Below are positions 1 through 64,000 of a stretch of DNA of 64,000 nucleotides, piece after piece. The stretch is from Butyrivibrio sp. (GTDB taxonomy: Bacteria; Bacillota; Clostridia; Lachnospirales; Lachnospiraceae): positions 62,001 to 126,000 of the forward strand of contig NZ_JAFRGN010000033.1 of assembly GCF_017433805.1 (NCBI RefSeq). Reading direction: 5' to 3'. The stretch's first letter is position 1. Each line of letters begins with the position of its first letter. The translations under genes and the position numbers were made by a program. Below the pieces are notes generated by a model that saw only the letters and a program-made list of their open reading frames with translations, did not search any database and was not told the origin of the DNA.

Positions 1-1239
1 AGTGTCATGAAGGTCGTTAAGACCGGAATCATCGTATCTGGAGTGATCATCCTTGTGAGAATCTTTACTGGAGCCTTTGGACTTGTAAATGGCATCTACT
101 ATCCTCAGGTAAGAGAAGGCGTTGGACTGATGTTCAGAGAGTCTCTTGGATATGCTCACCCCAACACTCTTCATATGAATGTACTGATGCTGACCATGCT
201 CTGCATGTACTTTGTCAGCAAAGCGCTCAGAGGGGATAAGGTAAGACTTCTTATGTACTCTGCCTTGGCGTTTTTATTTAATCTGTATGTATTCCAGTTT
301 TCAGGAAGCAGAACAGGACTTTTGGGATGCATAGCTTTCCTTATAGTTAACTTCTGGTTCTCAGTAATAAATGGACCAAGACTTTTTGAGAAGCTTGTGT
401 GCTACGCTGCATTTCCAATCGCATGCTTTTTGGCAATTGTATTTCCATTTATTCTTCCAGAGAGCATTTTTGAAAAGGTAGATACTACTATATTTACAAC
501 AAGGCTTTCTATAGCAAGGTACTTCTGGGAGAACAATTCTGTTTCTTTATTTGGAATAAGACTTAACAATCCTCATCATTTGTATAAGACCTATGGTATT
601 GATATGGCTCAGCTATATCTTTTCCTGCAGCTGGGACTTGTGGCCTTTGCTGTGATCAGTGTCCTTACAATATGGTTTATCCACAAGAGCCTCAAGGCTG
701 GACATATGCAGGAGCTGGCAGTTCTCATGGGAATGCTCTTTATAGGAATATGGGAACCTCTTTTATATAATCTTGGATTTAAAAATTTTGTTTATATTTT
801 TATGGGTTCAATGATGTTCAACAGTTTTCAGTTAGAGCTCGCATCGCCTAGAATTTCCGGCATTTCCAGTAAAGTTTTGGGAAGAGCAATTGCTTTTGGA
901 GCTGTTGCCGGAGTTTGCGGAATGATGCTGTTTTATCTGCTCACCAGTGAACCAGCAGCTTTCTATGGCAACAGAGAAGCAGATGAGACAGGTAAGAGCC
1001 TTGGAATGGAAGCTATTTACTTAACTGAGACAGAAGTATCTCAGCTCAAGGCAGATGGAGACATTGTTGTAGGGTATGTAGATGCCCAAACACCAATGTA
1101 CAAGTATGATAGCAGCATTGCCGGAATGGAATACGAAAGACGTGGATTAAGTATTGCGATTTACTTGGCATTGTTTATAATTGTGGTACAATGTTTATTT
1201 GTAAAAATTAATAAAAATTTTAGAAATGGGGAAGTATGA
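1..1239 (+). CDS. Wzy/O-antigen ligase-like polymerase, 5'-truncated
   Basis: Polytopic membrane protein of the O-antigen polymerase/ligase type, which would join lipid-linked repeat units at the outer face of the membrane. The frame is already open at base 1, two codons before the first ATG at 7. The conserved-looking element RESLGYAHPN near residue 45 normally follows several membrane helices in this family, so I infer that the true start lies upstream of the window. About eight hydrophobic segments are visible, then a hydrophilic loop (residues ~315-375) and one last helix with a basic tail. The stop overlaps the next ATG (ATGA), pointing to translational coupling with the initiating phosphotransferase. 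Family sequences are poorly conserved, so polymerase versus ligase is not decided. Confidence 0.72.
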   Translation, partial: SVMKVVKTGIIVSGVIILVRIFTGAFGLVNGIYYPQVREGVGLMFRESLGYAHPNTLHMNVLMLTMLCMYFVSKALRGDKVRLLMYSALAFLFNLYVFQFSGSRTGLLGCIAFLIVNFWFSVINGPRLFEKLVCYAAFPIACFLAIVFPFILPESIFEKVDTTIFTTRLSIARYFWENNSVSLFGIRLNNPHHLYKTYGIDMAQLYLFLQLGLVAFAVISVLTIWFIHKSLKAGHMQELAVLMGMLFIGIWEPLLYNLGFKNFVYIFMGSMMFNSFQLELASPRISGISSKVLGRAIAFGAVAGVCGMMLFYLLTSEPAAFYGNREADETGKSLGMEAIYLTETEVSQLKADGDIVVGYVDAQTPMYKYDSSIAGMEYERRGLSIAIYLALFIIVVQCLFVKINKNFRNGEV

Positions 1240-2663
1240 GTAACAAGTACAGAACACTGCAGACCTACGTTCTGTGGGTAATTGACATGGCGTGCATTAT
1301 TGTGACGTACATGTTCTTTTCATGGCTGAGATTTAAGGACAACAACGATTGGGGAGATAAGACACTTCATTATATGGTATGTGTGTTATTCCTGTTGTTT
1401 TGTACCGGCTACACTTTTTTGGCTGACTGGAACAGGGATTTCATTGTAAGAGGATATATAATTGAATTCCTTCACGTAGTCAGATTTGTTGATGTTATGA
1501 TGCTTGCATCTATTGCAGTAGTATATTTTCTTGACTGGGCAAGAATTCTTTCAAGATTTGTTATCCTGAATTTCATTTGGGCTGACATTCTTTTGACACT
1601 CATAATCAGAGTGATATTCAAGAATATTTTCAGAAGCTATATCTCCAGCGATATGAACGTTGAGAGAGTAGTTGTTGTAGCAGAAAAAGAGCTTATGGAG
1701 AGCACAATCAAGAAGCTCATGCGCAACAGCAAGGGCCTTGGTTACAAGGTAGTAAGAGCATATTGTGTTGATGATGAGAAGACTTCAGAGGAAGAACCTT
1801 GGTACATTGATGGTGTTCATGTTCACCATGGTATTCAGAATCTGACTGAGAGACTTATCACAGATCCTTTCGATGAGGTATTCATCAATACTCCTAATAT
1901 TCCACAGCGCAAGATGGAAGACATCATCCTTGGCTTTGAGGAGATGGGTGTTACAACTCACTACAACCTTGAGCTTCCTGATGTTGGCAAGGCTGTTACA
2001 GAGGTTGGGGACTTCCTTGATTATACTGTTATTTCTTATAGTATGTTCCGCAGCAGCTATAAGAGGCTATTCATCAAGAGAATCATTGATATTTTAGGTG
2101 GATTAGTTGGACTTCTTATTACAGGAATCATCACACTTTTCCTTGCACCAGCAATCAAGCTTGATTCTCCAGGACCTGTATTTTTCTCACAGGTTCGTAT
2201 TGGTAAGAACGGCAGACGTTTCAAGATCTACAAGTTCAGATCTATGTACATAGACGCGGAGGAGCGTAAAAAAGAGCTTGAGGCCCAGAACGAGATGAGC
2301 GGCCTTATGTTCAAGATGGAGAACGATCCTCGTGTTACTAAGGTTGGTAAGTTCATCAGAAAGACAAGTCTTGATGAGTTCCCTCAGTTTCTTAATGTTC
2401 TTAAGGGAGACATGAGCCTTGTTGGAACAAGACCACCGACAGAGAACGAGTTCCAGCAGTACAATGAGCACTACAGAAGACGTCTTTCAATGACTCCAGG
2501 TCTTACAGGACTCTGGCAGATCAGCGGTAGAAGTGATATCGAAGATTTCGATGAGGTTGTTAAGCTTGACCTTCGTTACATCGATAACTGGAGCCTTACA
2601 GAGGACTTCAAGATCCTTCTCAAGACTGTAGGAGTAGTTCTTTTTGGTAAGGGTGCCAAGTAA
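1236..2663 (+). CDS. Polyprenyl-phosphate sugar-phosphotransferase (initiating PGT)
   Basis: Initiates glycan assembly by moving a sugar-1-phosphate from a nucleotide sugar to undecaprenyl phosphate at the inner face of the membrane. The 475 residues match the usual large WbaP/WcaJ architecture: four N-terminal membrane helices, a central soluble region (~residues 140-270), a fifth hydrophobic segment (~285-310) and the C-terminal catalytic bacterial sugar transferase domain. Hallmarks seen are KFRSMYIDAE, RKTSLDEFPQ, GTRPP, GLWQISGRSD and DLRYIDNWSL. It overlaps the polymerase stop by four bases. The sugar donor (glucose, galactose or another) cannot be read from sequence. A second enzyme of this class is at 53735-55141. 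Confidence 0.92.
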   Translation: MSNKYRTLQTYVLWVIDMACIIVTYMFFSWLRFKDNNDWGDKTLHYMVCVLFLLFCTGYTFLADWNRDFIVRGYIIEFLHVVRFVDVMMLASIAVVYFLDWARILSRFVILNFIWADILLTLIIRVIFKNIFRSYISSDMNVERVVVVAEKELMESTIKKLMRNSKGLGYKVVRAYCVDDEKTSEEEPWYIDGVHVHHGIQNLTERLITDPFDEVFINTPNIPQRKMEDIILGFEEMGVTTHYNLELPDVGKAVTEVGDFLDYTVISYSMFRSSYKRLFIKRIIDILGGLVGLLITGIITLFLAPAIKLDSPGPVFFSQVRIGKNGRRFKIYKFRSMYIDAEERKKELEAQNEMSGLMFKMENDPRVTKVGKFIRKTSLDEFPQFLNVLKGDMSLVGTRPPTENEFQQYNEHYRRRLSMTPGLTGLWQISGRSDIEDFDEVVKLDLRYIDNWSLTEDFKILLKTVGVVLFGKGAK

Positions 2664-2684
2664 TTAGATTAGGGGATAAGAGTA

Positions 2685-3755
2685 ATGCTTACTAAGAATA
2701 TTGATCTTAGCAATAAAAGAGTGATCGTCACAGGTGCAGCCGGCTTCATCGGCTCTAACCTGTGTATGGAGCTCCTTAAGAGATACGAGAATATTAAGAT
2801 TCTCGGTATTGATAATGTTAATGACTACTACGATGTTGGTATCAAGGAAGACAGACTTAAGAAGATAGTCGGTAATCCTAACTTTGAATTTATTAAGGGT
2901 AACATTGCTGACAGGGATGTTATTAACAAGGCTTTTGATGAGTTTAAACCTGAGGTTGTAGTTAACCTTGCTGCTCAGGCAGGCGTTCGTTATTCAATCG
3001 AGAATCCTGATGCTTATATTGAGGCAAACCTTATTGGTTTTTACAATATTCTTGAGGCCTGCAGACATTCATATGATGCAGACAAGAAGACAGATGGTTA
3101 CAACGGTGTTGAGCATCTTGTATATGCATCAAGCTCAAGCGTATATGGTTCCAACAAGAAGATTCCATATAGCACAGATGACAAGGTAGATAATCCAGTG
3201 TCTCTTTATGCTGCTACCAAGAAGTCCAATGAGCTTCTTGCTCATTCCTATACCAAGCTTTATGGCATTCCTAGCACAGGTCTTCGTTTCTTCACAGTAT
3301 ACGGACCTGCTGGAAGACCAGATATGGCTTACTTTGGATTCACTAACAAGCTGGTTAAGGGCGAGACTATCAAGATATTTAACTTTGGTAACTGTAAGAG
3401 AGACTTTACTTATGTTGATGATATCGTTGAGGGTGTTATCAATGTAATGGAGAAGGCTCCAGATGAGAACGAGAATGGTGTCAGATACAAGGTTTATAAC
3501 ATCGGTAATAATGATCCTGTAAACCTCCTTGATTTCGTAGATATCCTTCAGCAGGAGCTCATCAGTGCAGGAGTTCTGCCACAGGATTATGACTTTGAAG
3601 CTCACAAGGAGCTTGTACCCATGCAGCCTGGTGATGTAGAAGTAACTTATGCTGATGTAACACCACTTCAGCAGGACTTTGGATTTAAGCCTAACACTCC
3701 ACTTCGCGAAGGCCTTCGTAAATTCGCTAAGTGGTACAAGGAGTATTACGGCTAA
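2685..3755 (+). CDS. UDP-glucuronate 4-epimerase family (extended SDR)
   Basis: NAD-dependent extended short-chain dehydrogenase, 356 residues. It shows the Rossmann motif GAAGFIGSN (~residues 17-25), a catalytic YAATK (Y-x3-K) and the early DNVNDYYDVGIKEDRL block, which is characteristic of UDP-glucuronate 4-epimerases (LpsL/Cap1J type). The FFTVYGPAGRPDMAYF block also fits that subgroup. The likely reaction is UDP-GlcA to UDP-GalA, so the polymer may contain galacturonate. An AGGGG ribosome binding site lies ~11 bases before the ATG. It sits 21 bp after the initiating transferase, in the same operon. A UDP-glucose 4-epimerase role is less likely because of the NDYYD block. Confidence 0.85.
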   Translation: MLTKNIDLSNKRVIVTGAAGFIGSNLCMELLKRYENIKILGIDNVNDYYDVGIKEDRLKKIVGNPNFEFIKGNIADRDVINKAFDEFKPEVVVNLAAQAGVRYSIENPDAYIEANLIGFYNILEACRHSYDADKKTDGYNGVEHLVYASSSSVYGSNKKIPYSTDDKVDNPVSLYAATKKSNELLAHSYTKLYGIPSTGLRFFTVYGPAGRPDMAYFGFTNKLVKGETIKIFNFGNCKRDFTYVDDIVEGVINVMEKAPDENENGVRYKVYNIGNNDPVNLLDFVDILQQELISAGVLPQDYDFEAHKELVPMQPGDVEVTYADVTPLQQDFGFKPNTPLREGLRKFAKWYKEYYG

Positions 3756-3758
3756 TAT

Positions 3759-4907
3759 ATGACACAGGGGATGCACAAGTACGACAGAATAATAATCGGA
3801 GCTGGTCTCTATGGTTTATACTCAGCGCTTTTTTGTGGAAAAAAGGGGCTGAGTGTTCTTGTGCTTGAAAAAGAACCAGATTCTTTCTCAAGAGCAACTT
3901 ATATCAATCAGGCAAGAGTCCATATGGGTTATCACTATCCAAGGAGCTTGTCTACGGCCATGAAGTCAGCAGGATACTTTAAAAGATTTGTAGATGACTA
4001 CAAGTTCTGTATCCATGACAAGTTCGAGCAGATTTATGCTACCTCTGAGAACTTCAGCTGGACTAATGCTGAGCAGTTTGTGGATTTCTGCAAGGCTGCA
4101 GGTATCAGGTGCGACGAAGTGCCAGCCAGCAGATGGTTTCAGAATAAAATGTGCGACGGAGCATTTCTTACTGAGGAATATACCTATGACGCACATGTGC
4201 TAAGAGACTATCTCCTTGATGAGATCAGTAAGTTTTCTAATATAGAGCTTAAATTTGGAGCGGACATTGAGACTATAGAAAGAGACGCAGATGAGTACGT
4301 TGTAAGTCTCAAAGAGGGAAGCAGGTTTTCATCAGGCTTTGTGCTCAATGCTACCTATGCTTCAGTTAATCAGATACTTAAAAAGGCATTTCCAGATGAG
4401 AGTTTTGCAATCAAGTACGAGCTATGCGAGATCATTCTCTGTGATGTAGATGATAATCTCAAGGATATCGGACTTACCGTAATGGATGGACCATTCTTTT
4501 CCATTATGCCATTTGGTTTAACTGGCAAGCATTCACTTACATCAGTTACATTTACACCACACGTAACAAGCTATGATGAGCTTCCAACCTTTGGCTGCCA
4601 GAAGCGTCTTGAGGAAGTTGGCGGATATAAGTGCACTCCAGAATGCCTTGGCAACTGTAACAGATGTCCGGTTAAGCCTGAGTCTTCCTGGGAATACATG
4701 AGCCACCTGGCTCAGAAGTATATTAAGCCTGAGTATGGTTTCTATTATAGGAGTTCACTCTTTTCCATGAAACCAATCCTGAAGAGTTCGGAGATTGATG
4801 ACTCAAGGCCAACAGCTATCAAGGTTCATTCATCAGAGCCTACATTTATCAGTGTATTGTCAGGTAAGATCAACACGGTCTATGACCTGGATGAATATCT
4901 TGTGTAA
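3759..4907 (+). CDS. FAD-dependent oxidoreductase (DAO-like) with Cys cluster
   Basis: FAD-binding oxidoreductase of the D-amino-acid-oxidase/amine-oxidase fold, 382 residues. The N terminus carries GAGLYGLYSA followed by an acidic-ended beta strand (VLVLEKE), the dinucleotide-binding signature. The substrate is unknown; its place between an epimerase and a GT2 suggests action on a sugar or lipid-linked intermediate. An odd feature is four cysteines at residues 292, 296, 300 and 303 (C-x3-C-x3-C-x2-C), which could bind a metal or Fe-S cluster; I do not know this in the family. The start is uncertain: ATG 3759 has AAGGAG 15 bases upstream, while ATG 3771 (MHKYDR) lies directly after AGGGG. It begins 3 bp after the previous stop. 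Confidence 0.72.
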   Translation: MTQGMHKYDRIIIGAGLYGLYSALFCGKKGLSVLVLEKEPDSFSRATYINQARVHMGYHYPRSLSTAMKSAGYFKRFVDDYKFCIHDKFEQIYATSENFSWTNAEQFVDFCKAAGIRCDEVPASRWFQNKMCDGAFLTEEYTYDAHVLRDYLLDEISKFSNIELKFGADIETIERDADEYVVSLKEGSRFSSGFVLNATYASVNQILKKAFPDESFAIKYELCEIILCDVDDNLKDIGLTVMDGPFFSIMPFGLTGKHSLTSVTFTPHVTSYDELPTFGCQKRLEEVGGYKCTPECLGNCNRCPVKPESSWEYMSHLAQKYIKPEYGFYYRSSLFSMKPILKSSEIDDSRPTAIKVHSSEPTFISVLSGKINTVYDLDEYLV

Positions 4908-4919
4908 AAGGAAGCAGAT

Positions 4920-5858
4920 ATGGAAAATAAATTCGTTTCAATGGTAGTTTACCTTCATAACGAAGAAAAAAATATAGTGCCATTTCTCGATGTGGCGGTG
5001 GATGCCATAGGTAATCTTTTCAAAAAGTATGAGATTATCTGTGTTGATGACGCCTGCAGCGATGGAACAGTAGAGAATATCAAGAAGTATACATATGACA
5101 ATAAGCTTGATAGCATTGTTTCTGTAGTGCACATGGGCTTTTATCAGGGTATCGAGCCTTCAATGAATGCAGGCAGAGATATTGCTATTGGCGACCTTGT
5201 TTACGAGTTTGACCACGTGATCGTTGATTACGACAAGAGTCTTATTGAGGGTGTCTACAATGAGATGGTTAAGGGCTACGATATCGTGGCTGCTTCTAAT
5301 ATCAGGGCACATAGATTTACTTCCAGAGTTTTCTACAATCTGTTTAACAGATGCAGTAAGTCTTTTGCCAAGATTGGCCCTGAGACTTTCAGAATTGTTT
5401 CAAGACGCGCTATCAACAGAATCAAGACTATTGGAAGTCATATTCCGTACAGAAAGGCTGTGTATGCCAACTGCGGACTTAACATGACAACTATCACCTA
5501 TGAGCCAGTTGCGGGCTTTGAGGGTAATAATTCCAAGGCAAGCTTTTCAGAAAGAGGCGGACTTGCGCTTGATACCTTTATTTATTTCACAAATGTAATG
5601 GAGAGGGCATCAGCTATCCTGAGCGCAGGATTTCTTTTGGCAACGGTTGTATGTTTTGTGTACGCTATTGTTGACCATTTTATGGAGCAGAATGTGGCAT
5701 CAGGCTGGCCATCAATGATGGGCTTTATGTCAATTGGATTCTTCGGAGTGTTTGCACTTCTCACAATCGTGCTCAAATATCTGTCTGTTCTTCTTAATCT
5801 GGTGTTCAGGCAGCAGAGATACATGGTTGCAGATATAGAAAAAGTAGTTGGAAAGTGA
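4920..5858 (+). CDS. GT2 glycosyltransferase with two C-terminal membrane helices
   Basis: Family 2 glycosyltransferase, 312 residues. The N-terminal GT-A domain has a nucleotide-binding strand followed by CVDDACSDGT, and an acidic DHVIVDYD region. Two strong hydrophobic segments (~residues 230-255 and 268-295) follow. This layout (soluble GT-A plus two C-terminal helices) is that of polyprenyl-phosphate sugar synthases such as GtrB or ArnC, so a role in making an undecaprenyl-phosphate sugar is likely but not proven. It lies 12 bp after the flavoprotein gene and abuts the next GT2 gene, with an AGGAAG-type site before the ATG. Confidence 0.82.
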   Translation: MENKFVSMVVYLHNEEKNIVPFLDVAVDAIGNLFKKYEIICVDDACSDGTVENIKKYTYDNKLDSIVSVVHMGFYQGIEPSMNAGRDIAIGDLVYEFDHVIVDYDKSLIEGVYNEMVKGYDIVAASNIRAHRFTSRVFYNLFNRCSKSFAKIGPETFRIVSRRAINRIKTIGSHIPYRKAVYANCGLNMTTITYEPVAGFEGNNSKASFSERGGLALDTFIYFTNVMERASAILSAGFLLATVVCFVYAIVDHFMEQNVASGWPSMMGFMSIGFFGVFALLTIVLKYLSVLLNLVFRQQRYMVADIEKVVGK

Positions 5859-5867
5859 TTGATCAGT

Positions 5868-6608
5868 ATGGATATAAATATTTTGTTTCCTGTTCTGAAT
5901 GAACATCTTAGACTTGAAAAGGGAATAGATAAATGCGTAGCTTACATGAGGGAGAATGTTCACATTCCTTATAAGCTCACTATTGTGGACAATGGTTCAG
6001 ACGACGATACACCTGAGATTGGTAGGCGTCTTGCTGCTAAATACGATGAGGTTGAGTATGTCCGCATCGAGGAGAGAGGCGTAGGTATTGCCTTTAAGAC
6101 TGGCGTACTTCGCTGCGAAGCCGATATTGTGGGCTACATGGATATCGATCTTTCCACAGACCTTGAATATCTCAGCAAGACCATTGAGATTTTTGAGAAA
6201 AAGAAAAGCGTTCAGTATGTGAACGGATCCAGATTTAGCAAGGATTCCAAGACTCACGGCAGAAAGTGGTACAGGAAGATCACATCAGCCGGCCTTGTGT
6301 TTATCTTAAAGGCAATGTTCCAGATGAAGGCGACAGATGCTCTTTGCGGATTTACTTTCCTTAGAACTCCTGTGGCACAGAAGCTGGTTAAGATGTGTTC
6401 AGATGACAAGGGCTGGTTCTACACAGTTGAGCTACTTCTTCGCGCCGAGAGAACTGGCGTAAATATAGTGGATATGCCTATTGAGTGGGTTGAGGACTAC
6501 GACACAACAGTTAACGTTCCCAAGACCATCAAAAACTACATTATCAGAATTTACAAGCTCAAGAAAATGTTCAGACAGGAAAAGAGATACGCTACTGTCA
6601 ACAGATGA
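5868..6608 (+). CDS. GT2 glycosyltransferase (dolichyl-P-mannose synthase-like)
   Basis: Soluble family 2 glycosyltransferase, about 246 residues. It has a TIVDNGSDDDT donor-binding region and a YMDIDLSTD metal-binding region, and the helix-rich DALCGFTFLR segment seen in DPM1-like enzymes. No membrane helix is obvious; the C terminus is strongly basic, which may help membrane association. I chose ATG 5868; a TTG at 5859 directly after the upstream stop is also in frame. It probably loads a sugar onto a polyprenyl carrier, or acts on the growing repeat unit. Acceptor and donor are unknown. Confidence 0.82.
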   Translation: MDINILFPVLNEHLRLEKGIDKCVAYMRENVHIPYKLTIVDNGSDDDTPEIGRRLAAKYDEVEYVRIEERGVGIAFKTGVLRCEADIVGYMDIDLSTDLEYLSKTIEIFEKKKSVQYVNGSRFSKDSKTHGRKWYRKITSAGLVFILKAMFQMKATDALCGFTFLRTPVAQKLVKMCSDDKGWFYTVELLLRAERTGVNIVDMPIEWVEDYDTTVNVPKTIKNYIIRIYKLKKMFRQEKRYATVNR

Positions 6609-6629
6609 TAGATACGAGAGGTCATACAG

Positions 6630-7724
6630 ATGCTTAAGAGAATTGATCTTACAAGAGATTACAAGAGACATGAAGAAGAATACCTTGCTGCCATTAAGGC
6701 CTGCTGCGAAGATACAGCTTTTTCTGGTGGCAAGTATGCAGATAAATTTGATAAGGAATTTGCTGAGTATCTTGGAGTTAAGTACGTTCAGGGACTTAAC
6801 AACGGAACATCAGCTCTTCACTGCGCACTGGCTGCGCTTGGAGTTGGCGAGGGCGACGAAGTAATCGTTCCAGCTAACACCTATATTGCATCAGCCTGGG
6901 GCGTAACCTACACAGGAGCTAAGCCAGTATTTGTTGATTGTACGGCAGATACCTGGGAGCTTGATCCTGACAAGATCGAAGAAAAGATTACAGACAAGAC
7001 TAAGGCTATCGTTGGTGTTCACCTTTACGGACAGCCTTTTGATTTCCCAAGGGTAAAAGAGATTGCGGATAAGCATAACCTCTTTATCGTTGAGGACTGT
7101 GCCCAGGCTCACGGAGCCAAGGTAGAGGGCAAGATGGTAGGAACACTTGGCGATATCGGATGCTTTAGTTTCTATCCTGGCAAGAACCTCTATGCTTTTG
7201 GTGAGGGCGGAGCTGTCAGCACCAACAACGCAGAGTATGATCATTATATGAATGTCATGAAGAATCAGGGCTGCGAAGTCAGATACTACCACAAGATGAT
7301 CGGTTACAACTATCGTCTTGAGGGCATTCAGGGAGCAGTTCTTTCTGTATCACTTAAATACCTTCCTGAGTGGACCAAGCGCAGACAGGAGATCGGACGC
7401 AGATACATGGCTGAGATCACTAATCCTAAGTTTACACTTCAGGCTCATCCTGATAACACAGAGCCTGTTTTCCATTTGTTTGAAGTTCAGGTAGAAGGCA
7501 ATCCAGAGGATTTCCTTGCTTACATGAAGGATAAGGATATTGAGTGCAATCGCCATTATCCTGTTCCATGTCATCTTCAGGAAGCTTACGCAGAGCTTGG
7601 CTACCACAAGGGAGATTGCCCTAACGCTGAGCAGCTTGCTGATCACTGCGCTACACTTCCTCTTTTTCCAGAGATGACAGATGAAGAAGTTCAGATGGTA
7701 ATTGATGCAGTTAATGCATACTAA
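6630..7724 (+). CDS. DegT/DnrJ/EryC1-type PLP sugar aminotransferase
   Basis: PLP-dependent aminotransferase of the DegT/DnrJ/EryC1/StrS family, 364 residues, the usual length. It would transfer an amino group from glutamate to a keto-sugar nucleotide. Seen are the N-terminal loop RDYKRHEEE, the NGTSALHCAL cofactor region, VPANTYIAS, EDCAQAHGA, and the Schiff-base lysine region FSFYPGKNLYAFGEGG. The keto-sugar substrate is not readable. In region 1 no 4,6-dehydratase is visible, so the 4-keto or 3-keto sugar must come from elsewhere, possibly from RfbB at 37501. It is 21 bp after the GT2 gene, in the same operon. Confidence 0.92.
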   Translation: MLKRIDLTRDYKRHEEEYLAAIKACCEDTAFSGGKYADKFDKEFAEYLGVKYVQGLNNGTSALHCALAALGVGEGDEVIVPANTYIASAWGVTYTGAKPVFVDCTADTWELDPDKIEEKITDKTKAIVGVHLYGQPFDFPRVKEIADKHNLFIVEDCAQAHGAKVEGKMVGTLGDIGCFSFYPGKNLYAFGEGGAVSTNNAEYDHYMNVMKNQGCEVRYYHKMIGYNYRLEGIQGAVLSVSLKYLPEWTKRRQEIGRRYMAEITNPKFTLQAHPDNTEPVFHLFEVQVEGNPEDFLAYMKDKDIECNRHYPVPCHLQEAYAELGYHKGDCPNAEQLADHCATLPLFPEMTDEEVQMVIDAVNAY

Positions 7725-7742
7725 TTCTTACAGGAGCAGCTT

Positions 7743-9284
7743 ATGTTCAGCTACAGCTTGCCAGAACTTACCAAAAAGATAAATACGAAAAGACTTAGCA
7801 TGGTCATGACGGTGATGTATATTCTCAGCGTCATGCCTTTGCTTGTTTTGGGGCATTTTAACTGGCTGTCAGCGGATGATATGTCCATGGCCTATGAGGC
7901 GCATGAATATCTGATCGGTGGTGGAAGTGCTTTTGGTTTTATCTTCGAGGTTCTGAGAATTACCTTAGATGAATACATGACCTGGGTTGGCTATTTCTTT
8001 TCCGCTACACTTTCAAGCCTCTGCCCTGGAATATTTGGCGAGAAACTGTACTTTCTGGTGGTTTACGAGATTATCGGTATCTTAACCCTGGGAGTTTGCT
8101 ATTTCTTTAATGCGCTGTTTGTGCACGGATTTAAGGGAGATAAGCATCTTGCAAATGTGGCAGCTATGCTGACACTTATGGTACTCACACAGAGTATGCC
8201 TGCCGGAATGGTAAGAGTTGAGGCGTTTTACTGGCATAGTGGCGCGATCAACTACATGTTTATGTTGGGACTTGGACTGTTCTGGGTAGGACTTCTCATA
8301 AGAGCAGTTTATGATAAAGCGGACAAGAGAAGAGGTAAGCTTATCTGGGCCTGCATCTGGGGCTTTCTTCTCGGAGGCACCAATTATATGACAGCCCTTG
8401 AGCTTGCTATTATTTCCGTGCTGGTGCTGATTATTTTAGTGCTTAGCAGAATTTCTTTTATAAAGCTTGAGAATGTTTCTGATGAGCAAAAGAAATATGT
8501 AGGGCTTTTATGGATCCCTGCCTGTCTTAATCTTCTAGGCTTTGTATTATCCTGTCTTGCTCCTGGTAATAGAGTAAGAGGCTCTCAGGTAGAGGGCTTT
8601 GGAGCTATCAAGTCTATTATGATAGCTATTTATGATGTGTTTGATATCTGTGTTAATGAGTACACCAGATGGGAAGTTATTGTAGCTTTGATGATTCTGG
8701 TTCCAGTGTTCTGGAAGCTGTCAGAGAGCATTGAGCACAGATTTGAGCATCCTTTTATCTTTACACTTTTTGCACTTGGAATGACAGCCTCTAATATGGT
8801 TCCACCTCTTTTTGCTACAGCGAATATCGAGGCTGGAAGAATTCAGTCAATTATTTGGGGTGAGTACGTGGTTATGCTGGTGCTCATTACCTTTTATGTG
8901 ACTGCCTGGGTTAGACAGAACCTGGCTGGAAGTGGCGAGAAGGATGTAGAATTATCAGTGCGTTCATCTACTTGGATCTTTGCACTAGTATTCATTTTGG
9001 CATTTGGATCAATACTTTGCATCAAGGCTGATCCTCATTATTATTCAGTTACTTCAGCCTGCGCTGATATAGTATCTGGTGATGCGTACGTTTATAGATC
9101 AGAGAACCTTAGTAGGCTTCAGACTCTTAAGGATACTTCTGTTACAGATGTAGTCCTGGATGAATATTCGGTTAAGCCTCAGATGCTGTTCTTTAGTGAT
9201 ATTGAGGATGATACGCAGTTTTGGATCAATACAGTAGTTGCCAGATATTACCACAAGAACTCAGTTCTTCTTAGGAAAAACTAA
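7743..9284 (+). CDS. Polytopic membrane protein, DUF6056/GT-C-like
   Basis: Membrane protein of 513 residues with roughly 11-12 hydrophobic segments. The first outside loop has LSADDMSMAYEAH and a later loop RVEAFYWHSGAINYM; these acidic and W-x-S-G-A-x-N-Y elements resemble DUF6056 proteins, which look like GT-C glycosyltransferases using polyprenyl-phosphate sugars. A hydrophilic C-terminal domain (~residues 420-513) probably lies outside the cell. A good AGGAGC site precedes the ATG. Its position after the GT2 genes fits a lipid-linked sugar synthase plus GT-C acceptor scheme. The assignment is by fold-level resemblance, not by a catalytic motif. Confidence 0.62.
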   Translation: MFSYSLPELTKKINTKRLSMVMTVMYILSVMPLLVLGHFNWLSADDMSMAYEAHEYLIGGGSAFGFIFEVLRITLDEYMTWVGYFFSATLSSLCPGIFGEKLYFLVVYEIIGILTLGVCYFFNALFVHGFKGDKHLANVAAMLTLMVLTQSMPAGMVRVEAFYWHSGAINYMFMLGLGLFWVGLLIRAVYDKADKRRGKLIWACIWGFLLGGTNYMTALELAIISVLVLIILVLSRISFIKLENVSDEQKKYVGLLWIPACLNLLGFVLSCLAPGNRVRGSQVEGFGAIKSIMIAIYDVFDICVNEYTRWEVIVALMILVPVFWKLSESIEHRFEHPFIFTLFALGMTASNMVPPLFATANIEAGRIQSIIWGEYVVMLVLITFYVTAWVRQNLAGSGEKDVELSVRSSTWIFALVFILAFGSILCIKADPHYYSVTSACADIVSGDAYVYRSENLSRLQTLKDTSVTDVVLDEYSVKPQMLFFSDIEDDTQFWINTVVARYYHKNSVLLRKN

Positions 9285-9286
9285 TA

Positions 9287-10840
9287 ATGAAAGTTAAGAG
9301 TGTTTTTTATAAGATTATTGTGGCGCTGCTGGCAATAGCCGCATGTGCAGTATTTGTCACAAGTCTTTTGACAACTATATATTATGATATGCATGAAGAT
9401 GTGGATTTTCCTCATTATGGTAGAGAGAATATTCCACTTCTTTTGCTGTGTATGGCGGTAGTGTTTGGAGTGTTCTTTATCTTGCACAGGAAGGATGCTT
9501 TTACTAAGTGGAGTAAAGGGTTTCTTATTCTGGCGCTTATCTTCTGCACAGCCTATTGTCTTACGCTGATACTGGCTATCAAGCCTATTCCAGTCACGGA
9601 TGCAATGACTCTGGACAAGATTTTTGCTGAGTTTGCAAGTGGCGATTACAGCAATTTGACTGAGAAGGGCGGATATCTTTTTACCTGGCCATTTCAGCTT
9701 GGATATGTGTTATTTGGCGAAACGATGGATTCCATCTTTGGTCATGCCAACTATATGGTATGGGATATGTTGCTTCTTTTATCAATTCTGGTCACTGTCT
9801 TTTTGCTTTACAAGATGACCTGGGAGATATTCGAAGACAAGGCAGTTTGTAGTATCATGGCACTCCTCAGCCTTGGAATGCTTTTCTTTTACAACTACTC
9901 AACCTATGTGTACGGGGATGTTTACAGTCTTTTGCCCCAGTCCATAGCTCTTTATACAACAATTCTGTTTGTGAAAAGAAAAAGAGTGGTTTATGCGGTT
10001 ATTACATCGATCTGCATGGGCCTTTCAGTTATCATCAAGACTAATAGCGAGATCACACTGATCGCCATAGTGATGATCATGATATTAAGCGCGTGGAAGG
10101 ATAAGAGCACTGAAGGTTACTATGCTTATGAGTTTGCACATAGGCTGGTGGTGAGAATTCTTTTATCTGTTCTAATGATCGGTGTAGTGATGCTTGGAAA
10201 GTGGGCAGTTAATGCCTATTACTGTGAAAGAGCTGGCATAGAGGCTATTCCATCAGGAAGCCCTTCAGCTTCCCACATAGCTATGGGACTTCAGGAGTCT
10301 GAACTTGAGGATGGCTGGTACACAGGTTACAACTATAAGATTTTTATAGAAAATGATTATGATACTGAGAAGACCAAGGCTGTTGCCATGGAGGAGATCA
10401 GAAGCAGAGTTGATACTTTTGTTCATCACCCCAGATATGCCTTTAAATTTTTTGGACGCAAATTCCTGACTCAGTGGGCAGATCCGGTGTGCATTTCAAC
10501 TCACAATCTGGACTTTGTGAGTAGGCATGTTGAGAATCCGACGGATTTGATGTATTATATTGTTTTTGGTGATGGTAATATTATCACCAGTCAGATAATG
10601 AATGTCTTTATGAGCGTTTGTTATCTTTGCGTATTCATATATCTTTTGACCAGGATCAGAAAAGGGGAGTTTCCTGAGCAGGAGATGCTTCTTTTGATAA
10701 TGATTTTTGGAGGTATTATCTTCCATGAATTCTGGGAAGGATCATCGAGATACACTATGAGGTATTATGTGTACTGGATGCCATTTGCTGCTTATGGGAT
10801 GAAGAGTATTCTGGACAGGATTTCACTTCGCAGAAGATGA
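9287..10840 (+). CDS. GT39/PMT-like integral membrane glycosyltransferase
   Basis: Polytopic protein of 517 residues with about 11 membrane segments. Between the second and third clusters is an outside loop with acidic residues (VTDAMTLDKIFAEF) followed by GGYLFTWPFQLGY, the layout of GT-C/GT39 enzymes that take sugars from polyprenyl phosphate. A second outside loop (~residues 310-400) is rich in charged residues. It starts two bases after the previous stop and is probably co-translated. The acceptor (glycan, protein or lipid) is unknown. Confidence 0.65.
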   Translation: MKVKSVFYKIIVALLAIAACAVFVTSLLTTIYYDMHEDVDFPHYGRENIPLLLLCMAVVFGVFFILHRKDAFTKWSKGFLILALIFCTAYCLTLILAIKPIPVTDAMTLDKIFAEFASGDYSNLTEKGGYLFTWPFQLGYVLFGETMDSIFGHANYMVWDMLLLLSILVTVFLLYKMTWEIFEDKAVCSIMALLSLGMLFFYNYSTYVYGDVYSLLPQSIALYTTILFVKRKRVVYAVITSICMGLSVIIKTNSEITLIAIVMIMILSAWKDKSTEGYYAYEFAHRLVVRILLSVLMIGVVMLGKWAVNAYYCERAGIEAIPSGSPSASHIAMGLQESELEDGWYTGYNYKIFIENDYDTEKTKAVAMEEIRSRVDTFVHHPRYAFKFFGRKFLTQWADPVCISTHNLDFVSRHVENPTDLMYYIVFGDGNIITSQIMNVFMSVCYLCVFIYLLTRIRKGEFPEQEMLLLIMIFGGIIFHEFWEGSSRYTMRYYVYWMPFAAYGMKSILDRISLRRR

Positions 10841-10916
10841 CGATGAATATGCGAACAAAATTTGCATTTTAGGCAATTTTTTGAAAAGATATATAGTAGT
10901 AATAGGAGAAATAGAA

Positions 10917-11936
10917 ATGCCAATTAGAGTTAATAGTTTTATGGGGAAGTTTGGATGGTTTGCGAGGAAGCATTTTCCTATGCTTGCAAGTAACGCCTAT
11001 CTGAAGTTGCAGTTTGTTACAAGAAGTAAGTCACAGAAGGCTTATTGTGATTACTTCCTTAATTCCAAGGAAGTTCCAATGCCTAATGTTGTTAATATCG
11101 AGACTATCAACAGATGTAATTCAACATGTTCTTTCTGCACAGCTAATGTTCACGACGAGTGCAGACCACTTGCCAAGATTGACGACAACCTTTACAAGAG
11201 TATTATTGATCAGCTTGCTGATTGGGGCTACAAGGGACACCTTACACTTTACGGTAACAACGAGCCTCTTCTCGACACCAAGATTGTTGAGAGACACAAG
11301 TATGCAAGAGAGAAGCTTCCTGATAGCTTTATCTTCATGTCTACTAACGGACTTATTCTCACAATTGATAAGGTTAAAGAGGTTGCTCCTTACATTAACC
11401 AGCTCATTATCAACAACTATTCAATGGAGATGAAGCTCCACAAGAATATTCAGGAGCTCTATGATTATGTTAAGGCTCATCCAGAAGAGTTCAAGAATCT
11501 CGATATCCAGATTCAGATGAGATATCTTCAGGAGGTTCTTACTAACAGAGCCGGAAGTGCACCTAATAAGAAAGAGACCAAGAAGATCATCAAGGAGACT
11601 TGTCTTCTTCCTTTCACAGATATGTGGATCATGCCTAACGGTAAGATGGGACTTTGCTGCTGTGACAACGTTGAGACAACAGCTTTCGGTGATCTTACTA
11701 AGATGACTCTTAGAGAGGCTTGGGGAAGCGAGAAGTTCCAGGCAGTCAGACGCAGCATTGCAGAGGGACGTCAGAACTATCCATTCTGTAAGCACTGCGA
11801 TTTCATCGATGCTGGCTTCCGTATGCAGCTTGTAAATGCTATTCTTCGTGGTGATCAGGACGCAGCCAATAAGCTTGGCGGTCATGAGCGTATGAAGATT
11901 GGTAATCAGAATAATGCTGATGACAAGATAAAATGA
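10917..11936 (+). CDS. Radical SAM protein with C-terminal Cys-rich (SPASM-like) region
   Basis: Radical SAM enzyme of 339 residues. The 4Fe-4S motif is CNSTCSFC (C-x3-C-x2-C) near residue 50, preceded by a strand typical of the TIM barrel. The C terminus has more cysteines (CLLPF, GLCCCD, FCKHC), as in SPASM or twitch domains that hold auxiliary clusters. I set the start at ATG 10917, which has AGGAGA seven bases upstream; a TTG at 10881 extends the frame but lacks a site. It lies inside a run of glycosyltransferase genes with no small peptide gene beside it, so a sugar or lipid substrate seems more likely than a RiPP. Substrate unknown. Confidence 0.85.
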   Translation: MPIRVNSFMGKFGWFARKHFPMLASNAYLKLQFVTRSKSQKAYCDYFLNSKEVPMPNVVNIETINRCNSTCSFCTANVHDECRPLAKIDDNLYKSIIDQLADWGYKGHLTLYGNNEPLLDTKIVERHKYAREKLPDSFIFMSTNGLILTIDKVKEVAPYINQLIINNYSMEMKLHKNIQELYDYVKAHPEEFKNLDIQIQMRYLQEVLTNRAGSAPNKKETKKIIKETCLLPFTDMWIMPNGKMGLCCCDNVETTAFGDLTKMTLREAWGSEKFQAVRRSIAEGRQNYPFCKHCDFIDAGFRMQLVNAILRGDQDAANKLGGHERMKIGNQNNADDKIK

Positions 11937-12021
11937 TATAGGGGATTAAAGTGAAGCAATCCGTATATCATATATAATGGATAGTTATAGGGGATTACAG
12001 GTCTTAAAGAGAGGGTAATAA
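11937..12021 (+). promoter_or_regulatory. Leader with 12-bp direct repeat and possible -10 box
   Basis: The 85-bp gap before the next GT2 gene holds two exact copies of TATAGGGGATTA (11937-11948 and 11986-11997, 49 bp apart). A perfect TATAAT lies at 11973-11978, but I find no convincing -35 at 16-18 bp. The repeat may be a regulator site or a duplicated translation signal. A GAGAGGG site precedes the ATG at 12022. Confidence 0.35.
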
Positions 12022-12963
12022 ATGGATAAAATAGCAGTACTCATTCCTTGCTACAATGAGGAAAAAACTATTGGTAAGGTTGTAAGGGATGCCAAGGCAG
12101 CTCTTCCAGAAGCCACAATTTACGTATATAACAACAACTCCAAGGATAGAACAGCTGAGATCGCAGCTGAGGCCGGAGCTGTTGTAAGAAATGAATATAT
12201 GCAGGGTAAGGGCAACGTTATCAGACGTATGTTCCGTGAAATTGATGCCCTTGTTTATGTAATGGTCGACGGTGACGACACATATCCTATGGAGTCAGCA
12301 AGAGAGATGGTAGATATGGTTCTCAACCGCAATGCTGACATGGTAGTTGGCGACAGATTGTCATCAACTTACTACCAGGAGAACAAGAGACCATTCCACA
12401 ACTTTGGTAACAACCTTGTAAGAGGCAGTATCAACAAGCTCTTTGGATGTAACATCAGAGATATCATGACAGGCTTTAGAGCATTCAGCTATGAGTTTGT
12501 TAAGACCTTCCCAGTTCTCTCCAAGGGATTTGAGATTGAGACAGAGATGACTATTCATGCCGTTTACAACAACATGCAGATCGAGAACGTAGTCATTGAT
12601 TATAGAGATCGTCCAGAAGGATCAGTTAGTAAGCTCAACACTTATTCAGATGGCTTCAAGGTTCTTAGAACAATCATGAGACTTTACAGAAGCTACAAGC
12701 CTTTTGGATTCTTCCTTATGATCGCTATTGTGCTTGCACTTGTTTCAATTGGATTCTTTATTCCAATTCTTCAGGAATACTGGGCTACTCATATGGTTCC
12801 CAGATTTCCTACACTTATTGTTTGCTGCTTTATTATGTTGTCAGCTGTTCAGGCATTCTTTGCCGGAGTTATTCTCTCCACAATGGCAATCGGCGACAGA
12901 CGTCAGTTTGAGATGCAGCTGAACATGCTCCAGAGACACAAGGAGAATGATTATAATGGCTGA
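12022..12963 (+). CDS. GT2 glycosyltransferase, polyprenyl-phosphate type
   Basis: Family 2 transferase of 313 residues. The GT-A domain starts at the N terminus (VLIPCYNEEKTI), with YNNNSKDRT and MVDGDDTYP as the nucleotide and metal-binding elements, followed by GDRLSS and the MTGFRAFS segment common in dolichyl-phosphate sugar synthases. Two membrane helices follow (~residues 230-250 and 262-288). It likely makes an undecaprenyl-phosphate sugar at the inner membrane face for use by the GT-C-like proteins. The end overlaps the start of the flippase gene. Confidence 0.85.
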   Translation: MDKIAVLIPCYNEEKTIGKVVRDAKAALPEATIYVYNNNSKDRTAEIAAEAGAVVRNEYMQGKGNVIRRMFREIDALVYVMVDGDDTYPMESAREMVDMVLNRNADMVVGDRLSSTYYQENKRPFHNFGNNLVRGSINKLFGCNIRDIMTGFRAFSYEFVKTFPVLSKGFEIETEMTIHAVYNNMQIENVVIDYRDRPEGSVSKLNTYSDGFKVLRTIMRLYRSYKPFGFFLMIAIVLALVSIGFFIPILQEYWATHMVPRFPTLIVCCFIMLSAVQAFFAGVILSTMAIGDRRQFEMQLNMLQRHKENDYNG

Positions 12964-14158
12964 TTCTAAGAGGAAAAGCCTTGCACTTAGTGCTTCCAAA
13001 GATTTCATATTCAGCGTACTTGCGCTGGTCATCTATAACGGTGTCCTGCAGCTACTCATCTATCCTGGGCTCAATGCCCAGGTTGGTGCAGAGGCTTTTG
13101 GCACCGTTTTATATTTGATTTCTATTGTATCTGTCATGGGCGCCGGTTTTGGTACAGCTGCCAGCTATTCACGCATGGTTGCCAAGAAGGACAGAACTCA
13201 GGAGAATGGTGACTACAACCTGTTCCTGACTATGATCGCAGGAATTTCTCTCGTAGTTACTTTCGTAGCTCTTTTTGTGTTAAAAGAGCTTACGGTCGCT
13301 GTATACTTGCAGATAGCAGTTCTCATGATCGTGACAGTATTCAGGTACTATGCGGATGTTGAATACCGAATGAATATCAGATTCGTCAGGTATTTCGCTT
13401 TCTTTACCTGCGTATCTGTTGGATACGTTGTAGGACTTCTCCTGTTCCCGTATACCAAGAGCTGGGTTCTTACCATTCTCATGGGAGAACTCTTTGGCAT
13501 CATCTACACAGTGCTAAGAGGCGGTATATTCAGGGCACCTTTCACCAAGCTTTCTACCAGCTACAGGGAGAATCTAAGGTCAGCCTGGGTGATTTCAGCC
13601 AGCAATCTGATCTCAGCTCTTATTCTTAATTCGGACAGGATTTTGTTAAGACTTCTTGTGGGAGCAAGAGAGGTTACTGTGTTCTACACAGCAAGCCTTA
13701 TAGGCAAGATTGTAGCTATGCTCACAACACCTCTTAACGGCGTTATAATCAGCTACTTCACTAACTACAAGATAAAGCTTGATAAAAAGAAGTTTGGACT
13801 TATTAGCTTACTGATGGTGGTTTTGTCAGTTATCGGCGCACTGGCTTGTACTTTGGTTTCCATGGTGTTTGTTAAGATCATGTATCCGGATGTATTCGAG
13901 GAAACAAGAAAGTACTTCTTCCTGGCCAATCTGGGACAGATAATGTACTTTATTTCCGGTTCACTTATGGTAATCGTTATGAGCTTTACCAAGGAGAAAT
14001 TGCAGCTCATTATCAATATCATCTACATCGCTGTGTTTGCAGTAGTGGTTATTCCTGCGACTTTGCTGTTCGGCCTTGATGGTATGGCAGTTGGACTGGT
14101 TATTGTATCTTTGGTTCGATTACTGGTTACAGCAGGCTTCGGACTAAAAAAGCTTTAA
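12956..14158 (+). CDS. Wzx-like polysaccharide flippase (MOP superfamily)
   Basis: Integral membrane protein of 400 residues with about 12 hydrophobic segments in the regular pattern of polysaccharide flippases of the MOP (Wzx/MATE) superfamily. The interior segment SASNLISALILNSDRILLRL (substrate-cavity helix with a charged DR pair) is typical. It would move undecaprenyl-linked repeat units across the membrane. I use ATG 12956 because AGGAGA at 12941-12946 has proper spacing to it; ATG 12947 would be one base from that site. The start overlaps the upstream stop by eight bases. It is the last gene of the first forward run. Confidence 0.8.
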   Translation: MADSKRKSLALSASKDFIFSVLALVIYNGVLQLLIYPGLNAQVGAEAFGTVLYLISIVSVMGAGFGTAASYSRMVAKKDRTQENGDYNLFLTMIAGISLVVTFVALFVLKELTVAVYLQIAVLMIVTVFRYYADVEYRMNIRFVRYFAFFTCVSVGYVVGLLLFPYTKSWVLTILMGELFGIIYTVLRGGIFRAPFTKLSTSYRENLRSAWVISASNLISALILNSDRILLRLLVGAREVTVFYTASLIGKIVAMLTTPLNGVIISYFTNYKIKLDKKKFGLISLLMVVLSVIGALACTLVSMVFVKIMYPDVFEETRKYFFLANLGQIMYFISGSLMVIVMSFTKEKLQLIINIIYIAVFAVVVIPATLLFGLDGMAVGLVIVSLVRLLVTAGFGLKKL

Positions 14159-14179
14159 TCCGCGAGGATTAAAGCTTTT
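14148..14179. terminator. Bidirectional rho-independent terminator
   Basis: A perfect 14-bp stem (14148-14161 with 14166-14179) closes a GCGA tetraloop between two convergent genes. The left arm begins with A residues and the right arm ends with T residues, so it can serve both strands. On the reverse strand it directly follows the six tandem TAA codons that end the SGNH gene. Confidence 0.85.
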
Positions 14180-14192
14180 ATTATTATTATTA

Positions 14193-15458
14193 TTATTCCT
14201 GAGTGGCTTCCTGAGAGCTCTGAGATTCTTTAGCTGCCCAGGCCTCCTTAGCCTGCTCAAGTGTTGGTGTATTCTCATTAGGTTTAACGAGCTTGTACTC
14301 TCCATTAACGAGAAGCTCGAACTGATCTGGGAAAGCATCCATGAGGACACCGTCGTCGAGACGATAGAACTCATCTGGATCAAAGGTAGCAATGTTAACA
14401 AAATCAGATTCTCTGTAGGCCTTAGGCTCATTGAACTCAAATCCATTTGGCCAGTGGGCACACATCCTTGCAAGGATACGTCTGCCGGTTTCTGTAAGGT
14501 GAACATTGTCCATCAGGTACTGATCTGCTGTATCAAGGTATAAGTCAAATCTTGACATGAACATTGCATCTACAAGGAAACAGTTTTCTTCGTCTGCTGA
14601 TACATTTCCCATCTTCTTGGCATAATCTGAAAGTGTTCCAAAACCATTACTTACAACATAGGAATCTCCGAGGTAGTTACCGCTGTTGTCTTTGTAGATT
14701 CCATATACAGGAGAGATCAGGAAGAACTTTGCGTTAGGGCTTGCCTGTCTGAGCTCTGAAATTCCAAGACGAAGCGCTCCGTAGTAGGTGTAGATATCTT
14801 CGTAGTGTACATCTGTGTTGAACTTATCAAGTGGAACCTTGGCAAAGAAGTCGTTGGCACCATACTCGATGAAGTAGTAATCTACGTCAGCAGGGTTAAC
14901 TGAATCCATTGCTGTAATGAGGGCTGGCATTGAGCTAAGAACATTGTCCTTTTTAACCTTGCCTGTGAAGGCGTGAACCATACCTACAAAGCTGTTGGAG
15001 GTCCAGTTCTCATAGTCCTGATAGTTGGCTGTTGAAGCTTCCAGGGAAGCAGTTGTTCCGCCGATTGCCAGGTTGATTGAAACGGAATTAGGAACTCTCT
15101 GTCCTACAAGTGTTGGGATATCTGTACCATCGTTTCTACCATTGGCTATCTGGGAATCTCCGAAGAATACCATCACAACCTTGTCTTCTTTCTCGGGTTC
15201 CTGTGTAGTTGCTTCTGTTGTAGCTTCTGTAGTTGCAGCTGCTGTTGTGTAATCTTCAAAATCAGGTGTTGCAAGATCCTCAGCAACGATTATATTTGTG
15301 ACACTATCAAGAGCTGAACTGTCATCAGTGGCATTAAGAGTTTCATCATTTATATATTCTGTAGCTTCCTTGGTGTCATCTTTTCCAAGGGAACAGCCGG
15401 TGATCATCACGGAAAAGGCCATGGTGAGCGCAGCTGCGGTCATCAATTTCTTCTTCAT
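14193..15458 (-). CDS. SGNH/GDSL hydrolase lipoprotein
   Basis: Secreted lipoprotein of 421 residues. The N terminus has a basic start, a hydrophobic stretch and the lipobox ITGC, then an acidic/Thr-rich linker (~residues 25-90). The SGNH blocks are all visible: FFGDSQ (block I serine), AIGGTTAS (block II Gly), EYGANDFF (block III Asn) and DNVHLTETG (block V Asp/His). It probably removes or transfers O-acyl groups on surface glycan. It is the only reverse gene in region 1, with its own promoter (15492-15520). Six TAA codons in a row end it. A role as acetyl esterase is inferred from the two MBOAT genes nearby. Confidence 0.85.
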   Translation of the reverse strand: MKKKLMTAAALTMAFSVMITGCSLGKDDTKEATEYINDETLNATDDSSALDSVTNIIVAEDLATPDFEDYTTAAATTEATTEATTQEPEKEDKVVMVFFGDSQIANGRNDGTDIPTLVGQRVPNSVSINLAIGGTTASLEASTANYQDYENWTSNSFVGMVHAFTGKVKKDNVLSSMPALITAMDSVNPADVDYYFIEYGANDFFAKVPLDKFNTDVHYEDIYTYYGALRLGISELRQASPNAKFFLISPVYGIYKDNSGNYLGDSYVVSNGFGTLSDYAKKMGNVSADEENCFLVDAMFMSRFDLYLDTADQYLMDNVHLTETGRRILARMCAHWPNGFEFNEPKAYRESDFVNIATFDPDEFYRLDDGVLMDAFPDQFELLVNGEYKLVKPNENTPTLEQAKEAWAAKESQSSQEATQE

Positions 15459-15491
15459 ATCATAAAACCTCGCTTCTTTAAACTACTTGCA

Positions 15492-15520
15492 ATTATAAAC
15501 ACCATTTTTTTCAATGTGAA
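15492..15520 (-). promoter_or_regulatory. Sigma-A promoter of the SGNH lipoprotein gene
   Basis: Read on the reverse strand, TTCACA (complement of 15515-15520) is followed after exactly 17 bases by TATAAT (complement of 15492-15497). The predicted start site lies about 30 bases before the ATG. Confidence 0.7.
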
Positions 15521-15554
15521 GAGTTTTGGACCAATCTTAAGAAAGTCTTAAAGA

Positions 15555-15574
15555 ATTAACGATATAACGTTAAT
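15555..15574. promoter_or_regulatory. Inverted repeat, candidate operator
   Basis: ATTAACG (15555-15561) and CGTTAAT (15568-15574) form a perfect 7-bp inverted repeat with a 6-base spacer, placed between the two divergent promoters at 15492-15520 and 15640-15668. The position suggests a shared regulator site. No regulator gene is seen beside it. Confidence 0.4.
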
Positions 15575-15639
15575 GCATTCCGGCCATATGTCCTAATATA
15601 TATACATACGAACCATTACAATAAGTGGCATTACAATTA

Positions 15640-15668
15640 TTGAAGAAATAGACCATTTAGGATATACT
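15640..15668 (+). promoter_or_regulatory. Sigma-A promoter of the second glycan run
   Basis: TTGAAG (15640-15645), a 17-base spacer and TATACT (15663-15668). It precedes the flavoprotein gene at 15715 and is the likely start of the long forward transcription unit that follows. Confidence 0.68.
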
Positions 15669-15714
15669 ACTTATGTTGTATTTTAGCAGTATTATGAAAA
15701 CAGAGGGAATGCGT

Positions 15715-17298
15715 ATGAAAAAGGCGTTGATAATCGGAGCAGGTCCTGCAGGACTTACTGCAGCCTATGAGCTTTTGACCAAGTCTGATGATTATCAGGT
15801 TATAGTTTTTGAGGAGACACAGCAGTTTGGAGGTATTTCCAGAACTGTTAATTACAAGGGAAACCGTATGGATATGGGTGGCCACAGATTCTTTTCCAAG
15901 GTGCCTGAGGTCAACGAATGGTGGCAGAAGATGTTACCACTCCAGGGTTCTCCAACATATGATGATATAGTACTTGACCGTCCTATGAAGATGGCGGAGG
16001 GTGGCCCTGATCCAGAGAAGGAAGACAGGGTTATGCTGAGAAGACACCGTGTTTCTCGTATCCTTTTTGATTCTAAGTTCTATGATTATCCTATTTCACT
16101 TAAGGCTGAGACTTTCAAGAATTTCGGCTTTTTGACAACTCTTCAGGTTGGATTCTCTTATATGGGATCTGTATTCCACAAGAGACCTGAGGATAATCTT
16201 GAGAATCTATATATTAACAACTTTGGTAAGAAGCTCTATTCCATGTTCTTTGAGTATTACACAGAGAACCTTTGGGGCAGACATCCAAGTGAGATCGATG
16301 CATCCTGGGGTAAGCAGAGAACCAAGGGCTTGTCTATCTTTGGAATTATTAGAGATTATCTTGGAAGACTCTTCAAGGTCAAGAATCGTAAGGTTAACAC
16401 ATCTCTTATTGAAGAGTTCAGTTATCCTAAGCTCGGACCGGGTCAGCTCTGGGAAGTTACAGCTGATGAGATCAAGAAGCTTGGCGGTACAATAATCATG
16501 AATGCCAAGGTTACTGGAATCCGCAAGGATGGTAACCATGTTAAGGGCGTTACATATCTTCAGGATGGCAAGGAAATCGAGATCGATGGCGATGTAGTTA
16601 TCAGCTCAATGCCAGTTAAGGATCTTGTAGCAGGAATGAATGATGTTCCAGCTGAGCCAGCAAGAATCGCAGCTGGTCTTCCATACCGTGATTATATGAC
16701 TCTTGGTGTTCTTGTTCCTAAGCTTAATCTTCAGAACAAGACTAACATCAGAACTATGGGCAATATCGTTCCAGATAACTGGGTATACGTTCAGGATAGA
16801 ACAGTTAAGATGGGACGTTTCCAGATTTACAACAACTGGTCTCCATACCTGGTTAAGGATCTCGAGCATACAGTTTGGGTAGGCCTTGAGTACTTCTGCT
16901 TTGAAGGCGATTCAATGTGGAATATGACTGAGGATGAGTTTGCCAAGATGGCAATCGATGAGATGGTTAAGCTTGGTCTTATTAACAGTGCATCAGAGGT
17001 TATGGATTATCATATGGAAAAAGTTAAGAAGGCATATCCTGCTTACTTCGATACATATGATGAGATGGACAAGCTGGTTGATTACCTTAACACCATCGAC
17101 AATCTATACTGTGTAGGACGTAATGGCCAGCACAGATACAACAACATCGACCACTCAATGTGCACTTCATTCGAAGTTGTTAAGAACATTGTCAGTGGCG
17201 CTACAGATCGTAGCAACATCTGGAATGTCAACACTGAGGAAGAGTACCACGAGACCAACGACAACGCAGAGTCTGAGGACGAGGTTGAGTTGGACTAA
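15715..17298 (+). CDS. FAD/NAD(P)-dependent amine-oxidase-like oxidoreductase
   Basis: Flavoprotein of 527 residues. The N terminus has the FAD motif [13 protein letters not shown], then the acidic strand end VFEE and the second conserved element MGGHRFFSK, as in amine-oxidase/UDP-galactopyranose-mutase-like flavoproteins. A C-terminal FAD-contact region with a [10 protein letters not shown] segment ends the fold, followed by an acidic tail. I start at ATG 15715, seven bases after AGAGGG; an ATG at 15673 is in frame but would lie at or before the predicted transcription start. The next gene is a GtrB-like GT2, so it may act on a lipid-linked or nucleotide sugar. Substrate unknown. Confidence 0.78.
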
Positions 17299-17315
17299 TA
17301 AATTACAGATATTTT

Positions 17316-17344
17316 ATGCGGTGCAGGGGTTCTTTGCACCGCAT
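17316..17344 (+). terminator. Strong intergenic hairpin without T tract
   Basis: ATGCGGTGCA (17316-17325) pairs perfectly with 17335-17344 across a 9-base loop. No T run follows, so it may be a partial terminator, a processing site or an mRNA stabiliser between the flavoprotein and GT2 genes rather than a full stop. Confidence 0.45.
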
Positions 17345-17383
17345 TGTTGTGTGAATAGGGCACGACAGATTTAGAGAGGTTTT

Positions 17384-18322
17384 ATGAAAAAGATTAGTAT
17401 TCTGATTCCATGTTTTAACGAAGTGGAAAATGTAGAGCCAATCTCAGCAGCAGTAGAAAAAGTACTGCAGGAGAAGCTCTCTGCCTATGATTATGAGATA
17501 GTATTTATCGACAACGCATCAACAGATGGCACAAGAGATAAGATCGAGAGCATCTGCGCTGGTAATCCCAAGATCAAGGCTATCTTCAATGTGACCAACT
17601 TTGGCCAGTTCAATTCACCATTCCATGGCATGTGCAGCCTTGATGGCGACTGCGTGATTCCAATCTGTGCAGACTTCCAGGATCCGGTTGAACTGATCCC
17701 TGTGTTTGTTGAGAAGTGGGAACAGGGCCATAAGATTGTAAGTGGAATCAAGTCCTCCAGTAAGGAAAACGGATTCATCTATTTCCTCAGGACAATGTAT
17801 TACAAGCTGATCAAGAACATGTCCAATGTTAGAATGATCGAGCATTTCACAGGCTTTGGTCTGTATGACAAGACTTTCATCCAGCTTCTTCGTAAGCTCA
17901 ACGATCCGGTTCCATTCATCAGAGGAATCGTTGCTGAGTACGGCGAAGGCTTTAACATGACAACAATTGAGTATGAGCAGCCACAGCGCCGCGCAGGTAA
18001 GACTCACAATAATTTCTACACACTTTACGACGCAGCAATGCTGAGTATCACCTCCTACACCAAGGTAGGCCTCAGACTTTGCACTATAGCTGGATTTGTA
18101 TGTGCACTTATTGATGTTATCGTAGCTTTAGTGTACCTGATACTCAAGCTTACACACTGGTACAGCTTTCATGCCGGCTACGCTCCAATGATCATCGGTA
18201 TGTTCCTTATGGGAGCTATACAGCTCTTTTTCATAGGACTTATGGGAGAGTACATTCTGAACATGAACACCCGTGTGATCGGAAGACCACTTGTGGTTGA
18301 GGAAAAGAGAATCAATTTCTAA
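17384..18322 (+). CDS. GT2 polyprenyl-phosphate glycosyltransferase (GtrB/ArnC-like)
   Basis: Family 2 transferase of 312 residues with the complete GtrB layout: N-terminal GT-A (ILIPCFNEVENV, FIDNASTDGT, CADFQDP with the metal-binding DFQD), an amphipathic region, then two long helices (~residues 232-255 and 265-292) and the C-terminal YILNMNTRVIGRPLVV segment seen in this subgroup. It probably forms undecaprenyl-phosphate hexose. The ATG is preceded by AGAGAGG. The MBOAT gene follows after 16 bp. Confidence 0.88.
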   Translation: MKKISILIPCFNEVENVEPISAAVEKVLQEKLSAYDYEIVFIDNASTDGTRDKIESICAGNPKIKAIFNVTNFGQFNSPFHGMCSLDGDCVIPICADFQDPVELIPVFVEKWEQGHKIVSGIKSSSKENGFIYFLRTMYYKLIKNMSNVRMIEHFTGFGLYDKTFIQLLRKLNDPVPFIRGIVAEYGEGFNMTTIEYEQPQRRAGKTHNNFYTLYDAAMLSITSYTKVGLRLCTIAGFVCALIDVIVALVYLILKLTHWYSFHAGYAPMIIGMFLMGAIQLFFIGLMGEYILNMNTRVIGRPLVVEEKRINF

Positions 18323-18338
18323 GTAAAATGGGGGAATT

Positions 18339-19823
18339 ATGCAGGTTACATCATTTGCATTTCTAGTATTTTTATTTGCAGTTGCAGCACTTAATTACTG
18401 CCTGCCACGTAAGTTTAGATATATTCTGCTGCTGATAGCCAGCTTGGGATTCTATGCAAGCCTTGATGTTAAGGGATGCATAGTCCTTGCAATATCAATA
18501 CTGACAACCTATGCAGCTGGTCTTCTCATGGATGGTAGCGCTGGAACTGATGGCCAGGCAGGAGAGGATAAGAACGGTGGTTTCAAATCCAACAATCTTG
18601 TCTTTGCCCTCTGCATCGTCCTCAATGTAGGCATGCTTGTAGTGTTCAAATACCTTGGCTTCTTTGCTGGTTCAGTATTTGCAGTAATGGGTAAAGAGGC
18701 GCCGACTATCAGTATTCTGGCGCCAATCGGAATTTCTTTTTACACACTTAAGGCCTTGTCCTATCTGATCGATGTTAAAAGAGGCACCATTAAGGCAGAA
18801 AGAAACCTGGCTAAATACGTGCTTTACGTTTCATTCTTTACTCAGATCATTTCCGGCCCTATCGACAGAGCAGACAATCTGATATCTCAGTTCAACTACC
18901 CTGTAACGGTTGATATCGAGATGCTCAAGGATGGCTTTTTACAGATACTCTGGGGCTATTTCATGAAGCTGGTTCTGGCTGACAGAATGGCAATCTTTGT
19001 AGCTGATATTTATGGAAATCCTGTTCCAGGAACAATCACATTTATTGGAACACTTTTGTACACACTTGAGATTTACTGCGACTTTGCAGGTTATTCGCAT
19101 ATTGTGATAGGAGCAGCAAGGATTCTTGGAATCGATGTTATGAACAACTTCGAAGCTCCTTACCTTTCAGGCTCAATCGCAGAGTTCTGGCGCAGATGGC
19201 ACATTTCACTTTCCAGCTGGCTCAAGGATTATATCTATATTCCACTTGGCGGCAACAGGAAGGGAGTGGCTCGCAAGTACCTCAATATCCTCATTGTATT
19301 TGCAGTGAGCGGATTGTGGCACGGAGCAAACTGGACCTTCGTTGTATGGGGACTTCTCCATGGCCTGTATCAGGTTGTAGGATACCTCATGAAGCCGGTG
19401 AGAGACTTCTGGGTAAAGCTGTTTGCAGTAGACAGAGAGTCTTTTGCACACAAAGTGGTTAAAACTGTTATCACATTCCTTTTAGTTAATCTTGCATGGG
19501 TGTTCTTCAGAGCAGATACTATCGGAGCAGCCTTCGATGTGATCGGTAAGAGCTTATCTTTTACCCCATGGGTTCTGACAAATGGCGAGCTGTTTAGGCA
19601 CGGCCTTGACCAGGCGAACATGTTACTACTCCTTATCGGCGTGGTTATCGTATTTATTGTGGACCTTATGAACGTGAGAGGAATCATCCTTAGGGAAAAG
19701 ATATTGAGACAGCCTTTATGGCTCAGATGGCTTATCATGATCGTCGCAATCCTTGTGGTTGCTGTTTGCGGAATCTGGGGCCCTGGCTACGATGCTTCTA
19801 GCTTTATTTATCAGCAGTTCTAA
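18339..19823 (+). CDS. MBOAT O-acyltransferase (AlgI/DltB-like)
   Basis: Membrane-bound O-acyltransferase of 494 residues with about 11 hydrophobic segments. The family motif block EFWRRWHISLSSWLKDYIYI and the active-site histidine in SGLWHGANW (H328) are present. MBOAT proteins of the AlgI/DltB/PatA group pass acyl groups, often acetyl, across the membrane to a periplasmic or extracellular partner that places them on glycans. The partner is probably the SGNH-like protein 12 bp downstream. A second MBOAT is at 27638-29164. Confidence 0.93.
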   Translation: MQVTSFAFLVFLFAVAALNYCLPRKFRYILLLIASLGFYASLDVKGCIVLAISILTTYAAGLLMDGSAGTDGQAGEDKNGGFKSNNLVFALCIVLNVGMLVVFKYLGFFAGSVFAVMGKEAPTISILAPIGISFYTLKALSYLIDVKRGTIKAERNLAKYVLYVSFFTQIISGPIDRADNLISQFNYPVTVDIEMLKDGFLQILWGYFMKLVLADRMAIFVADIYGNPVPGTITFIGTLLYTLEIYCDFAGYSHIVIGAARILGIDVMNNFEAPYLSGSIAEFWRRWHISLSSWLKDYIYIPLGGNRKGVARKYLNILIVFAVSGLWHGANWTFVVWGLLHGLYQVVGYLMKPVRDFWVKLFAVDRESFAHKVVKTVITFLLVNLAWVFFRADTIGAAFDVIGKSLSFTPWVLTNGELFRHGLDQANMLLLLIGVVIVFIVDLMNVRGIILREKILRQPLWLRWLIMIVAILVVAVCGIWGPGYDASSFIYQQF

Positions 19824-19835
19824 CTGGAGTGAGAT

Positions 19836-21332
19836 ATGAAAAAGAGGATAATAAATCTAATTAAAATAGCTTTATTTGCCGCAGTTGTCCTGGCATGTAT
19901 TGTTGTGGCAGCGACAGTTGTGCGTAGAAAAGAAAGTAATGATAAATACGCGGACTTTTTTACCCAGGCAGAAAAAGGCAATATAGACGTTCTTTTCATG
20001 GGCTCATCCCATATGATAAATGGCGTTAATCCAGCAAGCTTGTATAAAGATTATGGAATTACTTCCTACAACATGGGTGGACATGGTTCCGTAATGCAGG
20101 CTACATATTGGGAGCTTATTGAAGCTCTTGATTATTGCAGCCCCAAGTGGGTTGTGGTTGATGCCTACATGCTTGAGAAGAACTATCAATACCTGGATGT
20201 CATGAACGAGAACACACCACAGGAGGACATTGATACATCAATCGATCAGCTTCACCTTAACATGGACTGCTGGCCACTTAACAGACTTAAGCTTGCTGCT
20301 ATTTCCGATCTTATTCAGGATAAAGAGATCAGAAAAGAGTTTCTGTTTGACTTCATCGTATATCATGACAGATGGAACGAGCTGACCAAAGAGGATTATC
20401 AAGTTCTGTCTGGTCAGAACGCTAGTAACAAGCTACTGGGCGGAGAGCTTAGATATGAGGTTGAACTCAAGCCTTCCACAAGTCCTGATCCTGCTGAGGG
20501 AGAGCAGCTTTCTGAGCACACAGTTGGTCAGGAATATCTCATGAAGATAATCGATGAGTGCCAGAGACGCGGAATTGGCGTACTTGTAACATACCTGCCA
20601 TTCTGCCCGACAACAGAGGATAAGATTGCAGCTAACAGTGCAGGCGTTGTCGCAGGCATGTACGATGTTCCCTATATAAATATGCTAGGTTTAGGTATAA
20701 TAGATGTATATACTGATCTTAATGATACAGGTCACCTGAATGCTCTTGGAGCCAAAAAGGTTACAGATTATCTTGGTAACTGGCTTGTTGCAACTGGAGA
20801 TCTTGAAGATCACAGAGGACAGGCTGGCTACGAGTACTATGATGAGTGCGCAGCCAGATACGCTGAGGATATGAGAAACTTTAGCGGTAGTGTGAATAAC
20901 CTCTATTCACAGCTTGAGCTTCTAAACTTTGGAGATGTGGGCTCAGTAGTATACTTTAATCAGGGCTCGGGTTCTTTTGCCGATGCGAGTGTTAAAGAGC
21001 TGGTGGCACAGATTACAGGAACTGACAAGATCAAAATCTTAAGTGATGGCCCATACATCATGATAAATGACGCAGGCTCAGGTAATGTATATGAAGCAAG
21101 CGGAGAAGAGGCGCTTTCCGGAGTGGCAACAGCTATGGGCACAATGGTTTATCAGCCTGTTGAGCAGCGCTTCAGATTCCTGTATGCGCAGGAGAATGAA
21201 GAGGTTAACTACCTCTACGATGATGACCATATCTGGTATGATATTCAGGTCATCACCTATGACAAGAATTCGGGAGAGGTGCTCTCTCACAAGTATTACA
21301 GATCCTACGGCAGCAAGTACCGTGAGGACTAA
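19836..21332 (+). CDS. Membrane-anchored SGNH-like (DltD/AlgX-type) partner of MBOAT
   Basis: Protein of 498 residues with one N-terminal membrane helix (~residues 8-28) and a large extracellular domain. Near residue 55 it has FMGSSHM, a GSS variant of the SGNH block I, then NMGGHGS, and near residue 295 the NDTGHLNALG block V with Asp and His. The C-terminal third (~residues 330-498) is unlike the core and may bind glycan or the MBOAT. It likely completes acyl transfer begun by the upstream MBOAT. Family assignment rests on these short motifs and on gene order. Confidence 0.65.
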   Translation: MKKRIINLIKIALFAAVVLACIVVAATVVRRKESNDKYADFFTQAEKGNIDVLFMGSSHMINGVNPASLYKDYGITSYNMGGHGSVMQATYWELIEALDYCSPKWVVVDAYMLEKNYQYLDVMNENTPQEDIDTSIDQLHLNMDCWPLNRLKLAAISDLIQDKEIRKEFLFDFIVYHDRWNELTKEDYQVLSGQNASNKLLGGELRYEVELKPSTSPDPAEGEQLSEHTVGQEYLMKIIDECQRRGIGVLVTYLPFCPTTEDKIAANSAGVVAGMYDVPYINMLGLGIIDVYTDLNDTGHLNALGAKKVTDYLGNWLVATGDLEDHRGQAGYEYYDECAARYAEDMRNFSGSVNNLYSQLELLNFGDVGSVVYFNQGSGSFADASVKELVAQITGTDKIKILSDGPYIMINDAGSGNVYEASGEEALSGVATAMGTMVYQPVEQRFRFLYAQENEEVNYLYDDDHIWYDIQVITYDKNSGEVLSHKYYRSYGSKYRED

Positions 21333-21356
21333 AGTTTTTATGAAAGGAAAAGAATT

Positions 21357-21983
21357 ATGAGCGATAAGGTTTGTATAGTAGGAATTGCAGGAGGAACAGC
21401 GTCAGGTAAGACTACCATTGTGCGCAGGATCAAGGAGAAGTTCGGGGATGATATCGTTGTAATCAACCATGATTCATATTACAAAGCACATGATGATCTT
21501 TCTTATGAGGACAGATCAAGACTTAACTATGACCATCCGGAATCTTTTGATACAGATCTGATGATCGCTGATGTTAAGAAGCTCAAGAACAACGAAGAGA
21601 TCGATATGCCTGTTTATGACTACACAGTGCACAACAGATCAAGTGCTACAGTTCACGTAGTACCCAAGAAGGTTATCATTGTTGAGGGTATTCTTATTCT
21701 TGAGAATAAAGAGCTCAGAGACCTGATGGATATCAAGGTTTTCGTTGAGACTGATGCTGACGAAAGACTTATGAGAAGAATTCGTCGTGATATGGTAGAG
21801 AGAGCCAGAAGTATCGACTCTATCCTTACTCAGTATTCAGAGACTGTTAAGCCTATGCATGAGCAGTTCGTTGAGCCTAGTAAGAAATATGCAGATATCA
21901 TCATCCCAAGAGGTGGTGAGAACCTGACAGGTATCAGCATCCTTCAGGAGCACTTAAATCTCGTTCTTAGCAAAGAGAGATAA
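21357..21983 (+). CDS. udk: Uridine kinase
   Basis: Phosphorylates uridine and cytidine to UMP and CMP with ATP or GTP in nucleotide salvage. It has 208 residues, the standard length, with the P-loop GGTASGKTT near the N terminus, the NHDSYYK segment, DHPESFDTDL and the RRIRRD lid. It is an intracellular housekeeping enzyme placed inside the glycan locus; a link to pyrimidine nucleotide sugar or CDP-donor supply is possible but speculative. GAAAGGAAAAG precedes the ATG, and the next gene starts one base after its stop. Confidence 0.93.
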   Translation: MSDKVCIVGIAGGTASGKTTIVRRIKEKFGDDIVVINHDSYYKAHDDLSYEDRSRLNYDHPESFDTDLMIADVKKLKNNEEIDMPVYDYTVHNRSSATVHVVPKKVIIVEGILILENKELRDLMDIKVFVETDADERLMRRIRRDMVERARSIDSILTQYSETVKPMHEQFVEPSKKYADIIIPRGGENLTGISILQEHLNLVLSKER

Positions 21984-21984
21984 T

Positions 21985-23193
21985 ATGATCGCAGCTTTGT
22001 TTTCTGTCTTGAAATTAATATTGTTTATGTTCGTGATCCCATTCTGCATCGGAGTACTGTTTAACAGCATACTTCCGGTTGTCAGGAGGACTGTGGGCAT
22101 CACCTTTATATTTGGATACATGATTTATTTTGCTGTGTTTGAGATCATAGCGATACCATGTATGCTTTGCTATGTCTACAATGCCTTTTCCTACTGTACC
22201 AGATTTTATCTGATATTCAGTATTGTTCTGGCTGTGGCGGGAGTTGTTAAGGCTGTTATACTTCTTAAGAAAAACGGACTGGATTATCTGGTTCTTTTCC
22301 CTGGTGAGACTCATGCAACAGCTCATGAACTCTTAAGCCCAAGGTCAGACCCAAGGATGCTCAAGCTCAACTATTCACTTGAGAGCCGCATTTACTGGGT
22401 GATTTTCTTTGTGCTGTTAGTTGTTCAGATGGTGCTGTCAGTGGTAATGTCCAGCTTTGACGGGGATGATGCCTACTATGTTGTGGAATCACTTCTGGCG
22501 CAGCAGGCGGATGTTATGAATACGATCCTGCCTTACACTGGAACTTCCACTTCGCTTGATATCAGACATGCGCTGGCTGTAATTACCATGTGGATAGCCT
22601 TTATGGCAAGGGTGAGCGGTGTTCATGCGACAATCATGTCTCATTCAGTTATGCCAATCCTGGTTATTCCTTTTGTTTATCTGGTGTATGTTGAGATCGC
22701 GAGAATTCTCTTTAGGAGAAGGCAGGAGGTTATTCCTGTTTTCATGATCATCGTTTCCTTCCTTATGATGTTTGGTAATATCTCAATCTACACACCGGCA
22801 ACATTTTTCCTGACCAGAACCTGGCAGGGTAAGGCAATGGTTAACAGCCTTGTTTTCCCTCTTATCATGTGGGTGTTCCTGTGGATGCTTGAAGATAGCA
22901 GGAAAAGACCTCTCTTTGGGCCTAAGGTTGATAATAACACTGAGTCCTACGAGGAGTACAAGGAGCACAAGATCATATTCAAGATTTCACCCTGGATTTT
23001 CCTGACACTTATCAATATGCTGTCTGGAATGTGTACTTCAATGGGAGTTATCTTTGGAACTGGGCTGGTAGCTCTTTTCACATTGGTACTTCTCTTATTC
23101 GAGAGAAATCTACGAGTTATACTGGGAGCAATCTGCTGCGTGATTCCTAACGCGCTGTATCTACTGGTATATCTTGGTTTGTTCCATCGCTGA
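21985..23193 (+). pseudogene. DUF6077-like membrane protein, N-terminal part (split by TGA)
   Basis: Polytopic protein of 402 residues with about nine hydrophobic segments. It resembles the N-terminal part of DUF6077 proteins, GT-C-like membrane proteins of glycan loci; the outside loop with DGDDAYYVVESLL is an acidic GT-C-type loop. The frame ends at TGA 23191-23193, yet the same frame stays open and continues as the next entry after nine sense codons. I infer one original gene of about 676 codons interrupted by a single nonsense codon. It could still be two separately translated polypeptides, since GAGG precedes the ATG at 23221. Confidence 0.6.
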
Positions 23194-23220
23194 TCTGACT
23201 TTTTTATATATGAGGTTTGT

Positions 23221-24015
23221 ATGTACGGAATTTTCATGGAGTGCTGGGTTGCCCTTAAGCTTTATGGCGGAAACGGAGTTTTACTTCTTCTGCTGGTAGC
23301 GTCCAGTATTTATCTGGTGGCAACAGAGAAAAGCATCAAAAAGAAAATAATGCTTGGCATAATACCGCTTCTGATTCTCTTGGGATTTCTTTTACCAATT
23401 ACCAAGATTGTGTATGTGGCGGCATTTAATAGTGAGGGCAGTGATACCTATTACAGGCTGCTGTGGCTCATTCCAACTTATGTGACTATTGCCTTTGCGC
23501 TGTGTAAGGTTATCTTTTCACTTAAAAAGGCGATGTATCAGAGAATCGCGTTGGTAGTGACACTGGCGTTTATCGCTGTTACCGGTTCACTTGTGTATGC
23601 CAATAATAACGTCAAGGTTGCTGAGAATCTGTATCACATTCCACAGCACGTTATTGATATCTGCGATGAGATCGCACCTGCTGATGGCGAGCCAAGAGTT
23701 CGAGCAGCATTCCCTTCTGAGCTGGTTCATTTCGTGAGACAGTATGACACTGACATTCTTCTTCCTTTTGGTAGAGAGATGGTTGTAACTCAGTGGGATT
23801 ATTACAATCCAGTTTATGAAGTAATGGAGAAGCCTGAGGTTATAGATGCCAAGGCTCTTTTGGAGGCAACAAGAGAGACCAAGTGCAGCTATATTGTTCT
23901 GGCTGAAAATAGAAAGATAGATGGAGATCTGGTGGATATGGGGCTTGAGCTTGTGAATACGCTCCACGGCTATTATATCTATGCTGATCCGGTGGTGATA
24001 AATGAAGAAAGCTAA
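23221..24015 (+). pseudogene. DUF6077-like membrane protein, C-terminal part
   Basis: The 264 residues lie in the same frame as the upstream gene. They contain about four hydrophobic segments, then a hydrophilic C-terminal domain (~residues 140-264), the part expected to follow the helices of 21985-23193. The outside loop FNSEGSDTYYRLLWLIP fits the late GT-C loop. GAGG six bases before ATG 23221 could allow reinitiation after the TGA, so the two halves might still assemble. The end overlaps the licD-like start by 14 bases. Confidence 0.55.
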
Positions 24016-24793
24016 ATCAATAGAGGAGCTTCATGGCATATTGTACGATATGCTACTTGAGGTTGATAGAATCTGTAAAGAGAACAATATTAGATATTTT
24101 CTGGCCTTTGGTACGGAGATAGGCGCGGTGAGAGACCATGCGTTTATTCCCTGGGATGATGATATAGACATCAAAGTGATGCGTGAAGACTATGAGAACT
24201 TTAAGGCAGCAATGAAGGCTAATCTGAAAGGGCCGCTCAAGTTCACAGAGCCAGTGGATTTACGGCCTTATTTTTTTGACTTTGTACCAAGAGTCATTAA
24301 CACGGAATACACCTTGAGCGATTCCGAGATGCTTCAGGGACATCCGGCTGTTGATGTGTTCCTTGTGGACCACGTTCCAGCTGGCAGAGTTTTCCAAAAG
24401 GGAATGTATCTCAAGCTCAAGCTGATCCATGCTCTCAGTATTTCCAAGAGGCAGTGGATTGATTATAAAGATTATCACGGGCTTCAGAAGGCGGGCATTT
24501 TTCTTTTGAGCAGCGTTGGTAAGCTCTTTTCCCTGGATACGCTTATCAGAATGTATGACAGGCAGCAGAGGAAGTACGAGAAGGTGACTACACCTTATAG
24601 ATTTACCAGCAATTTTGCCTTCGGAATTCAGGCGATGTACGACTTTGATATTTACGAGAAATCTATAGACGTAGTGCTGGAAAGGGATTCTTTTCCATGC
24701 CCTGAGAGATATGACGAAGAGCTGAGACTGGTATACGGTGATTACATGACTCCCAGGAAAATGGGAATAGTTCATTATGAGGAGAAGGAGTAA
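24002..24793 (+). CDS. LicD-family phosphotransferase
   Basis: LicD-type enzyme of 263 residues. LicD proteins move a phospho-amino-alcohol (phosphocholine in pneumococcus) from a CDP carrier to a glycan. The family signature is clear: FLAFGTEIGAVRDH, then IPWDDDIDI with the metal-binding Asp cluster near residue 50, and MREDYENF. The stop overlaps the ATG of the next gene, which carries the matching nucleotidyltransferase domain, so donor synthesis and transfer are coupled. No choline uptake or choline kinase gene is seen in the window, so the headgroup may not be choline. Confidence 0.9.
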   Translation: MKKAKSIEELHGILYDMLLEVDRICKENNIRYFLAFGTEIGAVRDHAFIPWDDDIDIKVMREDYENFKAAMKANLKGPLKFTEPVDLRPYFFDFVPRVINTEYTLSDSEMLQGHPAVDVFLVDHVPAGRVFQKGMYLKLKLIHALSISKRQWIDYKDYHGLQKAGIFLLSSVGKLFSLDTLIRMYDRQQRKYEKVTTPYRFTSNFAFGIQAMYDFDIYEKSIDVVLERDSFPCPERYDEELRLVYGDYMTPRKMGIVHYEEKE

Positions 24794-26607
24794 TGCAGGC
24801 GATTATTTTGGCGGCTGGAATGGGTAAGAGGTTAAAAGAGCTTACTCAGAATAATACAAAGTGTATGGTAAAGGTCAATGGTGTTGCGCTTATTGACAGG
24901 ATGCTTCATCAGATAGAGAAAAAGAACCTTTCTCGAATTGTCATTGTTGTGGGATATGAAGCTGATAAACTCAAGGATTATATCGCTACGCTGGATATTA
25001 AGACACCTATCGAGTATATCGATAATCCTATCTACGACAAGACCAACAATATTTATTCCCTGTCACTTGCAGGAGATTATCTGGTAAAAGAGGATACGGT
25101 TTTATTCGAGTCCGACCTTATTTTTGAGGATTCTGTTCTGGACGCTTTACTGGAGGACCCAAGAGATACTCTGGCACTTGTTGATAAATATGAATCCTGG
25201 ATGGATGGAACCTGTGTTAAGCTCTCTGATAATGATGACATTGAGGCTTTTGTTCCAGGCAAGAAGTTCAAATTTGATGAGATAAAAGAATACTATAAAA
25301 CTGTTAATATCTATAAATTCAGTAAGCACTTCTCTGAGACTCATTACGTTCCATTTCTCAAGGCTTATCAGTCTGCCCTTGGACAGAATGAGTATTATGA
25401 GCAGGTTCTACGTGTGATAACAATGCTTGATGATCCTGAGATCAAGGCCAAGAGGCTTGATGGACAGAAGTGGTACGAGATTGATGATATTCAGGATCTT
25501 GATATTGCAGAGTCTATTTTTACACCGGATGAGGATGAGAAGGTAAGTCTCCTTCAGGGACGCTACGGCGGTTATTGGCGCTATCCCAAGCTCATCGATT
25601 TCTGCTACCTTGTAAATCCTTATTTCCCACCTGACAAGATGAAGGATGAACTCAGGGCTAATTTCGATCTTCTTTTAACTGAGTATCCATCAGGAATGAG
25701 GGTAAATAGTCTCCTGGCTGCCAAGAACTTTGGTGTTCACAGTGAGAATATCATTGTTGGAAACGGGGCAGCAGAGCTGATAAAGAGTCTTATGGAGAAC
25801 CTTACTGGCAAGACTGGCTTCATCCGTCCTACCTTTGATGAGTATCCTAACAGATACGACAAGGAAACATCGGTTTACTTTGTCCCGGATAATTCTGATT
25901 ACTCTTATACAGCTGATGATATCATGAACTTTTTTGCGGAGGCTGATATCAGTAACCTGGTGGTGGTTAACCCTGATAATCCAAGCGGTAACTACATTGC
26001 CAAGAAAGATCTGCTGCGCCTTATTAAATGGTGCGCTGATAAGGGTATTAAGCTTGTTGTGGATGAGTCCTTTGTGGACTTTGCCGATGAACCGGACAAT
26101 ACGCTGATCGATCAGAAGCTCCTTGCTGACAATAAGCATCTTTATGTGATGAAGAGTATATCCAAATCCTACGGAGTACCAGGCCTTCGCCTTGGAGTTC
26201 TGGCATCCGGAGATACTGATACAATCAGTGCCATGAAAAAAGATGTTGCCATCTGGAACATCAATTCTTTTGCTGAATTCTATATGCAGATAGAAGAAAA
26301 GTACAAGAAGGACTACGTTAGTGCACTTGTACGTTTCAGAGAAGAGAGAAAGAGGTTTGAAGAAGAGCTTTCCAAGATAAAGGGAATACGCGTGATTCCT
26401 TCTCAGGCCAACTTTGTTATGGCTGAGCTTGATGCGGACATTTCACCTAAGGCGCTTCTTAAGACCTTGCTTATCAGGCACAATCTTTTGATAAAAGAGC
26501 TGACTACTAAGACAAACGGCAGGAACTACCTGCGTCTTGCTGTTAGAAATACTACAGATAATGACATTTTGCTTGCAGCTCTGAGGGATGAGCTGGGAGA
26601 TAGATGA
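24793..26607 (+). CDS. Bifunctional LicC-like cytidylyltransferase / CobD-HisC-like PLP enzyme
   Basis: A 604-residue fusion. Residues ~1-235 are a nucleotidyltransferase: LAAGMGKRL at 6-14, the KCMVKVNG segment, and NNIYSLSLA as in LicC phosphocholine cytidylyltransferase. Residues ~255-604 are a fold-type I PLP enzyme: GNGAAELI, PDNPSG, DESFVDF, the SISKSYG Schiff-base lysine at K458, GLRLG, a W-x-x-N pair at W488/N491, and a final RLAVRNTTDNDILLAALR. These last features recall threonine-phosphate decarboxylase CobD more than HisC. I infer that the PLP half makes an amino-alcohol phosphate and the other half activates it with CTP for LicD. Plain aminotransfer remains possible. Confidence 0.8.
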   Translation: MQAIILAAGMGKRLKELTQNNTKCMVKVNGVALIDRMLHQIEKKNLSRIVIVVGYEADKLKDYIATLDIKTPIEYIDNPIYDKTNNIYSLSLAGDYLVKEDTVLFESDLIFEDSVLDALLEDPRDTLALVDKYESWMDGTCVKLSDNDDIEAFVPGKKFKFDEIKEYYKTVNIYKFSKHFSETHYVPFLKAYQSALGQNEYYEQVLRVITMLDDPEIKAKRLDGQKWYEIDDIQDLDIAESIFTPDEDEKVSLLQGRYGGYWRYPKLIDFCYLVNPYFPPDKMKDELRANFDLLLTEYPSGMRVNSLLAAKNFGVHSENIIVGNGAAELIKSLMENLTGKTGFIRPTFDEYPNRYDKETSVYFVPDNSDYSYTADDIMNFFAEADISNLVVVNPDNPSGNYIAKKDLLRLIKWCADKGIKLVVDESFVDFADEPDNTLIDQKLLADNKHLYVMKSISKSYGVPGLRLGVLASGDTDTISAMKKDVAIWNINSFAEFYMQIEEKYKKDYVSALVRFREERKRFEEELSKIKGIRVIPSQANFVMAELDADISPKALLKTLLIRHNLLIKELTTKTNGRNYLRLAVRNTTDNDILLAALRDELGDR

Positions 26608-26608
26608 T

Positions 26609-27574
26609 ATGAAGATCATTAGCTTTGAAGATATTAAGAATATGAAGCTGGAGCCTTCTCTTTGCTATGAGTGGGTTAGCGACATGATTGCTGATAAGGG
26701 CAAAACTCAGCTTCCACCCAAGACTCATATGACGCTTCCTGGAAATATTTTTTGCAATGTCATGCCTTCTATGATAGAGGCGTCTATGGGCATCATTGGC
26801 GGAGTTAAGGTTGTGACTCGCTATCCAGAGAGGAAGCCATCACTTGATAGTAAGATACTTCTTTTTGACGGTGATAGCGGAGAATTTCTGGCTCTTATGG
26901 ATGGGAACTGGATAACTGCTATGAGGACAGGCGCTGTTGCAGCTCATAGCGTTATGCATCTGGCTAAAGCTGGTTTTAAGACATTAGGTCTCATTGGACT
27001 TGGTAATGTTACTCGCAGTACTATGATCGTTCTTGCCAGTCTGTGCAGTGACAGAAAGCTGACTGTTAAGCTCCTTAGATACAAGGACCAGGCAGAGAGC
27101 TTCATGGAGAGGTTCAAGGATTTTGACAATCTAGATTTTGTCATTGTAGATACTGTCCGTGAGTGCATTCAGGGATCTGAGGTTGTTATCTCTGGTGCCA
27201 CTTATTTTGAAAATGATATAGCAGAAGATGAGTGGTTTGATGAGGGCGTTTTAGTTGTACCCGTTCACACAAGAGGCTTTACTAACTGCGATCTGTTTTT
27301 TGACAAGGTATTTGCTGATGATACAGGGCATGTAGACCATTTTGGGAATTTCTCCAAATTTAAGTATTATGCAGAAGTAAGTGATGTGGTTAATGGCAGG
27401 GCTGAGGGCCGTACCAATGATAAGGAGAGGATACTTGCCTATAACATTGGAGTATCTATCCATGACATCAATTACGCTGCACTTATTTATCAGCTTATGT
27501 CAGAGGATAAAGAAGTTTTTGGTAGTCTTGCTGATGCGGAGATGAAGGAGCCTTCTGAGAAGTTCTGGATATAA
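26609..27574 (+). CDS. Ornithine cyclodeaminase/mu-crystallin family protein
   Basis: NAD(P)-dependent enzyme of 321 residues. It has the substrate-side AMRTGAVAAH motif, the Rossmann GLIGLGNVTRS and a late GVSIHDINYAALIY carrying the conserved Asp. Relatives include ornithine cyclodeaminase, archaeal alanine dehydrogenase and SbnB, so it may provide or convert an amino acid used by the PLP domain encoded just upstream. The substrate is not readable. I use ATG 26609, one base after the upstream stop; ATG 26588 in the same frame would overlap the fusion gene. Confidence 0.85.
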   Translation: MKIISFEDIKNMKLEPSLCYEWVSDMIADKGKTQLPPKTHMTLPGNIFCNVMPSMIEASMGIIGGVKVVTRYPERKPSLDSKILLFDGDSGEFLALMDGNWITAMRTGAVAAHSVMHLAKAGFKTLGLIGLGNVTRSTMIVLASLCSDRKLTVKLLRYKDQAESFMERFKDFDNLDFVIVDTVRECIQGSEVVISGATYFENDIAEDEWFDEGVLVVPVHTRGFTNCDLFFDKVFADDTGHVDHFGNFSKFKYYAEVSDVVNGRAEGRTNDKERILAYNIGVSIHDINYAALIYQLMSEDKEVFGSLADAEMKEPSEKFWI

Positions 27575-27577
27575 TGC

Positions 27578-27593
27578 ATTCGCGAATTATAAT
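27578..27593 (+). promoter_or_regulatory. Palindrome abutting a TATAAT box
   Basis: A 10-bp perfect palindrome, ATTCGCGAAT (27578-27587), is directly followed by TATAAT (27588-27593) in the 63-bp gap before the second MBOAT gene. No good -35 is visible. It may be an internal promoter with an operator. Confidence 0.35.
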
Positions 27594-27637
27594 CTTACTG
27601 GATTTGGATTCGAGATGTCATAAATAAGGATAATTTT

Positions 27638-29164
27638 ATGGTTTTTAACTCCTATGAATTTGTGCTTTTATTTCTGCCTTTGTTCCTGATAGCTTATAAC
27701 CTGTTAAGGAGCATAGGGCGCAAGAAGGGAAATGTGAGGATACTGGTAGAGCTGTGTATCATACTGGGATCCTTGTGTTTCTATACCCTTTTTGGAATGC
27801 AGAATCTGGCTATTTTGCTAATGAGTATCTGCTTTAATATCTGCACTTCGATTCCGATGAGTTTTATGAGAGAGCACAGTACAGAGCTTTCTTTGTTTGG
27901 CAAAAAGATTGCGGTTCAGAAGCTGTGGCTTTCTTTTGGAATAATCTTTAACATAGTTCTTTTGCTGTTCTTTAAGCTGTGGGGAGTTTTCCTTCCTATC
28001 GCTATCAGTTTTTATACCTTTAATCAGATTTCATATATTGTGGATCTGGAGAGGGGAGATATTGAGAAGTTCGAGATAATGGACTATCTTGCATATATTC
28101 TCTTTTTCCCCAAGCTCTTGCAGGGACCACTTATGGGATATGGTGAGTTTAATGCAAGACTCACAGAGGCGCTTGATAAGAGCTTTGAATATGAGACTTT
28201 TCTTCGCGCTATGTATCTCTTTTCCATAGGCTTGTTTAAGAAAGTTATCATGGCAGACACCATTGGTAAGGCTGTTGATGCTAACTTTGAATGGCTGGTT
28301 GGTATGGGAAGTCTTGAGGCTGTCATGACAGCAGTGTTCTATTCATTCCAGCTGTACTTTGATTTCAGCGGCTACTGCGATATGGCCGCAGCAGTGAGTA
28401 TGCTTCTTGGAATAGAGCTTCCCATCAACTTTGATTCACCTTACAAGGCGGTGAATATTGTTGATTTCTGGAAGAGATGGCATATCACCCTCACTAAGTT
28501 TTTTACTAAGTATTTGTATATTCCTCTTGGTGGCAACAGGAAGGGCGAGGTCAGGACTTACATTAACTTCATGATCATTTTCCTTGTGAGCGGTTTCTGG
28601 CATGGAACAGGCTGGACCTTTATCGTGTGGGGCGCTATGCACGGCGTGCTGTATGTGGTGACCAGATGGATTGGGAAGAGGAAGGAAGCTGGGACAGGTA
28701 CAGCTAAGTCTGAGTTGGCGAAGTCTGATACAGGAAAAGATGAGACTGGTATTGGATATAGACTTGTTAACGCCTGCAAGATTGTACTGACATTTATGTA
28801 TGTTACTGCAGCCTGGGTGTTCTTTAGAGCCAAGACAATTGAGGATGCGCTGATTTTATTTGGGCAGATATTCAGAGGCGGCGTACGACCTTTTGGAAAT
28901 AACTTCTCTGCGGCTTTCCAGATTGATGAGCTGTGGTATGTGCTTAAGGTTACACCTCTTATGAAGCTTAGTAACGCATGGGAGCTGTGCGCTTGGATAT
29001 TTATGGCAGTTTCGGTGGTGATGATTTTCTTTTGCCCAAATGCGATCAGAAGATGCAAGGAGTGTAAACTCGGGGTTGGAACAACACTCATGACTGTGCT
29101 CCTGTTAGTGTGGAGTGTTGTGAGCTTTGGTGGAGTCAGCACTTTCCTGTATATGAATTTCTGA
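27638..29164 (+). CDS. MBOAT O-acyltransferase, second copy
   Basis: Membrane-bound O-acyltransferase of 508 residues with about 11 helices. The DFWKRWHITLTKFFTKYLYI block and the active-site histidine in SGFWHGTGW (H322) are present. It differs clearly from the first MBOAT (18339-19823), so this is not a recent duplication. A charged Gly/Thr/Lys-rich insert at ~residues 349-370 separates the last helices. The next two genes encode SGNH-like proteins that could accept the acyl group. Confidence 0.92.
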   Translation: MVFNSYEFVLLFLPLFLIAYNLLRSIGRKKGNVRILVELCIILGSLCFYTLFGMQNLAILLMSICFNICTSIPMSFMREHSTELSLFGKKIAVQKLWLSFGIIFNIVLLLFFKLWGVFLPIAISFYTFNQISYIVDLERGDIEKFEIMDYLAYILFFPKLLQGPLMGYGEFNARLTEALDKSFEYETFLRAMYLFSIGLFKKVIMADTIGKAVDANFEWLVGMGSLEAVMTAVFYSFQLYFDFSGYCDMAAAVSMLLGIELPINFDSPYKAVNIVDFWKRWHITLTKFFTKYLYIPLGGNRKGEVRTYINFMIIFLVSGFWHGTGWTFIVWGAMHGVLYVVTRWIGKRKEAGTGTAKSELAKSDTGKDETGIGYRLVNACKIVLTFMYVTAAWVFFRAKTIEDALILFGQIFRGGVRPFGNNFSAAFQIDELWYVLKVTPLMKLSNAWELCAWIFMAVSVVMIFFCPNAIRRCKECKLGVGTTLMTVLLLVWSVVSFGGVSTFLYMNF

Positions 29165-29175
29165 TGTGGGTACAG

Positions 29176-30291
29176 ATGAAAAAGATGAAAGAAAATACTT
29201 TTGATAAAAAGAAATTGAATAATAGCAGATATCGCGGCTTGTTTATTGCTTTCTGGGCGATTCTACTTGTGGTAGTTGTGGCGGTGGCTGGGATAGTGGT
29301 TTATGTGGATCCATTTTTTCACTACCATAAGCCGCTTCCGGGATTTCCTTATGTAGTGGATAATCAGCTAAGTCAGAATCCTGGAATGGCGAGGAATATG
29401 AATTACAATTCTTGTATCATCGGTTCGTCAATGACAGTTAACTTTGATACGGATGATTTCAAGGAATTGATGGGGCTGGATACACTGAAGCTTAGCTACA
29501 GCGGAGCGTATCCCAAGGATGATTCAAATATTCTTTCTATAGTGTTTGATGAAAGCAGCCTTGCGAGGAAGAATAGTCCGGTTGACGCTGTGTTTTTTGC
29601 CATGGATATTCCTGTAATGGCGGCGGATACTGAGACGGTCAAGTACGAGAGACCAGAGTATCTATATGATAAGAACATTTTCAATGATGTTAAGTATGTG
29701 CTAAACAAGGATGTGATCATGCAGTACATATTCAGGCCTATAGTTCAGAGGCAGGGAACAGACTTGTCTGAGGCGTATTTTAGCTGGTGGACTCCGGAGT
29801 ATTACAATATTCAGTGGGTTATGCACACCTACGAGGAGCCTGAGAAGGTGGAGGAAGAGCTTCCGACAAATGCAATGCTGGAGCAGACAGAACTTAATCT
29901 GGATGTGAATATCTTGCCTTTTGTGGAGCAGCATCCTGAGACTCAGTTTTATTTCTTTTTCCCACCCTACAGCATTTTGTACTGGCACAATGTTCTGCAG
30001 GAGAATTCACTGGAAGCCACAATGGCGCAGTATGAGTATGTTGCTTTTAGATTGCTTCAGTATGACAATGTACATCTTTTCTACTTCCAGAACATGGATG
30101 AGGTGACTGACCTTAACAACTACGCTGATTATTCTCACTACAAGCCAGAAATAAACAGATACATGGTTGAGTGCTTTGCAAGCGGAGAGCATGAGGTTAC
30201 TACCTATGATGAGATGCATTCGGAACTTTCCAAAATGCGTGGTATAATAGACGAGTTTGATTTTGAGGAGTTATTTTCTAAAGAGTGGTAA
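29176..30291 (+). CDS. Membrane-anchored SGNH-like acyl-transfer partner
   Basis: Protein of 371 residues with one N-terminal membrane helix (~residues 20-42) followed by YVDPFFHYH, an element common in DltD/AlgJ-like SGNH proteins beside MBOATs. IIGSSMTVNF supplies the block I serine and NYADYSHYKPEI near residue 315 the Asp/His pair. It probably moves acyl groups from the MBOAT to glycan outside the cell. Start choice: ATG 29176, 11 bases after the MBOAT stop; ATG 29164 overlapping that stop is also possible. Confidence 0.68.
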   Translation: MKKMKENTFDKKKLNNSRYRGLFIAFWAILLVVVVAVAGIVVYVDPFFHYHKPLPGFPYVVDNQLSQNPGMARNMNYNSCIIGSSMTVNFDTDDFKELMGLDTLKLSYSGAYPKDDSNILSIVFDESSLARKNSPVDAVFFAMDIPVMAADTETVKYERPEYLYDKNIFNDVKYVLNKDVIMQYIFRPIVQRQGTDLSEAYFSWWTPEYYNIQWVMHTYEEPEKVEEELPTNAMLEQTELNLDVNILPFVEQHPETQFYFFFPPYSILYWHNVLQENSLEATMAQYEYVAFRLLQYDNVHLFYFQNMDEVTDLNNYADYSHYKPEINRYMVECFASGEHEVTTYDEMHSELSKMRGIIDEFDFEELFSKEW

Positions 30292-30389
30292 TGCTGATGT
30301 TTGTATGATATTAGTTATACAATGACATCGTCTTAGTATGCGACTATGAAATGCAGCAAGAGATTGGCAATCATGAGGAGAATGATTAT

Positions 30390-31367
30390 ATGAGAAGAGA
30401 AGAAAAGAATTTTAGCTTTGAGGATATTCCTGGCTGGGTACATTTTGTATTCATCGGAATTATCGTACTTGTAATAGCTTTTTCAATTTTTAAGCTTGTT
30501 CGCTGGAATATGGGAACTGCTGAGCTTGATACTTCTGATACTGGAAGCCTTGAGGTAGAGGTGCTGGATCAGGTATTTCTTTTAACTGATGATAAGAAGG
30601 CTGGCCATGAGTACGACGACGAGGAGACAATTCTTTTCCTTGGAAATGATGCTCTTACTTATGATAAAGGTGAGACTGGCGTTGCAGCGCAGATTGCAAG
30701 TAAGCTCGGTGCTACAGCTATCAACTGTGCATTCCCTGGATCAACAGTAGCCAACAAGAATGTTGAGTTTTCTGATGATTATAAGCTTGATGCTTTTAGT
30801 TTTGTGAATGTAGTTAACAGTATTGTATCCGGAGACTTTAGTCTGATGGAAAGTGTTCAGTCATCTTTTGATGATTACACATATACTCAGACTTCGTGGG
30901 ACCTTAAAAATGTAGATATGAATAAGGTTGATACGATTGTTATCTACTATAACGCGCAGGATTATCTGAACATGAGAATCGGTATGAACCCAGACAACGA
31001 GTTCGATCCTGTGACTTACAGAGGAGCGCTCAATTCCGGAATCAAAGCACTTCAGGAGGCGTATCCATTCATCAGGATTGTTTGTATGTCTTTTACCATG
31101 TGCTATGCGTATGATTCAACTGGAGCGCTGGTAAGCGGCGACAGAGTGGACTTCGGAAATGGTAAGCTCACAACCTATCTGCAGTTTATGATCGATGTAT
31201 CAGGAGAGAGAGGAGTTACCTTCATCGACAATTACTACGGAACAATTCACGAGGACAACAGTTCAGAGTGGCTTCTGGACAATATCCATGTCAACGCAGC
31301 CTGCAATGAGCACGTTGCGCAGCACTTTGTGAATGTGATTTATCCGAATGGGATTGGAAAGAATTGA
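30390..31367 (+). CDS. Membrane-anchored SGNH-like protein
   Basis: Protein of 325 residues with one membrane helix (~residues 18-38) and an extracellular SGNH-like domain. It lacks the catalytic serine in block I: the GDS position reads LGNDALTYD. Block III is YYNAQDYLN and block V is DNIHVNA, so Asp/His are kept. This suggests a degenerate or altered active site, perhaps a binding partner rather than a hydrolase. GAGGAG nine bases before ATG 30390 decides the start; an in-frame ATG at 30351 has no site. It resembles the lipoprotein at 14193-15458 in block order. Confidence 0.62.
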   Translation: MRREEKNFSFEDIPGWVHFVFIGIIVLVIAFSIFKLVRWNMGTAELDTSDTGSLEVEVLDQVFLLTDDKKAGHEYDDEETILFLGNDALTYDKGETGVAAQIASKLGATAINCAFPGSTVANKNVEFSDDYKLDAFSFVNVVNSIVSGDFSLMESVQSSFDDYTYTQTSWDLKNVDMNKVDTIVIYYNAQDYLNMRIGMNPDNEFDPVTYRGALNSGIKALQEAYPFIRIVCMSFTMCYAYDSTGALVSGDRVDFGNGKLTTYLQFMIDVSGERGVTFIDNYYGTIHEDNSSEWLLDNIHVNAACNEHVAQHFVNVIYPNGIGKN

Positions 31368-31410
31368 TCTGAGGATAGATTGATGATCAGGAATAGATGA
31401 TTAGAAATTG

Positions 31411-31935
31411 ATGTTTAGAAATGGATCTGATGAGGAAATGGAAAAAGAAATTAAGAAAAGGAAGATTGGTCTTGTAGATATTCTGCAGCTTCAGGGCGCG
31501 GTTGTTGTGTATTCTCTTTCAACTGTGGCTGGAAAGCTTGCATCTGACTACGAGTTTTTATCATTTAAATATATTTTGTTCTTTGGCTTGGAGTTTGTAA
31601 TCCTTGCTGTATATGCAATCATCTGGCAGCAGATGATCAAGAAGTTCCAGCTGTCTATCGCCTGTGCCAATAAGGCTCTGACCCTGATGTGGTCCATGCT
31701 GTGGAACTTCCTTATCTTCTCAACTGGCATTACAGTTTGGAAGGTTGTAGGAGTAGCGCTTGTAATCATCGGCGTCGTGATCATGAATTCTGATGAAGAT
31801 AGTTCGGAGTCTGCTGATTGTGTAGTAGCATCTGATGATGTATCTGCCGGTAACTGCGTAGATGCAGCGAATGATGGATATGACGATAATGGTGTTTGTG
31901 AAGTGACAGCCAGAGAGGAGGACGACAATGTTTAA
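31411..31935 (+). CDS. Small EamA/ArnE-F-like membrane transporter, subunit 1
   Basis: About 174 residues with four hydrophobic segments in residues ~25-125, the size and pattern of half-EamA or SMR-type proteins such as ArnE/ArnF, which flip undecaprenyl-phosphate-aminosugar as a pair. The C-terminal ~45 residues are acidic and Ser-rich, unusual for the family. The start is uncertain: ATG 31411 and ATG 31438 are both in frame and neither has ideal spacing; the leader is repetitive. The stop overlaps the start of subunit 2 (ATGTTTAA), a strong sign of a heterodimer. Confidence 0.65.
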   Translation: MFRNGSDEEMEKEIKKRKIGLVDILQLQGAVVVYSLSTVAGKLASDYEFLSFKYILFFGLEFVILAVYAIIWQQMIKKFQLSIACANKALTLMWSMLWNFLIFSTGITVWKVVGVALVIIGVVIMNSDEDSSESADCVVASDDVSAGNCVDAANDGYDDNGVCEVTAREEDDNV

Positions 31936-32272
31936 TGTGTTCTTCTTTCTAATGATTCTTGCAGAGCTTGTAGCAGCCAGCTCTCAGATGCTCCTTAAAA
32001 AGAGTGCAGGAAAAGAGTATCCTTCCTTTATCAGGGAGTACCTCAATATCCTGGTTATGAGCGGATATGGCCTCTTGGTTGTATCCATGGTCATCACAAT
32101 TTTCTGCTACGGCGGCCTAGGCTACATGGGCACTGTAGTAATGGAGCCAATTAACTATATTCTGGTTATGGTCATGTCCAGAACCTTCTTTAAAGAGAAG
32201 TTTACTACTAAGAAGATCATCGGCGTGCTCTTCATCATCGCTGGAATCGGCGTGTTCTACGGGATTGGGTGA
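31928..32272 (+). CDS. Small EamA/ArnE-F-like membrane transporter, subunit 2
   Basis: 114 residues with four membrane segments and almost no loops, the size of SMR/ArnE proteins. The helix-1 segment with LAELVAASSQMLLKKSAG and the late FIIAGIGVFYG fit half-EamA transporters. It overlaps subunit 1 by eight bases. With the many polyprenyl-phosphate sugar synthases in this locus, the pair may flip such lipids outward. It is the last gene of the long forward run and is followed by a terminator. Confidence 0.7.
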   Translation: MFNVFFFLMILAELVAASSQMLLKKSAGKEYPSFIREYLNILVMSGYGLLVVSMVITIFCYGGLGYMGTVVMEPINYILVMVMSRTFFKEKFTTKKIIGVLFIIAGIGVFYGIG

Positions 32273-32280
32273 GTGAATAT

Positions 32281-32319
32281 AAAGCTGAAATTCGCACTGG
32301 CTGCGGGTTTCAGCTTTTT
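32281..32319 (+). terminator. Rho-independent terminator of region 1
   Basis: AAAGCTGAAA (32281-32290) pairs with TTTCAGCTTT (32308-32317), with an inner CGCA/TGCG pair, followed by a T run to 32319. It closes the transcription unit ending with the EamA pair. Confidence 0.85.
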
Positions 32320-32348
32320 CTATTTACATTTTTGATACGTTATAGTAT

Positions 32349-32388
32349 GATTCCGAAGGTCGATTCTTCTTCTAGAGAATCGGGAATC
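32349..32388. repeat. Nested inverted repeat at the left edge of an AT-rich islet
   Basis: GATTCC (32349-32354) pairs with GGAATC (32383-32388), and inside it CGATTCT (32361-32367) pairs with AGAATCG (32376-32382). The 422-bp stretch 32273-32694 has no supported gene; it holds the terminator, this hairpin, ordinary sequence to ~32510 and then the periodic array. Confidence 0.5.
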
Positions 32389-32510
32389 TAATTATTTCAA
32401 AATTCGATGCATTTTGGGTGAGCTGGCATATAGCTGAGGCGCAACTTAGGTGTAGCTTTGGCTGGTTGATGGCGCAGCTTGGACAAGTTGAGGGCGTGAT
32501 ATCCATTCTT

Positions 32511-32736
32511 TGCATCAAAATCCCATTAGATTGGCAAAATAGATGCACATTTTTGATTGATAAATGTGGTAAGTGCATCGGTAATAGGCATTTTTACGAA
32601 ATAGATGCAGGAAAAGAGCTTTGACGGATTGAAAGTGCATCTATAATGCCAAGAGTTCTTTTTCCGGTGTAAAAGAGATGAGAAAGCTGGGAAAATGGGC
32701 ATCGGAATTAGTGGTTTCATTGAAATAGATGCAGAA
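32511..32736. repeat. Degenerate ~62-bp periodic array of TGCATC/GATGCA hexamers
   Basis: TGCATC occurs at 32511, 32574 and 32636, with GGCATC at 32698 (steps 63, 62, 62). The reverse form GATGCA occurs at 32542, 32604 and 32728, with the variant GGTGTA at the expected 32666. The orientations therefore alternate every 30-32 bp, about three helical turns. Flanks are partly kept: AAATAGATGCA appears three times. A longer inverted match joins 32531-32551 to 32632-32652 (18 of 21 bases). Between these elements the units differ widely. The last unit runs into the start of the next frame. Confidence 0.6.
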
Positions 32737-33606
32737 TCGGCAAATACAGATGACAAGGAGAGTTATAAAACGAGTAAACGAAAAGAATTAAAGCTAATTA
32801 GGCCAACAATGATGTATCAAGAAGCCAAGAGAAGATACGATGAGCTGATTGGCATCAAGTTGGAAAAAGAAAAGGCGCTAGAAAAAGCGCCACCTGAGAA
32901 AATTCATGTCATTAAGACTAGTAAAAGAGTACAATATTACCTCAGGAAAGATGCTGCTGAAAGGACTGGCGAGTATATACCAAAGTCGGAAACAGAAGTA
33001 ATAAGAAAGTATATCCAAAAGTCTTATGACGAAAAGGTTCTAAAGCAAATCAATGTTGAGCTTAAGAATCTTGAATCATATCTAAAAAAATCTGATCAAA
33101 TCATAGAGAAAATTCGACAATTCTATTCAGATAATCCTGATGAAATCAAAGATTACATTATCCCAGTAGATGTTTCAGATGAAGATTATGCAATATTCTG
33201 GCAAAGGATTCCTTTCGATGGTAAGGAGATTCCAGACTACGTCCCGTTTCTTGAAACTAAAAGAAAAGAGCGAGTAAGGTCAAAATCAGAACTTAATATA
33301 GCAAATATGTTGGATAAACATGGGATTCCCTACAAGTATGAATGTCCTATCATGTTATCTAATGGGAAAATGGTTTATCCAGATTTCACAGTATTAAATG
33401 TGAAGGATAGAAAAGAGTACTATTGGGAACACCGAGGCATGATGGATGACAAGGAGTATGCTAGGCAGGCAGTTTTTAAAGCAAAAAGCTTTCTTAGAAA
33501 TGGAATTGTTGCTGGGAAAAATCTCATAATAACTGAAGAAACATCAACTAATCCACTTGGAACAGATGAAATAGAAATGATAATTCAACAATTCATCAAG
33601 AGCTGA
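32695..33606 (+). CDS. PD-(D/E)XK nuclease-like protein of unknown role
   Basis: 303 residues at most. A charged, helical N-terminal part (~residues 40-190) is followed by a PD-(D/E)XK-like core: ERVRSKSELNIANML with an invariant-looking Glu, VYPDFTVLN with the Asp, then YYWEHRGMMDD with Glu and a late LIITEE strand. I recall similar proteins as recurrent hypothetical genes in Clostridia but know of no function. The lysine-rich, AAA-rich codon use differs from neighbouring glycan genes, suggesting transfer. The start is uncertain: ATG 32695 lies within the last unit of the repeat array and has only GGGA close by, whereas ATG 32809 (MMYQEAK) starts where the conserved-looking part begins. Confidence 0.65.
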   Translation: MGIGISGFIEIDAESANTDDKESYKTSKRKELKLIRPTMMYQEAKRRYDELIGIKLEKEKALEKAPPEKIHVIKTSKRVQYYLRKDAAERTGEYIPKSETEVIRKYIQKSYDEKVLKQINVELKNLESYLKKSDQIIEKIRQFYSDNPDEIKDYIIPVDVSDEDYAIFWQRIPFDGKEIPDYVPFLETKRKERVRSKSELNIANMLDKHGIPYKYECPIMLSNGKMVYPDFTVLNVKDRKEYYWEHRGMMDDKEYARQAVFKAKSFLRNGIVAGKNLIITEETSTNPLGTDEIEMIIQQFIKS

Positions 33607-33659
33607 AATGGCTTGATCTGAGCTGTGAGCTAGGAAGAATAGCAACATTTAAGTTGTGG

Positions 33660-33692
33660 ATATAGTGCATGGGTGGTAAAATGGCACTATAT
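33660..33692. repeat. 9-bp inverted repeat downstream of the nuclease-like gene
   Basis: ATATAGTGC (33660-33668) and GCACTATAT (33684-33692) pair perfectly over a 15-base loop. The loop and right flank share TGCAT and, 29 bp on, GGTGTAAA, with the third unit of the upstream array (TGCAT 32636, GGTGTAAA 32666). No T tract follows. The rest of the 240-bp gap to 33846 shows nothing else I can support. Confidence 0.45.
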
Positions 33693-33846
33693 ATGGTGTA
33701 AATTGGAGTTATTGTGTGCACCTGAAATGTTGATGATAATTAAGCGTTCTTGAGATAAGAATAAGCACGTATTTACTGCTGCTTGTCGTGAATGCGATTA
33801 TAGGGACTCTGTAACTTTGGAGTTCAGGTTGTTAAGGGGATTTAGT

Positions 33847-36800
33847 ATGAAAAAAAGATTGTTTGGGCTTAAGGCCAAAGATAAGAGAAATCTGTCCAGG
33901 TATAAAGAAGACGTCGTGGATTTCGATGAAGATTTCGATGAAGATGATTATCGTGATGACTACGATGATGAAGATTACCAGGATGATTATGAAGACGACG
34001 ATTATCCGGATGAAGACTATGAGGATGATGACCGCTACGAGGATGACGAGTATTATCCGGAAGAAGTAGAGAATCGCCGTGAAGAGAGATATAGCGAAGA
34101 TGATCGCTATGACGATGAAGATGACTACCCGGAAGATGAGGTAGAGGATGACCGTTATGAAGATTATTCCGAGGAAGAGGTAGAAGATGACCGCTATGAG
34201 GATGACGATTATCCAGAGGATAATTACGAGGATGAAGAGTATTATCCTGAAGACGAGGATGAAGACGCATATTATCCTGGTGATGCGAGATATGAAGATA
34301 GACGTGGACGCGGTAGAAGAGACAGAGACCGCGGCGAATCTATACCAGCTAAGATTTTTGGATTCCTTGCAAATACCTCTGCAACTGAGAGAATTGCAGC
34401 TATCTTTGCAATCCTGATTCTTGCAGGTGGTATAGCTACAGCATCTTTCTATATGAAAGCAATGGGCAATAAGCAGCAGCTTGACTCATTTGTAGAAGTT
34501 GGTTCTGAGCTTGGTACTGAGACCATCTATGGTCAGAGTGGTCTTATTGCAGTAGCTGATGCTGAAAGAGCAAGAGCTATGGCTGCAGAGCTTATCTCAG
34601 ATGATGCATTTATGGAGGAAGAGGAGGAAGAAGTTCCAGACGATGCTGAGGATGTAACAATCAAGATGACTCTTACCAGTATCAAGAGTGATATGAAGGT
34701 TAAGTTCATCAATTCTCAGACAGGTAAGCTTGTTGCTAACCTCCCTCTCGAAATAGATGTTGAAACTCCTGATGGATCCAAGGTTACGTACAATGACCAC
34801 GATCAGGATGGAATTATATATAAAAAAGATATCACAGCAGGCGTTTACAAGATTACTCCTAAGTCCCTTCCAAGTGGCTACGAGAACTACAAGCTTGAGA
34901 TCAAGACTCAGAGCCTTACTGTTAAGGATCAGGTTGAGATGAAAGCTGTCGACGTCAGCAACGAGGTCAAAAAAGAATCCCAGGTCAACGCTGCAAAAGA
35001 GGATACAGCTGTTAAGACTGAGGTTGAATCACAGCTTCAGGATACAGTTGAGTGGGTTGAGAGTACTAAGGTCGCTGTGGGCGAGAGTACAGACGGTACT
35101 TATTCTTATGAAGAAGTAAACAGAGACACTGTACCAGATCCTGCTAGTGGAACTATGGTTGGTGTAAGACCATGGATGTTTATGGCGCTGGCAAGAAGTT
35201 CAACTACATCAGCATCTATAGGTGATGATGAAACTCCTAAGTCTAATGAGCCAGGAGAAGGAAATAGCAAGTCAGAAGATAATGGTGGAAGTGGTAATTC
35301 TAGCGAAGGCGGAAATACAGGAGGCGGAGAAACTCCAGCAACTAAGGAAAAGATAAGTATTTCTGTTGATGAATCTGCAATGACAGTTGGAGATACTAGA
35401 ACTATTTCAGCTTCTGTTTCCGGATCAACAGTAAATGCAACATTTTCATCAAGCAATGATGATGTGATTTCCGTTTCTGGAAACACACTTACAGCTAAGG
35501 CTGCAGGTACTGCTACAATCACTGCTTCAGCAGATAATTGCGAATCAGCTACTGTAACAATTACTGTTAAGGAAAAAGAGAAGGAAAAAGAAAAGAGCAA
35601 GTTTAACGTAAATGGTAACACTATTACAGTTAAGGTTGGAGCATCTGCTTCAATAGGCGCATCAGCTAATAGCACTATTACTTATAAGTCAAATGATACA
35701 AGCATTGCTACTGTTTCTTCAGATGGAACAGTAACAGGCGTAAAAGAGGGTAGCACTACAATTACACTCACTGCTGCTGACTATGAAGAAGGTACAGTCA
35801 ACGTTACTGTTTCAAAGGCTGACGACAAGGAGATGACAGGCTACACAGCTAGCATGACACTTAAGGTTGGCGGTTCTGAAAAGATAAAGCCTGGTACTCC
35901 TTCATCAGTAACATTTAAGTCAGAGAATGAAAAGATTGCCACTGTTGCCAGTGATGGAACAGTAACTGCTGTCGCAGAAGGTACAACCAATATTGTTCTG
36001 AGTGCTTCTGGATATAAGGATGCAAAGGTTGCCGTTACTGTTGGTAAGGCTGATGACAAGACGATGAAGGTTGAGCCTACAGCAGTAACAGTAAAAGTAA
36101 GCGAAGAAATTCAGCTTAAGGTAACTGAACCTAAAAATGTTAAATACGAAACTGATAAAAAGGAAGTAGCTACAGTAACAGAAGCTGGTTTGGTAAAGGG
36201 TGTATCTGTAGGTACAGCAAATATCAAGATAACAGCGGAAGGATATACTCCAACTACTGTTGTGGTTACTGTAGTAGCAAAAGAAGGCACCAAGGTTCCT
36301 ATGAAAGTTACTAAGGTAACTCTTGTTGAGGGACAGTCAGTTAAGCTTGCATCTTCAGAGGCTAAGCTGGCAATTAAGCTTGCATCAAGTGATACAAGTA
36401 AAGTTGCAGTTTCAGACACTACTATTACTGGTAAGGCTGTAGGTGAAGCAACAATTACTGTTTCTGCTACAGGCTATGCGGATAATACAGTAGCAGTATC
36501 AGTAATTAGTAAGGGTAAGACTCTTAAGGATAAGAGCGGAAATGTTCTTTATGTCAAGAACGATGATGGAAGCTACAGAGAAGCTGTCTATGAAGATTAT
36601 TACAAAGGAACTAAGCTCTATCTTAGAAAGGCTGCAACTAACTTTAAATACACCGGTTGGCAGACAATTGATGGCAAAACATATTTCTTTGACAAGAACG
36701 GAAATGCAGTTACTGGTGAGCAGGTAATTCAGGGTGCCAAGTACTCTTTTGGCTCGGATGGAGCTCTTGCTATCAGTGCTGGTGGAAGAGGAATTGATGT

Positions 36801-37368
36801 CAGCAAGTGGAACGGAAACATTGACTGGGCAGCAGTTAAGAATTCCGGAATTAACTTCGTAATCATCAGATGCGGATACAGAGGTTCATCTGAAGGTCAG
36901 CTTATTGAGGATCCTACATTCAGAAGAAATATTCAGGGTGCGCAGAATGCTGGAATCAGAGTTGGTATCTATTTCTTTACACAGGCTGTAAATGAGGTTG
37001 AGGCTGTAGAAGAGGCTTCTATGGTTATCAATCTGATCAAGGGTTACAACATCACTTATCCTGTTTACCTTGATGTTGAGGCCAGCCATGGACGTGGAGA
37101 TGGAATAAACCCAGCACAGAGAACAGCTAACATCAAGGCTTTCTGTGGAACAATTCAGAACGCTGGATACAAAGCTGGTGTATATGCGAACAAGACCTGG
37201 TTCACAAGTTATATCAATACATCACAGATCACAAATTACAAGATCTGGCTTGCACAGTATGCTGAGGCTGTAACATATTCAGGCAGCAGATATGATATGT
37301 GGCAGTACACATCAAAGGGACGAGTAACAGGAATCAACGGTTTTGTAGATATGAATATCTGCTACTGA
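33847..37368 (+). CDS. Membrane-anchored GH25 muramidase with Ig-like domains
   Basis: 1173 residues. Order: a cytoplasmic tail extremely rich in Asp, Glu, Tyr and Arg (~residues 20-160); one membrane helix (~181-206); a beta-rich domain (~270-378); a Ser/Gly-rich linker; about five BIG2 Ig-like domains (~498-890) rich in TVxxxxxGTATIT-type repeats; a choline-binding-like segment with GWQTIDGKTYFFD (~905-960); and a C-terminal GH25 lysozyme (~979-1173) with GIDVSKWNG and the catalytic YLDVEAS. It should cut or remodel peptidoglycan while tethered to the cell. I use ATG 33847, preceded by AAGGGG; a TTG at 33817 extends the frame without a site. The long inside tail is unusual for this enzyme class. 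Confidence 0.9.
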   Translation: MKKRLFGLKAKDKRNLSRYKEDVVDFDEDFDEDDYRDDYDDEDYQDDYEDDDYPDEDYEDDDRYEDDEYYPEEVENRREERYSEDDRYDDEDDYPEDEVEDDRYEDYSEEEVEDDRYEDDDYPEDNYEDEEYYPEDEDEDAYYPGDARYEDRRGRGRRDRDRGESIPAKIFGFLANTSATERIAAIFAILILAGGIATASFYMKAMGNKQQLDSFVEVGSELGTETIYGQSGLIAVADAERARAMAAELISDDAFMEEEEEEVPDDAEDVTIKMTLTSIKSDMKVKFINSQTGKLVANLPLEIDVETPDGSKVTYNDHDQDGIIYKKDITAGVYKITPKSLPSGYENYKLEIKTQSLTVKDQVEMKAVDVSNEVKKESQVNAAKEDTAVKTEVESQLQDTVEWVESTKVAVGESTDGTYSYEEVNRDTVPDPASGTMVGVRPWMFMALARSSTTSASIGDDETPKSNEPGEGNSKSEDNGGSGNSSEGGNTGGGETPATKEKISISVDESAMTVGDTRTISASVSGSTVNATFSSSNDDVISVSGNTLTAKAAGTATITASADNCESATVTITVKEKEKEKEKSKFNVNGNTITVKVGASASIGASANSTITYKSNDTSIATVSSDGTVTGVKEGSTTITLTAADYEEGTVNVTVSKADDKEMTGYTASMTLKVGGSEKIKPGTPSSVTFKSENEKIATVASDGTVTAVAEGTTNIVLSASGYKDAKVAVTVGKADDKTMKVEPTAVTVKVSEEIQLKVTEPKNVKYETDKKEVATVTEAGLVKGVSVGTANIKITAEGYTPTTVVVTVVAKEGTKVPMKVTKVTLVEGQSVKLASSEAKLAIKLASSDTSKVAVSDTTITGKAVGEATITVSATGYADNTVAVSVISKGKTLKDKSGNVLYVKNDDGSYREAVYEDYYKGTKLYLRKAATNFKYTGWQTIDGKTYFFDKNGNAVTGEQVIQGAKYSFGSDGALAISAGGRGIDVSKWNGNIDWAAVKNSGINFVIIRCGYRGSSEGQLIEDPTFRRNIQGAQNAGIRVGIYFFTQAVNEVEAVEEASMVINLIKGYNITYPVYLDVEASHGRGDGINPAQRTANIKAFCGTIQNAGYKAGVYANKTWFTSYINTSQITNYKIWLAQYAEAVTYSGSRYDMWQYTSKGRVTGINGFVDMNICY

Positions 37369-37415
37369 TTATTAAAGCCGGATTATACAATCAGGCCGCA
37401 CTATTAGCGGAATTG

Positions 37416-37454
37416 AAGACAAAACTTTTACTTGACTTTGTCTTGTGGTATAAT
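37416..37454 (+). promoter_or_regulatory. Extended -10 promoter of the rfb operon with inverted repeat
   Basis: TGGTATAAT (37446-37454) is a perfect extended -10; TTTACT (37427-37432) sits 16 bases upstream as a weak -35. An 8-bp perfect inverted repeat, AAGACAAA (37416-37423) and TTTGTCTT (37437-37444), overlaps the -35 and spacer, a position suited to a repressor site. Confidence 0.68.
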
Positions 37455-37500
37455 ATGTCAGTTAAAATTTGAAATTTTTTAGAACAATGAGGAAAAAAGA

Positions 37501-38586
37501 ATGAGAACTTACTTGGTTACAGGTGGAGCAGGTTTCATTGGCTCTAATTACATTAACTATATGTTTAAGAAGTACGACAATGAGATCAGAATCATCAACG
37601 TTGATGTACTTACTTATGCAGGCAATCTTGAGAATCTGCGCGATGTAGAGAACAGAGACAACTACACATTTGTTAAGGCAGATATCTGTGACAGAGACGC
37701 CATCAACAAGATCTTTGAGGAGAATGACATCGACAGAGTTGTTCATTTTGCTGCGGAGAGCCATGTTGACAGATCAATCGTTAATCCTGAGGTATTTGTC
37801 CAGACTAACGTTCTTGGTACAGCTACAATGCTGAACGCTGCCAAGAAGGCATGGGAGCTTCCTGATGGAACATTCAAGGAGGGCAAGAAGTTCCTTCATG
37901 TTTCTACAGATGAAGTATATGGTTCACTTGATGATGATCCAAATGCATACTTCTATGAGACAACTCCATATTCACCACACAGCCCATATTCAGCTAGTAA
38001 GGCAAGCTCAGATATGCTTGTTAAGGCATACATGGATACTTACAAGTTCCCTGCTAACATTACTAACTGTTCTAATAACTATGGACCTTTCCAGTTCCCT
38101 GAGAAGTTGATTCCACTTATCATCAACAACGCTCTTGCTGGCAAGGATCTTCCAGTATACGGTGACGGTAAAAACGTTCGTGACTGGCTCTTTGTTGAGG
38201 ACCATGCTAAGGCTATCGATATGGTTCAGGAGAAGGGCAGACTCTTTGAGACTTACAATGTAGGTGGTCACAACGAGAAGCAGAATATTGAGATCGTTAA
38301 GACAATCATCGACGTTCTTAAGGAAGAGCTTGATGATTCAGATCCTAGAAAGGCTCATCTTTCATATGACCTTATCAAGTATGTATCAGACAGAAAGGGT
38401 CATGACAGAAGATATGCGATCGCACCTGACAAGATCAAGGCTGAGATCGGCTGGGAACCAGAGACAATGTTCAACGAAGGTATCCGCAAGACAATTAAGT
38501 GGTACTTCGAGAACCAGGAATGGATGGAGCACGTAACCAGCGGCGATTACGAGAAGTATTACGAGAAGATGTATAGCAATAGATAA
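37501..38586 (+). CDS. rfbB: dTDP-glucose 4,6-dehydratase
   Basis: Converts dTDP-glucose to dTDP-4-keto-6-deoxyglucose, the second step of dTDP-rhamnose synthesis. It has 361 residues, with the NAD motif GGAGFIGSNY at the N terminus, the AAESHVDRSI block, STDEVYG with the catalytic Asp-Glu pair, and the SPYSASKASSD Tyr-x3-Lys. GAGGAAAA precedes the ATG. It is the first gene of region 3 and lies directly behind the promoter at 37446-37454. Confidence 0.96.
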   Translation: MRTYLVTGGAGFIGSNYINYMFKKYDNEIRIINVDVLTYAGNLENLRDVENRDNYTFVKADICDRDAINKIFEENDIDRVVHFAAESHVDRSIVNPEVFVQTNVLGTATMLNAAKKAWELPDGTFKEGKKFLHVSTDEVYGSLDDDPNAYFYETTPYSPHSPYSASKASSDMLVKAYMDTYKFPANITNCSNNYGPFQFPEKLIPLIINNALAGKDLPVYGDGKNVRDWLFVEDHAKAIDMVQEKGRLFETYNVGGHNEKQNIEIVKTIIDVLKEELDDSDPRKAHLSYDLIKYVSDRKGHDRRYAIAPDKIKAEIGWEPETMFNEGIRKTIKWYFENQEWMEHVTSGDYEKYYEKMYSNR

Positions 38587-38668
38587 TAATACAAATTGAT
38601 TGTGCTTGCACAAAAATCATGTTCGTATTAGTTATCCGTATCATATACTGATGTGGAGGAATTCATAA

Positions 38669-39538
38669 ATGAAAGGTATTATTCTTGCCGGAGGTTCCGG
38701 TACTAGATTATATCCACTTACAAGAGCTATGTCCAAGCAGATGATGCCTGTTTACGACAAGCCTATGATCTATTATCCACTTTCAACACTTATGCTTGCA
38801 GGAATCAGAGAGGTTCTGATCATCTCTACACCTAGAGATCTTCCTGCATTCAAGGAACTGTTTGGAAGCGGAGAGCAGCTTGGTATGCACTTTGAATATG
38901 CAGTTCAGGAGCAGCCAAGAGGACTTGCAGATGCGTTCATTATCGGAGCTAAGTTCATTGGTTCTGATTCAGTTGCACTTGTTCTTGGAGACAACATCTT
39001 CTATGGCCAGAGCTTTTCTAAGCTCCTTAGAGAGGTTGCATCAAGAGAGAGCGGAGCAACTATCTTTGGCTACTATGTAAGAGATCCTAGAGCTTACGGC
39101 GTAGTTGAGTTTGATGAGAATGGTAAGGCTATCAGCATCGAAGAAAAGCCTGAGAACCCTAAGAGTAACTATGCGGTTCCTGGACTTTACTTCTACGACA
39201 ACAAGGTTGTTGATATCGCTGCCAATGTACAGCCTTCAGCCAGAGGTGAGATTGAGATCACCAGCATCAACAATGAGTACCTCAGAAGAGGTGAGCTCTC
39301 TGTTGAGACAATGGGAAGAGGATTTGCATGGCTTGATACAGGTAACCATGATTCACTTCTTGATGCATCTGATTTCGTATGTGCATTCCAGAAGAGACAG
39401 GGACTTTATATTTCCTGTATCGAGGAGATCGCTTACAAGCGCGGATTCATCAGTAAGGAGCAGCTCCTTAAGCTTGCTGAACCTCTCATGAAGACAGATT
39501 ATGGTAAGTACCTCGTAGAGGTTGCCAACGGCCTGTAA
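38669..39538 (+). CDS. rfbA: Glucose-1-phosphate thymidylyltransferase
   Basis: Makes dTDP-glucose from dTTP and glucose-1-phosphate. 289 residues, the usual RfbA length. Seen are the nucleotide loop [29 protein letters not shown], the LGDNIFYG metal site and [16 protein letters not shown] site lies nine bases before the ATG. The 82-bp gap after rfbB holds the short palindrome TTGTGCTTGCACAA. The glucose-1-phosphate is probably supplied by the mutase encoded at 49538. Confidence 0.97.
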
Positions 39539-39610
39539 TCAGAACTGTGCATTTACTGTACTGTTCGCTAGATAATAACTTTTTTGTGGGGATAACATGG
39601 GGGACGACAC

Positions 39611-40090
39611 ATGGATAAAAAAGTATTCACAATGGCCCTGATGACCATATTAAGCGCTTTTATCCTGGTAGTAGTTATTATTTATGCCACAAATGCTGAC
39701 AAGATCAACAAGATGCTTGGGAGAAAAGACAACAGCGCTTCGGTGGAAGTATCCACAGAAGAGCTGTCAGTTCCTCAGGAAGTCTACGGTCAGCAGATTG
39801 GGGATGATTTAAAGAGCTTTCTGTACGACGAGGACTTTTTTGACGAAGCAGAGAAGGTTCCTGCTGTAGTAGTTATCCAGCAGAATACCAAGACTGTTAA
39901 CAGTAGTTCAGATTCATCAAGTGCAGAAGAGGGACAGACAGGCGGCTCAGGAATGGCTGTTGTAGGACAGCTTGATAATCCCGGAGCAGCAGCTTCTTTT
40001 GGAAGCAGCATGGGACCTGGAACTGAGATTCCTCAGGGGCCTATACCTGGCTCAGAGACAATTGGTGGAACACCAGTTGGTAATCCATGA
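39611..40090 (+). CDS. Small single-pass membrane protein of unknown function
   Basis: I do not recognise this 159-residue protein. It has one N-terminal membrane helix (~residues 6-27), a short segment with IGDDLKSFLYDEDFFDE (~62-78) that looks like a structured helix, then a Ser/Gly/Pro-rich tail probably outside the cell. It sits between rfbA and rfbC, so it is likely co-transcribed with dTDP-rhamnose genes, which are otherwise cytosolic. A role at the membrane in export or assembly is a guess from context only. Confidence 0.6.
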   Translation: MDKKVFTMALMTILSAFILVVVIIYATNADKINKMLGRKDNSASVEVSTEELSVPQEVYGQQIGDDLKSFLYDEDFFDEAEKVPAVVVIQQNTKTVNSSSDSSSAEEGQTGGSGMAVVGQLDNPGAAASFGSSMGPGTEIPQGPIPGSETIGGTPVGNP

Positions 40091-40131
40091 TTACAATACT
40101 TATAAAATATATAACGGAGTAATAAGAGAAA

Positions 40132-40677
40132 ATGGGTAAGATAACAGTTGAAACATGCGAAATTGAAGGACTTAAGGTAATCACTCCTCAGGTGTTTGGT
40201 GATCCAAGAGGATACTTTGTTGAGACATACAATAAGAGAGATTTTGAGGAAGCTGGCATTACCTGCGAATTCGTACAGGATAATCAGTCAGCTAGCAAAA
40301 GAGGCGTTCTAAGAGGCCTTCATTTCCAGAAAGAGCATCCACAGGATAAGCTTGTTCGCTGCATTAACGGTGAAGTATTTGACGTTGCAGTTGATCTTAG
40401 AGAGGGCTCCAAGACATATGGTAAGTGGTTTGGAGTAGTTCTTACAGCTGAGAACAAGAAGCAGTTCTTTATTCCTAAGGGATTTGCTCATGGTTTCCTG
40501 GTACTTTCCGATTATGCTGAGTTTGCATATAAGTGTTCTGACTTCTATCATCCTAACGATGAAGGCGGCATTATGTGGAATGATCCTGATGTTGGGGTTG
40601 AATGGCCACTTCAGGAGGGTGTAGAGCTTCTTTTCTCTGAGAGAGATACAAAATGGGGAGGAATCAAGCAGCTTTGA
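40132..40677 (+). CDS. rfbC: dTDP-4-dehydrorhamnose 3,5-epimerase
   Basis: Third enzyme of dTDP-rhamnose synthesis, 181 residues, the family size. It has the conserved DPRGYFVETYNKRDF start, VQDNQSASKRGVLRGLHFQ with the catalytic His, DVAVDLR and FIPKGFAHGF. The 3' end overlaps the ABC permease gene by 25 bases. The last enzyme of the pathway, RfbD, is not encoded in the window, so the final product is rhamnose only if rfbD lies elsewhere. Confidence 0.96.
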   Translation: MGKITVETCEIEGLKVITPQVFGDPRGYFVETYNKRDFEEAGITCEFVQDNQSASKRGVLRGLHFQKEHPQDKLVRCINGEVFDVAVDLREGSKTYGKWFGVVLTAENKKQFFIPKGFAHGFLVLSDYAEFAYKCSDFYHPNDEGGIMWNDPDVGVEWPLQEGVELLFSERDTKWGGIKQL

Positions 40678-41675
40678 ATAAAGGGTTAAGAAAACTTCCC
40701 AAGCATACTGGCTTGGGCATTTTCTATGTATTGGCGCTTACACTTGCGCTTCTATTAGTGTTGCATAATAACCCGCTTGCAGATCCACATACAGAGATGC
40801 TCAAAAAGATATGTGGCTGCGTTCTGATCGGAGTGAGCTGTGTTCTGGCGTTTGCCTGGTATGACAAGTTAACTGTTCTGCCGGTAGAACTCTTTCATTC
40901 CAGAAATCTTATCAAGAGATTATCTATCAATGATTTCAAAAAGAGATATGCGGGATCATATATGGGAATCGTGTGGGCACTGGCACAGCCGGTGGTCACT
41001 GTTGCCATGTACTATGTTGTATTTGATGTTATCTTCCAGTCAAGAGCGCAGGCAGTATCTGGTGGAATCGAGATGCCTTACGTTCTGTTCCTGACAGCTG
41101 GTCTTGTACCTTGGTTCTTCTTTACAGAGGCCCTTACAAACGGTACTACATCACTTCTGGAATATAACTATCTGGTTAAGAAGGTTCTTTTCAAGATCAG
41201 TATATTACCTATCGTTAAGATAATTGCTGCAATGTTCATTCACATTTTCTTTATCTGTGTAATGCTCATCATTGCCTGTGTTTACGGCTATTATCCAAAC
41301 GTTTACTGGATTCAGTTTATTTACTACATAGGATGTGAATTTATTCTGGTATTGTCACTTAGCTACGCTACATGCGCTATCGTAGTTTTCTTCAGGGACT
41401 TACTTCAGATCATCAATATCGGACTTCAGCTTTTCCAGTGGTTTACACCAATTCTTTGGAATATTGCTATTGTGCCAGATGAGTATAAGTGGATCATCAA
41501 GCTTAATCCTATGGCATACATTGTAGAGGGATACAGGAACACTATAAGTGGAGACACTTGGTTCTTTGAACATTTCTATTCTTCAACATATTTCTGGTTA
41601 TTTGTGGTTGCTACATTCTCTATTGGTACACTGATTTTCAAGCGTTCCAAGCCACACTTTGCGGATGTGCTGTAA
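40653..41675 (+). CDS. Polysaccharide ABC exporter permease (Wzm/TagG type)
   Basis: ABC-2 type permease of 340 residues for export of a finished, lipid-linked polymer. The typical core starts near residue 88 (LIKRLSINDFKKRYAGSYMGIVWALAQP) with six helices after it and the FQWFTPILWNI and LNPMAYIVEGYR elements. The first ~80 residues add two further membrane helices not found in standard ~260-residue family members. Start: ATG 40653 inside rfbC; the extension would be lost only with a start far downstream, and no better site is visible there. Confidence 0.9.
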   Translation: MGRNQAALNKGLRKLPKHTGLGIFYVLALTLALLLVLHNNPLADPHTEMLKKICGCVLIGVSCVLAFAWYDKLTVLPVELFHSRNLIKRLSINDFKKRYAGSYMGIVWALAQPVVTVAMYYVVFDVIFQSRAQAVSGGIEMPYVLFLTAGLVPWFFFTEALTNGTTSLLEYNYLVKKVLFKISILPIVKIIAAMFIHIFFICVMLIIACVYGYYPNVYWIQFIYYIGCEFILVLSLSYATCAIVVFFRDLLQIINIGLQLFQWFTPILWNIAIVPDEYKWIIKLNPMAYIVEGYRNTISGDTWFFEHFYSSTYFWLFVVATFSIGTLIFKRSKPHFADVL

Positions 41676-41705
41676 TTGCGTATCCATAACCTATCGGAGA
41701 CATAA

Positions 41706-43052
41706 ATGGAAAACAACGTAGCGATTGAGGTAAAAAACCTCACCAAATCGTATAAATTATATGACAAGCCCATGGACAGACTCAAAGATTCGCTTGGCCT
41801 TGCTGGTAAAAAGAGATTCAAAGAACATCTGGCACTTAATAATGTCAGTCTTTCTGTCAAAAAGGGTGAGACAGTAGGTATTATCGGAACAAACGGTTCA
41901 GGTAAGTCTACAATCCTCAAGATCATTACAGGAGTTTTATCTCCTACTTCCGGCGAAGTCAATGTAGATGGTCATATTTCAGCTCTTTTGGAGCTGGGCG
42001 CCGGCTTTAATATGGAATACAACGGAATTGACAACATTTACCTCAATGGTATGATGATTGGTTTTTCCGAAGAAGAAATAACCAAGAGACTTGATGCAAT
42101 CCTTGAGTTTGCTGATATCGGAGACTATGTATATCAGCCTTGCAAGACCTATTCAAGCGGTATGTTTGTAAGACTTGCTTTTGCGGTCGCTATCAATATT
42201 GATCCTGAGATCCTCATTGTTGATGAAGCTCTTTCTGTAGGAGATGTATTCTTCCAGGCTAAGTGCTATCACAAGTTTGAGGAATTTAAGAAACAGGGTA
42301 AGACTATTCTTTTTGTATCTCATGATCTGTCCAGTATCAGTAAGTACTGCGACAGAGCGATTCTCTTGAATCAGGGTGTGCTCCTTGGAGAAGGAACTCC
42401 CAAGAAGATGATCGATATTTACAAGCAGGTACTTGTTGGACAGTATCCACTTCCTTCAAGTGATGTAGAGAATCTTCTTGATGACGAGCAGATCAGAGCA
42501 GCAGCTGCTGATGCAGATGAGAAGGCTAATTCCAAGATCAAGGGTGACAAGTCTTCTGATAAAAAGAGTAGTGATGACAATAAGGCAATGGGTGAGAATC
42601 CTGATACTCTCGAGTATGGCGACGGCGCAGCAACTATAGATGAGTTCTATGTTACTGATGCTAACGGACTTAGAGCCAGTTCTATCATCAAGGGAACTGA
42701 CTTTACAGTTCATATGAGAGTTAAGTTTAACAAGGACGTTTCAGCACCTATTTTTGCATTTACTTTCAAGAATATCCTTGGTATCGAGATTACTGGTACC
42801 AATTCAATGGTTGAGAAGGCATTCCTTGAGCCGGTCAAGGCTGGAGATGTCAAAGATATTTCTTTTACCCAGAATATGACACTTCAGGGCGGAGAGTATC
42901 TGATAAGCTTCGGTGTTACAGGCTTTGAGCAGAATGACTTTACTGTATATCACAGGTTATATGACGCACTTAACATTACAGTAGTATCAGACAAGAATAC
43001 AGTTGGATATTACGATATGAATTCTGTATGCAAAGTTGAAGATGCTAAATAA
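41706..43052 (+). CDS. Polysaccharide ABC exporter ATPase with Wzt C-terminal domain
   Basis: ATPase of 448 residues. Residues ~1-245 are the nucleotide-binding domain: Walker A GTNGSGKST, signature YSSGMFVRLAFA, Walker B ILIVDEALSVGD and the switch HD. A Lys/Ser/Asp-rich linker (~260-300) leads to a beta-sandwich C-terminal domain (~305-445), as in E. coli O8/O9a Wzt, which reads the capped non-reducing end of the chain before export. Such a domain fits the WbdD-like gene directly downstream. It pairs with the permease 30 bp upstream. Confidence 0.93.
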   Translation: MENNVAIEVKNLTKSYKLYDKPMDRLKDSLGLAGKKRFKEHLALNNVSLSVKKGETVGIIGTNGSGKSTILKIITGVLSPTSGEVNVDGHISALLELGAGFNMEYNGIDNIYLNGMMIGFSEEEITKRLDAILEFADIGDYVYQPCKTYSSGMFVRLAFAVAINIDPEILIVDEALSVGDVFFQAKCYHKFEEFKKQGKTILFVSHDLSSISKYCDRAILLNQGVLLGEGTPKKMIDIYKQVLVGQYPLPSSDVENLLDDEQIRAAAADADEKANSKIKGDKSSDKKSSDDNKAMGENPDTLEYGDGAATIDEFYVTDANGLRASSIIKGTDFTVHMRVKFNKDVSAPIFAFTFKNILGIEITGTNSMVEKAFLEPVKAGDVKDISFTQNMTLQGGEYLISFGVTGFEQNDFTVYHRLYDALNITVVSDKNTVGYYDMNSVCKVEDAK

Positions 43053-43087
43053 GACGTCTATGTATAACACCTGAGAGGAACGAGCAG

Positions 43088-45247
43088 ATGCAGGAAGAAG
43101 TAAAGATTGGCAAGGTAACGCTTAATTTCAAGCATTATTCAGGGGTTGATCTTTATAGTGATGGAGCTATAGAGAATGACCTTCTTGAAATTGTCAAAAA
43201 ATATAAAAAAGAAGAATATCCCAAGGTAATTGAAGAGAGGGGCAATTGGCCTATTCTCTATCATTTGTCTGAGCAGAGAGCCAATATTGTAGAGTGGATC
43301 CCTATGGAAAAGGGTGCCAAGGTACTGGAGGTTGGCTCAGGTTGCGGAGCTATTACAGGAATGCTGGCTCAGAAGGCTGGCGAGGTTGTAGCCTGCGATC
43401 TTTCAAGGAGACGTTCCGAGATCAATGCCACAAGGAATCAGGACTGCGACAATGTTACTATTCACATCGGTAACTTCAGAGATGTTGAGCCTGATCTTCC
43501 CAAGGACTTCGACTATATCTTTTTGATCGGTGTGTTTGAGTATGCCCAGGGGTACATCGGAACTGAGAATCCTTATGAGAAGTTCCTGAGAATGATGAAC
43601 AGACATCTCAAAAAGGGCGGTAGAATCGTAATCGCCATTGAGAACAGACTGGGACTTAAGTATCTGGCTGGATGTGCTGAGGATCACCTTGGAACCTACT
43701 TTACAGGTATCGAAGGATACTCTGCAGACAGCGTAGCCAAGACTTTTACTAGAAATGGACTCATCAACATTTTCAAGAAATGTGGAATGAAAGAGTATCA
43801 TTTCTATTATCCATATCCTGATTACAAGCTGATGACTCTTTTACATTCAGATTATTATCTGCCTGGCTTTGGAGAGCTTCAGGATAACGTCAGGAACTAT
43901 GACAGGGACAGAATGATTCTCTTTAACGAGAAGCACGCCTATGAGGATCTGGTAAAAGATGGAATGTATCCAGATTTTGCTAACTCCTTTGAGGTAATCA
44001 TCGGACCTGGCTTTGATACGATTTATAGTAAGTACAGCAATGACAGAGTTGATGAATTCAAGATCAGAACTGACATTGCTATCAGCAGAACAGGCAGGAA
44101 GATCATCAAGAAGTTCCCTCTTACAGAGGCTGCCAAGGAGCATGTATTTGGCATGAGAGATGCCTATGCAGGCCTTGTGGAGAAGTACAGAGGTGGCGAT
44201 CTGGAGGTCAACGACTGTCAGCTTGATGAGAAATCCGGCTGTGCCATTTTCTCTTTTGTCAACGGAGTTCCACTTGCGTCGCTCTTGGATGAATGCCTGG
44301 ATAAAGATGACATGGATGGCTTCGATGCACTTATAAATGAGTACATCCGCAGAATTAACCACAAGCCTGATTATCCGGTGTCCGATTATGACCTAATTTT
44401 CTCTAATATTATGGTTAATGGGCCTATTTGGACTATAATAGATTATGAGTGGACCTATGGTAAGTGCATTCCAGCCAAGGAACAGATTTGGAGAGCGCTC
44501 TACTGCTACAGATTAGAGGATAGGAAAAGAGAAAAGTTCGATCCTAAGGGCGCTTTCGAGAGACTGAACCTTTCTGAGGATGATATCAAGACTTTGCTTG
44601 AAGAAGAATATGCTTTCCAGAAGTATGTGACTGGAAGCCGTAAGTCTATGGTTGAGATCTGGAAGGAGATTGGCCGTAAGGTCATTGTACCTAAGGAAAT
44701 GGTACATCCTACCGAGGGAGCAAGACCAGATGACTGCATTCAGATCTACCTCGATGAGGGAGAGGGCTTTTCAGAGGACGACTCTATTTTCCCAGAGGAG
44801 CAGTATGATGAGAAGAATACTGTAAGCCTGGATATCAGAGTCGATTCTAATTGCAGAACAGTGAGAATTGATCCAGCTTTTGCACCATGTATGGTTACTT
44901 TGGTAAGTGCCACATGGAATGGGGAGGCCTTTGCTGATGATATTTCGGATGTTTCCATTCATCCGGTCAATGGTAATTGGATATCAGATGATTCAATGAT
45001 CTTCAATACAGATGATCCTAATATTGAGTTTGGCCTTACATCTGACAAGCTCAGTGTACAGGAGAGAAATCACCTGTGTATCAAGATGATAATGACTCTT
45101 TTACCAAGAAATGCAGCTCAGGCGGTTGTAGAGTCGCTACATGTTGAGGAGGAGCCACCACAGCCCAAGGACAATATCATCAAGAAGATTGGCAAGAAGA
45201 TAATTCAAAAGCGTGAGGAGCGCTATTACAGAGACGAAGAGGAGTGA
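43088..45247 (+). CDS. Methyltransferase-kinase resembling WbdD chain terminator
   Basis: 719 residues in three parts. Residues ~60-270 are a class I SAM methyltransferase with VLEVGSGCGAITG near 78-92. Residues ~310-480 look like a small-molecule/protein-kinase-like fold: a beta-3 lysine in GRKIIKKFP, a catalytic-loop DLIFSN (D435, N440) and IIDYEW (D452) as the metal-binding Asp. The C-terminal part (~575-690) is beta-rich and ends in a basic-acidic tail. E. coli WbdD has the same methyltransferase-kinase order and caps O9a chains. Its place directly after wzt supports the same role here. The function is inferred, not proven. Confidence 0.72.
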   Translation: MQEEVKIGKVTLNFKHYSGVDLYSDGAIENDLLEIVKKYKKEEYPKVIEERGNWPILYHLSEQRANIVEWIPMEKGAKVLEVGSGCGAITGMLAQKAGEVVACDLSRRRSEINATRNQDCDNVTIHIGNFRDVEPDLPKDFDYIFLIGVFEYAQGYIGTENPYEKFLRMMNRHLKKGGRIVIAIENRLGLKYLAGCAEDHLGTYFTGIEGYSADSVAKTFTRNGLINIFKKCGMKEYHFYYPYPDYKLMTLLHSDYYLPGFGELQDNVRNYDRDRMILFNEKHAYEDLVKDGMYPDFANSFEVIIGPGFDTIYSKYSNDRVDEFKIRTDIAISRTGRKIIKKFPLTEAAKEHVFGMRDAYAGLVEKYRGGDLEVNDCQLDEKSGCAIFSFVNGVPLASLLDECLDKDDMDGFDALINEYIRRINHKPDYPVSDYDLIFSNIMVNGPIWTIIDYEWTYGKCIPAKEQIWRALYCYRLEDRKREKFDPKGAFERLNLSEDDIKTLLEEEYAFQKYVTGSRKSMVEIWKEIGRKVIVPKEMVHPTEGARPDDCIQIYLDEGEGFSEDDSIFPEEQYDEKNTVSLDIRVDSNCRTVRIDPAFAPCMVTLVSATWNGEAFADDISDVSIHPVNGNWISDDSMIFNTDDPNIEFGLTSDKLSVQERNHLCIKMIMTLLPRNAAQAVVESLHVEEEPPQPKDNIIKKIGKKIIQKREERYYRDEEE

Positions 45248-45258
45248 CGGTTGGGGAT

Positions 45259-47373
45259 ATGCTAAAGGACATAGCTAAGTCAGTTCTTGTAGGAAAAAGA
45301 GTAAGCAAATACAACAAGATAGTTAAGGCGAAATCTTCTGCCTATGACAAGTGGCAGAAGGCCAAAGAAAAAGAGCCTGTGTTAACCGCAGAGGCTCCTA
45401 TTAGCTATGAGACTTTAGAGACCGGAGAGGTTGTTCCCCATAAGCTTCCTGAGCCCAGAGTCAAAGTTGTTCCTTATGCCAAGGTCTGGGAAGTTTCAGT
45501 TGATAAAAATGATGACAATGTAGTTTATCTTTTTGTGAGCCCTAAGGGTAAGCTTACAAAAAGAGCTACAGAGGTCGTTAAGCAGTACTTTATAGCTCAT
45601 CCTGAGCACAACGTGGTATACGGTGATGAGGATGAGACAGGAAAGGGTGGTAAGTACATTCACCCGTTCTTTAAGCCGGACTGGTCTCCGGATTCATATT
45701 TAAATGCGTTTTACATCGGAAGTTTCTTTGCTTGCAGAGCGGCAACCCTGCGCGAATCTGGCGGTGAATACGACAATGCAGTCAGAATGCTGGGTGGCAC
45801 TGCTAATAAAAAGAACTCGCCTGAACAGGTGGGCCTTGAAGCATCCTTGCTTTCAGCGGATGTTCTTTTCTGTATGCTGGCGATTCATGAGCATGCCTTT
45901 GCGAAAAGAACTGGAGTAGAATTTCCAATTGGTCACATAAGGGAAGTTCTTTTCCACAGAAGCCCTGAGCAGGATGTTTTTTATGGCAGAAACTATCACA
46001 ATTCAAGGCATATGCTGCTAAAGCCTACAACAGTCAGTATTGTTATCCCATCCAAGGATCATCCTGAGGTTCTCAAGAGATGCCTTGAGTCAATTGTTGA
46101 GACTACAAGTGAAAAAGACAATATCACTTACGATATAGTTGTTCTTGATAATGGATCAGATGCCAAGAACCGCGTCAGATACGGCGTTTTCATTGGCAAG
46201 ATTCCAGCCAGGAACGGACTGACCAAGATCAATTATCTGTACAGGCTTGATGAATTCAATTTCTCAGCTATGTGCAATAAGGGAGCCAAGAATACAAGGG
46301 GAGAATATCTTCTTTTCCTGAATGATGACATTGAGTGTGTCAAGGAGGGCTGGCTTCGTGAGATGGTTTCCCAGGCTCAGCTCAAGCATGTTGGCGCTGT
46401 TGGAGCCAAGCTGATCTACCCTGACACTGACCTTATCCAGCACGCTGGAATTGCCAATGTCAGACGTGGCCCTGTGCACAAGCTTCAGAAGATGCACGAC
46501 AACAAGAGCCACTACTTTGGATACAACAGAGGTATCCACAATAATATCGGTGTTACTGCAGCATGCCTTCTTATCAGCAGGCAGAAGTTCAATGCTATCG
46601 GAGGTTTCCCTGAGGAGCTGAAGGTTGCGTTTAATGATGTTGATTTCTGCTATTCTCTTTTTGAGAAGGGCTATTACAACGTGTGCTGTAATCACATATA
46701 TCTGCGTCATCACGAGTCTCTTACCAGAGGCCTTGATAACCTGGATCCCAAGAAGATGGAGAGACTTGCGGTTGAGGGCGATACTCTCATGAGACGTCAT
46801 GCGTTCCTCTACAATGAGGATCCATTCTACAGTCCACATCTTACTGAGGATGAGACTATTTCTGCGATCATCCCAAGAGAGGATTACACTGCTGTTGAGG
46901 ATATCGCGTATTCGAGTGCATCAATACATGACAAGGGTATTCGCGGAGCCAGAGAGGATCAGTGCCTTAGAATTGGCTGTGAGTATAACGGAACACTCGA
47001 TAACTGGTTGTACGGTGTTACAGCTGAGGGACATGAGGAAGGCTATTACCTCAAGGGCTACAGCTTTGTTATTGGCTCAGACAATGCTCTTTTTGAAAAG
47101 AGACTTCTCCTTCGCAAGGTTGAGAGGAATGAGAGCGGTGCTGGCCCAGTTAACAATAAGGTTTACAGCTTCCCTATTTATACCTGGTACAGACCGGACA
47201 TAAGGGTACGACTTCAGGATCAGGTAAACGTTGATCTTACTGGTTACAAGGTTAAGATCAAGAATAACGTGCTTGAGCCTGGTTATTACCAGATTGGAAT
47301 GCAGGCAACGGACAAGACAAGCAGACTTAAGCTTGTGAACTGGGTTCCAAATATTTTGAACGTAAAGAGATAA
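45259..47373 (+). CDS. Large GT2 glycosyltransferase
   Basis: About 704 residues. Residues ~85-250 look like the second half of a GT-A fold (YGDEDE, FKPDWSPDSYL), without its nucleotide-binding start. A full GT2 domain follows (~255-500): VSIVIPSKDHP, VLDNGSD, LFLNDDIE, and a late DVDFCYSL. The C-terminal ~150 residues are beta-rich. Such enzymes build rhamnan-like chains; the likely donor here is dTDP-rhamnose from context. The start is uncertain: ATG 45259 is preferred, but GTG 45244 overlapping the upstream stop is in frame. Confidence 0.83.
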   Translation: MLKDIAKSVLVGKRVSKYNKIVKAKSSAYDKWQKAKEKEPVLTAEAPISYETLETGEVVPHKLPEPRVKVVPYAKVWEVSVDKNDDNVVYLFVSPKGKLTKRATEVVKQYFIAHPEHNVVYGDEDETGKGGKYIHPFFKPDWSPDSYLNAFYIGSFFACRAATLRESGGEYDNAVRMLGGTANKKNSPEQVGLEASLLSADVLFCMLAIHEHAFAKRTGVEFPIGHIREVLFHRSPEQDVFYGRNYHNSRHMLLKPTTVSIVIPSKDHPEVLKRCLESIVETTSEKDNITYDIVVLDNGSDAKNRVRYGVFIGKIPARNGLTKINYLYRLDEFNFSAMCNKGAKNTRGEYLLFLNDDIECVKEGWLREMVSQAQLKHVGAVGAKLIYPDTDLIQHAGIANVRRGPVHKLQKMHDNKSHYFGYNRGIHNNIGVTAACLLISRQKFNAIGGFPEELKVAFNDVDFCYSLFEKGYYNVCCNHIYLRHHESLTRGLDNLDPKKMERLAVEGDTLMRRHAFLYNEDPFYSPHLTEDETISAIIPREDYTAVEDIAYSSASIHDKGIRGAREDQCLRIGCEYNGTLDNWLYGVTAEGHEEGYYLKGYSFVIGSDNALFEKRLLLRKVERNESGAGPVNNKVYSFPIYTWYRPDIRVRLQDQVNVDLTGYKVKIKNNVLEPGYYQIGMQATDKTSRLKLVNWVPNILNVKR

Positions 47374-47394
47374 ATTCAGGAGTATTTATTAGTA

Positions 47395-49440
47395 ATGAGT
47401 GAAATGGATTACAAGGCAGCCTACGAGCGCGAGAAGCTCAAGAGCGCAGACCTGGCTGAGAGAATTGCAGAGCTTGAGGACAAGAATCAGGAACTGCAGT
47501 TTAAACTGGATAGGATCAAGAATAACCCAATCTGGAAGGCATCAACTCCTGCCAGAAATGCTATGCACTGGGTTATCAGACAGAGAGACAGGGTGAGGAA
47601 CCAGGGCTCTCTTCGCGGAGTTATCGCCAAGATCAAGTACAAGCAGATCGAGAAAAAGGCAATGACTCACTACGGAACAGAGAGTTTCCCAAGTGAAGAG
47701 ACAAGAAAAGAGCAGGAGGCTGCTGTATTTGAGAAGATGCCTCTTATCTCAATTCTGGTACCGTTGTACAACACTCCTGAGAAATTCCTAAGAGATATGA
47801 TCGAGTCTGTTATAGCTCAGACCTACAGCGGATGGCAGCTATGCCTTGCTGATGGATCTGATGCTGAACACGTTGAACTTGTCAGCAGAATTGTTAAAGA
47901 ATATCAGGATAAAGAAAAAGACTATCGCGGCGGCAAGATCTCTTACATGAAGCTTGAAAAGAATGAAGGTATTGCCGGAAACACCAACCACTGCCTTGAG
48001 ATGGCTGAGGGTGAGTATATAGGTCTTTTTGATCATGATGATATCCTTCATCCAGAGGTTCTGTACTGGTATGTTAAGGCTATCAACGAAGAGAATGCTG
48101 ATTACATTTACTGTGATGAGACCACCTTCAAGGGTGAAGACATCAACAAGATGATCACAATGCACTTTAAGCCTGATTACGCTATTGATAATCTTCGTGC
48201 TAATAACTACATCTGTCACTTCAGCGTATTTAAGAGAACTCTTCTTGATGGAACAGAGCTCTTTAGAACTAAGTTTGACGGAAGCCAGGATCACGACATG
48301 ATCTTGAGACTTACTGACAGAGCTGAACATATCGTTCACGTGCCTAAGCTTCTGTACTACTGGAGATCACATGCAGGAAGCGTAGCTTCTGGTATCAGCG
48401 CTAAGCCTTATGCTATCGAGGCTGCCAAGGGAGCTGTTGCTGATCACTTGAGACGTCATGGCTATGACCACTTCAAGATCACCAGCACAAGAGCGTTTGA
48501 GACTATCTTCAAGATCACCTATGAGGTTCAGGGAACACCTAAGATTTCTATCGTTATCCCTAACTGCGAGCATGCAGAGGACCTTAAGAGATGCATTGAC
48601 TCAATTTATGAGAAGTCAGTTTATGACAACTACGAGATAATAGTTGTTGAGAATGGCAGCACAGGCTCTGAAATTAAGGGCTACTACGAGGAGCTTAAAA
48701 ACGGTTCCCGTAAGGATGTTGTCAAGGTTGTTGATTACTATGAGAATGGTGCACATCTTAATGCTGATGGCAGCAAGCCTTCCTTTAACTACTCAGCTGT
48801 AGTTAACTACGGAGTTGCTCATAGTACTGGAGAGTACATCATACTCCTTAACAACGATACACAGGTTATTACAGTTAACTGGATGGAAGAGCTTTTGATG
48901 TATGCTCAGAGAGCAGATGTTGGAGCCGTTGGCGGTAAGCTCTACTTCCCAGACCGCAAGATTCAGCACGCTGGTGTTGGTCTGAAGCTCGGTGCCCACA
49001 GAACTGCTGGCCATTCACATTATGGACAGGCTGGAATGAATCTTGGTTATATGGGCAGACTTTGCTATGCCCAGGATGTTAGCGCTGTTACAGGTGCATG
49101 CCTTATGGTTAGCCGTGCCAAGTATGACGAGGTTGGCGGCTTTGATGAGGGCTTTGAGGTTAGTCTTAATGATGTTGACTTCTGTCTTAAGCTCAGAGAA
49201 AAAGGCTATCTTAATGTCTTTACACCATTTGCAGAGCTGTTCCATTATGAGTCTCTTTCAAGAGGCCTTGACCTTGAGGGCAAGAATGCTGAGCGCTATG
49301 AGAAGGAGTCAGAGCACTTCCGCACTAAGTGGAAAGAGGTGCTTGATAAGGGAGATCCTTATTACAACCCTAACTTCTCACTTGACCGAAGCGATTTCTC
49401 TTTAAATGTAGAGGGATACTCAAGCCTAAGGACACAGTGA
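47395..49440 (+). CDS. Two-domain GT2 glycosyltransferase
   Basis: 681 residues. A short coiled coil (~residues 8-40) precedes two GT-A domains. Domain 1 (~115-380) has ISILVPLYNTPEKF and the FDHDD metal site; domain 2 (~385-660) has ISIVIPNCEHAEDL, VVENGS and LLNNDTQ, followed by DVDFCLKL. Two active sites suggest that one protein adds two sugars or alternates linkages. It is 21 bp after the preceding GT2 gene. Domain 1 is closely related to the single domain encoded at 51301. Confidence 0.9.
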   Translation: MSEMDYKAAYEREKLKSADLAERIAELEDKNQELQFKLDRIKNNPIWKASTPARNAMHWVIRQRDRVRNQGSLRGVIAKIKYKQIEKKAMTHYGTESFPSEETRKEQEAAVFEKMPLISILVPLYNTPEKFLRDMIESVIAQTYSGWQLCLADGSDAEHVELVSRIVKEYQDKEKDYRGGKISYMKLEKNEGIAGNTNHCLEMAEGEYIGLFDHDDILHPEVLYWYVKAINEENADYIYCDETTFKGEDINKMITMHFKPDYAIDNLRANNYICHFSVFKRTLLDGTELFRTKFDGSQDHDMILRLTDRAEHIVHVPKLLYYWRSHAGSVASGISAKPYAIEAAKGAVADHLRRHGYDHFKITSTRAFETIFKITYEVQGTPKISIVIPNCEHAEDLKRCIDSIYEKSVYDNYEIIVVENGSTGSEIKGYYEELKNGSRKDVVKVVDYYENGAHLNADGSKPSFNYSAVVNYGVAHSTGEYIILLNNDTQVITVNWMEELLMYAQRADVGAVGGKLYFPDRKIQHAGVGLKLGAHRTAGHSHYGQAGMNLGYMGRLCYAQDVSAVTGACLMVSRAKYDEVGGFDEGFEVSLNDVDFCLKLREKGYLNVFTPFAELFHYESLSRGLDLEGKNAERYEKESEHFRTKWKEVLDKGDPYYNPNFSLDRSDFSLNVEGYSSLRTQ

Positions 49441-49452
49441 AGTCCAAAAATA

Positions 49453-49461
49453 TGATATAAT
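49453..49461 (+). promoter_or_regulatory. Extended -10 promoter before the phosphosugar mutase
   Basis: TGATATAAT is a perfect extended -10 placed 13 bases after the upstream stop and 76 bases before the ATG at 49538. No -35 at the proper distance is convincing. It may give the mutase gene extra expression independent of the rfb promoter. Confidence 0.45.
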
Positions 49462-49537
49462 TTTAGTTGCGTAGTGAATTATTTTAAATTCAATATATAT
49501 GTTTAGTTACATGATTTGTGACGAGGAGGATATTATT

Positions 49538-51277
49538 ATGAGTGATGCTCAGAAGCAGTTTGAATACTGGCTTAACGATTCTTACTTTGATGAGGCTACC
49601 AAGCAGGAGCTTCTTGCTATCAGAAATGATGAGGCAGAGGTAGAGGATAGATTTTATAGAGAGCTTGAGTTTGGTACTGGCGGACTCCGTGGTGTTATCG
49701 GAGCTGGTACTAACAGAATGAACAAGTACACAGTACGTAAGGCTACACAGGGCCTTGCTAATTATATCAAGAAGAATGGCGGAGCTGATGCAGCTAAGAG
49801 AGGAGTAGCTATTTCTTTTGACTGCAGAAGATTCTCACCTGAGTTTGCAGAAGAGACAGCTCTTTGCCTTGCAGCTAACGGAATCAAGGCTTATGTAAGT
49901 GACATTCTTCGTCCTACTCCAGAGCTTTCTTTTGCACTTAGAGAGTTCGGATGTATCGCTGGTGTTATGGTTACAGCTTCTCACAACCCACCAGAGTACA
50001 ACGGCTACAAGGTATACTGGGAGGATGGCGCACAGATCACACCTCCTCACGATACAGGAATCATCTCAGAGGTAATGGCTATCACTGATTACCATGAGGT
50101 TAAGACAATGTCTAAAGAGGATGCTGTTGCAGCTGGTCTCTATGTAGCTTTCGGCGAGGAAATCGACGACAAGTACATGGTAGAGCTCAAGAAGCAGATC
50201 ATCCACAAGGACGTAATCGGTGAGATGGCTGATAAGTTCACTATCGTTTACTCACCATTCCATGGAACAGGTAACCTTCCTGTTAGACGAGTACTCAAGG
50301 AGCTTGGCTTCAAGAACGTATTCGTAGTTCCTGAGCAGGAGCTTCCAGATCCTGACTTTACAACACTTGATTATCCTAACCCAGAGGATCCTAAGGCTTT
50401 CGAGCTTGCTCTTAAGCTTGCCAAGGAGAAGGATGCAGATATCGTACTTGCTACTGATCCTGATGCTGACAGACTTGGTATCTATGCAAAAGACACTAAG
50501 ACAGGCGAGTATGTAGCATTTACTGGTAACATGTCTGGTATGCTCATCGGAGAGTATATCCTTCGTGAGAGAAAGGCTACAGGAACAATGCCTGCTAACC
50601 CAGCATTCGTTACAACTATCGTTACAACTAACATGGCCAAGGCAGTTGCTGAGGACTATGGCCTTCACTATATCGAGGTTCTCACAGGCTTTAAGTACAT
50701 TGGTGAGCAGATCAAGTTCTTTGAGGAGAATGGCCAGTCTCACAACTATGTATTCGGTCTTGAGGAGTCTTATGGATGCCTTGCTGGAACACATGCAAGA
50801 GATAAGGATGCCGTTGTTGCAGTTATGATGCTGTGCGAGCTTGCAGCCTTCTACAAGAAGCAGGGCAAGACTGTATGGGATGCAATGATCGACATTTATG
50901 AGAAGTATGGCTACTACAAGGAAGGCCAGTACTCAATCACAATGAAGGGTAAAGAGGGTGCTGAGCAGATCGCAGCACTTATGGATAGACTTCGTAGCAA
51001 TCCTCCTAAGGAGTTTGGCTCATTCAAGGTTGAACAGTTCAGAGATTACAAGACTGGCAAGACTCTTGATATGGCTACTGGAAAAGAGGGTGAGACAGGA
51101 CTTCCTACATCTAACGTTCTGTACTTTGCACTTGATAACGATGCTTGGTGCTGCGCTAGACCTTCAGGAACAGAGCCTAAGATCAAGTTCTACATGGGTG
51201 TTAAGGGCACAAACCTCGAGGATGCTGACAAGCTCCAGAAAGAGCTCACAGATGCTGTAAAGGCAGTAATCGGCTGA
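49538..51277 (+). CDS. pgcA: Phosphoglucomutase/phosphomannomutase family enzyme
   Basis: Alpha-D-phosphohexomutase of 579 residues, the length of the PgcA branch. The phosphoserine loop TASHNPPEYNGYK, the metal loop DPDADRLG, the sugar loop EESYG and the phosphate site RPSGTEPK are complete, so it should be active. It interconverts glucose-6-phosphate and glucose-1-phosphate, feeding RfbA. ATG 49538 is chosen because GAGGAGG lies eight bases upstream; the frame opens earlier at ATG 49499. Preference for glucose over mannose phosphates is inferred from context. Confidence 0.92.
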   Translation: MSDAQKQFEYWLNDSYFDEATKQELLAIRNDEAEVEDRFYRELEFGTGGLRGVIGAGTNRMNKYTVRKATQGLANYIKKNGGADAAKRGVAISFDCRRFSPEFAEETALCLAANGIKAYVSDILRPTPELSFALREFGCIAGVMVTASHNPPEYNGYKVYWEDGAQITPPHDTGIISEVMAITDYHEVKTMSKEDAVAAGLYVAFGEEIDDKYMVELKKQIIHKDVIGEMADKFTIVYSPFHGTGNLPVRRVLKELGFKNVFVVPEQELPDPDFTTLDYPNPEDPKAFELALKLAKEKDADIVLATDPDADRLGIYAKDTKTGEYVAFTGNMSGMLIGEYILRERKATGTMPANPAFVTTIVTTNMAKAVAEDYGLHYIEVLTGFKYIGEQIKFFEENGQSHNYVFGLEESYGCLAGTHARDKDAVVAVMMLCELAAFYKKQGKTVWDAMIDIYEKYGYYKEGQYSITMKGKEGAEQIAALMDRLRSNPPKEFGSFKVEQFRDYKTGKTLDMATGKEGETGLPTSNVLYFALDNDAWCCARPSGTEPKIKFYMGVKGTNLEDADKLQKELTDAVKAVIG

Positions 51278-51300
51278 TAATAATAATTAAGGAAAAATTT

Positions 51301-52752
51301 ATGGGTATAAGAAATGCGGTCCGTAAGACAATTGCATATCAGAAACGCAATGGGACAAGGGCCGCATTTTTTGCTGCCCTTGAACGTGTTTCTGACAACT
51401 TTAAGGATAAGTACGAGTATGTACCTCTTCCAGAGGATGTGAAACAGGAACAGAAGCGGGAGTACAAGCTCCTTGCTGAGGCGGGGAACTGCGTTAGATT
51501 TAGTATAGTAGTTCCTCTTTTTAATACTCCGGAAAAGTATCTTAAGGATATGATCGAGTCAGTTCTGGCACAGACCTATGGTAACTGGGAACTGGTTTTG
51601 GCTGACGCTTCCCTTAATACTTCTGACGTAGCTAAGGAGTATGCGGATGAAGATCCGCGTATCAAGTACTATCATCTTGATAAAAATGCCGGAATTTCTG
51701 AGAATACCAATAGAGGCCTTGAGAAAGCTTCCGGTGATTATATAGGTCTTTTGGATCATGATGATATCCTGACTCCTGATGCACTCTACGAGGTTTCAAG
51801 AGTTATCAGAAAGAGCATGAAGCAGAATAAGCTCGTGAGGTTTCAGGATTGTCCAGTGAGGCTTATTTATTCTGACGAAGACAAGTATGATGGCGACAGG
51901 GACAAGTATTATGAGCACCATGCCAAGCCATCTTTTAATATGGATTATCTTTTATCCAATAATTATATCTGCCATTTCACAGTGATGAGGGCAGATGTGA
52001 TCAAGAGGCTCAAGTTAAGGAATGACTATGACGGAGCCCAGGATTTTGACCTGTTCCTGCGTGCAACAGCTGAGGCTACATTGGATATGCCTATGGCTTC
52101 AGGTCAGATTGTGCATATAGCTAAGGTTTTGTATCACTGGAGATGCCACAAGAATTCTACAGCAGCTAATCCAGCCAGTAAGACCTACGCTTATGAAGCC
52201 GGCAAGAATGCTATTGCTGATCTCATGCGCAGATACAAGATAAATGCAGAGGTTGAGCCTTTGCAGCATTTGGGATTTTACCGTGTCAATTATGTGCCTG
52301 ACATTTTCTCTGGAAGACGAGATGTGGGCTGCGTTGGCGGCAAGATTCTGAACAAAAAAGGACGAATTGCAGGTGGCGCCTACACCAAGGATAAGGCTTT
52401 GATGTACGCGACCCTTCCAGAAGGCTACAGTGGTGGCCTTCAGCATAGAGCTGTGCTCCAGCAGGACTGCGCTGCAGTGGATATAAGATGTCTTTCAGTA
52501 AGACCTGAGCTTGTTCCGCTCTATGAGCAGGTAACTGGGGTGAAATACGTGGATGCATATGGAGAAGCTATCGCCCAGGCGAAAATTGCAGCAAAAGAGG
52601 GCAGACACAAGGTTGTTCAGGCTGCGGATGATAGGTTTATATCTCTCAATCAGCAGGAGATAGTTGACCTAAGCTTTAAATTATGCGAAGAAATCAGGAA
52701 AAAGGGCTACAGGATCGTATGGGATCCAAGGGCTGTGCAGAGGATTAGTTGA
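51301..52752 (+). CDS. GT2 glycosyltransferase with reduced second domain
   Basis: 483 residues. Residues ~65-320 are a GT2 domain with FSIVVPLFNTPEKY and LLDHDDILTPDAL, close to domain 1 of the protein encoded at 47395. The rest (~330-483) matches only the C-terminal half of a second GT-A domain: VGCVGGKILNKKGRIAGGA and QDCAAVDIRCLSV align with the matching parts of 47395 domain 2, but the nucleotide-binding first half is missing. It was probably once a two-domain enzyme that lost ~130 residues. The stop overlaps the next ATG (TGATG). Confidence 0.85.
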   Translation: MGIRNAVRKTIAYQKRNGTRAAFFAALERVSDNFKDKYEYVPLPEDVKQEQKREYKLLAEAGNCVRFSIVVPLFNTPEKYLKDMIESVLAQTYGNWELVLADASLNTSDVAKEYADEDPRIKYYHLDKNAGISENTNRGLEKASGDYIGLLDHDDILTPDALYEVSRVIRKSMKQNKLVRFQDCPVRLIYSDEDKYDGDRDKYYEHHAKPSFNMDYLLSNNYICHFTVMRADVIKRLKLRNDYDGAQDFDLFLRATAEATLDMPMASGQIVHIAKVLYHWRCHKNSTAANPASKTYAYEAGKNAIADLMRRYKINAEVEPLQHLGFYRVNYVPDIFSGRRDVGCVGGKILNKKGRIAGGAYTKDKALMYATLPEGYSGGLQHRAVLQQDCAAVDIRCLSVRPELVPLYEQVTGVKYVDAYGEAIAQAKIAAKEGRHKVVQAADDRFISLNQQEIVDLSFKLCEEIRKKGYRIVWDPRAVQRIS

Positions 52753-53711
52753 TGGAATCTGTTGCGGTTATCATTCCAAATTATAATGGGCAGAAGTATC
52801 TGACTGATTGCCTTAAGAGCCTGCGCAAGCAGACATATCGTGGTTTTAAGGTGATCATGGTGGATAACGGCTCTACAGATGGCAGTATTTCTCTTGTGCA
52901 GAGAGATTTTCCTGAGGTAGAGGTTATTGCTCTGCCTGACAATACGGGCTTTGCCAATGCAGTTAATGTAGGAATCAAGGCAACTCAGGCTGAATATGTA
53001 TTTCTTTTAAATAACGATACGATATGCGAAGAGGGCGTTATTGCTGCGCTTGTGGGTGTTCTGGATAAAAAGCCTGCAGTATTCAGCGCTCAGGCCAAGA
53101 TGCTACAGATCAAGGAGCCGCATCTCATCGATGATGCAGGCGATTATTATTGTGCTCTTGGCTGGGCTTTTGCTCCATCCAAGGATAAAGATAATTCTAA
53201 ATATTCCAAGAGAATAAATGTGACAAGTGCCTGTGCAGGAGCTGCCATGTACAGAAGACAGGTATTCGAAGAAATAGGATACTTTGACGAGGAACATTTC
53301 TGTTATCTTGAGGATGTGGATGTTGGTTATAGGGCGAGGCTCTATGGATATAACAATGTGATGGAACCGGGGGCGATTGTCTATCACGTTGGTAGTGCCA
53401 GCAGCGGTTCAAGACACAATGCATTTAAGGTTGAACTTACTGCGGCTAATAACTTATACTTGATTTATAAAAATATGAATGCACTTCAGATAATAATAAA
53501 TCTTCCATTATTTCTGTCAGGTGTTATAATTAAGCATGTTTTCTATATGAAGAAGGGGTTGGGGAAGGCTCATCTTAAGGGTCTTTCTAAGGGATTTTCC
53601 AAGATTATTACTAATTCAGATAAAAGAGTCACCTTTGGCGGCAGGCAGATTGCAAACAGCTTTCTGATGCAGCTGGAGCTATGGGTTAACTGTATCAGAC
53701 GTTTGCAGTGA
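52752..53711 (+). CDS. GT2 rhamnosyltransferase-like (WbbL type)
   Basis: 319 residues. AVIIPNYNGQKYL, MVDNGSTDGS, FANAVNVGI, FLLNNDT and the late YLEDVDVGYRARL match the WbbL-type group, many of which use dTDP-rhamnose. Near the C terminus one hydrophobic segment (~residues 245-265) and basic helices suggest membrane attachment. The ATG overlaps the upstream TGA (TGATG); a TTG one codon earlier is less likely. It may add the linking rhamnose on the lipid carrier. Confidence 0.85.
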   Translation: MESVAVIIPNYNGQKYLTDCLKSLRKQTYRGFKVIMVDNGSTDGSISLVQRDFPEVEVIALPDNTGFANAVNVGIKATQAEYVFLLNNDTICEEGVIAALVGVLDKKPAVFSAQAKMLQIKEPHLIDDAGDYYCALGWAFAPSKDKDNSKYSKRINVTSACAGAAMYRRQVFEEIGYFDEEHFCYLEDVDVGYRARLYGYNNVMEPGAIVYHVGSASSGSRHNAFKVELTAANNLYLIYKNMNALQIIINLPLFLSGVIIKHVFYMKKGLGKAHLKGLSKGFSKIITNSDKRVTFGGRQIANSFLMQLELWVNCIRRLQ

Positions 53712-53734
53712 GCCCTGTGGCTTGAGGCATATAG

Positions 53735-55141
53735 ATGATCAAAGACAACCAGATACATTTGAATAGGGCACATGTCGTGGTGGACGGGCTGATTGTTGCC
53801 GGTTCTTACATGTTGTCTTATTATATCAAGTTCGAGTCATTTATCGGCGACAGAAATCCTGCTGGACATCTTTCCATGCAGACTTACTTTTCTGCGCTGT
53901 ATTTTTTGGTGCCTGGATTTCTTTTCCTGTATTATCTGGTGAATTTATATACATCCCGAAGGGCGCTCAAGCTATGGGATGAGTTTGTGGATATCGTCCA
54001 AGCTAACATTGTCGGTGTGATTGGGTTCTACGTTGTACTGTTCATGCTCAAGCAGAACGACTTCTCACGAACCATGATCGCAATATTCGCAGTCATAAAC
54101 GTAGTTGTCACGACTTTTGCTCATGGACTTCTGCGTAAGTTCCTGAGATATATCAGGAAAAAAGGTTACAACATCAAGCACATTCTTCTCGTGGGCTATT
54201 CAAGAGCTGCAGAGGGCTATATCAGCAGGATCCTTGAAAATCCACAGTGGGGCTACGATGTGGCAGGTGTCCTTGATGACTTTGTTCCTATTGATACCAG
54301 CTATCACGGAGTCAAGGTTGTAGGTAAGATCGACCAGCTTGGGGACTATCTTGCTAATGGCAACTACGATGAGATTACTATTACACTTCCTCTGGATGAT
54401 TACGACAGACTTGAAGAGCTTGTGGCACAGTGTGAGAAATCTGGTGTCCATACCAAGTTCATTCCGGATTATCAATCTCTTTTCCCAAGCAATCCGTACA
54501 CAGAGGATGTTCAGGGACTTCCTGTTATCAATATCAGATATGTGCCACTTAGCAATGCATTTAACAGCTTGTCCAAGAGGTGCGTAGACATATTTGGTTC
54601 GCTTCTTGCAATTATCCTGTTTTCACCAGTTATGCTGGCTGCAGCGATTGCAGTCAAGGCTACCAGCAAGGGACCTATCATTTACAAGCAGGAGAGAATT
54701 GGCCTTAACGGCGAGCCATTCATGATGTACAAGTTCAGGACCATGAGGGTTCAGACAGAGGCTGAGGAAAAGAAAGGCTGGACAACCAAGGATGATCCAA
54801 GAGTTACCAAGGTTGGCGCACTTCTCCGTAAGACCAGTATTGATGAGATGCCTCAGTTCTTTAATATTTTCATCGGTAAGATGAGTCTTGTTGGGCCAAG
54901 ACCTGAGAGACCTCAGTTTGTTGAGAAGTTCAAGGAACAGATTCCAAGATATATGGTCAAGCATCAGGTTCGTCCGGGACTTACCGGATGGGCGCAGATC
55001 AATGGATACAGAGGCGATACTTCTATCAGAAAGCGTATCGACTACGATATTTACTATATCGAGAACTGGTCCATGACCTTTGATTTCAAGATAATCCTTG
55101 GCACTATCAGATATGGATTTGTGAATAAAAATGCATATTGA
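53735..55141 (+). CDS. Polyprenyl-phosphate glucose-1-phosphate transferase (WcaJ-like)
   Basis: Second initiating phosphoglycosyltransferase of the window, 468 residues. Four N-terminal helices, a central Rossmann-like domain (~residues 145-260, VGYSRAAEGYI), a fifth segment (~280-305) and the catalytic domain with KFRTMR, RKTSIDEMPQ, GPRPERPQF, GLTGWAQINGYRGD and DIYYIENWS. These blocks match the undecaprenyl-phosphate glucose transferase WcaJ group. It probably starts the polymer exported by the ABC transporter. It differs clearly from the enzyme at 1236-2663. Confidence 0.93.
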   Translation: MIKDNQIHLNRAHVVVDGLIVAGSYMLSYYIKFESFIGDRNPAGHLSMQTYFSALYFLVPGFLFLYYLVNLYTSRRALKLWDEFVDIVQANIVGVIGFYVVLFMLKQNDFSRTMIAIFAVINVVVTTFAHGLLRKFLRYIRKKGYNIKHILLVGYSRAAEGYISRILENPQWGYDVAGVLDDFVPIDTSYHGVKVVGKIDQLGDYLANGNYDEITITLPLDDYDRLEELVAQCEKSGVHTKFIPDYQSLFPSNPYTEDVQGLPVINIRYVPLSNAFNSLSKRCVDIFGSLLAIILFSPVMLAAAIAVKATSKGPIIYKQERIGLNGEPFMMYKFRTMRVQTEAEEKKGWTTKDDPRVTKVGALLRKTSIDEMPQFFNIFIGKMSLVGPRPERPQFVEKFKEQIPRYMVKHQVRPGLTGWAQINGYRGDTSIRKRIDYDIYYIENWSMTFDFKIILGTIRYGFVNKNAY

Positions 55142-55190
55142 TGAGCGTTTAAAGATTTCTTGTATAATTTGAATAATTGTGGCAAAATGT

Positions 55191-55222
55191 AAGGTGGTGT
55201 GAAATTGTCATACCACCTTTTT
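55191..55222 (+). terminator. Rho-independent terminator before the LCP gene
   Basis: A 12-bp stem with one G-T pair (55191-55202 with 55208-55219), loop AATTG, followed by a T run. A TATAAT at 55163-55168 with TTGATG 19 bases upstream could start transcription before it, in which case the hairpin would act as a leader attenuator for the LCP gene. Confidence 0.78.
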
Positions 55223-55256
55223 GTTATTTTCAGCATTTTGTTGGGAGGATTTTATA

Positions 55257-56660
55257 ATGGGAAATCGTGACGACGAGTACTACGATAGAGAAGACAGAAG
55301 ACCATCCCAGAGAAGTTCAAGGGATGATGATTACAGAGGCAGCAGACGTAGTGATGACAGATATAGAAATGATTACTACGAGGATGATTACGACGATTAT
55401 GATGACAGACCTCGCAGAAAGTCATCAGAGTCATCAAGAAATGCTTCAGGAAGTGGAAGCGGCTCCAGAAGCTCATCTGGCAGAAGTGCTTCACACAGCT
55501 CATCCAGAAGTGGTTCATCCAGAAGCAGCTCTTCAAGGAGCAGCTCATCCAGAAGCTCAGCTTCCAGATCAGCTAAGGGTTCTGGCAAGGGCGGATCAAG
55601 AGGAGGCAAGAAGAAAAAGAATCAGAAGCTTGGAATTATCCTTGTTCTTGCCGAGGTTGCAGTAGCTCTTGTTCTTTTATTTGTTGCATATCAGGTATTC
55701 TTCAAGGTTGATGTTACCAAGGTTGGTAAGGTTAACATGAATGAAGAAGTTATCAATAAGAGTATCAGCGAGACTGTTGCTGAGAACCAGGAGATGAAGG
55801 GCTATACCAACATCGCACTGTTCGGTGTAGACTCACGTGAGGGTGAGCTTACCAAGAAGACCAGAACAGATACAATCATCATTGCTTCTATCAACAATGA
55901 TACTGGTGCTGTTAAGCTCTGCTCAGTATATCGTGATACTTACCTCAACCTTAGTAACGATGAGTACACTAAGTGTAACGCAGCTTACGCTGAGGGTGGC
56001 CCAGAGCAGGCTATTTCAATGCTCAACATGAACCTCGATATGGATATTTCAGACTTTATCACTATCGGATTCAGAGGACTTACAGATGTTGTTAATGCTC
56101 TTGGCGGAGTACCTATCGAGGTAACAGACGCTGAGATTTCTCACCTTAATAACTACCAGGCTACAATGGCTCAGGAGCTCAAGATGGATTACACTCCAGT
56201 TCAGAGCGCCGGACTTCAGACACTCAATGGTCTTCAGGCTACAGCTTACTGCCGTATCAGATATACAGCAGGTGATGACTTCAAGCGTGCTGAGAGACAG
56301 AGAACAGTTCTTATGGCTTGTCTTGACAAGGCTAAGGGCATGAGCTATTCACAGCTTGAGACTGTTGCTAACAAGGCTTTTGGTGAGACTTATACATCAC
56401 TTGATCTTAGCGAGATCCTTGACCTTCTCAAGAATATTGCTAACTACGAGGTTATTGATAATAACGGATTCCCTGAAGAGACAATGCGTGCTACAGGCAC
56501 AATTGGTAAAAAGGGTAGCTGCGTAGTAGCTGTTGATCTTGAGTCTAACGTTAAGTGGCTTCACCAGTTCCTTTTCGAAGATACAGAGTATTCCGTATCT
56601 GAAGATGTTAAGAAGTACAGCGAGAAGATCAAATCTGATACAAGTTCTTACCTGAATTAA
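55257..56660 (+). CDS. LytR-CpsA-Psr (LCP) glycopolymer ligase
   Basis: 467 residues. LCP proteins attach lipid-linked glycopolymers to peptidoglycan outside the membrane. An Asp/Tyr/Arg-rich then Ser/Arg/Gly-rich cytoplasmic tail (~residues 1-125) precedes one membrane helix (~127-148) and the LCP domain (~180-400) with ALFGVDSREG, RTDTIIIASIN, YRDTYLNL and the Arg-rich RIRYTAGDDFKRAERQR. GGGAGG eight bases upstream fixes ATG 55257. It probably anchors the region 3 polymer. The long disordered tail is odd and echoes that of the GH25 protein. Confidence 0.93.
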   Translation: MGNRDDEYYDREDRRPSQRSSRDDDYRGSRRSDDRYRNDYYEDDYDDYDDRPRRKSSESSRNASGSGSGSRSSSGRSASHSSSRSGSSRSSSSRSSSSRSSASRSAKGSGKGGSRGGKKKKNQKLGIILVLAEVAVALVLLFVAYQVFFKVDVTKVGKVNMNEEVINKSISETVAENQEMKGYTNIALFGVDSREGELTKKTRTDTIIIASINNDTGAVKLCSVYRDTYLNLSNDEYTKCNAAYAEGGPEQAISMLNMNLDMDISDFITIGFRGLTDVVNALGGVPIEVTDAEISHLNNYQATMAQELKMDYTPVQSAGLQTLNGLQATAYCRIRYTAGDDFKRAERQRTVLMACLDKAKGMSYSQLETVANKAFGETYTSLDLSEILDLLKNIANYEVIDNNGFPEETMRATGTIGKKGSCVVAVDLESNVKWLHQFLFEDTEYSVSEDVKKYSEKIKSDTSSYLN

Positions 56661-56691
56661 CTGTAATTTTCTGAGGAAATTGATAAAATAT

Positions 56692-56726
56692 AAAGGGGCT
56701 GGGTTATATGACCTCGCCCCTTTTTT
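56692..56726 (+). terminator. Rho-independent terminator after the LCP gene
   Basis: AAAGGGGC (56692-56699) pairs with GCCCCTTT (56716-56723), with an inner GGT/ACC pair, and a run of six T ends at 56726. Confidence 0.88.
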
Positions 56727-56749
56727 GATAATTATAATTTGGAGAGTTT

Positions 56750-57679
56750 ATGAAGACTGTAGATGTAATTATACCCACCTACAAACCGGATATTTCGCTG
56801 TTTAGGCTGATTGATGACCTGGAGAGACAGTCCGTCAGACCTGAGCATATCATAATCATGAATACTGAGGAGCAGTACTGGAATGAACTTGTTAAGTCCA
56901 GCAACGAGAATCCTACAGATAAGTACGACAATATTATCATAAGACATGTTACCAGAAGTGAATTTGATCACGGTGAGACCAGGAATCAGGGAGTAGCTCT
57001 TTCAACGGCGGATTGTTTCCTTATGATGACACAGGATGCTTTCCCTAAGGATAAGATGCTTATTTCCAGCCTTGTTAAGGTACTTGAGAGAGATGTTGCT
57101 GCAGCTTATGCAAGACAATATCCCAAGACAGACTGTAATCTTGCAGAGCGCTATTCCAGAAAGTTTAATTATCCAAATGAGCCAATGAAGAAGACTCAGA
57201 AGGATGTGGACAAGCTCGGTATTAAGACATATTTTTGCTCTAATGTATGCGCTATGTATAGGCGTGATATATATGATGAGATTGGAGGCTTTACTCACAA
57301 GACTATCTTTAATGAAGATATGGTCTATGCGGGCAATGCTTGCCAGAGAGGCTATGCGATCTATTATGTGCCAGAGGCTGGAGTGATCCACTCTCACAAT
57401 TATTCATGTGCACAGCAGTTCCATCGCAATTTTGACCTGGGGGTTTCTCAGACTGATCATCCTGAGATCTTTGGAGGTATCAGTTCTGAATCAGAGGGTA
57501 AAAAGATGGTGGGACAGACCATTCAGCATTTCAGGCACATTGGTAAAGCTTATCTGATTCCGCATTACATTATTATGTGTGGATGCAGATTTATGGGATA
57601 CAAGCTTGGCAGAAATTACAAGAAGCTGCCTAAGGGGCTTATAATGGCTTGTACTATGAACAAAGAGTATTGGAAGTAA
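56750..57679 (+). CDS. GT2 rhamnosyltransferase-like protein
   Basis: 309 residues. DVIIPTYKPD opens a GT-A domain; the SEFDHGETRNQG block is typical of bacterial rhamnosyltransferases, and MTQDAFP takes the DxD position. FNEDMVYAGNACQRGY and a C-terminal basic region complete it. It lies after the LCP terminator but belongs by function to region 3; an own promoter was not found in the 23-bp gap after the terminator, so readthrough is likely. Confidence 0.85.
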   Translation: MKTVDVIIPTYKPDISLFRLIDDLERQSVRPEHIIIMNTEEQYWNELVKSSNENPTDKYDNIIIRHVTRSEFDHGETRNQGVALSTADCFLMMTQDAFPKDKMLISSLVKVLERDVAAAYARQYPKTDCNLAERYSRKFNYPNEPMKKTQKDVDKLGIKTYFCSNVCAMYRRDIYDEIGGFTHKTIFNEDMVYAGNACQRGYAIYYVPEAGVIHSHNYSCAQQFHRNFDLGVSQTDHPEIFGGISSESEGKKMVGQTIQHFRHIGKAYLIPHYIIMCGCRFMGYKLGRNYKKLPKGLIMACTMNKEYWK

Positions 57680-57703
57680 TCGGGGATATAGTGTTTTTGG
57701 AGT

Positions 57704-57717
57704 GTAGCGTAGGCTAC
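57704..57717 (+). other. Small hairpin in the gap before the (p)ppGpp synthetase gene
   Basis: GTAGC (57704-57708) pairs with GCTAC (57713-57717) across four bases. The following TGGGGTTATTTT is a poor T tract, so it is at best a weak terminator. Confidence 0.25.
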
Positions 57718-57743
57718 TGGGGTTATTTTAAGAGAGGGTATTT

Positions 57744-58394
57744 ATGGAGCTGGATCTTGCAGGAAGCAATATAAAAATTTCTGACGACATTAACACATGG
57801 GAGGAAGTTAACCTCCTTTATAATTCTGCGCTCAAGCAGATAACAACCAAGATAGAGATCCTGAATGAGGAGTTCCAGGAGGTGCACAGATACAATCCTA
57901 TCGAGCACACCAAGGCCAGACTCAAGTCTCCTGAGAGCATTGTCAAGAAGCTCAAGAGAAACGGCTACGAGTCAACAATAGGTAATATGGTACGTTATGT
58001 CAACGATATAGCTGGCATTCGTATCATATGTTCTTTTACGTCTGATATTTACAAGATTGCTGAGATGATCAGCAACCAGAAGGATATTCAGGTCCTTACA
58101 GTCAAGGACTATATCATGAATCCCAAGCCAAGTGGCTACAGAAGCTATCATATGATCATTTCTCTTCCTGTTTATCTGTCCGACAGGATTGTTAATGTTA
58201 AGGTAGAGATTCAGATCAGAACTGTAGCGATGGATTTCTGGGCTTCACTCGAGCACAAGATTCAGTATAAGTTTGAGGGAAAAGCTCCTGTACATATCAA
58301 TTCAGAGCTGCACGAATGTGCCAAGATGGTGGCAAGCCTCGATGCGAGAATGCTGTCTCTTAATGAAGAGATTCTGGCGATTTCGGAGAAGTAG
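57744..58394 (+). CDS. relQ: Small alarmone synthetase (RelQ/YjbM-type GTP pyrophosphokinase)
   Basis: Makes (p)ppGpp from ATP and GTP or GDP. 216 residues, the size of single-domain small alarmone synthetases; no HD hydrolase, TGS or ACT domain is present. RLKSPESIVKKLKR binds ATP, DIAGIRIICSF is the core strand, KPSGYRSYHM and VEIQIRT are the catalytic and GTP-binding elements, and WASLEHKIQYK closes the domain. AGAGAGGG precedes the ATG. It probably links envelope synthesis genes upstream with stress signalling only by location. Confidence 0.93.
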   Translation: MELDLAGSNIKISDDINTWEEVNLLYNSALKQITTKIEILNEEFQEVHRYNPIEHTKARLKSPESIVKKLKRNGYESTIGNMVRYVNDIAGIRIICSFTSDIYKIAEMISNQKDIQVLTVKDYIMNPKPSGYRSYHMIISLPVYLSDRIVNVKVEIQIRTVAMDFWASLEHKIQYKFEGKAPVHINSELHECAKMVASLDARMLSLNEEILAISEK

Positions 58395-58401
58395 CTAGAA
58401 G

Positions 58402-58473
58402 CACTCCTGGGGGTGTAACCTAAAATACCCCCTAACATGAGGAGTGGGTAGACACGGTCGCCCGCACCTACCC
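58402..58473 (+). ncRNA. Unidentified structured intergenic element
   Basis: In the 340-bp gap 58395-58734, a GC-rich block folds into two neighbouring hairpins. CACTCCT (58402-58408) pairs with AGGAGTG (58440-58446) and, stacked inside, GGGGGT (58409-58414) with ACCCCC (58427-58432). GGGTAG (58446-58451) pairs with CTACCC (58468-58473), with inner CGG/CCG. No T tract follows either. I recognise no known RNA family or mobile-element end. The remaining gap is very AT-rich apart from the promoter at 58622. Confidence 0.4.
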
Positions 58474-58621
58474 TATTATGAAAAAATCTATCTTTCGTTT
58501 GTCAGTTGCCGTATTGCTATCGGCTATGTAAATACTATACAAGTTAATTATTAATAAATTATGAACAAAAAATGAACTAGTAGTAAAATCGTACAATAAA
58601 TTATAAAAGTTACCTTTAATC

Positions 58622-58650
58622 TTGTTAATGTTGCATAAAAAATGTACAAT
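58622..58650 (+). promoter_or_regulatory. Sigma-A promoter of the coiled-coil protein gene
   Basis: TTGTTA (58622-58627), a 17-base spacer and TACAAT (58645-58650), giving an untranslated leader of about 78 bases before GTG 58735. Confidence 0.65.
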
Positions 58651-58734
58651 GACATTGTTGCTATTTTTTGCGCAGCCTGCGGAATGGGGAAATGAATAAT
58701 ATCCGCACATGCGCTGAGTTGGGAGGAAATAAAC

Positions 58735-59232
58735 GTGGAGAATTTCATGAACAAGCTTGCTGAGAAGATCAGCGCACAGGACATCATCAGAGCCAATTCA
58801 CAGGCAGAGGCTGCAGAAGCACAGCGTATCAAGCAGGAGGCTGAGCATTACAAAGCGCAGCTTGAAGAGATCAAGCATTCTTCAGAAGAGTACAAGGCTA
58901 TTCTCGAAGAGATGAGAAAAGATGCAGGCGAATACAAGAGCCAGCTTCAGGAGATGAAGGAAGATTCCAAGGCTTACAGACAGAAGCTTGAGGAGAATGA
59001 TACCAAGATTCATGATGTAGGCGTTCAGATATATAGAAATGTTCAGGCTGTTATCGAGAAGAGTCAGGACAAGAATAAGGAAGATATTAAGGATCTGCAG
59101 AACAGACTTGAGACACTTCAGGTTACTGTGGAGACCAAGAATAGTGCATTTTTGCCACTTACAATAATTACCATGATTTTGGTAATTGCAGATTTGGCCT
59201 TTAACATTCTGCGTTTTCTTGGTATTATCTAA
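58735..59232 (+). CDS. Tail-anchored coiled-coil membrane protein
   Basis: I recognise no family. 165 residues: a long Glu/Lys/Gln-rich coiled coil (~residues 20-135) with heptad-like repeats such as EEIKHSSEEYKAILEEM, and a single C-terminal membrane helix (~140-162), so most of the protein should be cytosolic and anchored by its tail. The start is GTG 58735, eight bases after GGGAGG; the first ATG (58747) is too far from that site. It is followed by a wall peptidase gene after 39 bp. A scaffold role is only a guess. Confidence 0.72.
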   Translation: MENFMNKLAEKISAQDIIRANSQAEAAEAQRIKQEAEHYKAQLEEIKHSSEEYKAILEEMRKDAGEYKSQLQEMKEDSKAYRQKLEENDTKIHDVGVQIYRNVQAVIEKSQDKNKEDIKDLQNRLETLQVTVETKNSAFLPLTIITMILVIADLAFNILRFLGII

Positions 59233-59271
59233 AGAATACTGATTAAATTTAGAAAGATTACTATTTTATTT

Positions 59272-60861
59272 ATGGGTTTGAGTAATACAGTTTTTAGAAA
59301 CAAGATAAAAATATGGTTTTTACGCTCAGCAATGGTGATCGTTACAGTGTGGATCCTATTTATGCCAAGCCTTGTTAAGTTCCAGAAGGGTGGCAATAAC
59401 ATTTTTACCGTCACACTTAATGGCACAGAGGTTGGTACAGTAGAGTCCAGAAATGATGCTTACGCTGCACTTAGACTTGCCAGAAAGGCTATTTCTGACA
59501 GCACTGAGGAGCTTACACTTGCTACATCCAATATCGCTGTAGAGGGCAGCAATGTTCTGTGGGGAACTGTTGAGTCTCCAGCAGAGGTTGCTACCAAGAT
59601 GGAAGCTGTTCTTAATAATAGTAAGAAGAGCACTCTTAACAGAGCTTATTCCATCAAGATCAACGAGTTTGCAGTTAATCTTGCCAGCATAGACGAAGTT
59701 ATGGAGCTTCTTGAGACAGCTCTTTCTAACTTCGATACTGAGGACCAGTACGATGTTAAGCTTGTCATGGATCCAAGCCGAGAAGTGAACGTACTCACAA
59801 CTCTTGTGCAGAGCAAGGAAGAGGTTAAGAGAGAAGAGCAGCAGACTCTTTTGAGTATGCCTGAATCAGGTTTTTTCAACACTATCTCTGATATCGTCAA
59901 TGAGGCCACTCCTCTTGCATATGACAAGGATTTCAGTGACTACAAGCTGGGACTTCAGTCAATTGATTTTGCCGATAAGGTTGAGATTGTAGAGAGCTAC
60001 CTTCCTTCAGAGGAGCTGACTGATCTGTCTACAGCTATTGATGATGTTACCAAGGACAAAGAGACCAATCAGATATACGAGGTTAAATCAGGCGATACAC
60101 TTAGTTCTATTGCTCTTGAGTATAACCTTACTGTTGCTGACCTTATAGCTATGAACGAATCTCTTGAGGATGAGTTCACCAGAATCCGTGTAGAGGACGA
60201 GCTTATCGTTACTGTTCCTGAGCCTGAGCTTTCAGTACAGTACACTGTAGAGGATTACTACGAGGAAGACTACGAGGCTGAGGTTGAGTATATTCCTAAT
60301 GATTCCTGGTATACCACACAGTCCAAGGTATTACAGGAGCCTTCAGCTGGACATCGTAAGGTTGTAGCTCTTATTACTTATACAGATAATAGTGAAGTTT
60401 CAAGAGAAATAGAAAAAGAGGAAGTTACCTATCAAGCTGTTCCCAAGATTGTTGAGAGGGGAACTATTGTGCCTCCTACATATATCAAGCCTATTTCCGG
60501 AGGAAGATTGTCTTCTGGATTTGGACGCAGAAGTGCGCCTAAAAAGGGAGCCAGCACTTATCATAAGGGTGTTGACTGGGCTACTCCGGTAGGAACAGCT
60601 GTTGTTGCATCTTCTTCTGGTACAGTAACTCGTGCCGGATGGGGAAGTGGATACGGATATTGTGTATATATCAAACATGCTGATGGAAGAGAGACCAGAT
60701 ATGGTCACCTTTCCAAGATACTTGTATCTACAGGACAGAAGGTTTCACAGGGACAGAAGATTGCTCTGTCTGGAAATACCGGTGTTTCAACAGGTCCGCA
60801 TTTGCACTTTGAGATTCTTATAAATGGATCTCAGGTTAATCCGCTTAATTATTTGAATTAA
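59272..60861 (+). CDS. Secreted LysM-G5-M23 peptidoglycan endopeptidase
   Basis: 529 residues. One N-terminal membrane or signal helix (~residues 17-33), an undefined domain (~40-265), a LysM peptidoglycan-binding domain (~268-315, YEVKSGDTLSSIALEYNL), a G5-type domain (~320-400) and a C-terminal M23 peptidase (~408-529). The zinc-site elements are H431/D435 in YHKGVDW and H510/H512 in GPHLHFE, so it should be active. It would cut cross-bridges or stem peptides outside the membrane. No lytic partner is adjacent; the coiled-coil protein is encoded just upstream. Confidence 0.93.
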   Translation: MGLSNTVFRNKIKIWFLRSAMVIVTVWILFMPSLVKFQKGGNNIFTVTLNGTEVGTVESRNDAYAALRLARKAISDSTEELTLATSNIAVEGSNVLWGTVESPAEVATKMEAVLNNSKKSTLNRAYSIKINEFAVNLASIDEVMELLETALSNFDTEDQYDVKLVMDPSREVNVLTTLVQSKEEVKREEQQTLLSMPESGFFNTISDIVNEATPLAYDKDFSDYKLGLQSIDFADKVEIVESYLPSEELTDLSTAIDDVTKDKETNQIYEVKSGDTLSSIALEYNLTVADLIAMNESLEDEFTRIRVEDELIVTVPEPELSVQYTVEDYYEEDYEAEVEYIPNDSWYTTQSKVLQEPSAGHRKVVALITYTDNSEVSREIEKEEVTYQAVPKIVERGTIVPPTYIKPISGGRLSSGFGRRSAPKKGASTYHKGVDWATPVGTAVVASSSGTVTRAGWGSGYGYCVYIKHADGRETRYGHLSKILVSTGQKVSQGQKIALSGNTGVSTGPHLHFEILINGSQVNPLNYLN

Positions 60862-60904
60862 AACGGAATAAGTTGTATGCTTTTTATTAGGTATATTTAC
60901 AAGT

Positions 60905-60933
60905 TTTACAAATGCAAATGTTTGTGATATAAA
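60905..60933 (+). promoter_or_regulatory. Promoter of murA
   Basis: TTTACA (60905-60910), a 17-base spacer and TATAAA (60928-60933), with an extended -10 TG at 60925-60926. The start codon of murA is about 45 bases beyond the predicted start site. Confidence 0.65.
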
Positions 60934-60983
60934 TATTGTTTGTTTGATTATAAATTGGAACTGATGCAACAGAGAGGTTGCTT

Positions 60984-62273
60984 ATGGAAAAGTACGTTAT
61001 TAAGGGCGGTAATCCACTTGTTGGTGAAGTGGAGATTGGTGGTGCCAAGAATGCTGCGCTTGCTATTTTAGCAGCTGCCACCATGACAGATGAGACCGTC
61101 TATATAGATAATATGCCTGACGAATCAGATACTAATGCGATGCTTCAGGCCATAGCTAGTACAGGTGCACATGTAGAGAGAGTTGACAGACATGCAGTTA
61201 AGATCAACGCTTCTGCAGTACACAATTATACGATTGAAGATTATATTAAAAAGATCCGTGCTTCATATTACCTTCTTGGAGCATTTCTTGGTAAATACAA
61301 ACAGGCCGGAGTAGTTCTTCCTAGCGGATGTAACATCGGACTTCGTCCTATTGACCAGCATATCAAGGGCTTTACTGCTCTTGGAGCCACAGTTAATATC
61401 GAGCATGGTATTATCGATGCTCATGCAGATAAGCTTGTTGGAAGCCACATTTACCTTGATGTTGTAAGTGTTGGTGCTACTATCAATATCATGATGGCAG
61501 CCACAATGGCAGAAGGTAAGACTATCATTGAGAATGCTGCCAAGGAGCCACATGTAGTAGATTTTGCGAACTTCCTTAACAGCATGGGTGCTAATATCAA
61601 GGGCGCAGGTACTGATGTTATCAGGATCAAGGGAGTTGAGAGACTTCACGGCACAGAATATACTATTATTCCTGATCAGATCGAGGCTGGAACATTCATG
61701 CTGGCAGCAGCTGCTACCAAGGGTGATATTACAGTCAAGAATGTAATTCCCAAGCACCTGGAGTCTATCAGTGCCAAGCTTATTGAGATGGGATGTCAGG
61801 TTCACGAGTCTGACGATGCTGTAAGAGTAGTTGCTACCAGAAGACTTCAGAACACCCATGTTAAGACACTTCCATATCCAGGATATCCTACAGATATGCA
61901 GCCACAGATTACTGTAGCTCTTGGACTAGCAAGTGGTATCAGTATTGTAACAGAGAGTATTTTTGAGAATAGATTCAAGTATGTCGATGAGCTTACCAGA
62001 ATGGGAGCTTGCATCAAGGTAGAGGGCAGCACAGCCATTATCGAAGGTGTCGACAAATATACAGGAGCTGTTGTTTCAGCACCTGACCTTAGAGCTGGTG
62101 CAGCGCTTGTTATTGCAGCACTTACAGCAGAGGGCTATTCAAGCGTCGAAGATATCAAGTATATCGAGAGAGGCTATGAGGATTTTGATCAAAAGCTTAG
62201 AGATCTTGGTGGTATCATCGAGAAGGTTGATTCTGAGCGAGATGAGCAGAAGTTCAAAATGAAACACGCATAA
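60984..62273 (+). CDS. murA: UDP-N-acetylglucosamine 1-carboxyvinyltransferase
   Basis: First committed step of peptidoglycan synthesis: transfers enolpyruvate from PEP to UDP-GlcNAc in the cytosol. 429 residues, the family size. GGAKNAAL opens the fold, and LPSGCNIGLRPID holds the PEP-reactive cysteine C116, so the enzyme should be fosfomycin-sensitive in principle. The start is ATG 60984, six bases after AGAGAGG; the TTG at 60978 is too close to that site. Firmicutes often carry two murA copies; which one this is cannot be told here. Confidence 0.96.
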   Translation: MEKYVIKGGNPLVGEVEIGGAKNAALAILAAATMTDETVYIDNMPDESDTNAMLQAIASTGAHVERVDRHAVKINASAVHNYTIEDYIKKIRASYYLLGAFLGKYKQAGVVLPSGCNIGLRPIDQHIKGFTALGATVNIEHGIIDAHADKLVGSHIYLDVVSVGATINIMMAATMAEGKTIIENAAKEPHVVDFANFLNSMGANIKGAGTDVIRIKGVERLHGTEYTIIPDQIEAGTFMLAAAATKGDITVKNVIPKHLESISAKLIEMGCQVHESDDAVRVVATRRLQNTHVKTLPYPGYPTDMQPQITVALGLASGISIVTESIFENRFKYVDELTRMGACIKVEGSTAIIEGVDKYTGAVVSAPDLRAGAALVIAALTAEGYSSVEDIKYIERGYEDFDQKLRDLGGIIEKVDSERDEQKFKMKHA

Positions 62274-62290
62274 ATAATATTGAGAATAAT

Positions 62291-62332
62291 AAATCCTGCT
62301 AACGGTGAATATCACTGATAGCAGGATTTTTT
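62291..62332. terminator. Bidirectional terminator between murA and the HD-GYP gene
   Basis: AAATCCTGCTA (62291-62301) pairs with TAGCAGGATTT (62319-62329); GTGA/TCAC pair inside. T runs on the plus side and A-rich sequence on the other side let it serve both convergent genes. Confidence 0.88.
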
Positions 62333-62342
62333 GTAAGTTCTT

Positions 62343-63425
62343 TTACATTATTTCCTTGATGTAAACGCCAGGGCATTTGCTCAGGTCGATGTAATCGTGG
62401 CCAATCTTGATAGTTGGCTTGGTAAGGAAGTTTTTGTTGATAAAAATGATTTCTCCTACTTCGCCGGTATTAAGGCGTACTGTAGACAAAAGGTAGGTGT
62501 TTACTATGTTCTGAAGGAAGCAGATGATCATTTCTGCATCGTACTTCTGTAAGCCTTCTTCTTCAAAGTTCTGGAGTGCAATGAAAGGACACAGAGGTTT
62601 TCTATAGTACCTGGCACTGGTCATGGCATCGTAAACATCAGTTATTGCCACAATCTTTGCATAAACATCAATCTGAGGAGCGGTAAGACCCTTCGGATAT
62701 CCGGAACCATCGCATCTTTCGTGGTGCATCAGCGCGGCATTTTTAATATGAATACTCATATCCAGATCTTTTATAATGTCAAAACCTTTTTCTGGATGAG
62801 TCCTCATGATTCGCAATTCATTTGGGTCAAGCTTGCCAGGCTTAGTTATGATTTCTTCTGGGATAGTGATTTTACCTATATCGTGGAAAAGACCTGCTAA
62901 GGTGGCCTTCTCTATTTCAGATTCATCCCACTTGAGCCACTGGGCAAGGATGTTGGAGGTAAGAGCAACATTTATGCAGTGTGTATAAGTTGGATCGTCG
63001 TAATCTCTTAAGTTGTGGAGCATATAGAAAACTTCAGAAGTTGACTTGCCGCTTTTTAACAGAGAACAGATAGGAGTCAGGAGTAGTTTGGGGTCAAAAG
63101 AACCCTTGCCAGAAACAAGATCATCGATACTGTCCTTGTATTTCTGGGCACAGGCTTCAAAATTCTGCTTAAACTCCTGGAATTCCTTAGACTGACGAAC
63201 TCGCTCCAGAGCAGTAAGCTCGTGGTCGTCATCTACTTCAAAAGCGTAATGGTCAATTCCGTTATCCTCAATTTCAACCTCACGAATAGAGTAAAAAACG
63301 AGCTTGGCAATATCGGATTTGTCCAGAATTGTTCCCTGATCCATTATCGTATTAAGATTATCTGTTACTACCTTCGTGGCAAGAACCATGCCAGGAAGCA
63401 GCTCTTTTGTAGCAATCTTTTTCAT
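62343..63425 (-). CDS. HD-GYP domain protein (probable c-di-GMP phosphodiesterase)
   Basis: 360 residues. The N-terminal ~100 residues form a small domain of the kind often found before HD-GYP domains, followed by the HD-GYP core: THCINVAL, LFHDIGKITIP with the metal-binding HD, MRTHPEKG, MHHERCDGSGYPKGL with the GYP element, and ITDVYDAMTSARYYR. HD-GYP proteins degrade cyclic di-GMP to pGpG or GMP. I use the ATG at 63425 with GGAG upstream; an ATG seven codons earlier (63446) is in frame. The C-terminal ~60 residues are beta-rich, resembling a PilZ-like or small barrel, not assigned. Confidence 0.9.
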   Translation of the reverse strand: MKKIATKELLPGMVLATKVVTDNLNTIMDQGTILDKSDIAKLVFYSIREVEIEDNGIDHYAFEVDDDHELTALERVRQSKEFQEFKQNFEACAQKYKDSIDDLVSGKGSFDPKLLLTPICSLLKSGKSTSEVFYMLHNLRDYDDPTYTHCINVALTSNILAQWLKWDESEIEKATLAGLFHDIGKITIPEEIITKPGKLDPNELRIMRTHPEKGFDIIKDLDMSIHIKNAALMHHERCDGSGYPKGLTAPQIDVYAKIVAITDVYDAMTSARYYRKPLCPFIALQNFEEEGLQKYDAEMIICFLQNIVNTYLLSTVRLNTGEVGEIIFINKNFLTKPTIKIGHDYIDLSKCPGVYIKEIM

Positions 63426-63470
63426 ATTAGCTCCGTAATTACGCATATTATCTCACGATAAGATATTTTA

Positions 63471-63499
63471 ATTATATTTTAGCTATTTTGTGTTGACAA
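63471..63499 (-). promoter_or_regulatory. Promoter of the HD-GYP gene
   Basis: On the reverse strand TTGTCA (complement of 63494-63499), a 17-base spacer and TATAAT (complement of 63471-63476). Its -35 box overlaps the -35 box of the divergent riboflavin-transporter promoter. Confidence 0.72.
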
Positions 63500-63522
63500 G
63501 TAGACTCATAAAAGTCTAATAT
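63493..63522 (+). promoter_or_regulatory. Promoter of the FMN riboswitch-ribU unit
   Basis: A perfect TTGACA (63493-63498), then TAATAT at 63517-63522 (18-base spacer). Between them TAGACT (63501-63506) and AGTCTA (63513-63518) form an inverted repeat that could bind a regulator. Confidence 0.65.
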
Positions 63523-63540
63523 AAATTTTATAAAATATAA

Positions 63541-63652
63541 ATTCTTCGGGGCAGGGTGTGATTCCCAACCGGCGGTATAGTCCGCGACCCACTTAGGTGG
63601 CTGATTTGGTGCGATTCCAAAACCGACAGTAAAGTCTGGATGAGAGAAGAAT
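63541..63652 (+). promoter_or_regulatory. FMN riboswitch (RFN element)
   Basis: Senses flavin mononucleotide in the nascent RNA. Conserved RFN blocks are seen in order: GGGGCAGGGTG, TTCCCAACCGGCGGTATAGT, CCGCGACC, and later CCGACAGTAAAGTCTGGATG. The closing stem P1 is ATTCTTC (63541-63547) with GAAGAAT (63646-63652). With FMN bound, the downstream terminator should form and switch off the transporter gene. Confidence 0.95.
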
Positions 63653-63674
63653 GCGCAATATTTATTTTTGTGGT

Positions 63675-63716
63675 AGCCCCAGGTCTGGATTTGTATCGAC
63701 TTGGAGCTTTTTCTTT
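63675..63716 (+). terminator. Riboswitch-controlled terminator
   Basis: AGCCCCAGGTC (63675-63685) pairs with GACTTGGAGCT (63698-63708) with one mismatch and one G-T pair, followed by TTTTTCTTTT. It lies between the RFN element and the transporter gene, as in other FMN-controlled leaders. Confidence 0.8.
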
Positions 63717-63755
63717 TCCCTTGAATTCCAAACCCGATGGAGAAAAGGAGAAAAC

Positions 63756-64000
63756 ATGAAAGAAACACAGACACTATTTGACACAGTTAAGGGAAACCTG
63801 GGGACATTCCTGGCTCTGGTACTTCTGGTTGTAGGAGCAATTGCTATCACAGTAGTTGCTGAGAAGATCGCCAGCAAGAGAGAGAAAGAGCTGACAGGAA
63901 GATGCGAGGCAATGTTCAGCATCAGAAGAATTGCTATTATCGGAGTATTCTCCGCTATATCTTTTGTCCTTATGTTAATCGAGTTCCCACTTCCATTCGC
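63756..64000 (+). CDS. ribU: RibU-type riboflavin ECF transporter S component, 3'-truncated
   Basis: The first 81 codons are in the window and the frame is open at base 64000. AAGGAG lies five bases before the ATG. The visible part has an extra N-terminal helix (~residues 16-34), a charged loop, and then IIGVFSAISFVLMLIEFPLPF, the helix-1 signature of RibU proteins, which bind riboflavin for energy-coupling factor transporters. Control by the FMN riboswitch supports the assignment. Confidence 0.88.
   Translation, partial: MKETQTLFDTVKGNLGTFLALVLLVVGAIAITVVAEKIASKREKELTGRCEAMFSIRRIAIIGVFSAISFVLMLIEFPLPF

Follow-up and report, generated by a model that had tools for sequence, protein, structure and literature searches.

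The locus lies in a 64,000-nucleotide stretch of Butyrivibrio DNA (the window) and consists of three forward-strand genes arranged head to tail with overlapping or almost adjoining ends: a LicD family phosphotransferase of 263 aa (24002..24793; PF04991, 102.9 bits, cut-off 22.6), a 604-aa open reading frame that fuses a LicC-like domain to a PLP domain (24793-26607), and an NAD(P)-dependent imine reductase of the OCD (ornithine cyclodeaminase)/mu-crystallin family (26609..27574; PF02423, 115.4 bits, cut-off 24). The LicD stop codon TAA (24791-24793) shares one base with the ATG of the fusion (24793), whose own stop, TGA, occupies 26605-26607. The OCD-like gene was listed as an open reading frame at 26588-27574; its true start is probably the ATG at 26609, one base past the fusion TGA, since for most OCD relatives the alignment begins at residue 8. 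These three reading frames had been delineated in an earlier, sequence-only reading of the window, and their coordinates and Pfam families are confirmed. Within the fusion, PDB matches and active-site residues identify residues 1-245 (24793..25527) as a LicC/PntC-like cytidylyltransferase domain, and residues 255-604 (25555..26607, including the stop) form a PLP fold-type I domain (class I/II), predicted to be an L-phosphoserine decarboxylase. The PLP motifs named earlier are all present: DESFVDF (424-430), YGVPGLRLG (460-468), W488/N491 and R581-x-A583-x-R585.

The LicC-like character of the N-terminal half is borne out by its best PDB matches, 6pd1 (56.2 bits), which we take to be PntC-AEPT, Tde1415 of Treponema denticola, and the LicC structure 1jyk (54.1 bits), and by conservation of R13, K23, D108 and D231. 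The LicC/PntC consensus GXG(T/S)RX4-8PK, as given in the available part of PMC6697681, is matched incompletely: the fusion reads GMGKR...TK, with Lys12 for T/S and Thr22 for P, and retains the catalytic Arg13 and Lys23. The same portion of that paper describes Glu104 and Glu196 of PntC as contacting the amine of 2-aminoethylphosphonate (AEP), where LicC has the smaller Asp. In our alignment E106 and Y202-E203 of the fusion agree with PntC, not with LicC: Glu106 pairs with the first of these glutamates directly, and Glu203 was assigned to the second from the aromatic-acidic motif, because the aligner shifts this site by one residue. The alignment thus indicates that the LicC half has a PntC-type pocket, for a small primary amine. 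The adjacent LicD, for which no PDB relative was found at E 1e-3, is predicted to move a phospho-amino-alcohol from the CMP donor to a glycan.

The PLP domain had been described as CobD-like, and this holds only in part. Its best PDB match is 6oux (164.3 bits), followed by CobD, 1lc5 (108.8 bits). We take 6oux, which carries the same product name as the norcobamide enzyme SMUL_1544, to be that protein of Sulfurospirillum multivorans. The CobD model TIGR01140 scores below its cut-off (175.8 against 290.55 bits), yet it is the best NCBIfam model for this domain; the HisC model TIGR01141 is also below its own (143.1 against 276.55 bits). We built two trees, the first with 90 rows, including 23 fusions and four solo rows identical to CobD rows, and the second with 45 of these 90 rows plus nine new ones. 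In both, the fusions and 6oux form a separate clade with support of 100/99, apart from the HisC and CobD rows. The 19 CobD rows (L183-L201), proteins that reach or come close to the TIGR01140 cut-off, fall outside this clade in the first tree, as do the roughly ten of them that recur in the second, and in the first tree the HisC rows form their own 100/99 clade without fusions. CobD membership is thus ruled out by the TIGR01140 cut-off and both trees, and HisC membership by tree and cut-off. A placement inside the transaminases had been set beforehand as the result that would speak against the decarboxylase idea; it did not occur, the two 100/99 clades being separate.

The active-site residues agree partly with CobD and partly with HisC. 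By alignment, Lys458 is the Schiff-base lysine. F427, S455, W488 and R585 supply the CobD-type F, S, W and R/K residues, and these positions, together with A583, differ from HisC (F427, S455, W488, A583 and R585 against Y, T, F/Y, T/S and G in 16 HisC rows); S457 and G461, in contrast, are HisC-type and not CobD-type. Eight positions are common to the fusions and 6oux (C271, Y272, L273, S300, K454, E495, Y508 and K573), and the residues at these positions recur in at most four of the 62 rows for CobD, HisC and solo proteins, a set that includes repeats. The 23 fusions and six distant fusions have Lys568, a position occupied by Arg in CobD, HisC, the solo rows, 6oux and two rhizobial rows. Because Lys replaces Arg here, substrate binding by the fusion PLP domain may differ from that of its Arg-bearing relatives. 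If this placement is right, the PLP half represents a third family, distinct from CobD and HisC, with members in gene clusters of cobamide, glycan, lipid-like and phosphonate type.

The fusion recurs elsewhere. A tblastn search (E 1e-3) recovered 496 stretches encoding a relative, and the best 80 of these match the fusion along its whole length, or almost so, at 72-89% identity, which indicates that it is not a chance joining. The records of these 80, mostly MAGs, are titled Lachnospiraceae, Oscillospiraceae, Erysipelotrichaceae, Coriobacteriales and spirochaetes. We aligned 56 of the 80 (alignment A1), leaving L041, which has one in-frame stop, out of the protein sets. Within the same family, 33 of 299 genomes carry the fusion (E 1e-100). 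Remoter full-length fusions (31-50%) occur on plasmid-collection records of Fusobacterium, Gloeothece, Pseudonocardia, Rahnella, Erwinia and Priestia, where the protein is annotated as a generic aminotransferase. A phage origin was considered and set aside: of seven phage records, none spans 80% of the query, and one IMG/VR contig carries a 49% relative.

Neighbouring genes were counted at the best 80 of the 496 loci (omitting L044, where the ORF caller missed the fusion and an OCD is present) and in a family sample of 34 regions, of which L167 gave no fusion row, G643 is counted twice and the contigs of L149, L150, L151, L181 and L182, judged by their length, are already among the 80 loci; these five were omitted from one of the analyses. 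A member of the LicD cluster is found no more than five ORFs from the fusion, on either strand, at 29 of the 80 loci and at 12 of 33 family-sample loci. A constant LicD-fusion-OCD triple was not found: the arrangement recurs with window-like neighbours at three loci (L004, from Butyrivibrio sp. VCB2006, L006 and L012), and elsewhere LicD, octopine dehydrogenase (ODH) and OCD vary. In Gloeothece the fusion sits with a SAM methyltransferase and LicD, and in Rahnella with a CDP-alcohol phosphatidyltransferase. Ten of the 20 unlabelled +1 genes were scanned, giving two glycosyltransferases, two MptE-like proteins, one ROK, one DUF1015, two without family, an amino-acid-ligase-like ATP-grasp (L042) and a sugar-transfer ATP-grasp (L080); at most two of the ten, the ATP-grasp proteins, could tailor an amine.

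OCD or ODH, two unrelated imine-reductase families, occurs within five ORFs of the fusion at 43 of the best 80 of 496 loci and at 8 of 33 family-sample loci; conversely, 12 family genomes have a close relative in one of the two reductase families, OCD or ODH, and the fusion is present in 9 of them. Our main co-occurrence test used OCD matches of at least 200 bits: five of the six family genomes with a homologue above 200 bits have the fusion within five ORFs, and adding the matches below 200 bits (G530 and G606) gives five of eight (p 5.4e-4). The nearest PDB relatives of the OCD-like protein are pyrroline-2-carboxylate reductase, SbnB (presumably 4m54), mu-crystallin and alanine dehydrogenase (1omo), with iminosuccinate reductase (6rqa) also among them; 13 NCBIfam models match it, each below its own cut-off. 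For one ODH (L029, 9809-10888) every solved relative is an opine dehydrogenase, and such relatives of octopine dehydrogenase couple an amine with a keto acid. The association with the fusion, which is new here, suggests opine-type N-alkylation. The imine-reductase step is not in the core of the system, since 37 of the best 80 of 496 loci, some on short contigs, have neither ODH nor OCD within five ORFs.

Building on the observed gene order, family placement, clade, pocket residues and co-occurrence, we infer each chemical step of the following scheme and give it a probability of about 0.6: the 604-aa protein would be a bifunctional CDP-ethanolamine synthase serving surface-glycan decoration. 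The PLP domain would decarboxylate O-phospho-L-serine to ethanolamine phosphate, the LicC/PntC-like domain would convert this and CTP to CDP-ethanolamine, and LicD would transfer phosphoethanolamine to the glycan. The OCD-like enzyme would reduce the imine that the nitrogen of ethanolamine forms with a keto acid, for instance pyruvate, to yield an opine-type (N-carboxyalkyl) phosphoethanolamine; other species would use octopine dehydrogenase at this step. The idea of a one-operon route to a CDP-amino-alcohol is supported in part, by gene order, the non-HisC clade and the PntC-type pocket; the PLP domain is not CobD proper, and an OCD that feeds the amino acid is the less likely option. N-carboxyethyl ethanolamine phosphate occurs in the Proteus mirabilis O14 O-antigen. 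Our literature search for this compound in O-antigens did not find it, and a search for an OCD/ODH-family enzyme described as acting on phosphoethanolamine likewise found none.

How else could these genes be read? Choline and phosphonates are both unlikely sources of the decoration in this genome. The search for choline kinase, noted as missing from the window, was widened to the whole genome, where the best PF01633 match scores 20.5 bits and so stays under the cut-off of 29, which rejects the choline route as far as PF01633 is concerned. A phosphonate route, in which the fusion makes CMP-2-aminoethylphosphonate and its PLP domain is an AEP transaminase or phosphonoalanine decarboxylase, would suit the PntC-like pocket and has local parallels: at L047 a PEP mutase (EDKXXXXXNS motif) and a phosphonopyruvate decarboxylase directly precede the fusion, at L052 the decarboxylase lies before it (both decarboxylases named from sequence), at L076 a PEP-mutase fusion lies three ORFs downstream, and unfused rhizobial relatives of both halves (L239 and L243) occur with PEP mutase and have PLP enzymes in the fusion/6oux clade. 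We nevertheless consider it improbable, and for the window's genome reject it, since no PEP mutase exceeds the cut-off there or in 31 of 34 fusion genomes, and among the best 80 of 496 loci PEP mutase is found near the fusion only at L047 and L076. Speaking against the decarboxylase reading, at L047 and L052 a transaminase role would fit better, because phosphonopyruvate decarboxylase precedes the fusion and these two genomes, of unstated completeness, gave no AEP transaminase above the cut-off.

A transaminase making serinol phosphate or a similar compound, for a CDP-serinol-like donor, has a precedent in Cj1437 of C. jejuni, which in the available parts of PMC12409886 and PMC11800397 converts dihydroxyacetone phosphate to serinol phosphate. 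HisC-type S457 and G461 point the same way, as does a similar but split operon (G414, L235: LicD - LicC-like - LicD - ODH - HisC-like PLP - LicD); the position outside HisC and the residues W488 and R585 make this a minor prospect, only slightly ahead of the phosphonate route. Equally improbable as the latter is CobD-like decarboxylation of L-threonine phosphate to give a phospho-1-amino-2-propanol decoration, which could draw on the rank of TIGR01140 and of 1lc5 but conflicts with the score under cut-off, both trees and the eight positions common to 6oux rather than CobD. Phosphoethanolamine and phospho-aminopropanol had both been put forward; the latter is less likely because the sole neighbour characterised by name, 6oux, is proposed to make ethanolamine phosphate. 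Somewhat less improbable than these, though still unlikely, is that the OCD feeds the pathway; one such reaction would be the reductive amination of 3-phosphohydroxypyruvate to phosphoserine. Its solved relatives 1omo and 6rqa would allow this, and one locus (L059) has OCD and ODH together, which weakens their interchangeability. The earlier suggestion left feeding and modification of the amino acid side by side; action on the amine is more likely because octopine dehydrogenase takes the same slot elsewhere (+1 after the fusion: ODH 23 and OCD 11, one of these on the other strand, at the best 80 of 496 loci).

If CDP-ethanolamine synthesis by the fusion is right, many gut and rumen bacteria use serine to build a phosphoethanolamine donor and need no choline, ethanolamine or phosphonate for it, and two exchangeable, unrelated imine reductases offer a testable route to N-carboxyalkyl phosphoethanolamine decorations. 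More tentatively, and with the odds somewhat against it, the genes may form an exchanged, widespread module in which phosphoserine yields CDP-ethanolamine, OCD or ODH joins a keto acid and LicD transfers the opine-type N-carboxyalkyl phosphoethanolamine; the amino-acid ligase and methyltransferase neighbours, each at a single locus, would then lead to further N-modified forms, making this a tailoring system for one activated amino-alcohol.

It is instructive to compare this scheme with known systems. SMUL_1544 (6oux) shares the 100/99 PLP clade with the fusion, but is a stand-alone enzyme of a cobamide cluster and has Arg where the examined fusions have Lys568; the available text of PMC4585668 proposes that it makes ethanolamine phosphate. 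Phosphoserine decarboxylation is known in surface-glycan clusters, since Cj1436 of C. jejuni, in the accessible portions of PMC12409886 and PMC11800397, converts serine phosphate to ethanolamine phosphate for the capsule, the same reaction as predicted for the fusion. There, according to the same portions, Cj1438 attaches the product through an amide bond and Cj1435 removes its phosphate, whereas the fusion route would be CTP-activated. Like the fusion, Tde1415 PntC-AEPT combines a LicC-family cytidylyltransferase with a PLP enzyme from the pathway of its substrate and has a Glu/Glu amine pocket; its PLP half, however, is class V rather than class I/II, and it serves phosphonates, whereas the window's genome has no PEP mutase over cut-off. 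The LicC/LicD phosphocholine pathway of Streptococcus pneumoniae uses CTP activation followed by LicD transfer, as proposed here, but in our case there is no choline kinase over cut-off, and Glu106 and Tyr202-Glu203 replace Asp and Trp-Asp. Finally, the imine reductases octopine dehydrogenase/CENDH, SbnB and mu-crystallin represent the families to which the neighbouring ODH and OCD genes belong.

Three genes stand consecutively and head to tail at 24002-27574 of the window: a LicD gene (PF04991), the gene for a 604-residue fusion of a cytidylyltransferase to a PLP enzyme (24793-26607), and an ornithine cyclodeaminase/mu-crystallin family (OCD) gene (PF02423). The LicD and fusion genes share one base, and the most likely start of the OCD gene, at 26609, lies one base past the fusion stop. 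Glycan genes surround this module, namely family 2 glycosyltransferases, MBOAT acyltransferases, a GDP-mannose-dehydratase-like gene and a polysaccharide-flippase-like gene (27.6 bits against a cut-off of 28.2). The MBOAT genes flank it on both sides (18339-19823 and 27638-29164), each with a gene lacking a Pfam match directly behind it (19836-21332 and 29110-30291). In our main reading, the PLP half (residues 255-604) would convert phosphoserine to ethanolamine phosphate, the other half would yield CDP-ethanolamine for transfer by LicD, and the reductase would act on the amine nitrogen.

The best solved relative of the PLP half is 6oux, a "threonine phosphate decarboxylase-like enzyme" (164.3 bits), followed by CobD 1lc5 (108.8) and 3ftb (108.7), which is labelled as a histidinol-phosphate aminotransferase. 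In a 90-row tree, a branch (100/98) sets the 23 fusions apart from all other rows, and 6oux joins them (100/99); 16 HisC rows and 8bj1 form a clade of their own (100/99), and all 19 CobD rows fall outside the fusion clade, with weak support on the deeper branches. A second tree of 54 rows places distant fusions, two rhizobial stand-alone enzymes and 6oux in one clade (21 rows, 100/99). At eight positions the fusions and 6oux share a residue present in at most 4 of 62 other rows. Residues of active-site type mostly follow CobD rather than HisC, the exceptions being S457 and G461; Lys568 of the fusions is Arg in CobD, HisC, 6oux and the rhizobial enzymes. The window's own genome has a HisC above its cut-off and a separate CobD-like gene below it (232 bits). 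We take 6oux to be SMUL_1544, which bears the same product name; norcobalamin was reportedly obtained when SMUL_1544 was present in a cobD mutant. According to one paper, SMUL_1544 might produce ethanolamine phosphate for norpseudo-B12 (PMC4585668).

The cytidylyltransferase half matched PntC, the phosphonate enzyme, and LicC about equally (56.2 vs 54.1 bits). As described in PMC6697681, Glu104 and Glu196 of PntC are positioned to contact the amine of 2-aminoethylphosphonate (AEP); in LicC these are the smaller Asp, perhaps making room for choline. The fusion in the window has Glu106, and Tyr202-Glu203 was assigned through an aromatic-acidic motif; neither glutamate varies across 56 aligned fusions, and both are retained in 11 of 13 more distant ones. 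In L176, whose reading frame is truncated at the edge of a contig, position 106 is Gln; in L179, position 203 is Lys and the catalytic Lys23 is replaced by Ile. Because ethanolamine phosphate and AEP are near-isosteres, the pocket indicates a small primary amine but does not separate the two. Gene content can make this separation where the pocket fails: PEP mutase was not found in the own genome, nor over cut-off in 31 of 34 fusion genomes.

The fusion protein is old and mobile. A tblastn search of a genome collection (E 1e-3) gave 496 stretches encoding a relative, from which the best 80 were retrieved; these align along the full length of the protein, or almost so, at 72-89% identity and come from Bacillota families, Coriobacteriales and spirochaetes. 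The fusion occurs in 33 of 299 genomes of its own family, Lachnospiraceae (42-100% identity, E 1e-100), and at full length in 3 of 398 genomes drawn from the phylum, two of them from that family. More distant fusions, likewise full-length, were present in plasmid-collection records from Fusobacterium (49.5%) and from Gloeothece, Pseudonocardia, Rahnella, Erwinia and Priestia (31-35%). The divergent Priestia megaterium fusion (pBM700, L242) shares a cluster, apparently one for a small molecule, with two ATP-grasp genes, a DXR-like gene and a gene for an AAC(3)-like acetyltransferase. The fusion of genome G592 (L146 / L173) has Asp in place of Lys458 and has also lost Tyr272, Tyr298, Tyr351 and Asn396, so its PLP half is, on these residues, probably dead; its LicC half retains Arg13, Lys23 and Glu106.

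Neighbours were counted at 80 loci (the own genome and 79 of the 80 fetched). Within five ORFs of the fusion, LicD was found at 29, octopine dehydrogenase (ODH) at 29 and OCD at 15; ODH or OCD, both imine-reductase families, occurred at 43, and the two together in L059 only. Directly after the fusion stood ODH at 23 loci and OCD at 11, the OCD of L064 lying on the opposite strand. Both ODH proteins scanned (L029 and L053) match PF02317; at E 1e-3 the one from L029 has octopine dehydrogenase and N-(1-D-carboxylethyl)-L-norvaline dehydrogenase as its solved relatives. Those of the window's OCD include pyrroline-2-carboxylate reductase, 4m54 (presumably SbnB), mu-crystallin and alanine dehydrogenase. 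In L065 and L069 an MptE-like gene adjoins the fusion, with an OCD gene on the fusion's other side. Across the family sample, ODH or OCD was present at 8 of 33 fusion loci. Close OCD genes (>200 bits) occur in six of the 299 genomes, five with the fusion and always within five ORFs of it (Fisher p 6.8e-5); ODH occurs in six, four with the fusion and always adjoining (p 1.6e-3); combined, 9 of 12 carry the fusion (p 1.4e-7). These p-values are rough, because the genomes share ancestry and the threshold of 200 bits was set after the fact. A quick tree of 108 fusions requires at least 22 changes in reductase presence at the adjoining positions and at least 10 changes of identity between OCD and ODH. 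Opine-type groups, alanopine and carboxyethyl-lysine, are described in O-antigens in PMC10609480; such decorations therefore exist.

G414, G572 and G401 are the three family genomes that contain a close OCD or ODH but lack the fusion. The G414 operon (L235:3982-9739) reads LicD, LicC-like, LicD, ODH, HisC-like PLP, LicD, and is a split relative of the module. In G572 the ODH separates LicD from a sulfatase-family gene, and a LicC-like gene is nearby; in G401, LicD and a Glyphos_transf-like gene lie in the same stretch as the OCD. Near the fusion in L074, L076, L079, L063 and L040 are runs of ~875-residue proteins with YidC-like (60KD_IMP) and sulfatase-family domains (Pfam for L074, clustering for the others), adjoined by a Glyphos_transf-like gene in all but L063. 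L007, L028, L035 and L075 have, beginning two ORFs from the fusion or at the next ORF in L075, a LicC-like gene whose N-terminal part matches a winged helix, an amidohydrolase gene and a gene fusing LicC to choline kinase (identified by Pfam in L007 and by clustering in the other three). Ten of the 20 other genes directly after the fusion were scanned: L042 has an amino-acid-ligase-like ATP-grasp, L080 a sugar-transfer ATP-grasp, and the remaining eight showed no obvious amine-tailoring type. In Gloeothece a SAM methyltransferase sits between fusion and LicD.

Against the main reading we count the 37 of 80 loci, short contigs among them, with neither ODH nor OCD within five ORFs, and also the phosphonate loci. 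L047 (1-3639) has the order PEP mutase, phosphonopyruvate decarboxylase, fusion, and in L052 (2-2368) phosphonopyruvate decarboxylase lies directly upstream of the fusion, the decarboxylases being named from their sequence. Both arrangements resemble AEP operons, and there the PLP half would act as a transaminase; neither genome gave an AEP transaminase above cut-off, and that of L038 gave one. The rhizobial relatives lie with PEP mutase, and their gene tables, which are incomplete, show no phosphonopyruvate decarboxylase next to them; this context would fit decarboxylation of phosphonoalanine rather than a transaminase role. The fusion/6oux clade may therefore include more than one activity.

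In the open-licence papers searched, we found no description of the fusion or of the reductase slot. Each part is of a kind already known; what is new to us is the combination, along with the third PLP family and the exchanged reductase.
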